From the IMG/VR virus record IMGVR_UViG_3300017770_000043, positions 1-38,465 of that record: a stretch of DNA of 38,465 nucleotides; one strand, given 5' to 3'. The first letter of the stretch is position 1. Each line of letters opens with the position of its first letter. Made by a program: the position numbers and the translations under genes. This DNA comes from a virus. Shown here piece after piece: positions 1 to 38,465 of the stretch. The notes under the pieces are model-generated. The model was not told the origin of the DNA and made no database searches. It worked only from the letters and a program-made list of their open reading frames with translations.

Positions 1-97
1 AGCGTTTCTGGTATGTCTAGTCGTGCAGGTGCATTTATTAGATGGCGGGCGACTAACCCTAACGGTAAGCCAGAGCGACTTGCTCCTAATGGTGATC
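1..97 (+). repeat. Left copy of a diverged terminal overlap (pairs with 38369-38465)
   Basis: Bases 1-97 align without gaps to 38369-38465. I count 14 mismatches (83/97 identical), nearly all at third codon positions, with a single amino-acid change (Ala to Ser). The outer 20 bases at the left and about 19 at the right are identical. Both copies are in the portal reading frame. This is how the two ends of a circular map would look if they came from two related strains. Confidence 0.9.
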
Positions 98-720
98 CTG
101 GAATAGCTTTGGAGATGTTTAAGTTACATGATGAACAGATCAAGCGTATGTTCTTTAATCATTTATTCCGACCTTTAGATGCGTATCGCAACATGACGGC
201 TACAGAAGTTCAAGAGCGTATGACTACAGACCTAATGCAGCTTGCTCCGTTTGTAGCTCGGTATGTTGAAGAGCATGTTACTCCTGTAATGAATCATGTG
301 TATTACATATTGGCTAAGAAAAAACTTTTGCCCCCAATACCTCCAGAGTTAGCGGATAGCCCAGAGTACGAGGTTGATTATGTCGGCCGACTCTCAATGG
401 CAACGAAGTCATTTGAGACTATGGGGGCTGTTACTACCTTGCGTATGTTTGGTGAGTTAGCGCAACTTGATCCTAATATGTTGCAGTCGTTAGATAATGT
501 TAACCCAGACAAGTTATTCCGTGAGATATGGTATGCTAACAGTTCTAGCATGAACGCTCTTAATGACCCAGAAGATGTACAGGTTGAGCGTGAGGCTAAG
601 GCTGCCGCAATGGCAGAACAACAAGCAGCCCAACAGCTACCTGCACTTGCAGATGCAACGCAGAAGTTAAGCGGAGCAGTTGACCCAAGTAGTATTGTTG
701 CACAACAGTTAGGAGAGTAA
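1..720 (+). CDS. Portal protein (head-tail connector), C-terminal part, open at the left window edge
   Basis: The frame is already open at base 1 (S-V-S-G precedes the first ATG at 13), so this is the 3' part of a gene, not a complete one. It matches the C-terminal region of T7-type head-to-tail connector proteins, whose dodecamer forms the DNA channel and docks terminase and tail. Its first 32 residues repeat, with one change, the last 32 residues of the portal N-terminal part at 37445-38465. The two pieces are therefore one gene split by the circular opening point. The C-terminus is Ala/Gln-rich, as usual for this family. It is followed by a TAATG overlap with the Bbp19-like gene. Confidence 0.9.
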   Translation, partial: SVSGMSSRAGAFIRWRATNPNGKPERLAPNGDPGIALEMFKLHDEQIKRMFFNHLFRPLDAYRNMTATEVQERMTTDLMQLAPFVARYVEEHVTPVMNHVYYILAKKKLLPPIPPELADSPEYEVDYVGRLSMATKSFETMGAVTTLRMFGELAQLDPNMLQSLDNVNPDKLFREIWYANSSSMNALNDPEDVQVEREAKAAAMAEQQAAQQLPALADATQKLSGAVDPSSIVAQQLGE

Positions 721-926
721 TGTCACACGAGTTATCTAACTTAATATCAGCATACAAACGTGTGTTTAAAACGCCAGAAGGTTCTGAGGTATTAGATGAT
801 CTTAGAGATTTTTGCAACATCGATGCTCAAGCGGGGGCTGATCTTACTCATGCTGACTGCGCCTATCGTAACGGAATGCAAGACTTGTATAGATATGTCG
901 AGGCGATTATATCAGACGATGAATGA
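720..926 (+). CDS. Bbp19-like small phage protein
   Basis: A 68-residue protein starting in a TAATG overlap with the portal stop. It has the layout of the Bbp19-like family: an N-terminal helix with F-x-T-P-E-G, then V-L-D-D-L-R-D-F-C near residues 24-32, then a Y-R-N-G-M-Q-D segment. Members sit beside portal genes in many podoviruses; their role is not established. The small size, the position immediately 3' of portal and the following overlap with the lysozyme gene support a head-assembly or packaging context. The start is fixed by the overlap. Confidence 0.7.
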   Translation: MSHELSNLISAYKRVFKTPEGSEVLDDLRDFCNIDAQAGADLTHADCAYRNGMQDLYRYVEAIISDDE

Positions 927-1509
927 AGAACAGTTTATAAGAAAAGTAAAAGCAATGGTTCGTAAGCATGAGGGTTATCGAAACTATGTTTACGAAGATA
1001 GCCGAGGATACCTAACTATGGGGACTGGTCACAGGCTAACTGATAAAGAAAAAGAAAAATATAAAGAAGGAGATCGTGTAGATGAAAGCTACCTTGAAGG
1101 ATTATTTGAAAAAGATTTTAAGTTACATTACAAAAGGGCTAGAGAAATTGAAGGGTTTGATACGTTAACAGATCAACAAAAAGCAGCTTTAATTGATTTA
1201 ACATTTAATATGGGCGTTAACTGGACTGCAAAGTTTCCCAACCTAATTAAAAATATAAAGAAGGCTTCTGAACAAACAAACCCTGTTTTAAAAAAGATTT
1301 ATATGCGTAAAGCAGCAGGTGAGTTAAAGTTTGTAAATGCTGAAAAGTCTGACTTTACCGAAAGCAAGTATTTTGGGCAAGTAGGTTATCGAGCAGAAGA
1401 TAACTTCAGCCGCTTAATGAATGATAATGATGAATGGGATTTAGAAGAAGTAAGTTATCAACAAGAATATGGAGGTATAGATGAGCCAGAAGCGAACTTT
1501 ACTTTCTAG
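919..1509 (+). CDS. T4-type lysozyme (GH24 endolysin or virion lysozyme)
   Basis: A 196-residue protein that cleaves the glycan strands of peptidoglycan. Residues E18, D27 and T33 have the exact spacing of the T4 lysozyme catalytic triad (E11/D20/T26), in the context H-E-G ... E-D-S-R-G-Y-L-T-M-G-T-G-H. The frame is open upstream to an ATG at 796, but that start would bury the protein in the Bbp19-like gene. The ATG at 919, overlapping the upstream stop by 8 bases, gives a normal GH24 N-terminus. No signal peptide is visible, so export would need a holin. It is unusual in lying inside the head-gene cluster rather than beside the holin-like genes at 24.7-25.3 kb. It could be the lysis enzyme or a virion-associated muramidase. 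Confidence 0.88.
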   Translation: MNEEQFIRKVKAMVRKHEGYRNYVYEDSRGYLTMGTGHRLTDKEKEKYKEGDRVDESYLEGLFEKDFKLHYKRAREIEGFDTLTDQQKAALIDLTFNMGVNWTAKFPNLIKNIKKASEQTNPVLKKIYMRKAAGELKFVNAEKSDFTESKYFGQVGYRAEDNFSRLMNDNDEWDLEEVSYQQEYGGIDEPEANFTF

Positions 1510-1768
1510 AAAAAAAGAAAAAGCTATACCTAAAACAACTAAAGGTAAAGGCCGTAACTATAGGTCTGCTAAAGAAGGTGCGGGTATGACAGCTAAAGGG
1601 GTTGCAGCTCATCGCAGAGCTAACCCAGGTAGTAAACTTAAAACTGCTGTTACTGGTAAAGTAAAACCTGGTAGCAAAGCAGCTAAAAGACGTAAATCAT
1701 TTTGTGCTAGGTCTAAAAGTTGGACTGGCGAAAGAGGAAAAGCCGCAAGGCGGAGATGGAGATGTTAG
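1481..1768 (+). CDS. Small, highly basic conserved phage protein (DUF6321-like)
   Basis: A 95-residue, Lys/Arg-rich protein starting inside the lysozyme 3' end behind a clear GGAGG site (about 1471). Its centre has K-T-T-K-G-K-G-R-N-Y, G-A-G-M-T-A-K-G and R-R-K-S-F-C-A-R-S motifs, which I recognise from small proteins of marine and cyanophages (DUF6321-type). It ends in a run of arginines and a terminal Cys. Function is unknown. Strong positive charge beside packaging and capsid genes would fit nucleic-acid binding or a capsid-internal role, but this is inference. Confidence 0.75.
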   Translation: MSQKRTLLSRKKEKAIPKTTKGKGRNYRSAKEGAGMTAKGVAAHRRANPGSKLKTAVTGKVKPGSKAAKRRKSFCARSKSWTGERGKAARRRWRC

Positions 1769-1769
1769 T

Positions 1770-1919
1770 ATGAAAAAAGGATTATATGCAAATATACACG
1801 CTAAACGTAAGCGTATAAAAGCAGGATCAGGTGAGAAGATGCGTAAACCCGGAACAAAGGGCGCACCTACTTTATTAAATTTTAAGAAATCCGCCAAAAC
1901 GGCTAAAAAGAAATACTAA
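1770..1919 (+). CDS. Small basic conserved phage protein, 49 residues
   Basis: The ATG at 1770 lies one base after the stop of the preceding gene, with a GGAG-type site just upstream. A longer in-frame start at 1704 would overlap the upstream gene and is not needed. The product is strongly basic, begins K-K-G-L-Y-A-N-I-H-A-K-R-K-R and has G-S-G-E-K-M-R-K-P-G-T-K-G-A-P in the middle. I recognise this pattern from short proteins in many environmental phages; function unknown. Pairing with the basic gene before it and position just before scaffold suggest a head-related role. Confidence 0.7.
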   Translation: MKKGLYANIHAKRKRIKAGSGEKMRKPGTKGAPTLLNFKKSAKTAKKKY

Positions 1920-1933
1920 CAGAAGGAAAAATA

Positions 1934-2773
1934 ATGGAAGAACAGACACCTGTAGAAGCACCCTCAGTTGAGGAAACTGCAACACAGCCTGTAGAAATAC
2001 TCACAAGTGAAGGCAAGTTTAATGAATCATGGCGTGAGTCCTTGCCAGAAGAATTGGGAAATCATTCTATCTGGTCAAAATACGACAATCCTGTTGACCT
2101 AGTAAAAGGTGCTATTAACGCACAAAGTTTAGCAGGTCGAAAGGCAGAAGAGTTCTGGGCATCTGAAGATGCCAACGATGTTTCAAAACGTAATGAACTC
2201 ATGGGGATCGGGTCATCTGTAGATGATTATGAAATAGCATACGAAGCTCCAGAAGGCATAGAAGTCGATGAAGATAGAATAAACGATTTTAAGCAATTTG
2301 CTTATGAGAATGGTTTATCTAAAGAAGCGGCACAAGCTCTAGTAAACTGGGAGTTAGAAAAAGTTGGTCAATCAATTGGTGACGAAGATCGTGCGTATGA
2401 ACAGTCTTTACAAGAGGCTGAATCTGAACTTCGTAGTGAATGGAAAGGCGACCAGTATGAATACAACTTAGCTAAAGTTGCTAATTCATTAGATTATTTA
2501 GGCATGGGTGATTTTAAAGAAGACCCAGTTATTGCTAATAATCCTGAGTTTGTAAAAGCATGGTTTGAAAAAGTAGTTCCTCTTCTTGATAACGACAAGA
2601 TTATTGAACAACGAAATTTAGACAATGCACATACAATTGAAGATCAACTTATAGAGTTAGAAAGTAAAATGTACTCTCACGAAAATACTAATGATTTAAC
2701 TTATCAACAGTTAACAAAACAGTATGGAGAGTTACTTAGCAAGAAATCTGAGTTGCAAGGTAGTAATTATTAA
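1934..2773 (+). CDS. Capsid assembly scaffolding protein
   Basis: A 279-residue, acidic, predominantly helical protein immediately upstream of the capsid gene, the position and composition expected for a T7-type scaffold. The Thr/Glu/Pro-rich N-terminus, a W-S-K-Y-D-N-P segment followed by a long acidic middle and a charged helical C-terminus agree with podovirus scaffolds, which guide procapsid assembly and then leave. Sequence similarity within this family is weak, so the call rests mainly on context, size and composition. The start follows AGAAGGAAAAATA, a good ribosome site. Confidence 0.8.
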   Translation: MEEQTPVEAPSVEETATQPVEILTSEGKFNESWRESLPEELGNHSIWSKYDNPVDLVKGAINAQSLAGRKAEEFWASEDANDVSKRNELMGIGSSVDDYEIAYEAPEGIEVDEDRINDFKQFAYENGLSKEAAQALVNWELEKVGQSIGDEDRAYEQSLQEAESELRSEWKGDQYEYNLAKVANSLDYLGMGDFKEDPVIANNPEFVKAWFEKVVPLLDNDKIIEQRNLDNAHTIEDQLIELESKMYSHENTNDLTYQQLTKQYGELLSKKSELQGSNY

Positions 2774-2780
2774 TATTATC

Positions 2781-2809
2781 TTGACAAGATTGTAACTTTT
2801 TTATATAAG
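2781..2809 (+). promoter_or_regulatory. Sigma70-type promoter for the capsid transcript
   Basis: A perfect TTGACA at 2781-2786 is followed after 17 bases by TATAAG (2804-2809). It lies in the only sizeable gap of the head module, 8 bases after the scaffold stop, and would start a transcript carrying a structured leader into the capsid gene. Confidence 0.65.
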
Positions 2810-2824
2810 GCGTGTAGATTTGAA

Positions 2825-2912
2825 ACGGATACCTCGCAAGAGCCTGAAGAAGAATCGAAGGTGAGAACCTAATATTAGGCTAGACCCACACGGTGTGGAC
2901 ACTCATGGCCGA
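2825..2912 (+). ncRNA. Structured 5' leader of the capsid mRNA (unclassified)
   Basis: This stretch between promoter and capsid start contains several hairpins. CTC-GCAA-GAG lies at 2833-2842 and AGGT-GAGA-ACCT at 2859-2870; both loops are GNRA tetraloops. AGCCT at 2841-2845 can pair with AGGCT at 2877-2881 and enclose the second hairpin. CCACA-CGG-TGTGG is at 2886-2898. CCTAATATTAGG (2868-2879) is also a perfect palindrome that competes with the closing stem. I see no ORF here. I checked for a hammerhead core (CTGAAGA occurs), but the stem layout does not fit. It may stabilise the capsid mRNA or regulate it. Confidence 0.55.
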
Positions 2913-2950
2913 CTAAAACTAATTAATTAATAACATAACGGAGAATTATT

Positions 2951-3943
2951 ATGGCGGGAAATCTGCTTAATACTTATGTAATTGGTTTTGACCGGGCTAT
3001 TCGTGAGACGGTTGAAGTCAAAGGCGGTAAACTTCGTCCTTACGTTCAACTCGCAACAGGCGACTTGTTTCGTAAAGAAGGCGTTTATCAACGTACTACT
3101 GGTGGTGGTCTTCCTCAGAAGGTAACCAATCGTTTCGGTGACTCACCTGTATCAGACATTGATTACAGTCGTAGACGGACATCTCGGGTTTCATACCAAG
3201 ATGGACAGTTCATGGACTGGGCTGATGTTTCTAAGATGGGTGTTGATCCTCGCAATGCTAAATTGCAAATCATGAAGAACAAGTTTCTTCGTCAGGAAGA
3301 CATCATTCTTGACCAGGCTCTTTTGGGTTCTGCTCAGGGTGGAGTTGACGGCAACTCAGCAACAACTTTGCCTGACGCTAACTTTGTTGACGTTGATGTT
3401 ACTGCTACAGGAACTGCTGAAGGTTTCACTTATAAGAAGTTTTTGGCTTCTTTAGAAAAATTCGGAAGCAACAATGTAGACATTGACTCACAAGCTCCTA
3501 TCTTCAAGGTTTCTTGGAAGCAATGGAAAGACATGATGGATGATGATAACTTCATCAACTTCGACTACACTTCTCAACGTCCAGTTGATCAGTCTGTAGG
3601 AACTATCTACGACTACATGGGTGCGAAGTTCTGCATTAGCAACATCCTTCCTTACTTCGATGAGGACAAGCATACGGCATATACTGAAGCTGACTTCAAT
3701 ATTGCTGATAGCGACATTAACACAACTACTGGTACTTGGAGTAACACAAACTCTTCAAATACTCGTACTGCGTATGCGTTTATGCCTGATGCAGCATTGT
3801 TGGAAATCAACCCTGATCTAACCTCTAAGATTAGTGAGCGGGCTGATAAATCGTTCAACTACTACGCTTACATGAAGGCAGAGTTCGGTGCTGTCCGCAT
3901 GGAAGAAGAAAAAGTTGTTGTCATTCCTTGTCTAGAATCTTAA
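2951..3943 (+). CDS. Major capsid protein
   Basis: A 330-residue protein forming the icosahedral shell, directly after scaffold and behind its own promoter and leader. The start has a GGAG site 7 bases upstream. The N-terminal A-G-N-L-L-N-T-Y region, the D-Y-S-R-R-R-T-S-R segment near residue 75, and a C-terminus running F-G-A-V-R-M-E-E-E-K-V-V-V-I-P-C resemble HK97-fold capsid proteins of environmental podoviruses. Length is typical. Codons here look more regular than in neighbouring genes, consistent with high expression. Confidence 0.9.
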   Translation: MAGNLLNTYVIGFDRAIRETVEVKGGKLRPYVQLATGDLFRKEGVYQRTTGGGLPQKVTNRFGDSPVSDIDYSRRRTSRVSYQDGQFMDWADVSKMGVDPRNAKLQIMKNKFLRQEDIILDQALLGSAQGGVDGNSATTLPDANFVDVDVTATGTAEGFTYKKFLASLEKFGSNNVDIDSQAPIFKVSWKQWKDMMDDDNFINFDYTSQRPVDQSVGTIYDYMGAKFCISNILPYFDEDKHTAYTEADFNIADSDINTTTGTWSNTNSSNTRTAYAFMPDAALLEINPDLTSKISERADKSFNYYAYMKAEFGAVRMEEEKVVVIPCLES

Positions 3944-3961
3944 TTATAAGGAGTATTTAAA

Positions 3962-4309
3962 ATGGCTAATTCAAGTGAAGTTACAGCAGTAAATGCAGGC
4001 TTAGTTACTAAGTCTAACTATCGTGGAAATGTTCAGGCTATTCCTGTTACAATTTCTTCTACAGGGGCAGCTAGTCACACAGTATCAATAGTTCTTCCGC
4101 AGGAAGCTCGTGTTGTCTATGCTAACTTAACCCCAAGCTCGGGAGACGTTGACATTGGATACGCAGGTGCATTAACTGCAGTAAAAACAGGGGCTTCAAG
4201 TCTTTGTGAATTTGCAGGTAATGTTGACGTAGGAGGCAAGGTTCTTCTTGCTACTACTGACGCTACTGCGTCTGTTTCAGGTGTAATCCTGATTGCAACA
4301 AACGAGTAA
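3962..4309 (+). CDS. Probable capsid decoration or minor structural protein
   Basis: A 115-residue protein rich in Ala, Val, Thr and Ser that reads as a single all-beta domain. It sits 18 bases after the capsid stop behind AAGGAGT and directly before a strong terminator, so it shares the capsid transcript and should be made in large amounts. These traits match head-decoration proteins, but I do not recognise a specific family. A role as a minor head or head-tail junction protein is also possible. Confidence 0.55.
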   Translation: MANSSEVTAVNAGLVTKSNYRGNVQAIPVTISSTGAASHTVSIVLPQEARVVYANLTPSSGDVDIGYAGALTAVKTGASSLCEFAGNVDVGGKVLLATTDATASVSGVILIATNE

Positions 4310-4315
4310 TACATT

Positions 4316-4346
4316 GGGGAGGGAAACCTCCCCTTACCCTTTTTTA
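4316..4346 (+). terminator. Intrinsic terminator after the capsid/decoration genes
   Basis: GGGGAGG (4316-4322), a GAAA tetraloop and CCTCCCC (4327-4333) form a perfect 7-bp stem, followed by TTACCC and a run of six T. It would lower expression of the tail genes relative to the capsid. Confidence 0.85.
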
Positions 4347-4359
4347 ATTTGGAGATAAC

Positions 4360-5307
4360 ATGGCTCTATCAAAAGTCGTACTTACAAACCTAGCACTTTC
4401 TAAAATTGGTAGCGACCGTCTTCAAATTACCAACTTTGATACAGACACAACAGTAGCCGGCAACCAAGCCAGGTTACACTACGACCAAACTCTTGAAGAG
4501 CTTGCACGAATGCACTCTTGGAACTGTTGTAAGAAGCGAACGGAAGTAGGCGCATTTAAAATTGAACTTACTCCGAATGCTTCAACATTAGCTGCTGGTG
4601 GATTTAGTGGGATTTTAACGGCAACATCTACAGATTCTAATGGAAGACCTGTATACACTACAGGCACAAGTGGTCAAAATGGTTATATTAATTTAGCATT
4701 TAATGATACGGCAGGAAAGTGGTCTATTACTTATGGTGCTAGCAATACTAATAATGTTGCTAATGCTTCACCGCCAGACGGCCCTACATATACTGGATAT
4801 AATCCGTTTACTTTATATAGTGGTGGTGTATATACCGTTGCTATAGTAAAGCCAGAGTTTGAATACGACTATTCATACAGAATACCTACAGATGCTGAAC
4901 GATCTTTTTATGTTACAGATAGTTCTGCTGTATATAATTATATTAAACCAAGAGTTGATTGGGTTCGTGAGGGAAATTCTATTTTAACAAACGAGCCTAG
5001 ATTGTTTTTATGTTATGATGCAATTCCTCTGCCAGAAGATATGGATTCTTTGTTTGCAAAAACCTTTTACACAATGTTGGCAATGAAGCTGGCCGTTCCG
5101 ATTACAGGAGATCGTGAACTTGAAATTAGTTTGTTAGAAGAAATAAATAGCGTTATTTTGCCAGAAGCAAGACGAGTTAATGGATTTGAAAGATTAGAAG
5201 CCCCGACGCTTGATAGCGAGTGGTTAGAAGCTACTGTTATATCTCCAAGTTCATTATCAAACTCCTGGCCACCTTTTTCACAAACTTCTTATGGCTCTTT
5301 TGAATAA
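4360..5307 (+). CDS. Tail tubular protein A (T7 gp11-like) with an inserted beta domain
   Basis: A 315-residue adaptor protein that joins portal to the tail nozzle. The N-terminus (A-L-S-K-V-V-L-T-N-L-A-L-S-K-I-G), the H-Y-D-Q-T-L-E-E-L-A-R-M-H-S-W-N motif at about residues 47-62 and the C-terminal P-L-P-E-D-M-D-S-L-F-A-K-T-F region are characteristic of the family, which is usually about 200 residues. The extra length is an insertion at about residues 70-165. It is Gly/Ser/Thr-rich with N-G-R-P-V-Y-T and G-K-W-S-I-T motifs and looks like a small beta domain exposed on the adaptor. The stop overlaps the next start. Confidence 0.88.
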   Translation: MALSKVVLTNLALSKIGSDRLQITNFDTDTTVAGNQARLHYDQTLEELARMHSWNCCKKRTEVGAFKIELTPNASTLAAGGFSGILTATSTDSNGRPVYTTGTSGQNGYINLAFNDTAGKWSITYGASNTNNVANASPPDGPTYTGYNPFTLYSGGVYTVAIVKPEFEYDYSYRIPTDAERSFYVTDSSAVYNYIKPRVDWVREGNSILTNEPRLFLCYDAIPLPEDMDSLFAKTFYTMLAMKLAVPITGDRELEISLLEEINSVILPEARRVNGFERLEAPTLDSEWLEATVISPSSLSNSWPPFSQTSYGSFE

Positions 5308-8300
5308 TGGCCAAGCTACCTATAAACAATTTTAATGGTGGTGAGGTTTCTCCATACCTATATGCCCGTGAAGACGTAGACGGAATCTACAACAAGAGTT
5401 GTTTGAAGATGGAGAACTTTATTCCTCTGCCTTATGGTGGTGCGACCAGACGACCTGCTACTAAATTTCTTGGCACATCTCACTCTGGGAAAGTAAGATT
5501 AATTCCATTTACATTTAGTGTAACCGAAAACTACCTACTTGAGTTTGGTAACCAATATGTCCGGGTATGGAAGAATGACTCTCCACATCAAAGCGGTGGA
5601 GCTGACATACTTTTGACATCACCCTATACTACAGCCGACTTGGATGATATACAGTTTACGCAATCAGCAGACATATTGTTTACTGCCCACAAAAATTATG
5701 CACCACAAGAAATAAAAAGATTAAGTGACACCATTTGGTCTATGAGTGAAGTACAGTGGAATTTCCCACCACTACTTAATGAGAACACAGACTCAACTAT
5801 TAGAATAACTACATCTAGTAAATCTGGAGAAACAGTATTAACTGCATCTCAAGATTTATTTAACTCCAATATGGTTGGTGGTTACTTTTCTTTTGAAACA
5901 CCTAGGTTAAGTAATAATTTAAGTTTAGAACAAAAATCAAGTGATAGTTTTGTAAGTGCATCAATAAATGTTTCCAACACAGATTGGGATTTTGAAACTG
6001 GTGGAATATGGAATGGTCGAGTAAGTATTGACAGAAGTCTCGATGGAGGTGTTAGCTTTTCTGAGTATATTACAGTTGCAGACACCTCATCAATAAGTAC
6101 GTCAGCAAGCGCAAAAAACTTTTCAGTTTCATCTCCGTCTCCAGAAGGTAACAATACCTTTTTACGTGTTCAGTATGAAAAAGGAGTTACCTTTAGCGGA
6201 CATACTGGCTTCCAATTTTCACTTATACCTACCAACACAACAGTAACCTCATTAGTTAGAATTACAAGTTACACCTCAGCTACACAAGTGGTTGCAGCAG
6301 TAATATCTGACTTTCAAGATTCTATTGGCGATTACACAACATCTTGGGCGTCAGGCACAGCGTTTGCTGTAAACGATAAAATACAAATACAAGGCGGTTT
6401 AGAGTACGCAAGTGTATCAAAAGACCTATCTACTTTCACAGGAATACTATCGACTGTAGATACAGTTAGCGCAGCAGACTCAAGTAGAACAGCAGGCACT
6501 TATGATTTCGTAGACGGAACTACAACTGGAATAGCTAACACAGGTGCTGGTACTGGAGCTAGAATAAGAGTAGTGGTAGCAGCGGGAACTGGTGCAGCTA
6601 CTGTTACAATGCTTGGTGTTTCCGGTAAGAACTACGCTGAGGACGATACATTTACAATTCAAGACTCTGCATTAGGCGGTGGTGGTGCGGCTAACTTAAC
6701 GTTTAATGTCAACTTGGTTACTACATCTGGTGGAATGGACAATTTACGTGGTGGTGCATACGGTGATGCTAAATACTTTGCTATAGATCAAAATAGACTT
6801 GTTCATGTATTTACAAAAGACAGCTCTGACAACTTTATGCCATACGACCAATGGACTGCGAGTAATTTAGATTCTAGTAATAATACAGGTCTTGATGTTG
6901 CATATTATAGTAATCATGTATATGTGTTAGGTGGTATAACTGCTAAGACTGAAACTTTTTACAACGCTGGATCATCGACAAGCGGATTTGAAAGATTTAA
7001 GGTTTTTAAATATGACATAGACGGAAGCAATGGTGTTCAGTTTCTATCAGATGAAGCTACACCTTATTCTTTTTCAGGCCCAAATAGAACTTTTAAAGAC
7101 ATTACCATTCCAAGAAGTATAGGCGTATTGAATGGCAAGTTTTATATATCTTGCGTAATGACGGCACAACATAGATATGGTTATAAAACTAGGGACGACT
7201 TAGATTTTAATACAAAGGTAGCCATTAGAAAATATGGATCAACTGGTTCTTATGAATCTGAGACTCAACTTTATTCACAAAGTTTTTCATACGACTTTAA
7301 TATTCCTCTTGGCACATCTGCTAATGTTGAAGGGCCAAGCGGTACTGCAAATATAACAGATATTACTGGCGTTAGTGATGCATCTGTTAATCAGATTTAT
7401 TGCATAGATAAAGAAAACAATAAAATATCTTTTTTCACACCAACATTTACTAGTGCAGGTAGTTTTAATTTAATAAGTGAATTCCCTTCTACTATAGCTA
7501 CAGCTTCATTTTACGATAATTCTACGGATAATAGTGAGTTGTTTTGGGTGGGTGATACAACAGGTGTTATTAAGAAATACAACTTTGTTACTACTTCTAA
7601 ATATTATCAATGCTTAGAACAAGTACTTCAAAATAACACAGATGACTTTAATACACAGTTATCTGACGGACATTGGTATGAAGTACAGCCAAAAATGAGC
7701 AGATGGTCTGAAGGTGCGTTTTCTAACTATAGAGGATTTCCGGACACACTCGCATTTTTTGAAAGTAGACTGGTATATGCAGGTACACCTAACAATCCAA
7801 ACACTTTATGGTTAAGCGAAACGGACAACTTTTTTAACTTTAAAACAGCTACACTAGATACCTCACCAATGAGGCTAACTATTGCATCTGGTCAGTTAGA
7901 TGGCATACAATGGCTTGTTCCTCATCGAGCTTTAATTATAGGAACATCAGGAAGTGAGTGGTCGTTAGGAGCAGAGTCTGACAATAGACCTGTAACACCA
8001 ACATCGTTTGATATTAAGCGTAAAACAACATACGGCTCTAACTCAATAGCAGGCCTATTGGTAAACTCTGCTGTATTGTTTGTTATGAGACAAGGTAAGA
8101 AGCTACGTGAGTGGGTATTTAACTTTGATTCACAAGACTATGTAGCACCAGACTTAACGCTTGTTGCTGAACACATTGCAGGCACAGGGTTTCAAGCTAT
8201 TGCGCTACAACAGCAACCAGACAACATTGTGTGGACTATAAATAGCGATAACGAACTTGTAGGTATGACATACGAGCGTGATCAGAAAGTAGTTGGTTGG

Positions 8301-9233
8301 CATAGACATAAGTGTACTGGTGCATTTGAAAGCGTAACTGTGTTGCCTACAGCTAGTGGGGCAGATGCCGTTTATGTTTCTATTAAGCTAACAGTTAACA
8401 GCGCAGATGTTCGTTACATTTGCAAGCTCGATAACAGAGAGTGGGGTACAAACTATGTAACACAGTACAATGGGTTAGACTACTACACCATAGTTACAAA
8501 CCTATCGACAGGCACTATAGGGAATTACAACTACGCTATTGGTGAAACATACAAAGTTGTAGCAGATGGTACGACAACATTTACTGGTGTAGTGGACACG
8601 GATGGTGATTTAAACATTGGTAGTTCTGCTGATCTTGCTATTAGTAGTGCTTCACTAACTAGCAACAACTTAGTTCTTACCTTCTCTGCTCCACACGGCC
8701 TGGCTGAAGGTGATACTATCAATGTTAGTGGTCTAGGTTACAGTACAACAGACCCTAATGGTAAATCTTTTTTAGAGTCTGGAAGCATTACGAGTACAAC
8801 CGTTATTACAACCGCTCTAACTGGTAGCACCGAAACATACACAACATCTGGTTCTAGTAAAGCTACAGTATACAAACTAGGTGATTCTACTTACTCACGA
8901 GTGGTTATAGGTAAAGAATACACAGGCGTATTAGCACCGCTATATTTAAATTACATAACCAGAAGTGGTCAAACTGGTGGCTCTAAGTTAAATGCTTCAA
9001 TAGCTACGTTACGATTTAAAGATACAGTTACCGCAAAAACAGGGCAAACTGAAGCATCTTCTGATTTACAACCTGTTAAATTTGCAGGCACAGGCATGGT
9101 TTCTGAGACAGCAGAAGCATATATGTCTAACGCACCAGAATACTTGCAAACTGTATATGTTGTAAGTGATGAACCACAGCCGTGTACTGTCCTTTCTATG
9201 ACACCGCACGTTGACACAGGGAGTATAAGATAA
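5307..9233 (+). CDS. Tail tubular protein B (T7 gp12-like nozzle), enlarged by a large insertion
   Basis: 1308 residues against roughly 800 in T7 gp12. The N-terminus (F-N-G-G-E-V-S-P-Y-L-Y-A-R, M-E-N-F-I-P-L-P-Y-G-G-A-T-R-R-P) and the segment from about residue 800 (F-P-D-T-L-A-F-F-E-S-R-L-V-Y-A-G-T-P-N-N-P) belong to the nozzle core that closes the tail and opens on ejection. Between them, about residues 385-800 are extra. First comes a G-T-Y-D-F-V...G-T-G-A repeat module of the kind seen in phage fibres. Then comes a stretch with repeated G-x-F-Y-I-S and Y-Y-S-N-H-V-Y-V-L-G-G strands resembling a beta-propeller. The C-terminal 300 residues are beta-rich and Ser/Thr-rich. It overlaps both neighbours by one base. 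Confidence 0.88.
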   Translation: MAKLPINNFNGGEVSPYLYAREDVDGIYNKSCLKMENFIPLPYGGATRRPATKFLGTSHSGKVRLIPFTFSVTENYLLEFGNQYVRVWKNDSPHQSGGADILLTSPYTTADLDDIQFTQSADILFTAHKNYAPQEIKRLSDTIWSMSEVQWNFPPLLNENTDSTIRITTSSKSGETVLTASQDLFNSNMVGGYFSFETPRLSNNLSLEQKSSDSFVSASINVSNTDWDFETGGIWNGRVSIDRSLDGGVSFSEYITVADTSSISTSASAKNFSVSSPSPEGNNTFLRVQYEKGVTFSGHTGFQFSLIPTNTTVTSLVRITSYTSATQVVAAVISDFQDSIGDYTTSWASGTAFAVNDKIQIQGGLEYASVSKDLSTFTGILSTVDTVSAADSSRTAGTYDFVDGTTTGIANTGAGTGARIRVVVAAGTGAATVTMLGVSGKNYAEDDTFTIQDSALGGGGAANLTFNVNLVTTSGGMDNLRGGAYGDAKYFAIDQNRLVHVFTKDSSDNFMPYDQWTASNLDSSNNTGLDVAYYSNHVYVLGGITAKTETFYNAGSSTSGFERFKVFKYDIDGSNGVQFLSDEATPYSFSGPNRTFKDITIPRSIGVLNGKFYISCVMTAQHRYGYKTRDDLDFNTKVAIRKYGSTGSYESETQLYSQSFSYDFNIPLGTSANVEGPSGTANITDITGVSDASVNQIYCIDKENNKISFFTPTFTSAGSFNLISEFPSTIATASFYDNSTDNSELFWVGDTTGVIKKYNFVTTSKYYQCLEQVLQNNTDDFNTQLSDGHWYEVQPKMSRWSEGAFSNYRGFPDTLAFFESRLVYAGTPNNPNTLWLSETDNFFNFKTATLDTSPMRLTIASGQLDGIQWLVPHRALIIGTSGSEWSLGAESDNRPVTPTSFDIKRKTTYGSNSIAGLLVNSAVLFVMRQGKKLREWVFNFDSQDYVAPDLTLVAEHIAGTGFQAIALQQQPDNIVWTINSDNELVGMTYERDQKVVGWHRHKCTGAFESVTVLPTASGADAVYVSIKLTVNSADVRYICKLDNREWGTNYVTQYNGLDYYTIVTNLSTGTIGNYNYAIGETYKVVADGTTTFTGVVDTDGDLNIGSSADLAISSASLTSNNLVLTFSAPHGLAEGDTINVSGLGYSTTDPNGKSFLESGSITSTTVITTALTGSTETYTTSGSSKATVYKLGDSTYSRVVIGKEYTGVLAPLYLNYITRSGQTGGSKLNASIATLRFKDTVTAKTGQTEASSDLQPVKFAGTGMVSETAEAYMSNAPEYLQTVYVVSDEPQPCTVLSMTPHVDTGSIR

Positions 9234-9790
9234 TGTTTGGGGCAATAGTAGGAGCAATAACAGGAATAGCTAGTGCGGGCATTTCAGCAAGAGCCGCTAA
9301 AGCGCAGGGTGCAGCATCGCAACGAGAAGCTGAATACAATGCTAAGTTAATGGAAAATAAAGCGTTAGCTATTGAGTATGCAACAAGGGCTGAAAGCGGC
9401 CGCTTGCGTAGAAGTCAACGTAGAATGGCTGCCACACAAAGAGCAGCATTTGCTAAAAGTAAGGCTGTTATATCAGAAGATACCCCATTAGAAGTTATGT
9501 TGGAGCAAATGGAGGAAATGTCTTTAGAGGCAAACAACTTCCGTAGAAACAAAATGATTGAGGCACAACACGCAAGATCGGGTAAAGAGATGACTCTATA
9601 TGAAGGTCGCAACGCTGTTTATCTATCTCAGCAAAAAGCAAGAGCCACTATGTTGTCAGGGGTGTTGTCTGGTGTAGGCAAGATAGCGTCAGCGTATACT
9701 CCAACTGACCCTGCTGAACAGTTTAACCCATTACTAGCAGAAGCACCTTTTGCTCAGATTGTTATTAACCCCGGGCCAGGAAGACCTTAA
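9233..9790 (+). CDS. Internal virion protein, gp14-like
   Basis: A 185-residue protein starting in a TAATG overlap with the nozzle gene. The hydrophobic Gly/Ala/Ile-rich N-terminus (residues 1-18) is followed by a long Ala/Arg/Glu-rich helical segment and a conserved-looking R-R-S-Q-R-R-M-A-A-T-Q-R-A-A-F motif. Position after tail tubular protein B, size and the membrane-active N-terminus match T7 gp14-type ejection proteins, which leave the virion first and form the outer-membrane part of the DNA translocation channel. An E-D-T-P-L-E-V-M segment near residue 83 is typical of this family. Confidence 0.78.
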   Translation: MFGAIVGAITGIASAGISARAAKAQGAASQREAEYNAKLMENKALAIEYATRAESGRLRRSQRRMAATQRAAFAKSKAVISEDTPLEVMLEQMEEMSLEANNFRRNKMIEAQHARSGKEMTLYEGRNAVYLSQQKARATMLSGVLSGVGKIASAYTPTDPAEQFNPLLAEAPFAQIVINPGPGRP

Positions 9791-9791
9791 A

Positions 9792-11495
9792 ATGCCAAAA
9801 ATACCATTATATCAACAACAAGTAGGAATAAGTGATCAAGCACCTGGTGTAATGTATGATGCATCTGCTGAGATACAAGCTATAGGTCAAATCGCTGATG
9901 ATATTGCAGGAGGCATAGAAAACCTTGGAGCGGGTGTTCAAAAAGGCATAGAAAGGTTTCAGACATTAGAAGATGAATCATCTGTAGCTGATGCTAGTAG
10001 ACGTATGGTAGAGTTCCAGAACGATATGATATTAGAGAAACAAAAAGCTCTTGAAGACCCTAGCGTTGGTTATAAAAATTACGAAGAAAAGGTATTACAG
10101 CCTAAGATAAATGAGTTTCGTAATGGTCTTTTAAATAGTGGCTACTCTAAGCGTGTTGCAGGCCGTATCCTTGAGACTGCTGATATGGACTTTAGCAATA
10201 TGATTAAGATGGAACGTGTTGATCGAGTCAAGAAAGCTACTGAAAATCATGTAGCAAACATACAGCAAGAAGCCGCCCTTATGATTATGACTGAAAACAG
10301 ATACGAAGATGGCGTTCAGCGTATTAATGATATGGTTACTAATGGCTATATTACAAAAACTGCCGCTGATACATTTATTAGTACCGCTAACGTCAGTTAT
10401 TTTTCTGGACTAGCTAAATCGGTAACAGTTCAGGCTGAGATAGATGATATTAAATCTTCTGATCGTTTTAACAGCATGCCTAAACTTGATCAAATGACTA
10501 TTGAGTCAAAAATGAATGAAGCTCATAAACAATATTTTATAAACAAAGAAGCTGAAGCTATTGACCGAGCGGCTGAACTAATTAAAGAAGAAGAACTAGA
10601 CCCTGAAAAAATAGCAGCTTTAAATATTAGTAATCCAGAAGTAGTTAATGGATTAATGATTGAGTATGAAAAACAATTAGCTGGGTTACAAGCAACATAC
10701 CAGGAGGAAGAAGGCACTTCTATTAAAGATTTAACAGTCTTAGATAACGATATAAAAACTCTATTCTCTGGAGAGGACGCAAACCCAGAAAAATCTTTTA
10801 ACACCTTGTTAACAACAATTATTACTAGTGATATGGATAGTGTATTAAAAAATCATTATCTAGAATTAGTAGTAGATGGGATGAAAACAACTCAAGGGTT
10901 TGATGTTTTTGCAAAGGGAGCAAAGAATAAATCTGTTTACTCAGACGATGTTAGAGAAGTTTGGGCGGCATTTTGGAAAACATATGACGATGCAAATGCA
11001 TTTATGCCTATGTATAAAAAGAATCGTGATTTAATAGAAACTAAAACCCAACTATTAAACTTTTTAAAAAACCAAAAACAAACAGCAATGGGTTTAGGAA
11101 CAGAAAAACCTCCAAAGCAAGCTATAAATGCTTTTGGTGGTACTGGAAGTCCAGAGCAAGCTATAAATGCTTTTGGTGGTACTGGAAGAATGTTAGCATA
11201 TCAAGCTGCTAAAAAAAGAGAAGACGCAAAAGCGGCTATTACAGCTACTGCTCGTCGATTTGGGCAATTAGAATATGACAGTAAAGGCAACCTGGTAGCT
11301 AGTGATGCTAACAATCAAATAATACTTAAATTTATTAACAGTACATTTGCTCCTTATTTAAGATATAGAGCGGATGTAGCATTAAATAAAACTCTTGGTG
11401 TTTATATACAAACCGAAAGTGACACTCAATATCAAAGATCACAGCCAGTGTTTTCTTCATTAGAACAAGAAATAATAGAAGCTACTCAGGATTAA
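9792..11495 (+). CDS. Internal virion protein, gp15-like
   Basis: 567 residues, mostly helical. The ATG at 9792 (M-P-K-I-P-L-Y) lies one base after the upstream stop and gives the M-P-x-I-P-L-Y start common in such proteins; an in-frame ATG at 9750 would overlap the gp14-like gene. Position between the gp14-like gene and the giant protein makes this the likely counterpart of T7 gp15, part of the ejected core that spans the periplasm. Around residues 443-466 an exact 10-residue unit (Q-A-I-N-A-F-G-G-T-G) occurs twice in tandem. No catalytic motif seen. Confidence 0.7.
   Translation: MPKIPLYQQQVGISDQAPGVMYDASAEIQAIGQIADDIAGGIENLGAGVQKGIERFQTLEDESSVADASRRMVEFQNDMILEKQKALEDPSVGYKNYEEKVLQPKINEFRNGLLNSGYSKRVAGRILETADMDFSNMIKMERVDRVKKATENHVANIQQEAALMIMTENRYEDGVQRINDMVTNGYITKTAADTFISTANVSYFSGLAKSVTVQAEIDDIKSSDRFNSMPKLDQMTIESKMNEAHKQYFINKEAEAIDRAAELIKEEELDPEKIAALNISNPEVVNGLMIEYEKQLAGLQATYQEEEGTSIKDLTVLDNDIKTLFSGEDANPEKSFNTLLTTIITSDMDSVLKNHYLELVVDGMKTTQGFDVFAKGAKNKSVYSDDVREVWAAFWKTYDDANAFMPMYKKNRDLIETKTQLLNFLKNQKQTAMGLGTEKPPKQAINAFGGTGSPEQAINAFGGTGRMLAYQAAKKREDAKAAITATARRFGQLEYDSKGNLVASDANNQIILKFINSTFAPYLRYRADVALNKTLGVYIQTESDTQYQRSQPVFSSLEQEIIEATQD
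11117..11188 (+). repeat. Tandem duplication, 39-base period
   Basis: A 33-base segment at 11117-11149 recurs identically at 11156-11188, giving a period of 39 bases (13 codons) in frame within the gp15-like gene. Complete identity of both copies, including third positions, indicates a recent duplication or an assembly artefact. Confidence 0.9.
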
Positions 11496-11496
11496 T

Positions 11497-14400
11497 ATGG
11501 ACGAATTAAAGTTTAATGAGGACGTTGGGTTACGAGTTGTAAAACCCGATAATACCGTCCGACCTTTTGATTACTTAGACGTAAACCTAATAGAAAAGGC
11601 AAACACAGATGAGCGGGAGTATTATTCAACTGCTGATGGTATGTTTGAAGAACAAAGGGTAAAAACTAGGAATTTTATAAGAAGTAAATACGGAGCTTCA
11701 TATAGGGCTGAAGGTCAAGACATGACCGACCAAGAAGTTGATTCTTATATTAGAACGTCATGGGGAATTGATCCCGAACAAGATATTGATTATTTTTCTA
11801 TTAATGAAGACTTAAAAGCTCAAGATCAACACTATACAGGAGATTTTGAAGATTTTACTTTTGGAGAGAGAGCTACTGGTTTTTTAGGAGCATTTGCTCA
11901 ATTAATAGAATTTATTGGCGCAGAAATTAATTCTTACAACACTATTCCTGAAGGAATTGACGAGACATACACAATTGAAGGTGGATTTGATAGAGATGCT
12001 TTAAGAAAGCTTATGATTGAATCACAATCGGCTGTTGATGAAAACTCAAAGTTTCTTAGCCAAGAAATGCGTGACAATCTTACAGAGCTTTATGTTAGTG
12101 CCGCAGATGAAAATCCTCTTAATCTTGTAGCTGCTTTTGATGCTTTTTTAGCTAACACGCCTAATTTAGTCTTAGGAACTTTACCTCCGCAAATAGGCAT
12201 GCCGTTAATGATGACTATTGAAAAAAGAGCAGAGTTACCAAACTTTGAAAAATTATTTGGAGTACCAAGTGTTATTGGTAAAGATAACCCTAATATAGAG
12301 ATTTTAAATCAAAAAAGACAAGAGGCTGAGTTATTTGCTTCTGCTTACGGAATAGCTTCCGGGATTGTTGAGTATTATCAAAATAGAGTTATAGCTAAAA
12401 CTGGCGGACAATTTGTTAAGAAGAAACAAAGAGAGTTAATCAACACACTTGGTGGTCATCTTAAAAAGATAGGCATTTTAACTGCTGAAAACATAGGTGA
12501 AGAAATTGTTCAACAAGGTGCTTATAATTTTATATATAATTTAGCTGTTGATTATTCTAACGAAAAATACGGCACTACTGCAAAGAAAGTTAAAATTACT
12601 GAAGGCATGGGCGAAAGCGCATTAATGGCGGGTCGTATTTCTTTTATATCAGCATTTCCTGGTACATTGCGAAGAGGTTTTGCTACTAAAAATTTCATCA
12701 ACAGTAACACTGAAAGATTACTTGAGTTTGGTTTTGATGAACCACGAGCCAAAGAGTATGCAAGAGACTTAGCAAATGCAGCATCTAATCGAGAAGAATA
12801 CGAAGCAGTTACTGAAAGAATTAGATTAGATACTGAACAAATTGATTTAGCTAAAGCCGCTAGAATAGAGATAGAAAAATCTCAACGCATGCATGATGAA
12901 ACAGGTTTAATCACAGCTAATGGCGAGATATTAACGAATAATGATTTTGATAGATTAGCTCTACAATATAACGCTGAACAATTGAGTAATTTAATTGCTG
13001 ATCCAAAAGCCGCTCCTATATTTGTTAATGCTGTTTATGGTGACATGGAGGCTCGTAAAAGTTACAACGATATTATTTTAGGATATGAAAGCGAAAAAAT
13101 GGTAGAAGATTCTGCCCCAGAAGATGAACCAGAAAATGAATTAGGAGTTATTGCTGAAGTCGATGAAAGCGATGAAACTATAGATACTACTAAACCTATC
13201 AATGAGCAATATGAATTACCTGATAATTTAGAAAAATTTGTACAACAAGTTTTAGATGGTCAACATGACGAAAGTATTATTTTAGAAGAAGGCGAGTCTA
13301 TAGAAGATGGCCGTAAGAGAAGCGTTGAAGAAATTTATAAAAAACGTGGAACTAAAATTGACAAGGATGAAACCGAAAAGTCTGAGGATGAAAGAGAACT
13401 GTCTTGGGAAGAAATAAAACAATACGCTAAAGATGTAGGAATAAAATTATCTGGAAAAGGCAGAACAAAAGCTGTTATTAGAGCAGAAGTAGAAGCCGAT
13501 AGAGCTAAATTCTTAAAACAACGAGAAGCAAAAGCTAAAGCAACAGAATTTACATCAGAAAATCCAAGAGCTAACGAGCAATCTCAAAAATTAATTGATA
13601 TATTAAAAAGCGTTGTTCCTAACATTAAAGTTAAATTTGCAGCTAATGATCAAAACTTTAAAGAAATAACCGGGAATATAGCTAGAGCTTTTTACGATAT
13701 GGATGGGACTATTTTAGTTAATCCTAAAAGAGCGAATGCAGGAAGTTTAGCTCATGAAAGTACACACGCTATTTTTCACTCTAGATTAAAAAGTGATGCG
13801 GCTATTAGGTATGCTGCTGCTCGTATTTTAGATGATATGTTAGGCTCTGCTAGACTAACTCCTCAAGCTAGAGCTAGAATGACCAAGTTTAGATCGCTAT
13901 ATATCAGAAACGATCAGTTAGTTGATCTTAAAGAAGAACAGTTAGCTGAATTTGCGGCAATGATGCGTGAGGGAATGCCTGTATTTGAACGATCTTTAAA
14001 GTCAAGAATACAAGATTTTCTTGCTCGTATATTTAAAGGATTTATTAACGTTTCAGATGAAGCAAGAGCTATTCAGCTTTTAGAAGTTATAGCCGGTAAA
14101 GTAGAACGTGGTGAAACTATATTTAAAGAAGATGTATCATTACTTGATGAGATACTAAGCGAATACGATTCTATTCCAGGATATGAATCTGAAGGTGAGA
14201 CTCAATACCCTGCAAGTAAATTCCAACAGTCTTATACTGACCCAGATACAGGTATGACTTTCTCATACGATATTGATAGAGAACAATTTAAACAGCTAGA
14301 AGAAGATGGTTATGTTACTCGTAATTTTAGCCTTAGAGACTTTAATGATAAGTTTATGTTAGTACATCAACCTGATGGAGCTTTTGCAGGAACAATTGAG

Positions 14401-17400
14401 CGTGATGGCGTTGTACTTGTTAGAGGTAAAGGTGGCGTTAACTTTCCGTTATTATTTAATGAGCTAGGATATTTTTGGGCAGGTAGTGGCAAAGATGGCG
14501 ACGACACCAATATGCAAGGGTTTGTTAAAAACTTAAACTCTATGATAGAAGCTAATGGCGGAACTATATTAATGGGATTATCGTCCGCACGTCGGGGAAA
14601 AGAGTTATCTTCTACTATAGGCTCTTTAGGCGTTTTAGATACATTACAAAACTTAGTAAATGACCCAAGTTTTCCATTAACACAAGAGCAATTAAATAAA
14701 GCGTTAATAGACGCTACTAGCAGAAAATATATGGGCAAAAGTAAGCCTAACGATTTTTTAAATATAAATACCAATGATCAAAGTGTTATCAAAAAAATAT
14801 TAGGTGCATTTGAATCTAATTTTCAAGAAAGATCAAACTTTGCTCTTGGTTTGATTAACAGTCTAGCCGATCAAGCAGAGAAAGCCCCTAAACTACAAAA
14901 AGCATTATTTGATTTATATAACAGTATTAAATACGAACAGCCAGAAAAACTTAAAAAACCAGAAAGCGCAAAAAGTTTAAGAGTAAAAGGAAGGGCTTTC
15001 TTTTCAGAGTTTCAAACTGAACCTTTGTTAAAAAACTCTATACCAGGCGAACCATCTATTAATAGATTAACAGGTGGTCAAATATATGCTGTTATAGAAA
15101 TTAATGGCCCTGTAGAATTATTAAAAACACCAGAGTCATTTAATGCACACGAATCTTATCCTTTTGTTGTTGCATCTAAAAATGGAAGCAGACCAGTAGT
15201 TCATATATTAAAAGATAGATATAATAAAATAGATGGTTTTTCTGACGTTCAACAACAAAAAGATAAATCATATATATCTATTGGCAAACCTATTCCAGAA
15301 GATAGAAGGTTAAACGTATTTCCCGAACAAGCGGGTGTTTCTGTTGCACCTTTGCGTGTTATGGTAAAAGGCAAGTCGCAACTATCATCAGATTATATGC
15401 TTAACTTTGATCGCATACCTCAGGTGGTAGAAGCTATTAAGCGTTACTTTGTAGGTGAGATTACATACGAGCAGTTTGTAGAGATACAGCAAAAGTTTGA
15501 TCCTATTCGTAGATTTGATATACTGCCAGAACTACCAACTGCCAAGCAGATGAAAGATGTTCTAGACGAACCTAAAAGACCTAAAGTAAACAAACGACCA
15601 AAAGAAGGTGAAATAGTAAAGTTACGATTAGATATTCCTGCTTACACAAAAAAAGACAAGCAAGGCAATCGTGTAGGTAAATATGTAGTAACAATTCATA
15701 ACGCAAAAGATTTTAAACCTATATCTTATCAAGCAACGGCTAGAGCTAAAAATGTTGAAATGGTATCACCGGCAATAACATCAGCTAAAATTGCTATAGG
15801 TATAAAAAATAAAGACTCAATATCTACAATGCGAGGTGAGTACATAGAGGCTACAGACCAAGAAAACTATGACTTAGGTCTACAAGTAATAAATGATCCT
15901 AACTGGATTCAGATTGGATTTAACCCCTTCAGACGCTCGTTCTTCTATATTAGAGAGGGCAATAAGGTTGGCATGCCTGTGCTTAGTGCAAACGAAGTTG
16001 TGCAGATCGGTGGATTAGTATTTGCTAAGAACCCGGAAATAGTAACACTAGATCATCCTAAATTCCGTTTGCAAAAAGAATCACATAAAGAAGCATTAGG
16101 TATTCTTCGTGATGATGCTAAATTCCAATTAGATGAAAACGAAAGAGTAAAAGCAGCATTTTTCTTTGCAGGAATGGGTACTGCTGAAGCTGCATTATTA
16201 AGAAAAGCAGGCATTAATGTTGTTCAAACCGCAGAACTTGAGCAACCTATTATTGATTTATACAATCTTACTCACGGCACTGCTGAAATTCCTGTTGATA
16301 TTTTAGAGCTAGACCCTAACGATCTTGTTAAAAAGATGGTTAAATTTATACATATGTCACCACCATGCCAAGCATTTAGCGCAGCTAGAGAAAAAGGCGC
16401 AGTAACTCCTGAGATGTATGAACTTGAAATGAAGATTGCCCGCAAGTTAGCTGAAATTATTACAATAGTAAAACCTGATAATTTGACTATAGAAAATGCT
16501 CCTGCTTATCAAGACTCAGAACAATATGCAGTTATTAAAAAAGTATTAGAAAAAGAAGGTTACTTTATTCGGGAACAAACTCCTGATGCTCAAAACTACG
16601 GAGGTAACTCTAGTCGTAAACGCTTAATTGTTCAAGCATCGCTTACTCCTTTAAAAGAAGAGCCTAAGACTAACAGATCAGGCGATTGGTATCCTGCTTT
16701 AGAACCTTTCTTAAAAGAAGCTCCTGTTGATGAGCTAATGCAATACACAGGTGGAAAAGAAGGCGGTTTAACTAAAAATGTAGTAAATTTATTAAATAAC
16801 ATAGCATCTAAAAAATATGATGCAAATGTAGCTTATGTTAATCCTGGAGGCGATGGTCAGTTTAGACCTCAAGGTAGAGCAGGTAATGCGTTAACGGCTA
16901 ACTTTATTTATGACCCTAAAAAGAGAAAGCAAGGGGTAAAAGAAAAGTTAAGAACAGAAGATGGTTCTTTATATGGTTCATCTGCCGTTATGCGTGTAGC
17001 ACTTCCTGTGCGTAAGTTAGTAGATGAGTTGGGGGCAAAAGCTGTAGCTAAACAGTATGGAGCTTCCGTTAAACAAATTAATGACGCTTACTATGGTACA
17101 GGGTTCTTATTTAAACGTGGCACTACACCAATGTATTTGGCGTACATGAATCTACCTACCGATACAATTATGTCTGATAACACACGTTTGAATCGAGCTG
17201 TTCTTGGAAATGGTATTCAAGGTGTAATTACTAGAGAATTTATTGAGCCTATGATTGGTAAGCCTCAGTTAAGTGATGATTACATTAATGAAAAATTAGC
17301 TGAAATAGATAATGATAAATTAAATAAATCAAAAGAAGAAACTAAAGCTATCATTGATGATATAAACGAAGCTCCGTTAGAAGAAATTGATGAAGATATG

Positions 17401-20400
17401 CCAATACCAAGTCAAGAAGACTTTTATAATGGGCCTATGTATCAAGAAGACTTTATTAGGGATGAAGAGCGTATTATTGGGTCTACTAAATTAACACACA
17501 TGGAAATAGATAGACTTCTAAAAGCTATAGGAGTTGCCGGGTTATCATTACCCGCTTCTCAAAGACAAACAACACTGGTAGCAAATGCTGCTAGAGATTT
17601 TAATTTAAACCAGGTTTTAGATTTAGCAAAACAAATTTTAGATTCTGATGATATGATTCATACAGATGCTCAACACGCTTCTTTTGTTCTAGCTATTGTA
17701 AAACTTAAAAACCAATACGAGCTTGTTAGAACTTCCATAGAAGAAGGTAAAGCTTATAGCACTGATGTTGATTTGCCTAACACCATGGAAGAAATACTGT
17801 CGGCTATGAACACAATTTTAAGAGCTGATGCTAAAGGAGGCTCAAAGGCGGGTAGTGCCTTAGTCGCTAGAAGAATAATGGTTGGGCAAGATTACTCTGT
17901 GCAAGGTGTAACAAAACGAGCTACACAAACCGCCAGAGGAACTCTTAAAGACGAAGATTTAAAGAATGTACTTGATGCCCAAAGTAAGTGGGAAGAAACA
18001 AATAATAAAATACAAGACGTTATAAGAAAAGAATCTGCTAACTCTTCTGAGACAGACGTTGCTAATAGCAAAAAATTTATTGATGATAATAAAAAACAAC
18101 GAGGCAAGGTCAAAAAGCAAAAGTTGTCTAATAAACAAAGATTAATCAATAAAATGCGTGAGTCAGGCGTAAATATTGATGGGTTTGGTAAAAACCAACT
18201 TGCAGATATATCTGTTGATCTAGCAAGAAACATAAGAGAGATGGCTAGAATACTTGTTATTGAAGATGGCTATGATGATCTTAATGAAATTGTAGATGTG
18301 ATAAGAGGATTATTGCCAGACGTTAGCTTAAAAGATGTTCTTGGCTCAATCTCTGGTCGTATACAAAGAATACCACAAACCCCATCAGAAGCTCAAAACA
18401 CTTTAAAAAGACTAACACTTCAGTCTGATTTAATGGTTCAAATTAATAATGGCTTAGATAAAATATTTGATCCATTAAGAAAGCAAGCACCTAAAGACCT
18501 AGAGATAATGGCTCTTAGGGAACAACTTAACGAACTTAAATCTGTAGCTAGACAGAACGCTAACGATGTTCAACAAATTGAGCGTATGTTAACTCAGATC
18601 GAATACTTAGAAAAACTAATAGATGAAGTATTAATTAAAGGGGAACGATCTACAGACTTAGTTCCAAAGAAAGAGCCAAAGAAAAAGAGAGAAGATGTAA
18701 AAGCTGTTGAACAAAAACTGTTTGTTAAGCGAGCAGAACTTAAAGCTGCTGATAAAATAGTTCTTTTAAAACAAATTATAGAGTATGGAGAACCTCCTGT
18801 AATACCTGGTATTAAACGTGAAGCACAATCAGAACGATTAGATTTATTAAGAATCGAGATAGCTAATCTTGAGCAAGAAATAAAAGATGAGAAAAAGCGC
18901 AAATCTGATGCTGCCAAGAAAGCACAAATAAAAGCTGACCAAGAAGCTAGGTTAGAGTCTTTGATAGGCCAAGTTGAGGGTTGGTATAGAGACAATGTAG
19001 CACCTCGTAAACAAGCAGAGATAAACGATACGCAAAAATCTATAAAAGAGCAGCAACGACTAATTAAACAGCAAGATAGAATAGCTGAACTTAGTGAGAT
19101 ATTAAGAACAGGTGTGTTGCCTGAGAAAGCTAACCGTCAAATTAAAGACGAAACAGAATTTTCTGAAACTATAGATAACCTTCAGGAAGAACTTAAACAA
19201 CAAGAGTGGTATAGGCAAATTAAGAAAGCTGAATTTGAGCAAAAAAGAATAGCTCAAGTAACTGCTAAAATTGAAGAGCAACGTAGAGTTATTGATGAAA
19301 ATGATTTATCTGACTTTATGACTCCCAAAGAAAAAAGTGAAATACAAAGCCCGGAGTTAAAAGCGTTACTAACAGAGCAGAGAGCTAACGAACGTATTAT
19401 TAGAAAGAAAATACAAGAGCTTAAACCAAGAACTAAGTTAGAACAATTTGGCGATGTTATGTCACTAGGTCGTGCCTTTATGGCTACAGGTGATATGTCT
19501 GGATTTCTTAAACAAGGGTTTGGTTTAGCTATTAGGCATCCTAAGTTAGCAGCCCAGGCTATGTCTAAAGCAATAAAAGCTTTTGTAGACCCAGAATTTG
19601 CTGAACAAGTAATGATGGAACTAGAGTCTCAGGATATTCAAGTTATTAGAGAACAATCAGGTTTGTTTTTTGGTAATTTAGATACTGGTATGATTGACTC
19701 AGAAGAGCAGTTTAGTTCAAACGCATTGCAGTGGATATATAAAAACACTGGATTGTATGGTAAAACTGTTGAAACTGTTATGGGTGCATCTGAAAGAAAC
19801 ATGGTTGTATTCTTAAATCTAATGAGAGCAGGGGCTTTTGATATATATTACAATGCCAACCCTAAAGCTACGGAAAGAGAGTTAAAATCTTATGCACATT
19901 GGATTAACACTAGTAGCGGTCGAGGTGACTTAGGTAACGCAGAGGGTGCAATCCAAGCTTTATCAGTATTGGCTTTCTCTCCACGTTTTGCCGCATCTAG
20001 GTTTTTAATGCCATTAGAAGCTGCTTACAAAATAGGAAAAGGTATACGAGGTAAAGAAGAAGGTGATGCTGAAGTTGCAAAAGAAATTGCAAAACAATAT
20101 TTAGCTTTGTATGGGATGGGGGCTGTAACCTTTACGCTTGCGATTATGGCGGGAGGATCAGTTAACTTAGACGAGCCAGAAGAATCTGACTTTTTAAAGA
20201 TAACATTTGGAAACACGAAAATTGATATATGGGCAGGGCTTGGGCCTAACAAACGATTGTTTTCATTGTACATGGATAGCATATTTAAACAGATTAGAGG
20301 TGAGGAAGTAACTGCTAATATACCTACTAAAACTATAAATACACTTGTTAAATATAAAGCTTCCCCCTGGATTAGTGGATCATTAGAAGCAATAGGTGGC

Positions 20401-20613
20401 AAACGTTATGTTAGTGGAGAAAAAATAACCATCCCGGAAATTATATTAGAGAGAGCTTTCCCTTTAACAGCTTCTAGTGCTTATCAAAACTGGAGAGAAG
20501 ATGCAACGACAGGAGAAATCATTACTGAGTTCGGTGGAGAGTTCTTTGGTTTAGGTGTTAGCATCGAACAACCTAAGAAAAAAACAAAAAATAGAAGGTT
20601 AAGGGCTTTGTGA
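11497..20613 (+). CDS. Giant polyvalent virion protein (gp16 position) with metallopeptidase and C5 methyltransferase domains
   Basis: 3038 residues, about a quarter of the window, one base after the gp15-like stop and before the fibre promoter: the position of T7 gp16, the last core protein ejected. Visible parts: (a) about 740-830, H753-E-S-T-H757, an HExxH zinc site, with E-E-Q-L-A-E-F (E814/E818) as possible third ligand; (b) about 1410-1540, a segment ending W-I-Q-I-G-F-N-P-F-R-R-S-F-F-Y typical of large polyvalent phage proteins; (c) about 1552-1925, a full cytosine-C5 methyltransferase: motif I F-F-A-G-M-G (1556-1561), P-C1624-Q, E1666-N-A-P, Q1699...R1707-K-R1709, motif X G-N-G (1904-1906); (d) about 2330-2650, charged coiled coils; (e) about 2650-3038, a hydrophobic-helix domain resembling the LPD38-type C-terminal domain. 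No lytic transglycosylase motif found. Probably ejected, to protect or prepare DNA in the cell; this is inference. Confidence 0.82.
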   Translation: MDELKFNEDVGLRVVKPDNTVRPFDYLDVNLIEKANTDEREYYSTADGMFEEQRVKTRNFIRSKYGASYRAEGQDMTDQEVDSYIRTSWGIDPEQDIDYFSINEDLKAQDQHYTGDFEDFTFGERATGFLGAFAQLIEFIGAEINSYNTIPEGIDETYTIEGGFDRDALRKLMIESQSAVDENSKFLSQEMRDNLTELYVSAADENPLNLVAAFDAFLANTPNLVLGTLPPQIGMPLMMTIEKRAELPNFEKLFGVPSVIGKDNPNIEILNQKRQEAELFASAYGIASGIVEYYQNRVIAKTGGQFVKKKQRELINTLGGHLKKIGILTAENIGEEIVQQGAYNFIYNLAVDYSNEKYGTTAKKVKITEGMGESALMAGRISFISAFPGTLRRGFATKNFINSNTERLLEFGFDEPRAKEYARDLANAASNREEYEAVTERIRLDTEQIDLAKAARIEIEKSQRMHDETGLITANGEILTNNDFDRLALQYNAEQLSNLIADPKAAPIFVNAVYGDMEARKSYNDIILGYESEKMVEDSAPEDEPENELGVIAEVDESDETIDTTKPINEQYELPDNLEKFVQQVLDGQHDESIILEEGESIEDGRKRSVEEIYKKRGTKIDKDETEKSEDERELSWEEIKQYAKDVGIKLSGKGRTKAVIRAEVEADRAKFLKQREAKAKATEFTSENPRANEQSQKLIDILKSVVPNIKVKFAANDQNFKEITGNIARAFYDMDGTILVNPKRANAGSLAHESTHAIFHSRLKSDAAIRYAAARILDDMLGSARLTPQARARMTKFRSLYIRNDQLVDLKEEQLAEFAAMMREGMPVFERSLKSRIQDFLARIFKGFINVSDEARAIQLLEVIAGKVERGETIFKEDVSLLDEILSEYDSIPGYESEGETQYPASKFQQSYTDPDTGMTFSYDIDREQFKQLEEDGYVTRNFSLRDFNDKFMLVHQPDGAFAGTIERDGVVLVRGKGGVNFPLLFNELGYFWAGSGKDGDDTNMQGFVKNLNSMIEANGGTILMGLSSARRGKELSSTIGSLGVLDTLQNLVNDPSFPLTQEQLNKALIDATSRKYMGKSKPNDFLNINTNDQSVIKKILGAFESNFQERSNFALGLINSLADQAEKAPKLQKALFDLYNSIKYEQPEKLKKPESAKSLRVKGRAFFSEFQTEPLLKNSIPGEPSINRLTGGQIYAVIEINGPVELLKTPESFNAHESYPFVVASKNGSRPVVHILKDRYNKIDGFSDVQQQKDKSYISIGKPIPEDRRLNVFPEQAGVSVAPLRVMVKGKSQLSSDYMLNFDRIPQVVEAIKRYFVGEITYEQFVEIQQKFDPIRRFDILPELPTAKQMKDVLDEPKRPKVNKRPKEGEIVKLRLDIPAYTKKDKQGNRVGKYVVTIHNAKDFKPISYQATARAKNVEMVSPAITSAKIAIGIKNKDSISTMRGEYIEATDQENYDLGLQVINDPNWIQIGFNPFRRSFFYIREGNKVGMPVLSANEVVQIGGLVFAKNPEIVTLDHPKFRLQKESHKEALGILRDDAKFQLDENERVKAAFFFAGMGTAEAALLRKAGINVVQTAELEQPIIDLYNLTHGTAEIPVDILELDPNDLVKKMVKFIHMSPPCQAFSAAREKGAVTPEMYELEMKIARKLAEIITIVKPDNLTIENAPAYQDSEQYAVIKKVLEKEGYFIREQTPDAQNYGGNSSRKRLIVQASLTPLKEEPKTNRSGDWYPALEPFLKEAPVDELMQYTGGKEGGLTKNVVNLLNNIASKKYDANVAYVNPGGDGQFRPQGRAGNALTANFIYDPKKRKQGVKEKLRTEDGSLYGSSAVMRVALPVRKLVDELGAKAVAKQYGASVKQINDAYYGTGFLFKRGTTPMYLAYMNLPTDTIMSDNTRLNRAVLGNGIQGVITREFIEPMIGKPQLSDDYINEKLAEIDNDKLNKSKEETKAIIDDINEAPLEEIDEDMPIPSQEDFYNGPMYQEDFIRDEERIIGSTKLTHMEIDRLLKAIGVAGLSLPASQRQTTLVANAARDFNLNQVLDLAKQILDSDDMIHTDAQHASFVLAIVKLKNQYELVRTSIEEGKAYSTDVDLPNTMEEILSAMNTILRADAKGGSKAGSALVARRIMVGQDYSVQGVTKRATQTARGTLKDEDLKNVLDAQSKWEETNNKIQDVIRKESANSSETDVANSKKFIDDNKKQRGKVKKQKLSNKQRLINKMRESGVNIDGFGKNQLADISVDLARNIREMARILVIEDGYDDLNEIVDVIRGLLPDVSLKDVLGSISGRIQRIPQTPSEAQNTLKRLTLQSDLMVQINNGLDKIFDPLRKQAPKDLEIMALREQLNELKSVARQNANDVQQIERMLTQIEYLEKLIDEVLIKGERSTDLVPKKEPKKKREDVKAVEQKLFVKRAELKAADKIVLLKQIIEYGEPPVIPGIKREAQSERLDLLRIEIANLEQEIKDEKKRKSDAAKKAQIKADQEARLESLIGQVEGWYRDNVAPRKQAEINDTQKSIKEQQRLIKQQDRIAELSEILRTGVLPEKANRQIKDETEFSETIDNLQEELKQQEWYRQIKKAEFEQKRIAQVTAKIEEQRRVIDENDLSDFMTPKEKSEIQSPELKALLTEQRANERIIRKKIQELKPRTKLEQFGDVMSLGRAFMATGDMSGFLKQGFGLAIRHPKLAAQAMSKAIKAFVDPEFAEQVMMELESQDIQVIREQSGLFFGNLDTGMIDSEEQFSSNALQWIYKNTGLYGKTVETVMGASERNMVVFLNLMRAGAFDIYYNANPKATERELKSYAHWINTSSGRGDLGNAEGAIQALSVLAFSPRFAASRFLMPLEAAYKIGKGIRGKEEGDAEVAKEIAKQYLALYGMGAVTFTLAIMAGGSVNLDEPEESDFLKITFGNTKIDIWAGLGPNKRLFSLYMDSIFKQIRGEEVTANIPTKTINTLVKYKASPWISGSLEAIGGKRYVSGEKITIPEIILERAFPLTASSAYQNWREDATTGEIITEFGGEFFGLGVSIEQPKKKTKNRRLRAL

Positions 20614-20623
20614 GAGTATAATC

Positions 20624-20650
20624 TTGACAAGAATATATTTTTTTTATAAT
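20624..20650 (+). promoter_or_regulatory. Sigma70-type promoter for the fibre/lysis genes
   Basis: TTGACA (20624-20629) and TATAAT (20645-20650), both perfect consensus hexamers, separated by a short 15-base, T-rich spacer. It sits directly after the giant gene's stop and before the fibre-region genes. The short spacer may weaken it. Confidence 0.6.
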
Positions 20651-20676
20651 AAAATTGACAACACAGGAGAAATAGT

Positions 20677-21006
20677 ATGGGAATCAAAGCACAACAATTT
20701 GGCGGAAAAGGAACAACAATACAGGTTGGCGGTTTAAGCACTGTTGACGCTAAGGTTACTGTCGCTAATACAGGGTTACAGTTTGACGCAAACGCTGATC
20801 GGATTGTAGAGATTCAAGACTACAGCGGTTCAGTTGTATGGTTTGCAATCAAAGCAACAAACGATATTACTAACCCATCTGCTGCTAATGGAAATGCTTG
20901 TATCCCACCTTACGGTGTTACTCGTCCATTCGTACTTAAAGCAGGGCAGTATATTGAAGCAAGTGGTACAGTAAATATTAGAGCATTAGACATCCAAGAG
21001 GTATAA
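20677..21006 (+). CDS. Small virion-type protein, unknown function
   Basis: A 109-residue protein with a good CAGGAG site 8 bases before the ATG. Mostly beta, with G-G-L-S-T-V-D-A-K-V-T-V-A-N-T-G near the start and K-A-G-Q-Y-I-E-A-S-G-T-V-N-I-R at the end, a pattern like small phage surface or fibre-associated domains. No family recognised. First gene behind its own promoter and one base before the fibre gene, so it may cap or attach that fibre. Confidence 0.55.
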   Translation: MGIKAQQFGGKGTTIQVGGLSTVDAKVTVANTGLQFDANADRIVEIQDYSGSVVWFAIKATNDITNPSAANGNACIPPYGVTRPFVLKAGQYIEASGTVNIRALDIQEV

Positions 21007-21007
21007 T

Positions 21008-22432
21008 ATGTCTCAACGGTTAAATCTAGGACAGCTTGCTACAAGGCAAGTTGGTTTACTTCCATCTGACGCTAGACAACTAGATAATAATATTGTTTAT
21101 TCAGTTCGTAAAATTGTACCTAGTTATACTGGTTATGCTTTGCGTACTCGAAGATCAAGCGATAACGCAGAGGCAGATGTATCATTTGATTCTAATGGTT
21201 TAGTAAGTGATAACTCCCCAGTAACATTAGTATCTGATGGTTCTACATCTACTCTAAGTAATTTTAGAGGAGCTTCTTCTTTATATGTTTCTATTTGGTA
21301 CAACCAATCTAAAAATACAGAGACAGTTACTATTCCGCTAACAGGAACAATACTTCAAGTAGGAACTGGAATCAACCTTAATGGTATAGGCTCAAACGAG
21401 TTTGTTATTTCTGGAACATTTAAACAAACTGTAGATGAAGCTAATGGATTTCAAATTTTAGAAAACATTGATTCAACAAGTGATGGCATAGAAATTTTGT
21501 CTACTAAAGGTAGAGGAGGTAGTACTAGAGCCTCATTTAATAATGTAGATATAACTCTTGCTATTACATCTGCCACATTATCAGATGGAGCTGATCATAC
21601 ATATACGCTATCAAGGTCTGGTAATACTTTAACCTTTGATGTTGATGGCACATCTGGAACTGCGGATGTTACTGGACAATCTATTAGCGTTTCAACTGAA
21701 ATGTTTTTGGCGGGCAATTCAGGTGGATCAAGACAAGGTGTAGGGGAAGTATCTGCATTTACTGTTTCAATAAGTGGTACTCAGATTTACGATATAAAAG
21801 ATGCCTACATATATAATGCAACACAAACTTCAGCCGCTAATCAACCAACATTGAGTACATCATCAGGTTTACTAACAAATAGTAACGGAGATGTTGAATT
21901 TAATTTTAATGGTTCGAGTAACTTTATGAGCCCAAATAGATTTATGAATTTATTAAGTGATACTGACACAGGTTTTCTTGTTTATGCAGAAAGTAACACA
22001 ACAAGTTACTCAGACCAGCATCCAGTTATAGCTCAGTATCAAGAGTCAGGGGGAACTCCGATAGCAGGCTCTATATATTTAGGTGGTTCATCTGCGGGTT
22101 GGACTGTTTTTCAAGCGGGTGGTAGTGATGGTATAAATGTTACAGCAGGAGAAACAACAAGTCTTACTAGACCGACTCTTTTAGCTATGGCTAAACCTTC
22201 TGGAACATCTGGTACAGCTACAGTATTTAGATCAGATACTACTAATGGTAGATATGCTAATGTAACTGATACATTTAATACTAGTATAACTGGATTTTAT
22301 TTTGGCATTGGTCACGGTAATGGCTCTGCTTTTTTTAATGGCGGAATAAGTGAAGTAATAATTTTAAACTCTGGTGCGTCTGAAAATACAGAAGTAGCAT
22401 TTAATGAACAGAGAGCTTATTGGGGAGTATAG
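21008..22432 (+). CDS. Tail fibre / adhesin with lectin-like (LamG / arabinofuranosidase-B-type) domains
   Basis: 474 residues, Ser/Thr/Gly-rich. Near the N-terminus Y-S-V-R-K-I-V-P-S-Y-T-G-Y-A-L-R-T-R-R-S-S-D-N (about 31-53) is the signature opening of concanavalin-like beta-sandwich domains in phage receptor-binding proteins, followed by W-Y-N-Q-S-K-N. About residues 100-270 and 280-474 read as two such sandwiches (G-x-F-K-Q-T..., then V-E-F-N-F-N-G-S-S-N-F and a terminal I-S-E-V-I-I-L...R-A-Y-W-G). Likely binds host-surface glycans. It carries no visible gp17-type anchor to the tail, so how it attaches is open. Confidence 0.72.
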   Translation: MSQRLNLGQLATRQVGLLPSDARQLDNNIVYSVRKIVPSYTGYALRTRRSSDNAEADVSFDSNGLVSDNSPVTLVSDGSTSTLSNFRGASSLYVSIWYNQSKNTETVTIPLTGTILQVGTGINLNGIGSNEFVISGTFKQTVDEANGFQILENIDSTSDGIEILSTKGRGGSTRASFNNVDITLAITSATLSDGADHTYTLSRSGNTLTFDVDGTSGTADVTGQSISVSTEMFLAGNSGGSRQGVGEVSAFTVSISGTQIYDIKDAYIYNATQTSAANQPTLSTSSGLLTNSNGDVEFNFNGSSNFMSPNRFMNLLSDTDTGFLVYAESNTTSYSDQHPVIAQYQESGGTPIAGSIYLGGSSAGWTVFQAGGSDGINVTAGETTSLTRPTLLAMAKPSGTSGTATVFRSDTTNGRYANVTDTFNTSITGFYFGIGHGNGSAFFNGGISEVIILNSGASENTEVAFNEQRAYWGV

Positions 22433-22434
22433 AT

Positions 22435-22665
22435 ATGGAAACTGAAGAAATAACACCTGTATATCTAGTTTATACAACCTATCAAGAAGCTAATGATAGA
22501 GCAGACCTTGAGGGTCAACGAATGAATTATTCTTATTGGAGTCATTCAGGCTCTACAAAACATCACACTTCTCCGTTTGAAACTAGTGATGGGAAGTGGG
22601 CTTTAAATGTCGCTGAGTATCAATTAAGTATTGCTGAGAAGTTGGTAAAGAAGAGTAGTGTGTAA
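22435..22665 (+). CDS. Hypothetical small protein after the fibre gene
   Basis: 76 residues from the ATG at 22435, preceded by GGGGAG at 8 bases. An in-frame ATG at 22420 would overlap the fibre gene without a ribosome site. The sequence contains Y-T-T-Y-Q-E-A-N-D-R-A-D-L-E-G and a W-A-L-N-V-A-E-Y motif; it is a soluble small domain I do not recognise. It may be a fibre chaperone by position only. It overlaps the next gene by one base (TAATG). Confidence 0.6.
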   Translation: METEEITPVYLVYTTYQEANDRADLEGQRMNYSYWSHSGSTKHHTSPFETSDGKWALNVAEYQLSIAEKLVKKSSV

Positions 22666-23243
22666 TGGATATGCCTGTCATAGATTCTATTAAAGTAAAT
22701 GATACTGAGATTAAATCAGATCATAATGAATATACTTTAGTATATAATGACAAGCAGTATATGTACGAGAACCTAGAAAGTAAGTCGTCTGCTCTTGAGT
22801 TACAAGCTCAGATAGATATAGCTAAAGGTCATTGCATCTGTACTGGATTGGGTTTTCTTATTCGTGAGAAGGGGCTATTAAATAATAAAGATGTATCTGA
22901 AATAACTGTTATAGAATATAACCCAGATGTTATTGAAATACAACAGGCACTCAACCCTGATATAATGAAACGCATAACTGTAATAAATGCAGATGCTAAC
23001 AACTATGTTGGCGAGTGCGATACATTACTTATCGATCACTTTATAGATGCCGTATCTAATAAAGATAGACTAGATATAGTAAGAAACTGTTGTTCTAACA
23101 TTAAACATAAACAAATGATTTGGTGGGATATATTTGCAGACGCACAAAAATATACAGATTACAAGGAACTGCAAGTACAGTTTCCTACGCTACCCGATTT
23201 TACTGCGTCAGAGTTTTATAACTATATATTGATAAGAAAGTAA
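22665..23243 (+). CDS. SAM-dependent methyltransferase-like Rossmann protein
   Basis: 192 residues. A nucleotide/SAM-binding fold is suggested by C-T-G-L-G-F at 59-64 (motif I), V-I-E-Y-N-P-D-V at 82-89 with the acidic residue E84 that binds the ribose, N-A-D-A-N-N-Y at 108-114, and L-L-I-D-H-F at 121-126 (motif IV position). The layout resembles spermidine-synthase-type methyltransferases. Small enzymes of this kind accompany tail-fibre genes in marine phages; substrate unknown, possibly fibre or a host metabolite. Catalytic residues cannot be assigned. Confidence 0.65.
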   Translation: MDMPVIDSIKVNDTEIKSDHNEYTLVYNDKQYMYENLESKSSALELQAQIDIAKGHCICTGLGFLIREKGLLNNKDVSEITVIEYNPDVIEIQQALNPDIMKRITVINADANNYVGECDTLLIDHFIDAVSNKDRLDIVRNCCSNIKHKQMIWWDIFADAQKYTDYKELQVQFPTLPDFTASEFYNYILIRK

Positions 23244-23998
23244 TGAGTGATAAAGGTAAGAAGGTACGATTTGAAGGTGTCATGTACACCGATGGAGAGA
23301 CTTATGAAGTTAAAAGCAAAACTAAATCAAGTAGTGGCAAAGGTAAGATCATTGAGTCAGAAGCTGGCAACCAAGTTACAACAACTGTGGCAACCGAAAC
23401 TGTATCTCAAGCAGGTCAAAGCGTTGTTCAAGCGGTAGTAGCACAAGCCCAGAGTATGGGTGCTAGTGGTCTGGTCGCAATGGGTAGTGCGGGTGCGTTT
23501 CAGGCTAACCACATATTTGATAACTCGCACGAAGTATTTGAAGTAGCAAGACCGATGGTGGCAGAGTTCGTTGATACTGGAACGATAACGCCACCAGAAA
23601 CATCTAAGTATGCGGGTGAGGTTATACCTACCACTCAGTCGTTTGTTGGGGTAAAGGTAGGAGAGGCTAGGAAGCAAGCCATAGCGGAGAAAGCAGAAGC
23701 TAAAGCTATACAGCAGGAAGTAAAGCAAGCAGCACAAGTTATGAAAGAAGTAGCTAAAGCATCTGAAGAAACAAAAGAAAAGCAGGTAGAGGCAGAACAA
23801 AAAGAAGCTAAAGCGGAGGCAAGAGCAGAAGCGGTTAAGGAGTTAGGTGAAGAGAAAGTAAAAGAGATTGAGGAAAAGTTAAACGAACCAATCCCTACTC
23901 CAGAGCCACCGACACCTAACCAACAGAATGCAATACGAGAAACATTTAGAAATTTATTTAATAGAGACGATGAAAATACGGACGCAACACCGATATGA
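23243..23998 (+). CDS. Ala/Glu/Lys-rich coiled-coil protein, unknown function
   Basis: 251 residues starting in a TAATG overlap. Residues 1-40 form a basic beta-like segment, 45-90 are Val/Ala/Gln-rich, and about 140-220 are a long charged coiled coil (K-A-E-A-K-A, E-E-K-V-K-E-I-E-E-K). A Pro-rich linker (P-T-P-E-P-P-T-P) leads to a short acidic tail. It is likely a structural spacer or fibre-associated protein, but I recognise no family. Its stop overlaps the start of the next small membrane protein. Confidence 0.55.
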   Translation: MSDKGKKVRFEGVMYTDGETYEVKSKTKSSSGKGKIIESEAGNQVTTTVATETVSQAGQSVVQAVVAQAQSMGASGLVAMGSAGAFQANHIFDNSHEVFEVARPMVAEFVDTGTITPPETSKYAGEVIPTTQSFVGVKVGEARKQAIAEKAEAKAIQQEVKQAAQVMKEVAKASEETKEKQVEAEQKEAKAEARAEAVKELGEEKVKEIEEKLNEPIPTPEPPTPNQQNAIRETFRNLFNRDDENTDATPI

Positions 23999-24144
23999 TC
24001 TACATAGAAATAATTTGGGAGGCAATCAAGGGTAATATGCTTGCGGTAGGTATAGGAGTTATAGGACTCCTAGCTACGATTAGTATGTTTATGCCTGAGA
24101 ACTCCAAGCTATATAAAATAATTAACTTCTTTAGTAAAAAGTGA
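23995..24144 (+). CDS. Small single-span membrane protein (49 residues)
   Basis: The ATG at 23995 overlaps the upstream stop (ATGA). The product has one hydrophobic segment (about residues 15-34, M-L-A-V-G-I-G-V-I-G-L-L-A-T-I-S-M-F-M-P) between a short N-terminal amphipathic stretch and a Lys-rich tail. Near holin-like genes, it could be a holin, antiholin or spanin component; size and charge pattern allow all of these. Confidence 0.6.
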   Translation: MIYIEIIWEAIKGNMLAVGIGVIGLLATISMFMPENSKLYKIINFFSKK

Positions 24145-24148
24145 GACG

Positions 24149-24685
24149 ATGAAAAAGATACTACTAATATGTTTAATGTGCTGTGCGGCTTATGCTGATT
24201 ACATCTATGACTTAACAGCTACACTCAGCCCAAGCTCAATGGTCACTATCGAACAACAACCACACTTCTATGAGATGTATCACTTAGTGGCAGATGGAGA
24301 AGCCACAGTAACCTTTACCAACTACGATGCCGACCTTGTATCACCCACCGATCAAGGAGAATACAGCGACCCTTATCTGTACCTTTACATCCTAGAAGAA
24401 ATAAACTTCGGTAACATCAACTCATTCTCTAGAGCGTATGTCTTGTATGACGAGGATGATGATAGCAACGAGGGCGTTGGTGAAGACTTATACTTCTACC
24501 TAGCGGATGTTACATTTACCAATGAGCTAGTGGCTATGGTTACATCCTATGAGCCTATGACTACAGGCACAGTTGATTTTACAATAGAAAGCGACACAGC
24601 GTTAACAGTTATTCCTGAGCCAGTTGCGGTTGGGTTAATTTTAGTTGGCGGTGCTACACTAATCTTAGCCAGGAAGAGACAATGA
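24149..24685 (+). CDS. Secreted protein with a PEP-CTERM-type sorting signal
   Basis: 178 residues. N-terminal signal peptide: K-K, a hydrophobic core L-L-I-C-L-M-C-C-A, then an A-Y-A / D cleavage site at about 17. The mature part is acidic and beta-rich (D-E-D-D-D-S-N-E-G near residues 102-110). The C-terminus has the three parts of a PEP-CTERM tag: P-E-P at 156-158, a hydrophobic helix V-G-L-I-L-V-G-G-A-T-L-I-L, then A-R-K-R. In bacteria exosortase recognises such tags and anchors or releases the protein at the surface. On a phage this suggests a host-derived surface protein, perhaps for superinfection exclusion. Flanking genes overlap tightly, so it belongs to the phage operon. Confidence 0.72.
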   Translation: MKKILLICLMCCAAYADYIYDLTATLSPSSMVTIEQQPHFYEMYHLVADGEATVTFTNYDADLVSPTDQGEYSDPYLYLYILEEINFGNINSFSRAYVLYDEDDDSNEGVGEDLYFYLADVTFTNELVAMVTSYEPMTTGTVDFTIESDTALTVIPEPVAVGLILVGGATLILARKRQ

Positions 24686-24882
24686 AACAAGACGGAGATT
24701 TTAGCGTACGAGAAAAGGAGTGGGTAGAAACTGCATCTAAGTATATAGATAGTAAGCACCTCCCGGTATTAGGCCAGATACTTCGGATTGTAGATGCAAC
24801 CTCTTTGATGATTGGTCGTGCGTTGTTTGTAGGAATAGTTCTAGCTAGTGTAGCTTTATTAAGCGGAAGGTTGTTAAAATGA
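24682..24882 (+). CDS. Small membrane protein, holin-like
   Basis: 66 residues, ATGA overlap with the PEP-CTERM gene. A soluble charged N-terminus (V-R-E-K-E-W-V-E-T-A) is followed by one membrane helix at about 42-62 (I-G-R-A-L-F-V-G-I-V-L-A-S-V-A-L-L). It again overlaps the next membrane gene by 4 bases. Probably part of the lysis module, with the next gene as holin; an antiholin role is equally possible. Confidence 0.55.
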   Translation: MKQDGDFSVREKEWVETASKYIDSKHLPVLGQILRIVDATSLMIGRALFVGIVLASVALLSGRLLK

Positions 24883-25304
24883 GTGTAGAGTTGTTAGCAA
24901 TGTTAGGCGGTTCTCTTTCTGGATTTATTATGAAGTTGATAGCTTCCCAGGCCCAACAACAGGCTTCCATGCTAGAAGGTATGATTAAAAAACAAGAGGT
25001 AGCCGATGCCTCTGCTGATCGTGCAGCTAAACGTGATGGTGTAGCGGGACAAGTTGTTCGTAGAACTATCGCTCTTTGCACATTGTTTGCTGTGATCTTT
25101 GCACCATTTATATTAGCTTTCTTTAACGAACCAGTCACAATCGAAGCAGGTAAACCTGGAGGTCTATTTGGGTTTCTGTTTGGCGGTTTGTTTAGTAGAG
25201 GAAATGGTTGGATAGAGCTGCAGGGTTATGTATTATTACCTGAAGTTCGACAAACCATGTTAGCCCTAGTAGGATTTTACTTTGGCTCATCGCAAGTCAA
25301 GTAA
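24879..25304 (+). CDS. Holin-like phage membrane protein
   Basis: 141 residues. The start (L-L-A-M-L-G-G-S-L-S-G-F-I-M-K-L) is followed by a Gln/Ala-rich helix, then R-R-T-I-A-L-C-T-L-F-A-V-I-F-A-P-F-I-L-A-F-F, a strong membrane segment at about 61-82, a Gly/Phe-rich loop (G-L-F-G-F-L-F-G-G-L-F), and a final hydrophobic stretch L-L-P-E-V-R-Q-T-M-L-A-L-V-G-F-Y-F-G at 121-137. I recognise this architecture from holin-type proteins of marine podoviruses. It would form the pores releasing the lysozyme encoded at 919-1509. Confidence 0.65.
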   Translation: MSVELLAMLGGSLSGFIMKLIASQAQQQASMLEGMIKKQEVADASADRAAKRDGVAGQVVRRTIALCTLFAVIFAPFILAFFNEPVTIEAGKPGGLFGFLFGGLFSRGNGWIELQGYVLLPEVRQTMLALVGFYFGSSQVK

Positions 25305-25316
25305 GTCAAACGTGTG

Positions 25317-25337
25317 AGGGGTTTAATTTAGACCCCT
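25317..25337 (+). terminator. Hairpin after the holin-like gene (weak or read-through)
   Basis: AGGGGT (25317-25322) and ACCCCT (25332-25337) form a 6-bp stem around a 9-base A+T loop. No T-run follows, so it may be a processing or stability hairpin rather than a full terminator. Confidence 0.4.
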
Positions 25338-25376
25338 AGCTACGTCATTTAATTATTAATCATTAACGGAGGACGC

Positions 25377-25541
25377 ATGTCTATGTATAAAGTTGTTGAC
25401 TCGAAAGGCAACGAAACAGTAGTTGAATTATCAGAATATAATAGAGGAAAAGTTTTAGACAAGGCATGCAAGCAGATGTACGGAAGTTCTACGATAGAGT
25501 TAATGATTGGTCATTTTAGAATAACACCGCTAAGTTCTTGA
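25377..25541 (+). CDS. Hypothetical 54-residue protein
   Basis: The ATG at 25377 follows a perfect GGAGG (AACGGAGGACGC). The product begins M-S-M-Y-K-V-V-D-S-K-G-N-E-T-V-V-E-L and continues as a small mixed alpha/beta domain. Its stop TGA lies within the TTGACA of the next promoter. No family recognised; it is the last gene of the rightward late region before the riboswitch unit. Confidence 0.6.
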   Translation: MSMYKVVDSKGNETVVELSEYNRGKVLDKACKQMYGSSTIELMIGHFRITPLSS

Positions 25542-25565
25542 CAATGAAATTAATTTTTATATATT
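25538..25565 (+). promoter_or_regulatory. Sigma70-type promoter of the riboswitch unit
   Basis: TTGACA (25538-25543), a 16-base spacer and TATATT (25560-25565). The predicted start at about 25572 coincides with the first bases of the riboswitch, which strongly supports the assignment. Confidence 0.75.
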
Positions 25566-25574
25566 GGTATTAAG

Positions 25575-25630
25575 ATCGTTCAAGCTCTTGCTCGGAAGTA
25601 GTGCATAGTGTACGAAGGAACGCACTAACA
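25575..25630 (+). promoter_or_regulatory. Glutamine riboswitch (Downstream-peptide / glnA class)
   Basis: P1 is CGTTC (25577-25581) with GAACG (25618-25622). P2 is AGC-TCTT-GCT followed by the conserved CGGAAGTAG (25593-25601). P3 is GTGCA-TAG-TGTAC (25601-25613). The junction then reads CGAAGGAACGC, the hallmark 3' half of glutamine aptamers (glnA and Downstream-peptide RNAs). GCACTA (25622-25627) can pair with TAGTGC (25599-25604) as an alternative to P3 and P1, a plausible switch, with GGAGG of the peptide gene just downstream at 25633. By analogy with the family, ligand would be L-glutamine. Recognised from the consensus by eye. Confidence 0.9.
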
Positions 25631-25644
25631 TTGGAGGTATTACA

Positions 25645-25707
25645 ATGGAAGTGACTCTCAACTATCGAGGCTCGACTTACGTTAAAGTAATCAAGCTAGA
25701 CAAATAA
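25645..25707 (+). CDS. 20-residue riboswitch-controlled peptide (YRG type)
   Basis: Starts 8 bases after GGAGG and ends 3 bases before a terminator stem. The peptide M-E-V-T-L-N-Y-R-G-S-T-Y-V-K-V-I-K-L-D-K carries the L-x-Y-R-G-x-x-Y core seen in the short cyanobacterial peptides downstream of this riboswitch class and in the DUF4278 family. Cyanobacterial glutamine riboswitches control inhibitors of glutamine synthetase and related nitrogen-regulatory small proteins, so a regulatory peptide acting on host nitrogen assimilation is the natural guess. Too short for most gene finders. Confidence 0.85.
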   Translation: MEVTLNYRGSTYVKVIKLDK

Positions 25708-25731
25708 AAAAGGGGCGATTAAGCCCCTCTT
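25706..25731. terminator. Bidirectional intrinsic terminator between convergent transcripts
   Basis: AGGGGC (25711-25716), loop GATTAA, GCCCCT (25723-25728). Read rightward it is followed by CTTT. Read leftward it is followed by a run of six T, making it strong for the leftward replication transcript. It separates the 20-residue peptide gene from the convergent leftward genes. Confidence 0.88.
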
Positions 25732-25943
25732 TACATACCCTCATGTTGTATATTATCACGAGGCACATTGGTTTCTATATAAATATTATCATCGTCATCT
25801 TCAGGGAAATAAGCTAAAACCTCTTCACCTTCGTGCCAACTTAATACAGTCAGAAATAACGCTAGAGCATCATCTCTACTTTCTCCATCTGTTTTTACAG
25901 TTATAGATACGTTTTTTATTGTTAGTGTCATTTCCATGCTCAT
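25731..25943 (-). CDS. Hypothetical 70-residue acidic protein
   Basis: Last gene of the leftward unit, ATGA overlap with the metallophosphoesterase gene. It begins with alternating beta residues (M-T-L-T-I-K-N-V-S-I-T-V-K) and has an E-D-D-D-D patch near residues 48-52. It is followed immediately by the bidirectional terminator. No family recognised; it may be a small partner of the phosphoesterase. Confidence 0.6.
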   Translation of the reverse strand: MSMEMTLTIKNVSITVKTDGESRDDALALFLTVLSWHEGEEVLAYFPEDDDDNIYIETNVPRDNIQHEGM

Positions 25944-26770
25944 AATTCCATCATCCTGTTAATTGCTATTTCACCATTAATAACTACACCACATCCGATA
26001 GCAGGTTTCTTACCTGACTTAGCATACGCCATAGCATAACTGCTAAAGTCAATGCCGCATCCTACTTGCATACCGAAAACTTTAAACTTACGACCTACTT
26101 GCCAATCAGTATATGCTTGAGTATGCAGATGACCTTGGACTGTACTCATCATATCCATTTTGCATTTAGTCCTGGCTGTTCCTGCTTCTCCGTGTATGTA
26201 CTGTACACCATCAATGTCTACTCGATCAGTAAAGTACCATCCGGGTGTGCCTAATACTTCAGCATAAGATTTAATCCAACGCTTAGGTATGTGACTAGTC
26301 TGACTCTTGCGCATAACCATACGATCATGATTGCCAATCGTAACATAAGCATCTGGAAACTTATCATGCCATCTAGCTAAACGATCTATAGCCAGGTCTA
26401 ACTCGTCCCTGCCACCCATTCCATCGGGGTCTGTTTCGTGGTAGCTTGCGTAGTGGTTGTCGATAACATCACCGATGAACACGATTTGAGTAGGTGCATA
26501 CTCTCTATCAATTTGGCATACAAAGTCGAAGTATTCGTCAAGATCGAAGGGTGCGTGTAAGTCTCCGATACAAAGGACTCGATGGCCTCCGTTAATTCTA
26601 CAATCTCTTCTTTCAACAAACCCATCTGTTTTTTCCTCTTGTCCTTTAACATAGCGTAATGCTCTTTTAACACTATCTATAGCTATACCATATTCAACAG
26701 CAGTTTCGTAGATTCCTATTTCATCTACCCGGTTTCTAATCTCTTTACATTTTTCAACGCTGTAAGCCAC
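25940..26770 (-). CDS. Calcineurin-like metallophosphoesterase with an N-terminal HTH-like segment
   Basis: 276 residues from a GTG at 26770 preceded by GGAGG at 6 bases. All motifs of the two-metal phosphoesterase fold are present: G-D70-L-H72, G-D101-V-I-D, G-N147-H148-D149, H-G-E-A-G and G-H-L-H. Residues about 1-45 (V-D-E-I-G-I-Y-E-T-A-V-E-Y-G-I) resemble a homeodomain-like helix-turn-helix, as in phage phosphoesterases that follow replication genes. Substrate unknown; DNA ends, cyclic or dinucleotide second messengers are possible. Translationally coupled to the micropeptide upstream, whose 3' end overlaps it by 17 bases. Confidence 0.85.
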   Translation of the reverse strand: MAYSVEKCKEIRNRVDEIGIYETAVEYGIAIDSVKRALRYVKGQEEKTDGFVERRDCRINGGHRVLCIGDLHAPFDLDEYFDFVCQIDREYAPTQIVFIGDVIDNHYASYHETDPDGMGGRDELDLAIDRLARWHDKFPDAYVTIGNHDRMVMRKSQTSHIPKRWIKSYAEVLGTPGWYFTDRVDIDGVQYIHGEAGTARTKCKMDMMSTVQGHLHTQAYTDWQVGRKFKVFGMQVGCGIDFSSYAMAYAKSGKKPAIGCGVVINGEIAINRMMEL

Positions 26771-26861
26771 TAACTGCCTCCATTATTCCTAAATATAAAA
26801 AACCAAACAATAAACCTACTAAGACACACATCAACACATCCTGAAATAAATTATCTTTCAT
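26754..26861 (-). CDS. Membrane micropeptide, 35 residues
   Basis: Starts in a TAATG overlap (ATG at 26861) with GGGAGAG just upstream. One strongly hydrophobic segment (C-V-L-V-G-L-L-F-G-F-L-Y-L-G-I-M) follows a short polar N-terminus. It runs 17 bases into the phosphoesterase gene, whose ribosome site it contains. Function unknown; the strict coupling on both sides argues that it is translated. Confidence 0.55.
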   Translation of the reverse strand: MKDNLFQDVLMCVLVGLLFGFLYLGIMEAVSGLQR

Positions 26862-26947
26862 TACTCTCCCAAACTCATTAATGCCATTACTATTGAAACT
26901 GGCACTAGTATAAAAAACAATGCCACACCACCTATCGACTCTAACAT
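26861..26947 (-). CDS. Membrane micropeptide, 28 residues
   Basis: ATG at 26947 overlaps the end of the nuclease gene by 7 bases, with GGAGA upstream. The peptide is nearly all hydrophobic (G-G-V-A-L-F-F-I-L-V-P-V-S-I-V-M-A-L-M) with one acidic residue near each end. It ends in TAATG with the next micropeptide. Two successive single-span peptides could act together in the membrane. Confidence 0.5.
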   Translation of the reverse strand: MLESIGGVALFFILVPVSIVMALMSLGE

Positions 26948-27366
26948 TCTATTATCTCCTGTATTAGTTTGTAATATTTTTCTCCATAATCTGAGCCATC
27001 TGTTTTTGTATCTGCATGAAGCTCTGCCATCTGTACTGTTGTTATTTTAAAATTAAGTTTAGACATACGCATAAGGTAGTCATATCGTTCTGGGAACTTA
27101 GCTTTAAACCACTTAGTTGCATGCAGCACATCTTTGTGCCACCAATGTAAGTGTGAGTAAGAAGACAACACTTTCATGTTAGTAGGGTCTAACTCCATGT
27201 TTTTGTGAGTACCTACGTTAAGAACATGACTTGCGTGGCAGTTGCTGCCCTGAACCTCTTGGCCTGTATACTGACAAACATATTTATCACGTTTCTTTAC
27301 ACAAGCTTTAGCTTTGGCTACTAGCTTCTTTGTGTACCAGGTTCTGTTATGCGGGAGCTTAGGCAT
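26941..27366 (-). CDS. HNH / NinG-like endonuclease
   Basis: 141 residues. R-D-K-Y-V-C-Q-Y-T-G at about 26-35, then H-A-S-H-V near 44-48, L-D-P-T-N near 59-63 and S-Y-S-H-L-H-W-W at about 69-76 follow the pattern of lambda NinG-type and HNH proteins (C-Q-x-C ... S-H ... D-P-x-N ... C-x-x-C-H). The usual zinc Cys pairs are mostly replaced, only C30 of the first pair remaining, so the metal site is modified. Likely role: recombination or resolution of replication intermediates. A small DNA-modifying nuclease is the alternative. Confidence 0.65.
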   Translation of the reverse strand: MPKLPHNRTWYTKKLVAKAKACVKKRDKYVCQYTGQEVQGSNCHASHVLNVGTHKNMELDPTNMKVLSSYSHLHWWHKDVLHATKWFKAKFPERYDYLMRMSKLNFKITTVQMAELHADTKTDGSDYGEKYYKLIQEIIEC

Positions 27367-27465
27367 AATAATTGCTCACTTAGATAGTAGGTGGTGAGCG
27401 CACCCATGAAAAACGCCTATCTATACGCAGTTGCCTCTGAGAGACGAGTAGAGGAGACATGCAAA

Positions 27466-28068
27466 TTAAAACGGAACATCGTCTTCATATTGAGGTGATA
27501 CTTCAGCACAAAATTTAACAGCAAGGTCATACAGAAAATTATTCTGATTAGTGCTGTCCCATTGTTTTTTACCTTGAACCATTTTTTCTTCCCAAGGTGG
27601 CATACCATTAGGGCTATCTTTGGTAAATGCCATTTTAACTGATTGATCATCTTGTTGTAGCCATAAGAAACTTCTGTTCTTAGCTTTGTCTTTACCCATA
27701 ATAAAGGAAAGAGTTTTTTCTCTATCAATATTTGGGATGCGTTTTACAAACTCACCGAATAAGTTGTTACCTACAGGTATTTGTAGTAAGAACGAATCGT
27801 CACTTTCATCAATTAAAGTAAGCTGTAGGTTTTGATTTTTAAAACCATCAACTAACTCTGCTTTAGATATGATGTTATGGGGTAATGCGTCTGCACACGC
27901 TTCGCAAACTTCTTTACCTTCATTAGGCCCTGCTTGCAATTTGCGTTTACGGAACTTAGTCCCGGCAGGTGCATCTTCAGGTGTTGAGTTATCTGGTAGT
28001 CGGAGAGTAAACATACCCTCAGTTACTGTTATGATCTTGCTGTTACTTGTAATAGTAGTTAGTGCCAT
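27466..28068 (-). CDS. Probable single-stranded DNA-binding protein
   Basis: 200 residues. The last six residues, E-D-D-V-P-F, are the acidic tip through which SSB proteins recruit replication partners, and the body is beta-rich with aromatic residues (F-L-W-L-Q-Q, F-L-L-Q-I-P) as expected for an OB-fold. A T-K-F-R-K-R-K-L segment near the N-terminus is basic. It sits in the replication operon with helicase, methyltransferase and nuclease. The body does not closely match bacterial SSB by eye, so the call rests on tail, context and size. AGAAGGTAACTAAA precedes the ATG. Confidence 0.6.
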   Translation of the reverse strand: MALTTITSNSKIITVTEGMFTLRLPDNSTPEDAPAGTKFRKRKLQAGPNEGKEVCEACADALPHNIISKAELVDGFKNQNLQLTLIDESDDSFLLQIPVGNNLFGEFVKRIPNIDREKTLSFIMGKDKAKNRSFLWLQQDDQSVKMAFTKDSPNGMPPWEEKMVQGKKQWDSTNQNNFLYDLAVKFCAEVSPQYEDDVPF

Positions 28069-28073
28069 TTTAG

Positions 28074-28238
28074 TTACCTTCTGTTAGTTATTATTAAGTT
28101 TAAAAACTCAGTATTATTTTCTTTACGCCAATTATAATAAGGTTGCAGTTGCTTGTAGTCAATACCTTTACCGCTATATTTATATGGAAATTCTTTTATC
28201 TTACGAACACCATTTTGTCTATATATATATTTAATCAA
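28074..28238 (-). CDS. Hypothetical 54-residue protein, TTG start
   Basis: Open from a TTG at 28238, overlapping the methyltransferase stop (ATTGATTAA), with GGGAG 5 bases upstream. It ends 5 bases before the SSB-like start. The product is basic and Tyr-rich (I-K-Y-I-Y-R-Q-N-G-V-R-K-I-K, Y-K-Q-L-Q-P-Y-Y-N-W-R). Coherent coding across a stretch otherwise empty, and coupling on both sides, support it. Confidence 0.5.
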   Translation of the reverse strand: MIKYIYRQNGVRKIKEFPYKYSGKGIDYKQLQPYYNWRKENNTEFLNLIITNRR

Positions 28239-29583
28239 TGAGTCTCCCTATAAGAGTTTTGAAAGCTACTGCTGCTGTGTCTGGCACGACTCCGTTCCCC
28301 AAGAGCCTAAGTCTGTCCACCCTACTGGTAGTCCCATTAGCTGCTCTACCCAACTTGGGTTTAGTGCGTGGTTCTTCCCATTCGTACTGTGGTTCGTTGG
28401 GTCTTGCAGGGAATCTGCTACTTGAGGCAAGTTGTCCATTCGGCTCTTCCCATCCTTGCGTGTGACTGTCTTGTATGTTCCCTTCCAATCCCTGGCTGTC
28501 GGTGTTGGGTAACCCTTTATTCCTTTCTCTCTCGTAGGTTCGCCCACTATCTCTGGGTGATTGCTCAGTCCTACTTGTCCGTAGTTCGGTTGATTGCCTA
28601 TCTTCGTACCCTCGGCTGTTGTCGGTGTCGGCCAACTCTCTACTGCATCCCTCAGCTTCGCCCCGAATGTTTGGTTGCTTTTGTGACGCTTGCTCTTGAA
28701 TGTTCCGTCCTCCACGAAGGTCTCTATTCGACCGCCCTCCGCATCCGATGTTCTCGGTGTTGGGTAGTTCATTACTTCTTCCCTCAAGTTCTTGCATCCG
28801 CCCTTTTTCTTGGCTTCCGCTAACTTCTCTGGACTCCGTGCAGGTAGTGTGTCCATTGTGTTCGGAGTCGCCCAACTCTTTGCTTGTTGTGCTAGTGGTA
28901 TTCCTCCCTTCCCATTCGGTCTTGTTGAGTCCGTTGCACTCGCTCTCGGAGTAGCCCAATTTGCCTCGGCTCTCCCTACTGACCTCGTCAATCCTGCTTG
29001 ATTGCTGTTTATTTCGCAATGTGGCGTTTTGTTTGCATCGTTTGTCGCAGGAGTACCCCATGATGAAGACTCTTTTTCTTTGGTGAGGTGCGCCAACTTC
29101 AGACGCTGAGAATATTCCTGCCGTTGCTCGGTAACCCATGCTTTCCAAGTCTCCGAGGACATACTTGAGAACTGACTCTTCGTCTGCTGTTTTGCTTGAG
29201 ATGATTCCTTCAACGTTTTCGAGGAAAACAATTCTAGGTTTGCATTTACTGATTCCTCTGCTGATGTAGGGATAGAGGTGACGAGGGTCTTCAACACCTT
29301 GTCTATTTCCTGCGGAGCTAAACGGTTGACATGGGAATCCACCACTAATGATGTCCACGCATCCACAAAATACTTGGTATGGGAAGGTCTTAACATCCGT
29401 GTAGATAGGTGCTTCATCCAGTTGTTTGCTTTCCATCTTCGCAACCAGGTTCGCAACAGCGAAGGCTTCGATCTCCACATGAGCGATGTCTCGCACTCTT
29501 GGCAAAACTCGTTTAAGTCCTTCTCCGATTCCTCCGTATCCAGAACAGAGGCTAAGGTGTGTAATTGTTTTGGTAGTATCCAC
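28231..29583 (-). CDS. Cytosine-C5 DNA methyltransferase (early region)
   Basis: 450 residues from a GTG at 29583 (ribosome site GGGAG 7 bases before). The frame is open further upstream to 29637, but that start is a TTG inside the helicase gene. Motif I L-C-S-G-Y-G-G (12-18), motif IV P-C85-Q-P-F, motif VI E-N-V (122-124), motif VIII Q-R-K-R (168-171) and motif X L-G-N-G-V-V-P (428-434) are intact, so it should be active. Between VIII and X lies a polar region with repeated E-L-x-D/N-T-x-N-x-G units, the target-recognition area. The same bases read +1 also give family-like sequence (see the overlapping entry). Role: protection from host restriction or timing of replication. Local G+C is higher than in neighbours. 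Confidence 0.85.
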   Translation of the reverse strand: MDTTKTITHLSLCSGYGGIGEGLKRVLPRVRDIAHVEIEAFAVANLVAKMESKQLDEAPIYTDVKTFPYQVFCGCVDIISGGFPCQPFSSAGNRQGVEDPRHLYPYISRGISKCKPRIVFLENVEGIISSKTADEESVLKYVLGDLESMGYRATAGIFSASEVGAPHQRKRVFIMGYSCDKRCKQNATLRNKQQSSRIDEVSRESRGKLGYSESECNGLNKTEWEGRNTTSTTSKELGDSEHNGHTTCTESREVSGSQEKGRMQELEGRSNELPNTENIGCGGRSNRDLRGGRNIQEQASQKQPNIRGEAEGCSRELADTDNSRGYEDRQSTELRTSRTEQSPRDSGRTYERERNKGLPNTDSQGLEGNIQDSHTQGWEEPNGQLASSSRFPARPNEPQYEWEEPRTKPKLGRAANGTTSRVDRLRLLGNGVVPDTAAVAFKTLIGRLID

Positions 29584-29585
29584 AT
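28266..29585 (-). CDS. Overlapping +1-frame ORF with W-x-T-P repeats (dual-coding candidate)
   Basis: This frame stays open through nearly the whole methyltransferase. Upstream of about 29060 it looks like a shadow. From 29060 to 28266 it has six (W/Y)-x-T-P-x-x-x-D-type units and ends L-N-P-S-W-V-E-Q-L-M-G-L-P-V-G-W-T-D-L. I recognise that ending from the C-terminal parts of many phage C5 methyltransferases. It could be reached by +1 frameshifting near the A-rich stretch 29071-29083 or by separate initiation. Its ATG at 29585 overlaps the GTG of the main frame (ATGTG), directly after the helicase stop. Whether it is translated is unknown. Confidence 0.4.
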   Translation of the reverse strand: MWILPKQLHTLASVLDTEESEKDLNEFCQECETSLMWRSKPSLLRTWLRRWKANNWMKHLSTRMLRPSHTKYFVDAWTSLVVDSHVNRLAPQEIDKVLKTLVTSIPTSAEESVNANLELFSSKTLKESSQAKQQTKSQFSSMSSETWKAWVTEQRQEYSQRLKLAHLTKEKESSSWGTPATNDANKTPHCEINSNQAGLTRSVGRAEANWATPRASATDSTRPNGKGGIPLAQQAKSWATPNTMDTLPARSPEKLAEAKKKGGCKNLREEVMNYPTPRTSDAEGGRIETFVEDGTFKSKRHKSNQTFGAKLRDAVESWPTPTTAEGTKIGNQPNYGQVGLSNHPEIVGEPTREKGIKGYPTPTARDWKGTYKTVTRKDGKSRMDNLPQVADSLQDPTNHSTNGKNHALNPSWVEQLMGLPVGWTDLGSWGTESCQTQQQ

Positions 29586-30853
29586 TATGTCTCCCATTGT
29601 ATGTGTTTAAATGTTTGTGTAACTCCATCAAACTCAAGACTAGCCACCGGGCTTAGTCCTTGTCTATTCTTTTGAAACTTAGCAATAACATGAGTGCCGC
29701 TCAAGGGTAATTGATAAACAGTTTCTCCATTTACATCCATACCCTCAGACGGAACATTAGCTAACAATATAATCTGATCAGCAAAGTTCTCTACATCCTT
29801 AGACCATGCTATCTGCATATTAGCATTAGGGTGAGCCAGGATTATGATTGGTATTTGTAGATCATCACGCAAGTCTCTGAACTTACGAATGAAATCATCA
29901 TACATAATAGTTTTACTATCATAGTTCTTACCACCATCAGATATACTTAACAGGTTGTCAATGAATACAGCTTGTGCGCCCTTGCGCCATTCAGCTACAG
30001 CCCAACCACGAATATCTTCAATGGTCATGCCTTTATCACGAACGCATAAGTCAAGTGAGGCTACAGTCTTCAGAGCCTTTCTTGCCCGATCTGCTTCATC
30101 TTCTGTAGCACCGACTGGCCTTACCTTCATGCGGTAGGTATCCATCTGCCCGACATGAGCCAGGTATCTAGGAAGTAACTCACCCTTCAGCATTTCGATA
30201 GATGCAAGTGGCGTTCTGTCCCCACGCATATGTGCCGCTATCTGCCATTGTAGCATCATCGCAGTCTTACCAGTTGATCGAGGAGCGTGTAGTAAAACCA
30301 ACTCACTCTTCTGCTTGCCTAGCTTCTCTGTCCACTCATTGCACCACCATCCAAAGTGGCCACATTGTGCATCGATGCAGTCCTGAATAAACTTCTCTCC
30401 ATGCTCTTCTATGGTGAGGTCTTTCTGAACGCTGACATTTGCCCTAATTAATGCGCTTATAACGCTCTCTGATGCACTTTCTCCGTCATAGGCAATAGCC
30501 AGTCCATCTTCTAACGCCTTGATCTCCTGTCGCAATTTGGAGGCTTTTAGAACACCCTCTGTATAATGCTCAGAGTGAGCAGAAACGACTGCCGCATCTT
30601 GCAAATCAATGAGTCTGTCGTAACCACCTACACCTTCTAGCTCGTTATGTTCGTTTAACCATGCACCAATCGTGATCGCATCCATAGCTTTGCCTTGAGC
30701 ATACTGTTCTTTCAGTGATACCCATAGCTTCTGATTGCGAGGATCATAGAAGTCCTCTTCGTGCAGATCAATTTTACCTATAATGCTTGGGTCTAATAAA
30801 CATGAACCCAACACTCCCTTCTCTGACTCGTCTGACACAGGTAAAGTTTTCAT
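29585..30853 (-). CDS. DnaB-like replicative helicase
   Basis: 422 residues. N-terminal DnaB-like domain (S-E-K-G-V-L-G-S-C-L-L-D-P, about 10-22), then a RecA-type core: Walker A A-P-R-S-T-G-K-T (190-197), Walker B A-V-F-I-D-N (295-300) and the K-N-R-Q-G motif (396-400) whose Arg is the likely intersubunit finger. The start at 30853 follows AAGGATGAG and overlaps the upstream stop (ATGA); an extension to 30901 is open but unlikely. As no DNA polymerase or primase is visible, this enzyme probably loads or replaces host DnaB at the phage origin. Confidence 0.88.
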   Translation of the reverse strand: MKTLPVSDESEKGVLGSCLLDPSIIGKIDLHEEDFYDPRNQKLWVSLKEQYAQGKAMDAITIGAWLNEHNELEGVGGYDRLIDLQDAAVVSAHSEHYTEGVLKASKLRQEIKALEDGLAIAYDGESASESVISALIRANVSVQKDLTIEEHGEKFIQDCIDAQCGHFGWWCNEWTEKLGKQKSELVLLHAPRSTGKTAMMLQWQIAAHMRGDRTPLASIEMLKGELLPRYLAHVGQMDTYRMKVRPVGATEDEADRARKALKTVASLDLCVRDKGMTIEDIRGWAVAEWRKGAQAVFIDNLLSISDGGKNYDSKTIMYDDFIRKFRDLRDDLQIPIIILAHPNANMQIAWSKDVENFADQIILLANVPSEGMDVNGETVYQLPLSGTHVIAKFQKNRQGLSPVASLEFDGVTQTFKHIQWET

Positions 30854-31476
30854 ATGCTCATCCTTTTTATTGATGGTTTTACAAACACCTCGTCTTCCCA
30901 TCTGCGGTTGCGAGGATTGATATAACCTTCAAAGTTTAAACAATACTGCATACTATCTCTACTAGTAATATAAGGTATTATTGATGCTTGTATAGCTAAC
31001 TTATCTTCTTCTGACAACTTAACCCAATACCTAATAGACTTCTGCTTACTACCTTTACGATGATACATAGCCCAACACTCTTCAAATAAGGTATCTGTTT
31101 TAGTATCTGTCTTAGTATCTGGTATAGGTTGCTCTCCTTTTGACATTCGATTGTTCACAGTTGAACATTGGAGATTGTCAGCTAGAGCATACCACTTGGT
31201 CTGATCATAGCCTATAGAATTATAGTTAGCTGATACAATTAATCCATCAGACTCCATATCCCGGAGTAGCCTACTTATCTTCTGCCTGGACCAGTAAGGA
31301 TAGTGATGACACATATCAGAAGCAGACTGGTACATCCAAGTCTTACCCTCATGTGTATGAGATTCTTTGCCCTCGTTTTGATTGCACCAGAATCTGATGT
31401 GCTGCATTAACAATGCCTTATCGATTCCATGATCAACAGCTTCCTGAACTATAAATGCATGGGCCTCATTTGACAT
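30850..31476 (-). CDS. O-like replication initiator with winged-helix domain
   Basis: 208 residues from the ATG at 31476 with GGAGAAGC upstream; a longer frame to 31545 overlaps the preceding gene. The N-terminal part (W-M-Y-Q-S-A-S-D-M..., S-R-Q-K-I-S-R-L-L-R-D-M-E-S-D-G-L-I) is a winged helix, and a T-K-T-D linker follows. The C-terminus has F-E-E-C-W-A-M-Y-H-R-K-G-S-K-Q-K-S-I and N-F-E-G-Y-I-N-P-R-N-R-R-W-E-D, the ending of lambda O/DnaD-type phage replication proteins. Directly upstream of the helicase, as in lambda O/P-type modules: origin binding and helicase loading. Confidence 0.72.
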   Translation of the reverse strand: MSNEAHAFIVQEAVDHGIDKALLMQHIRFWCNQNEGKESHTHEGKTWMYQSASDMCHHYPYWSRQKISRLLRDMESDGLIVSANYNSIGYDQTKWYALADNLQCSTVNNRMSKGEQPIPDTKTDTKTDTLFEECWAMYHRKGSKQKSIRYWVKLSEEDKLAIQASIIPYITSRDSMQYCLNFEGYINPRNRRWEDEVFVKPSIKRMSI

Positions 31477-31693
31477 CAGTGCTTCTCCGTACATGACACA
31501 CTGGTATAATCTCTCCGTCTGCCTCAATGGTATCCTCGTAGACAAAACAGTTCTTCATACGTTCTGCCTCTATCACACACCACTCATAATAATTCTCTGC
31601 ATCATATGAATTAGGGAATGTGTCTGAACAAGCATACTCATCTGTGACCTGTATACTTCCTGGTAATTTAATTGTTTGATTTGATACTCTCAT
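31466..31693 (-). CDS. Hypothetical 75-residue protein
   Basis: The ATG at 31693 has AAGGAG 5 bases upstream; the in-frame GTG at 31708 does not. The product is acidic and contains S-Y-D-A-E-N-Y-Y-E-W-C-V-I-E-A-E-R-M-K and C-H-V-R-R near the end. It overlaps the initiator gene by 11 bases. No family recognised. Confidence 0.6.
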   Translation of the reverse strand: MRVSNQTIKLPGSIQVTDEYACSDTFPNSYDAENYYEWCVIEAERMKNCFVYEDTIEADGEIIPVCHVRRSTDVK

Positions 31694-31704
31694 AATACTC
31701 CTTT

Positions 31705-32094
31705 TCACATGTAGTCAAATGCTACACCAATACTTTTAATTTCATCTGTCTCATTATCTGCTTTGATGAACGATACCATCCCGTTTACTATTGTGTGATT
31801 ACGAAATAGATCATTGATTATATTATCTCGTATAATTTTAGTATAAATATATCGATCACGATTGTATTTGTAACTCTCTAGATCATTATTCTCTTTTGCT
31901 TTTTCGCCCCACTTCTGTATAGTGCTAAGTAAAGGAATGTAACCAATCTTAACACCTGTTGATAAGTGAACTGACAAAGCAATCTCCTGATCACTAAAGT
32001 CCTCGTCTTGTTTAACATATATTTCATCCTGTAGTGTTATATCTATTTCATTCCAATTAATAAATGTAACACCTGCTAACGTACACTGTATCAT
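31705..32094 (-). CDS. HIRAN-domain-like protein
   Basis: 129 residues. L-A-G-V-T-F-I-N-W-N-E at 6-16, an acidic D-E-D-F-S-D-Q-E-I-A-L-S-V middle and V-K-I-G-Y-I-P at 48-54 follow the HIRAN pattern (A-G-V-x-F ... D-x-x-A-I-x-V ... G-Y-I-P). HIRAN domains bind 3' ends of single-stranded DNA in HLTF/Rad5-type fork-remodelling enzymes and also occur alone in phages. Here it stands at the head of the replication operon, so a role at stalled or starting forks is plausible. Residues 60-129 are not recognised. Confidence 0.5.
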   Translation of the reverse strand: MIQCTLAGVTFINWNEIDITLQDEIYVKQDEDFSDQEIALSVHLSTGVKIGYIPLLSTIQKWGEKAKENNDLESYKYNRDRYIYTKIIRDNIINDLFRNHTIVNGMVSFIKADNETDEIKSIGVAFDYM

Positions 32095-32172
32095 TTATCT
32101 ACCTCCACTCATTATGCCTACGCTTATAATCATTACGCATAAAGATATTAATATAAAGTCCCAACTAATCAT
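32095..32172 (-). CDS. Membrane micropeptide, 25 residues
   Basis: ATG at 32172 overlaps the stop of the upstream gene (ATGA), with GGGAG 8 bases before it. The stop is immediately followed by the HIRAN-like ATG (TAAATG), and GGAGG within it serves that gene. The peptide is M-I-S-W-D-F then an uninterrupted hydrophobic stretch (I-L-I-S-L-C-V-M-I-I-S-V-G-I-M). Confidence 0.5.
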   Translation of the reverse strand: MISWDFILISLCVMIISVGIMSGGR

Positions 32173-32351
32173 CGGTGACTCCCATACTTCTCGTCTTGAC
32201 CTAGCATCTCAAAGTTAGCTTCTGACTGTGTCATATGCTCGTCTTGTAGTTTAGTAACAACCCAGTCAGCAATATACATTGCCTCTTCGATTGTGTATTC
32301 CAAGCCTGATATGTTGAAGCCTCGTTCTGTTCTCTCTATTTCTAGTGGCAT
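32169..32351 (-). CDS. Hypothetical 60-residue protein, first gene of the replication unit
   Basis: ATG preceded by AAAGGAGGGCAT, the best ribosome site in the leftward region, and by a candidate promoter at 32378-32406. Acidic small protein with Y-T-I-E-E-A-M-Y-I-A-D-W-V-V helix. No family recognised; first-gene position suggests early high expression. Confidence 0.65.
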   Translation of the reverse strand: MPLEIERTERGFNISGLEYTIEEAMYIADWVVTKLQDEHMTQSEANFEMLGQDEKYGSHR

Positions 32352-32377
32352 ATGCCCTCCTTTACTGTTAGATATAG

Positions 32378-32406
32378 ATAGTAGCTGTCAAACTATTGTG
32401 TGTAAA
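32378..32406 (-). promoter_or_regulatory. Candidate promoter of the leftward replication unit
   Basis: On the minus strand TTTACA (32406-32401), a 17-base spacer and TACTAT (32383-32378), about 27 bases before the first gene. A TTGACA also lies within the spacer but has no matching -10. Confidence 0.5.
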
Positions 32407-32597
32407 TAGCAAATGTGATCTAAATTTTGCCTTTCTTGGCCACTTTTAAAACCATATTTTGATACGCATAAAACCAAAACAACTCGCTAACCGGGTGCGA
32501 AAAAATTTCTTAATTTATAATTAAATATATTATAAGACTTTAATCCTGGGCCAACCGGGCGACTGCCGTGATCTGTTTCCAGGAGAAATCCTGAACC
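32407..32597. other. A+T-rich non-coding stretch between the two leftward units
   Basis: No convincing gene. 32499-32543 is almost pure A/T, and related ACCGGG words occur at 32491-32496 and 32564-32569. A helically unstable stretch beside a replication operon could be an origin, but I find no clear iterated initiator sites. Confidence 0.35.
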
Positions 32598-32632
32598 AAA
32601 AAAAATCCCCACCCTCCGAAGAGGGCAGAGAT
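32598..32632 (-). terminator. Intrinsic terminator of the proximal leftward unit
   Basis: Minus strand: a 12-bp stem (32632-32621 with 32616-32605, including G-T pairs) capped by a TTCG tetraloop, with CCCTC-TTCG-GAGGG at its core, followed by eight T. It lies shortly after the stop at 32653. Confidence 0.85.
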
Positions 32633-32652
32633 CGTATGCTCTGGATGGTCTG

Positions 32653-32814
32653 CTAATCCTTCCTGTAGTCCGTCCGCATATAGCGAGCGTGTAAGAGCGG
32701 ATATTTGGACGATAGCATCTCCACCATCCTCCAATCTGATTCGCTTACCTTGCGTATCGTCCTACGCACAAATCCGCACTGCTCAAGATTATCTCTGTAG
32801 ATGTTGTAGGTCAT
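32653..32814 (-). CDS. Hypothetical 53-residue basic protein
   Basis: ATG at 32814 overlaps the upstream stop (ATGA). The product begins M-T-Y-N-I-Y-R-D-N-L and is Arg-rich (V-R-R-T-I-R-K-V, A-R-Y-M-R-T-D-Y-R-K-D). It is preferred over the 64-residue ORF at 32540-32734 in another frame because of the coupling and because that ORF runs through the terminator. Last gene of its unit. Confidence 0.6.
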   Translation of the reverse strand: MTYNIYRDNLEQCGFVRRTIRKVSESDWRMVEMLSSKYPLLHARYMRTDYRKD

Positions 32815-33095
32815 ACTCTCGCTTCCTCTGCTTGTTGTAGATCACGATAACCTGTTCGGCAGAATAGCACCTTCTCAAGATTCTCTAGCGTGTCGCCAAA
32901 TATCTTCACGACCAACTTCAACTCTTCTGTCGTGGCGATCTCATGGTTGACCATGTAATCCCAGAGCTGTTCCATCTCATACTCCTCATCATACACTTCG
33001 CACCACTCTTTGCATTCACCGCAGATATACATACTGCCCCTATCATGCGCTACAGCTCCGCAGCATTGACTAACAACGTCATTCGTCCACTTCAT
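32811..33095 (-). CDS. Small zinc-ribbon-type protein
   Basis: 94 residues. C-C-G-A near residues 11-14 and C-G-E-C-K-E-W-C near 25-32 give a likely zinc site. The C-terminal half (T-L-E-N-L-E-K-V-L-F-C-R-T-G-Y-R-D-L-Q-Q) resembles a short helical motif seen in phage small proteins, of unknown role. ATGA coupling on both sides. Confidence 0.6.
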   Translation of the reverse strand: MKWTNDVVSQCCGAVAHDRGSMYICGECKEWCEVYDEEYEMEQLWDYMVNHEIATTEELKLVVKIFGDTLENLEKVLFCRTGYRDLQQAEEARV

Positions 33096-33256
33096 AATTC
33101 CACCTCCATGTATTCAAAGAGCAGTTCATTCAACCGCTCCTTCATATGATTAATAATCCCAACGGACTGATCTGGATATTTGCTGATCATCTCCATTGAT
33201 CTGCTTATCACATCCATCACTGCGATGGTGTAATTCTTTTTTTGTTTGCTGTCCAT
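33092..33256 (-). CDS. Hypothetical 54-residue helical protein
   Basis: Start at 33256 chosen from AAGGAG 6 bases upstream; a longer frame to 33406 would lie inside the preceding gene. The peptide is helical (M-D-V-I-S-R-S-M-E-M-I-S, M-K-E-R-L-N-E-L-L-F-E-Y-M-E) and ends in an ATGA overlap. Confidence 0.55.
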   Translation of the reverse strand: MDSKQKKNYTIAVMDVISRSMEMISKYPDQSVGIINHMKERLNELLFEYMEVEL

Positions 33257-33266
33257 ACTCATCTCC

Positions 33267-33623
33267 TTAATGCCACATTCTATCATACATCTCTTGAGTC
33301 TCACTGCGGTCATGCAATGGTATCGCACCATAGAATCGATGACCGAGTATATGCTCAACGGCTTCACTGAACCGACTGTCGTGAGTGGATATGTAGCACC
33401 CACCACTCATCCATCCGATATGACCCTCTGGTGGTTTTTCAATCGGTCTGGCGATGCATGAGCCGAGATTGCCCTTCACAAGCTCAATATCCTTACCGAT
33501 CTCTAGTCTCTGACAATATGACGATAGACCGCCATTACTTGAATTGCCTAGACTGCAATCGTACACCCAAACGAGCATACCTTGTACCGCTTCTAACGGT
33601 GATTTATCCTTATAGTATTTCAT
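33267..33623 (-). CDS. Hypothetical 118-residue protein
   Basis: ATGA overlap with the upstream gene. Soluble protein with V-W-V-Y-D-C-S-L-G-N, a Gly-rich G-W-M-S-G-G-C-Y segment and S-R-F-S-E-A-V-E-H-I-L-G-H-R-F-Y-G-A-I-P near the end. No catalytic signature seen. Possibly an early host-takeover protein, judged only by its place in the small-gene cluster. Confidence 0.55.
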   Translation of the reverse strand: MKYYKDKSPLEAVQGMLVWVYDCSLGNSSNGGLSSYCQRLEIGKDIELVKGNLGSCIARPIEKPPEGHIGWMSGGCYISTHDSRFSEAVEHILGHRFYGAIPLHDRSETQEMYDRMWH

Positions 33624-33835
33624 TTCACCTCCTCAAACTTGATGCTGTTTAACTCCTCACCAAGATCATCATCGGTGAGCTTCTCTTTGATCAACGATTC
33701 AACGTATGTCTCAACGTCATACTCAAGCGTGTTAAGTGTCACATCGATTGTGATCGTGTATCGTGTGAAATCGTCCTCAGAATATGAACCATACTCTGGT
33801 GGATCGATTGGTGGCTGCGGATTGTTATTATACAT
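33620..33835 (-). CDS. Hypothetical 71-residue acidic protein
   Basis: Start at 33835 (M-Y-N-N-N-P-Q-P-P-I) with GGAG 8 bases upstream, overlapping the previous stop by 8 bases; the frame is open further to 33898. Pro-rich N-terminus, then T-I-T-I-D-V-T-L-N-T-L-E-Y and an acidic C-terminus. No family recognised. Confidence 0.5.
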   Translation of the reverse strand: MYNNNPQPPIDPPEYGSYSEDDFTRYTITIDVTLNTLEYDVETYVESLIKEKLTDDDLGEELNSIKFEEVK

Positions 33836-34091
33836 GGAATGCTCCTTCATAATCCTCGTTGAGGTATTCTTTGATCTCACCGATGTCCGACCATTCAAAG
33901 AACCAGGTATGCTCTACACGATTACCATTCTCATCGTGGTCTACTTTGCCAAGATAGTCTGCTGTTACCATCTTTGGATTGCCATCTACTATCTGAGCGT
34001 ATGCTCGTGGCAATGCTCCATCTGCAATCGCTTGTTTTACATCATCTAACGTGCAGCCGTAGTATGTTTTCTCTGATAATATTCTTTCCAT
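33828..34091 (-). CDS. Hypothetical 87-residue protein
   Basis: Start at 34091 follows AAGGAGCACAAA; the frame continues to 34136 without a ribosome site. Contains L-D-D-V-K-Q-A-I-A-D-G-A-L-P-R and E-H-T-W-F-F-E-W-S-D-I-G-E-I-K-E-Y, an acidic, probably folded small protein of unknown function. Confidence 0.55.
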   Translation of the reverse strand: MERILSEKTYYGCTLDDVKQAIADGALPRAYAQIVDGNPKMVTADYLGKVDHDENGNRVEHTWFFEWSDIGEIKEYLNEDYEGAFHV

Positions 34092-34181
34092 TTTGTGCTC
34101 CTTGTTTGTGTTTATTTTTCTATTAATAAAAATCATGTGGTTAACCTAAAGCACCACTAGGTTTGTATCGCACAGGTAGGT

Positions 34182-34397
34182 TTATTTTTCTAATTCTGAA
34201 ATCAGTCTCTCTAAATAACCTAAATCTCTAACGGCGTTATGTAATAGCTTTGGTTCATTTACAGGATTAGCGATAGTGGCAGTAGAATAGGCTTCATATA
34301 ATTTTCTGATCTCTACCCGAATTTCTTCTTGGCAAATTTTGATCTCTGCCTGCTTCTCTTCATCACTCATTAGGCAAATTGAGATTCCGTTTATCAT
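34182..34397 (-). CDS. Hypothetical 71-residue helical protein, first gene of the proximal leftward unit
   Basis: A helical protein (S-D-E-E-K-Q-A-E-I-K-I..., D-L-G-Y-L-E-R-L-I-S-E-L-E-K). The start is uncertain: ATG at 34397 has AGAGAG upstream, ATG at 34415 (77 residues) has none. Lies next to a candidate promoter. No family recognised. Confidence 0.5.
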   Translation of the reverse strand: MINGISICLMSDEEKQAEIKICQEEIRVEIRKLYEAYSTATIANPVNEPKLLHNAVRDLGYLERLISELEK

Positions 34398-34450
34398 GTT
34401 GTGTCTCTCTTTCATTTAGCAGTAAACACCATGTCTACTGAACAACCTAA

Positions 34451-34479
34451 ATAGTACCAGAATACATAGAGCGATACAA
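34451..34479 (-). promoter_or_regulatory. Candidate promoter of the proximal leftward unit
   Basis: Minus strand TTGTAT (34479-34474), a 17-base spacer and TACTAT (34456-34451). The -10 is the same as that of the other leftward promoter candidate. Confidence 0.45.
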
Positions 34480-34513
34480 AGCACCAAATGAACAAAAAAA
34501 ATATAGGGGAGTT

Positions 34514-34726
34514 ATGACTTTCCGCAGAGGATTGAGAGAGACTCTATGCGTGAGCGCGCGTAGTAGAAGTGTGCCAAGCCCTGAATCTTTATGCGAAATA
34601 TACTTGACGGACTGCTGCGAATACTATCTTGATCATGCGTACATTATTGTTCCAGGCAGAAATTATGTTCTTGCAAAAACTAACAAAGGCCCAGGGCTTC
34701 TTTTAAAGGGTAGGGTCGGTTTTTAA
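34514..34726 (+). CDS. Doubtful ORF in the divergent control region
   Basis: An open frame of 70 codons; GGGGAG lies only 2 bases before the ATG. The first half is Arg/Ser-rich and unlike neighbouring proteins; the second half (D-H-A-Y-I-I-V-P-G-R-N-Y-V-L-A-K) looks more protein-like. It may be a degraded or chance ORF in the gap between divergent transcripts. The following 34727-34780 is A/T-rich with a TAGGGTC / GACCCTA inverted repeat. Confidence 0.25.
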   Translation: MTFRRGLRETLCVSARSRSVPSPESLCEIYLTDCCEYYLDHAYIIVPGRNYVLAKTNKGPGLLLKGRVGF

Positions 34727-34780
34727 AAAATCCATTAAAAAATCGTTTAGACCCTATCAAAACTTTTTAAAAATTTGCAC

Positions 34781-34808
34781 TTGACAATAGCCCTATTAAC
34801 AATATTGT
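34781..34808 (+). promoter_or_regulatory. Sigma70-type promoter of the terminase/head transcript
   Basis: TTGACA (34781-34786), a 16-base spacer and TATTGT (34803-34808), immediately before the first rightward small gene at 34817. If transcription starts about 7 bases after the -10, the leader is almost absent. Confidence 0.6.
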
Positions 34809-34816
34809 AAGAAATT

Positions 34817-34984
34817 ATGATACCTAACCTTACTAATTTATCCTATTTTGAGTGTTATAACTGTCAAAATTTTTTTTATGTATATGAGTTACCAAATGAT
34901 ATTAATGATCCTAAATATTGTGCCTATTGTGGCATAGAATTCAATGAAACGATTGATATAAGCGATGAAGCAGAAGACTTGTGA
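34817..34984 (+). CDS. Zinc-ribbon micro-protein, 55 residues
   Basis: First ATG after the promoter. C-Y-N-C at 13-16 and C-A-Y-C at 35-38 make a classic four-Cys zinc ribbon, with an acidic C-terminal tail. No strong ribosome site. Zinc ribbons of this size often bind DNA, RNA or the transcription machinery; the specific role is unknown. Confidence 0.6.
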   Translation: MIPNLTNLSYFECYNCQNFFYVYELPNDINDPKYCAYCGIEFNETIDISDEAEDL

Positions 34985-35108
34985 TAGATGTTGCTGTGTA
35001 GACAGCGTAGATAACCCAATATTAGAGTTGCTCGATGAGAGTGATAATGTTGAGGAGTGGGTATGCATGATGTGTTATGCGGAGGAGATTGACGATGCCG
35101 ATGGGTAA
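34965..35108 (+). CDS. Second zinc-ribbon micro-protein, 47 residues
   Basis: Overlaps the previous gene by 20 bases in another frame. C-D-R-C-C-C at 6-11 and C-M-M-C at 34-37 form another four-Cys ribbon; the rest is acidic (I-L-E-L-L-D-E-S-D-N-V-E-E-W). Its 3' end contains the ribosome site of the next gene and overlaps it by 14 bases. Confidence 0.55.
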   Translation: MKQKTCDRCCCVDSVDNPILELLDESDNVEEWVCMMCYAEEIDDADG

Positions 35109-35259
35109 TGTGCCACATAGATATACGCAGGAGGCTCAGGACGAGCGTGACTGGAAGAAGGGTAAGACCAGAGATGGTGAGAACTTTAACTACACTAAAT
35201 ACGACAAGAAGGCTTACCAGGCCAACTATGACGAGATAGATTGGGGTAAAAAAGGCTAA
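35095..35259 (+). CDS. Conserved small phage protein, 54 residues
   Basis: ATG at 35095 with GGAGGAG 8 bases upstream; the in-frame ATG at 35077 is less well placed. Sequence G-N-V-P-H-R-Y-T-Q-E-A-Q-D-E-R-D-W-K-K-G-K is one I have seen in small proteins of marine phages near terminase. Very hydrophilic, many Tyr/Lys/Asp. Function unknown. Confidence 0.6.
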   Translation: MPMGNVPHRYTQEAQDERDWKKGKTRDGENFNYTKYDKKAYQANYDEIDWGKKG

Positions 35260-35610
35260 ATGACAGCTCAACAGATATTTGACGACATGAAAGCCTCTGA
35301 TAATAAAAAATTGTGGGCTTACGCCCAAGAGTTAGCAGAGTTTAAGCGCAAAGAGGAGAAGTCGTCTAAGATTAAGAGTTCTTTAGATGGCGTTGATTTT
35401 ACCGATACCGAGAGTATGCGGCAGATTGTTTTCGAGCATTTGTTAGCAGAAAGTGGCAGGGGTAACGCACAGGCTTCTGACAAGCTAGGTAAGTATCTAG
35501 GCTTGGAGCAGGAGAAACAGAAGATAATTATACAGGTGATTGACTTTGCAAACGCATACATCGAAGAAAATATTGCTCCCGCAACTGAAGCCAAGGTTCT
35601 ATCAGACTAA
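35260..35610 (+). CDS. Probable terminase small subunit
   Basis: 116 residues starting directly after the previous stop and overlapping the large terminase gene by about 70 bases. Helical, with a charged middle and a C-terminal part G-R-G-N-A-Q-A-S-D-K-L-G-K-Y-L-G-L (about 67-83), the sort of sequence found in small subunits that bind DNA and present it to the large subunit. The identification is mainly positional. Confidence 0.6.
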   Translation: MTAQQIFDDMKASDNKKLWAYAQELAEFKRKEEKSSKIKSSLDGVDFTDTESMRQIVFEHLLAESGRGNAQASDKLGKYLGLEQEKQKIIIQVIDFANAYIEENIAPATEAKVLSD

Positions 35611-36937
35611 CTGTTGGAAGGCTTTAGACCAAGGGGCTAGAAACTTGCTTATTAGCTGGCCTAGACGGCATGGTAAGGATGTAACAACAGCTAGTATCTT
35701 GTCTAAACGAGCTATACAGCGTGTTGGTTCTTACTATTATTTGTTCCCTACACGGAAGTGGGCAGAACGTGCAATCTGGAATAACATCGTAACCATAGGA
35801 GACAAGTCCGGGCATCTACTAGACTTGATATTCCCACCTGAAATTGTTGCATATAAGAACAACACTGACATGAAACTAGGTCTAATTAACGGCTCGGTGA
35901 TTAACTTTAGCGGTACAGACAACCTGGATTTCGTAGGGCAGGGGGGTTATGGGTATGCATTATCTGAGTTCTCGTTGCACAAAGAAGAGGTAACTGGCTT
36001 TCTTGCTCCTATCTTGGACGAAGGTAACTCGTTTATTCTTATGAATGGAACGATGCGTGGTAAAAGCAATCAGCTTTACAAGATGTATGAAGCTAACAAG
36101 AACGACCCTGATTGGTTTACAGAGTGGCTTACACCGCAAGAAACCAAGAGATACTGTTGGGTTGGGGACGAAATGAACCTAAACCCAGAGCTACAAAATA
36201 AAATTGATCCCTTGACAGGGATAACATACATGAATGTGCAGCACCGAGTTGACTCTAAGATGATTTCGTACTCACTAGCTAGGCAGGAGTATCTAAACGA
36301 GGCTGTAGCAGATGTAGCTAACTCTGTGTATGGGTATGAGATGGTCAAGCTAGAGGCTAATAGTAGAGTAGGTGACATCGACCCTGCTAATATGCCTGTA
36401 TACACTTTTTGGGACTTAGGTATGGACGACCCTACGGCTATTGTTTTTGCAAAGATAGAACACAACCAGGCTACTATCATTGATTATTACGAAAACACTG
36501 GACATGACATAAAACATTACATAGATGTAATAAACGAGAAAGGATATACCTATGCCGGACACTACATGCCCCATGACGCTAAAAAAAGAAACAACACTAC
36601 CGGCCACAACATTCTGGACTTTTGCCGTACTGAGTTTGGCTTTGAGGTACGTCCGATTCCCAAAACGAATTCAGTCCGTGATGACATCGAAATTGTCAGA
36701 CGTAACCTACCTGATATACGAATCAATGGACGATGTGTTAGATTACTTGAATGCCTCAAGAACTACCAATGGAATCCCAATACTGGAAAAATCTTGCACA
36801 ACGAATACTCACACGGAGCAGACGCAGCCAGAATGATGTTTATGGCTATGCATAACGGAATGGTGCAAGAATATTTAATTAAAAGCAATCGCCCACCTAG
36901 ACAAGAATACTACGAAGATTTGGATTTTATTGTATGA
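35540..36937 (+). CDS. terL: Terminase large subunit
   Basis: 465 residues with TTG start at 35540 (weak CAGG upstream); a later TTG is possible. The ATP-driven packaging motor: Walker A-like S-W-P-R-R-H-G-K-D at 39-47, Walker B region Y-A-L-S-E-F at 139-144, coupling motif N-G-T near 169-171, and an RNase H-type nuclease with D292 (F-W-D-L-G-M-D-D-P), D346 (M-P-H-D-A-K-K-R) and D428 (H-G-A-D-A-A-R). All catalytic acids are present. Followed by an ATGA overlap. Confidence 0.93.
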   Translation: MTLQTHTSKKILLPQLKPRFYQTNCWKALDQGARNLLISWPRRHGKDVTTASILSKRAIQRVGSYYYLFPTRKWAERAIWNNIVTIGDKSGHLLDLIFPPEIVAYKNNTDMKLGLINGSVINFSGTDNLDFVGQGGYGYALSEFSLHKEEVTGFLAPILDEGNSFILMNGTMRGKSNQLYKMYEANKNDPDWFTEWLTPQETKRYCWVGDEMNLNPELQNKIDPLTGITYMNVQHRVDSKMISYSLARQEYLNEAVADVANSVYGYEMVKLEANSRVGDIDPANMPVYTFWDLGMDDPTAIVFAKIEHNQATIIDYYENTGHDIKHYIDVINEKGYTYAGHYMPHDAKKRNNTTGHNILDFCRTEFGFEVRPIPKTNSVRDDIEIVRRNLPDIRINGRCVRLLECLKNYQWNPNTGKILHNEYSHGADAARMMFMAMHNGMVQEYLIKSNRPPRQEYYEDLDFIV

Positions 36938-37251
36938 GACCATATGATCGAGCTAAGTTGTTATACGATGACCCTAAAGACTTTTATACAGTAGTAGATT
37001 ATTGTGGAACTTATGGGGTAATTATTTCAAATGAAGATGTGTTTGCTTGTGTATATAAGATACATTCTGACTATATACTTAAAAAGTCTTACAATAATCT
37101 TGACAAACCTAATACATGGTTCATATATTTGCTCGCAGGTAACCCTAAATCTTTATTTAGTTTAGTAGAACCTGCAGAATTTATTTGTTTTGAACGATTT
37201 GATAAAAATTACAGATTAATAGAATTTAATAAAATTAAAAGACGTTATTAG
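36934..37251 (+). CDS. Hypothetical protein between terminase and portal
   Basis: 105 residues, ATGA overlap with terL. Tyr/Phe/Asp-rich, with Y-T-V-V-D-Y-C-G-T-Y-G-V-I-I-S-N-E-D near the start and F-I-C-F-E-R-F-D-K-N-Y-R near the end; reads like a small GNAT-like or mixed alpha/beta domain, but I see no diagnostic motif. Position suggests a packaging or head-maturation accessory. Confidence 0.6.
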   Translation: MRPYDRAKLLYDDPKDFYTVVDYCGTYGVIISNEDVFACVYKIHSDYILKKSYNNLDKPNTWFIYLLAGNPKSLFSLVEPAEFICFERFDKNYRLIEFNKIKRRY

Positions 37252-37259
37252 GAGATATA

Positions 37260-37445
37260 ATGGGATCACCACCAAAGCCGCCGCCACCACCTCCACCACC
37301 ACCGCCACCTGCGCCACCTGTTGAGCGTAGAGATGTTTCTGCTCAAGTAGACATAGCTAAAAAACAAACTCAACAGCGAAGGGGCTATCAATCTACAATA
37401 CTTACATCACGACTTGGTGGTACAGGAAAAGATACTTTAGGCTAA
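37260..37445 (+). CDS. Proline-rich conserved small protein before portal
   Basis: 61 residues. A run of 11 prolines (residues 8-18) after a short start, then a conserved-looking tail with Q-Q-R-R-G-Y-Q-S-T-I-L-T-S-R-L-G-G-T-G. The R-R-G-x-x-S-T-I-L-T motif is common in short podovirus proteins encoded next to portal. GGAG precedes the ATG; the stop overlaps the portal start (TAATG). Function unknown, perhaps a small virion component. Confidence 0.65.
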   Translation: MGSPPKPPPPPPPPPPPAPPVERRDVSAQVDIAKKQTQQRRGYQSTILTSRLGGTGKDTLG

Positions 37446-38465
37446 TGGACGCTAAATTTATAATTAAAAAGTACGATGCTATGAATGCTAACGTTCATGG
37501 CAATTGGATGAATCTATGGCAGGAGTGCGCTGATTGGTGTTATCAGACTAATGACAACATCAACCGCATTCGTATCGGTGGGCAAGAAAAGCCACCACAG
37601 CGTTTAATTGATACTTGTATTGAAGCAAACTACAACTTTGCAGCCGGGTTCTTTTCTCATATGTTCCCACCAAACACAGTGTGGGCTAAATATCGTCACC
37701 CTAGTCCTATAATGATGGCTAACGAAAATGTAGCTAATTACTTTGAGGAAGTAAGTCGAATCATACACCAGGTTTTAATTGGCTCTAACTTCTCTCAAGA
37801 ATCGTTTCAAGCACTACTATCACTCGGCTGCTTTGGAACTAACTGCTTATCACTAGAAGAAGATGATAAGAATATTATTCGTTTTAAGAATGTTGTTGTT
37901 TCAAATATTCGTATCGAAGAAAACCATTTGGGAGAAGTAGATACTGTAGCTCGTGAATACAAGTTAACTTTACGACAAGCTGTTCAGAAGTTTGGCTTAG
38001 AAGCATTAAAAGAGGCAGAGTTTCAAAACATAGAAGGGTTAATGCAAAGCAACCCTGATAAAAAATACACATTTATTCAGTGCGTACAACCTCGACAAGA
38101 CTACAACCCTAAAGGCAAAAAGGCTACAGACCTACCATTTGCATCTTACCATGTATGCCGTGACACAGGAACTATGGTAAAAGAAAGTGGTTTTGATTTT
38201 AATCCGTATAAAGTATCACGCTTTATGGTGGGCAACGAAGAAGTATATGGTCGTTCGCCTATGAGTATGGTTTTAGGCACAGCTAGGCGTACCAATGTAA
38301 TATATCGTTCAATGGTCGCATCTGCCGAACAACACGCTAACCCTCAGTGGTTGATTCCAGATGACGACAGCGTTTCTGGTATGTCTAGCCGTGCCGGTTC
38401 TTTTATTCGTTGGAGAGCTACTAACCCTAATGGCAAACCAGAACGTCTTGCTCCTAATGGTGATC
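37445..38465 (+). CDS. Portal protein (head-tail connector), N-terminal part, cut by the right window edge
   Basis: 340 codons running off the end. D-A-K-F-I-I-K-K-Y-D-A-M, then W-x-x-x-W-Q-E-C-A-D-W, P-P-Q-R-L-I-D-T at about 50-57 and F-S-H-M-F-P-P-N-T-V-W at about 70-80 match the T7-type connector family. Near the end Y-G-R-S-P-M-S-M-V-L-G and N-P-Q-W-L-I-P-D-D are the usual core motifs. Joined to the C-terminal part at 1-720 it would give about 548 residues, normal for the family. Confidence 0.92.
   Translation, partial: MDAKFIIKKYDAMNANVHGNWMNLWQECADWCYQTNDNINRIRIGGQEKPPQRLIDTCIEANYNFAAGFFSHMFPPNTVWAKYRHPSPIMMANENVANYFEEVSRIIHQVLIGSNFSQESFQALLSLGCFGTNCLSLEEDDKNIIRFKNVVVSNIRIEENHLGEVDTVAREYKLTLRQAVQKFGLEALKEAEFQNIEGLMQSNPDKKYTFIQCVQPRQDYNPKGKKATDLPFASYHVCRDTGTMVKESGFDFNPYKVSRFMVGNEEVYGRSPMSMVLGTARRTNVIYRSMVASAEQHANPQWLIPDDDSVSGMSSRAGSFIRWRATNPNGKPERLAPNGD
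38369..38465 (+). repeat. Right copy of the diverged terminal overlap (pairs with 1-97)
   Basis: In-frame with the portal gene; 83 of 97 bases match the left end, mostly differing at synonymous positions. Confidence 0.9.

Follow-up and report, generated by a model that had tools for sequence, protein, structure and literature searches.

A cassette consisting of a promoter, a glutamine riboswitch aptamer, a 20-codon open reading frame (ORF) and a terminator-like hairpin was identified on the + strand of a virus record. The record was analysed as a whole and is called the window here (38,465 nucleotides, 38.5 kb; GC content 38.7%). Its late (structural) operon lies on the + strand and its replication operon on the minus strand, and they run towards each other and meet at about 25.3-25.9 kb, with the cassette sitting within that convergent gap. 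The neighbour on the 5' side, outside the cassette, is an open frame of 54 aa on the + strand (25377-25541) with no Pfam match, the TGA of which overlaps the -35 box of the cassette promoter. BLAST of the cassette region against named phages gave no matches. One neighbour gene is 47% identical to a gene of Verrucomicrobia phage P8625, while the capsid (about 27% identity) and tail B (about 38%) are nearest, remotely, to those of Pelagibacter phages. These relationships, and the frequency of the aptamer in SAR11, SAR86 and SAR116 genomes, do not support the cyanobacterial host that an earlier reading of the sequence alone had implied. The same 38-kb phage contains an ORF of 3038 aa (11497-20613) between the tail genes and a weakly laminin-G-like protein.

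The aptamer (25575-25626, +) is a type-1 glutamine riboswitch (RF01739), scoring 46.7 bits against a cut-off of 35 (E = 2.8e-07), and RF01739 was the sole Rfam family above cut-off across the whole window in cmscan. This score bears out the glutamine class proposed in the sequence-only reading; membership of the Downstream-peptide or glutamine-II family (RF01704), also proposed there, was rejected, as a covariance search of the window with that model gave no match even at E <= 10. The stems P1 (25577-25581/25618-25622), P2 (25583-25585/25590-25592) and P3 (25601-25604/25610-25613) span positions 25577-25622 (+) and form a three-way junction with invariant CGGAAGUA and GAAGGAACG, as is characteristic of RF01739. 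When 19 leaders were aligned, P1 showed no variation and every pair of P2 and P3 had compensatory changes, with 100% of cells paired. Sliding of the stem partners, used as a control, abolished the compensation signal in P2, P3 and the start-codon hairpin described below. A long P2 insertion of about 40 nt, which contains a hairpin itself, was observed in L299, L301 and L302, where the RF01739 score is still just above the cut-off.

A sigma-70-like promoter, TTGACA-16-TATATT (25538-25565, +), agrees with 11 of 12 consensus positions and is top-ranked among 13 promoter-like sites in 3 kb. It is present at 25538 as first read, and its box is conserved: TTGA[CT] occurs 37-41 nt 5' of the aptamer in 27 of the 36 related cassettes described below, compared with a mean of 2.6 and a maximum of 8 in shuffles. 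Directly after the ORF lies the terminator-like hairpin AGGGGC-GATTAA-GCCCCT (25711-25728, +), and a hairpin of at least 5 pairs 3' of the stop codon is found in 31 of the 36 cassettes (shuffles, mean 1.6). The immediate terminator described earlier thus stands as a conserved hairpin directly after the ORF, but not as a strong + strand terminator in the window, where a strong T-run is present on the minus strand only, on which the hairpin would terminate the convergent gene. With the + strand tail CTTTACATA, the hairpin would be a weak or bidirectional terminator in the window record; the + strand T-run is better in other cassette groups. The statement that the unit is transcriptionally isolated from all neighbours holds in so far as the unit is self-contained, but full isolation is too strong a claim, since the -35 box overlaps the stop of the same-strand upstream ORF and read-through into the cassette is possible.

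The ORF (25645-25707, +) encodes the microprotein MEVTLNYRGSTYVKVIKLDK, which contains a single YRG (DUF4278-like) unit in 20 codons. It was found as originally read and is conserved in relatives under purifying selection. Calculated on codons 1-16 of 26 distinct ORFs, pN/pS is 0.29, the entropies at codon positions 1, 2 and 3 are 0.60, 0.36 and 1.11, respectively, and the residues Y7, R8, G9, Y12 and K14 are invariant although their codons vary. Together these values indicate that the ORF is almost certainly translated and under selection. A Pfam search with the 20-aa peptide, whose length is too small for that database, gave no match; relatives with two to three YRG units reach or approach the DUF4278 (PF14105) gathering score. 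The peptide conforms to the pattern (L/V)xYRGxxY of a YRG unit, and the YRG and the following Y are invariant in 16 distinct peptides. Profile-profile comparison matched the peptide to the YRG units of DUF4278-like proteins over 12 columns (E = 2.3e-05, probability 76). Judged from these alignments, the cassette peptide is one YRG unit of DUF4278. When a phage relative with three units was modelled with AlphaFold2, each YRG formed a beta-hairpin of modest confidence (pLDDT about 70), and a PDB fold search with the YRG model returned no meaningful match. DUF4278 is the main partner domain of cyanobacterial glutamine riboswitches, whose targets include the GS-inactivating factor IF17. In IF17 it constitutes the N-terminal, stabilising half, which affects stability and affinity and is dispensable for inhibition of glutamine synthetase (GS) itself, while the other half is the main GS-binding part (PMC6316151). 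The homology with DUF4278 and IF17 makes a nitrogen-assimilation target plausible for the peptide.

The start codon of the microprotein is predicted to be paired in a hairpin, CATTG(GAGGTATTA)CAATG (25629-25647, +), which is the proposed expression platform. The Shine-Dalgarno sequence GGAGG, present at 25633-25637 (+) as noted before, lies mostly within its loop. In the 19 leaders, the variable pair of this hairpin is GC, UA or AU, with 10 two-sided changes, and the variants CATTG/CAATG, CATAG/CTATG and CATG/CATG are found. This covarying hairpin over the start codon is a likelier expression platform than the alternative TAGTGC/GCACTA pairing put forward in the sequence-only reading, which shows no compensation in 19 sequences and has all six pairs in the window only. 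Relatives sharing an identical downstream leader have TAGTAC instead of TAGTGC, and the fact that the pairing can be written in the window reflects a G.U wobble in P3. Another candidate, the outer stem CACT:AGTG, is 92% paired but lacks compensation and depends on ORF codons; it directly adjoins P1 in the window and is missing in some cassette groups. That P1 and the start hairpin exclude each other was likewise rejected, as ViennaRNA pairs the AUG with and without P1 in nearly all cassettes. Since the start hairpin folds in either case, ligand coupling would have to go beyond simple mutual exclusion, and the ON or OFF direction has to be inferred; no ligand-driven switch was apparent in a folding model of the leaders. 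The nucleotides just 3' of P1 are complementary to the Shine-Dalgarno and start region above swapped controls in 80 distinct viral and 34 bacterial leaders, where swaps as high as the real complementarity occurred in 1/2000 and 0/2000, respectively. In cyanobacterial DUF4278 and GifA-like leaders, CGCCUC...GAGGCG directly adjoins P1. ON is the best inference for the cassette, because the gifB glutamine riboswitch of cyanobacteria is described as activated by glutamine (PMC6316151, PMC11288750).

Related viral contigs were gathered by a pattern scan and by scans with two neighbouring genes. This gave 36 distinct cassettes, including that of the window, each encoding one YRG peptide 17-20 residues long (one outlier, L424, was set aside); the source records are related, so the cassette counts are not independent events. 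The cassette architecture is kept in this set, and RF01739 scores above cut-off in 29 of 48 related records searched whole, many of which are fragments. Homologues of the window's genes served as reference points for placing the cassette. The cassette lies at the late/replication junction in late-gene sense in the window and in L453, L217, L206, L437, L446 and L223. At the same junction it is inverted, in replication-gene sense, in L431, L220, L130, L131, L132 and L441, as well as in L213, L234, L241, L273 and others, and it is located elsewhere in the genome in L215, L228, L430, L236 and L440. This inversion and relocation agree with the portable cassette of the earlier description. The unit has its own promoter and terminator and a variable site, with a weak + strand T-run in the window, and on these sequence features its behaviour fits that of a portable phage moron. 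The exact cassette was found in none of the bacterial genomes searched (SAR86 order, 0/203; SAR116 order, 0/136; SAR11 order, 0/162).

The aptamer also occurs outside the single-YRG group. The first 120 aptamer-bearing viral stretches (L002-L121) yielded 105 distinct leader-peptide combinations. YRG proteins account for only part of them; BLAST clustering gave at least 10 unrelated non-YRG families of about 28-78 residues, and none of those tested against Pfam scored above cut-off. Examples from marine phages are the MTLWxxYCRR, MDRFTFWCFQKLIKQH, GTSGYVVKHG and YITDNPFYP types. The net charge is at least +2 in 102 of 102 distinct viral peptides behind the aptamer (mean +6.4), a value reached by 53% of the 247 small ORFs that were taken from the same contigs as controls (mean +2.0). 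Among the basic small proteins behind the aptamer, none is smaller than the single-YRG peptide. IF7 and IF17 act on GS by an electrostatic mode (PMC6316151), with which the uniformly basic viral peptides are in line. In the other phage families the promoter box is mildly enriched (11/87 against 5.2) and terminators clearly so (21/103 against 0.6); given the mild enrichment of the box, it is the single-YRG group in which a fully self-contained layout has the best support.

In bacterial genome contigs (L305-L423), RF01739 is frequent in SAR11, SAR86, SAR116 and other marine proteobacteria, whereas a review describes glutamine riboswitches as restricted to cyanobacteria (PMC6316151). The aptamer is found in tandem before amt and also before glnA in SAR11, and one SAR86 genome has 7 RF01739 matches. 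The DUF4278 domain has been described for cyanobacteria. In four SAR86/Porticoccaceae-type contigs (L333, L348, L385 and L406), YRG (DUF4278-like) proteins of three units are encoded behind a glutamine aptamer. Blastn hits to the aptamer in cultured T4-like cyanophages were not RF01739 in the four regions inspected and were left uncounted.

Several known systems resemble the cassette in part. The cyanobacterial type-1 riboswitch (RF01739) before gifB or DUF4278 genes has the aptamer family, the P1-adjoining Shine-Dalgarno hairpin and a small downstream YRG protein in common with it. The cassette differs in lying in a phage with structural genes nearest those of Pelagibacter phages, in encoding one unit of 17-20 residues instead of the two or three YRG units of cyanobacterial DUF4278 proteins, and in having its own promoter and terminator and being mobile within phage genomes. 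The Downstream-peptide or type-2 glutamine riboswitches (RF01704) precede ORFs of 17-100 aa in marine picocyanobacteria (PMC2864571, PMC6316151); both systems have a very short ORF behind a glutamine switch, but the cassette aptamer is of type 1. The T4-like cyanophages S-SSM5, P-TIM40 and P-TIM68 have annotated DUF4278 proteins and thus also encode a small YRG protein. Theirs has two units and about 47 aa and lies near nrdB/talC or thymidylate synthase, whereas stand-alone mobility is a feature of the cassette. The YRG gene of P-TIM68 follows an RF01739 match of 35.4 bits, just over cut-off. In this cultured Prochlorococcus phage (L463:1378-1641), a type-2 aptamer below threshold and the type-1 aptamer just above it stand in tandem, ahead of the 47-aa YRG protein and of a strong terminator. 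The methylophage Melnitz is, like the window, a marine phage with a glutamine riboswitch, which is linked there to a tmRNA gene (PMC9004378) and not to a YRG microprotein.

The family and structure of the aptamer, the coding selection on the ORF, the conservation of the promoter and 3' hairpin and the mobility of the unit are established at the level of sequence comparison. The explanation we favour, with moderate confidence, is a phage moron with a sigma-70 promoter, a glutamine riboswitch, a YRG microprotein and a terminator, which is switched ON by glutamine and the peptide of which acts on host nitrogen assimilation. The transcript would start just 5' of the aptamer, and the hairpin occluding the start codon would hold translation low. 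Binding of glutamine would stabilise P1 beside the start hairpin and favour translation, as for cyanobacterial gifB. The microprotein, one YRG beta-hairpin, would be active when glutamine is plentiful and would most likely bind host GS, PII or a partner electrostatically, so that nitrogen assimilation may be slowed, or decoupled from host control, during infection. The ON layout is supported because the cyanobacterial DUF4278 and GifA-like leaders share the P1-adjoining Shine-Dalgarno hairpin. The same cassette may instead follow the opposite logic, in which glutamine stacks P1 on the start hairpin, translation is turned OFF and the peptide is made at low glutamine. The direct contact of CACT:AGTG with P1 in the window, the retention of the start hairpin in the aptamer-enforced fold and the SAR11 aptamers before glnA and amt, where OFF is expected, point this way. 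We consider it rather unlikely, given that the layout is that of the cyanobacterial leaders, that gifB, the tested case, is ON (PMC6316151, PMC11288750), and that the adjoining outer stem is absent from some groups.

The nature of the product can also be read in other ways. That the microprotein is a true GS-inactivating factor of the IF7/IF17 type is improbable: the riboswitch class is common to both, DUF4278 is the N-terminal domain of IF17, and the peptides are basic with an invariant Arg in YRG, but the peptide lacks IF7-like sequence, the site of the three key arginines, and the DUF4278 part of IF17 governs stability and affinity rather than basic inhibition (PMC6316151). It is very improbable that the ORF is a leader peptide or by-product and that the RNA itself matters as a glutamine sensor or sponge. 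The ORF is indeed very short, and the ends of the peptide are less well conserved than the core of the aptamer; against this stand the purifying selection with synonymous change at the YRG codons, the covarying start-codon hairpin and, the next gene being convergent, the lack of any downstream + strand target for attenuation.

The production of phage progeny requires nitrogen. The presence of the same cassette at varied sites and orientations in related phages suggests that phages read the host nitrogen supply, and they may interfere with it. With a portable metabolite-gated microprotein gene, the sensing of glutamine by a virus through RNA can be tested directly. The cassette peptide represents the minimal form of DUF4278, and at 17-20 residues this natural version would be easy to synthesise as a probe of what the domain does. 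More tentatively, a glutamine riboswitch joined to at least 10 unrelated basic small proteins could be a common device of marine phages of several kinds. The proteins may be regulators, borrowed or convergently evolved, with an affinity for acidic surfaces on nitrogen-assimilation enzymes of the host. Through them a phage might respond to glutamine synthesis during infection, or cap it, and might do so in cyanobacteria and also in heterotrophs (SAR11, SAR86). The survey as a whole points to glutamine-gated basic small proteins as a common feature of marine phages and of hosts other than cyanobacteria.
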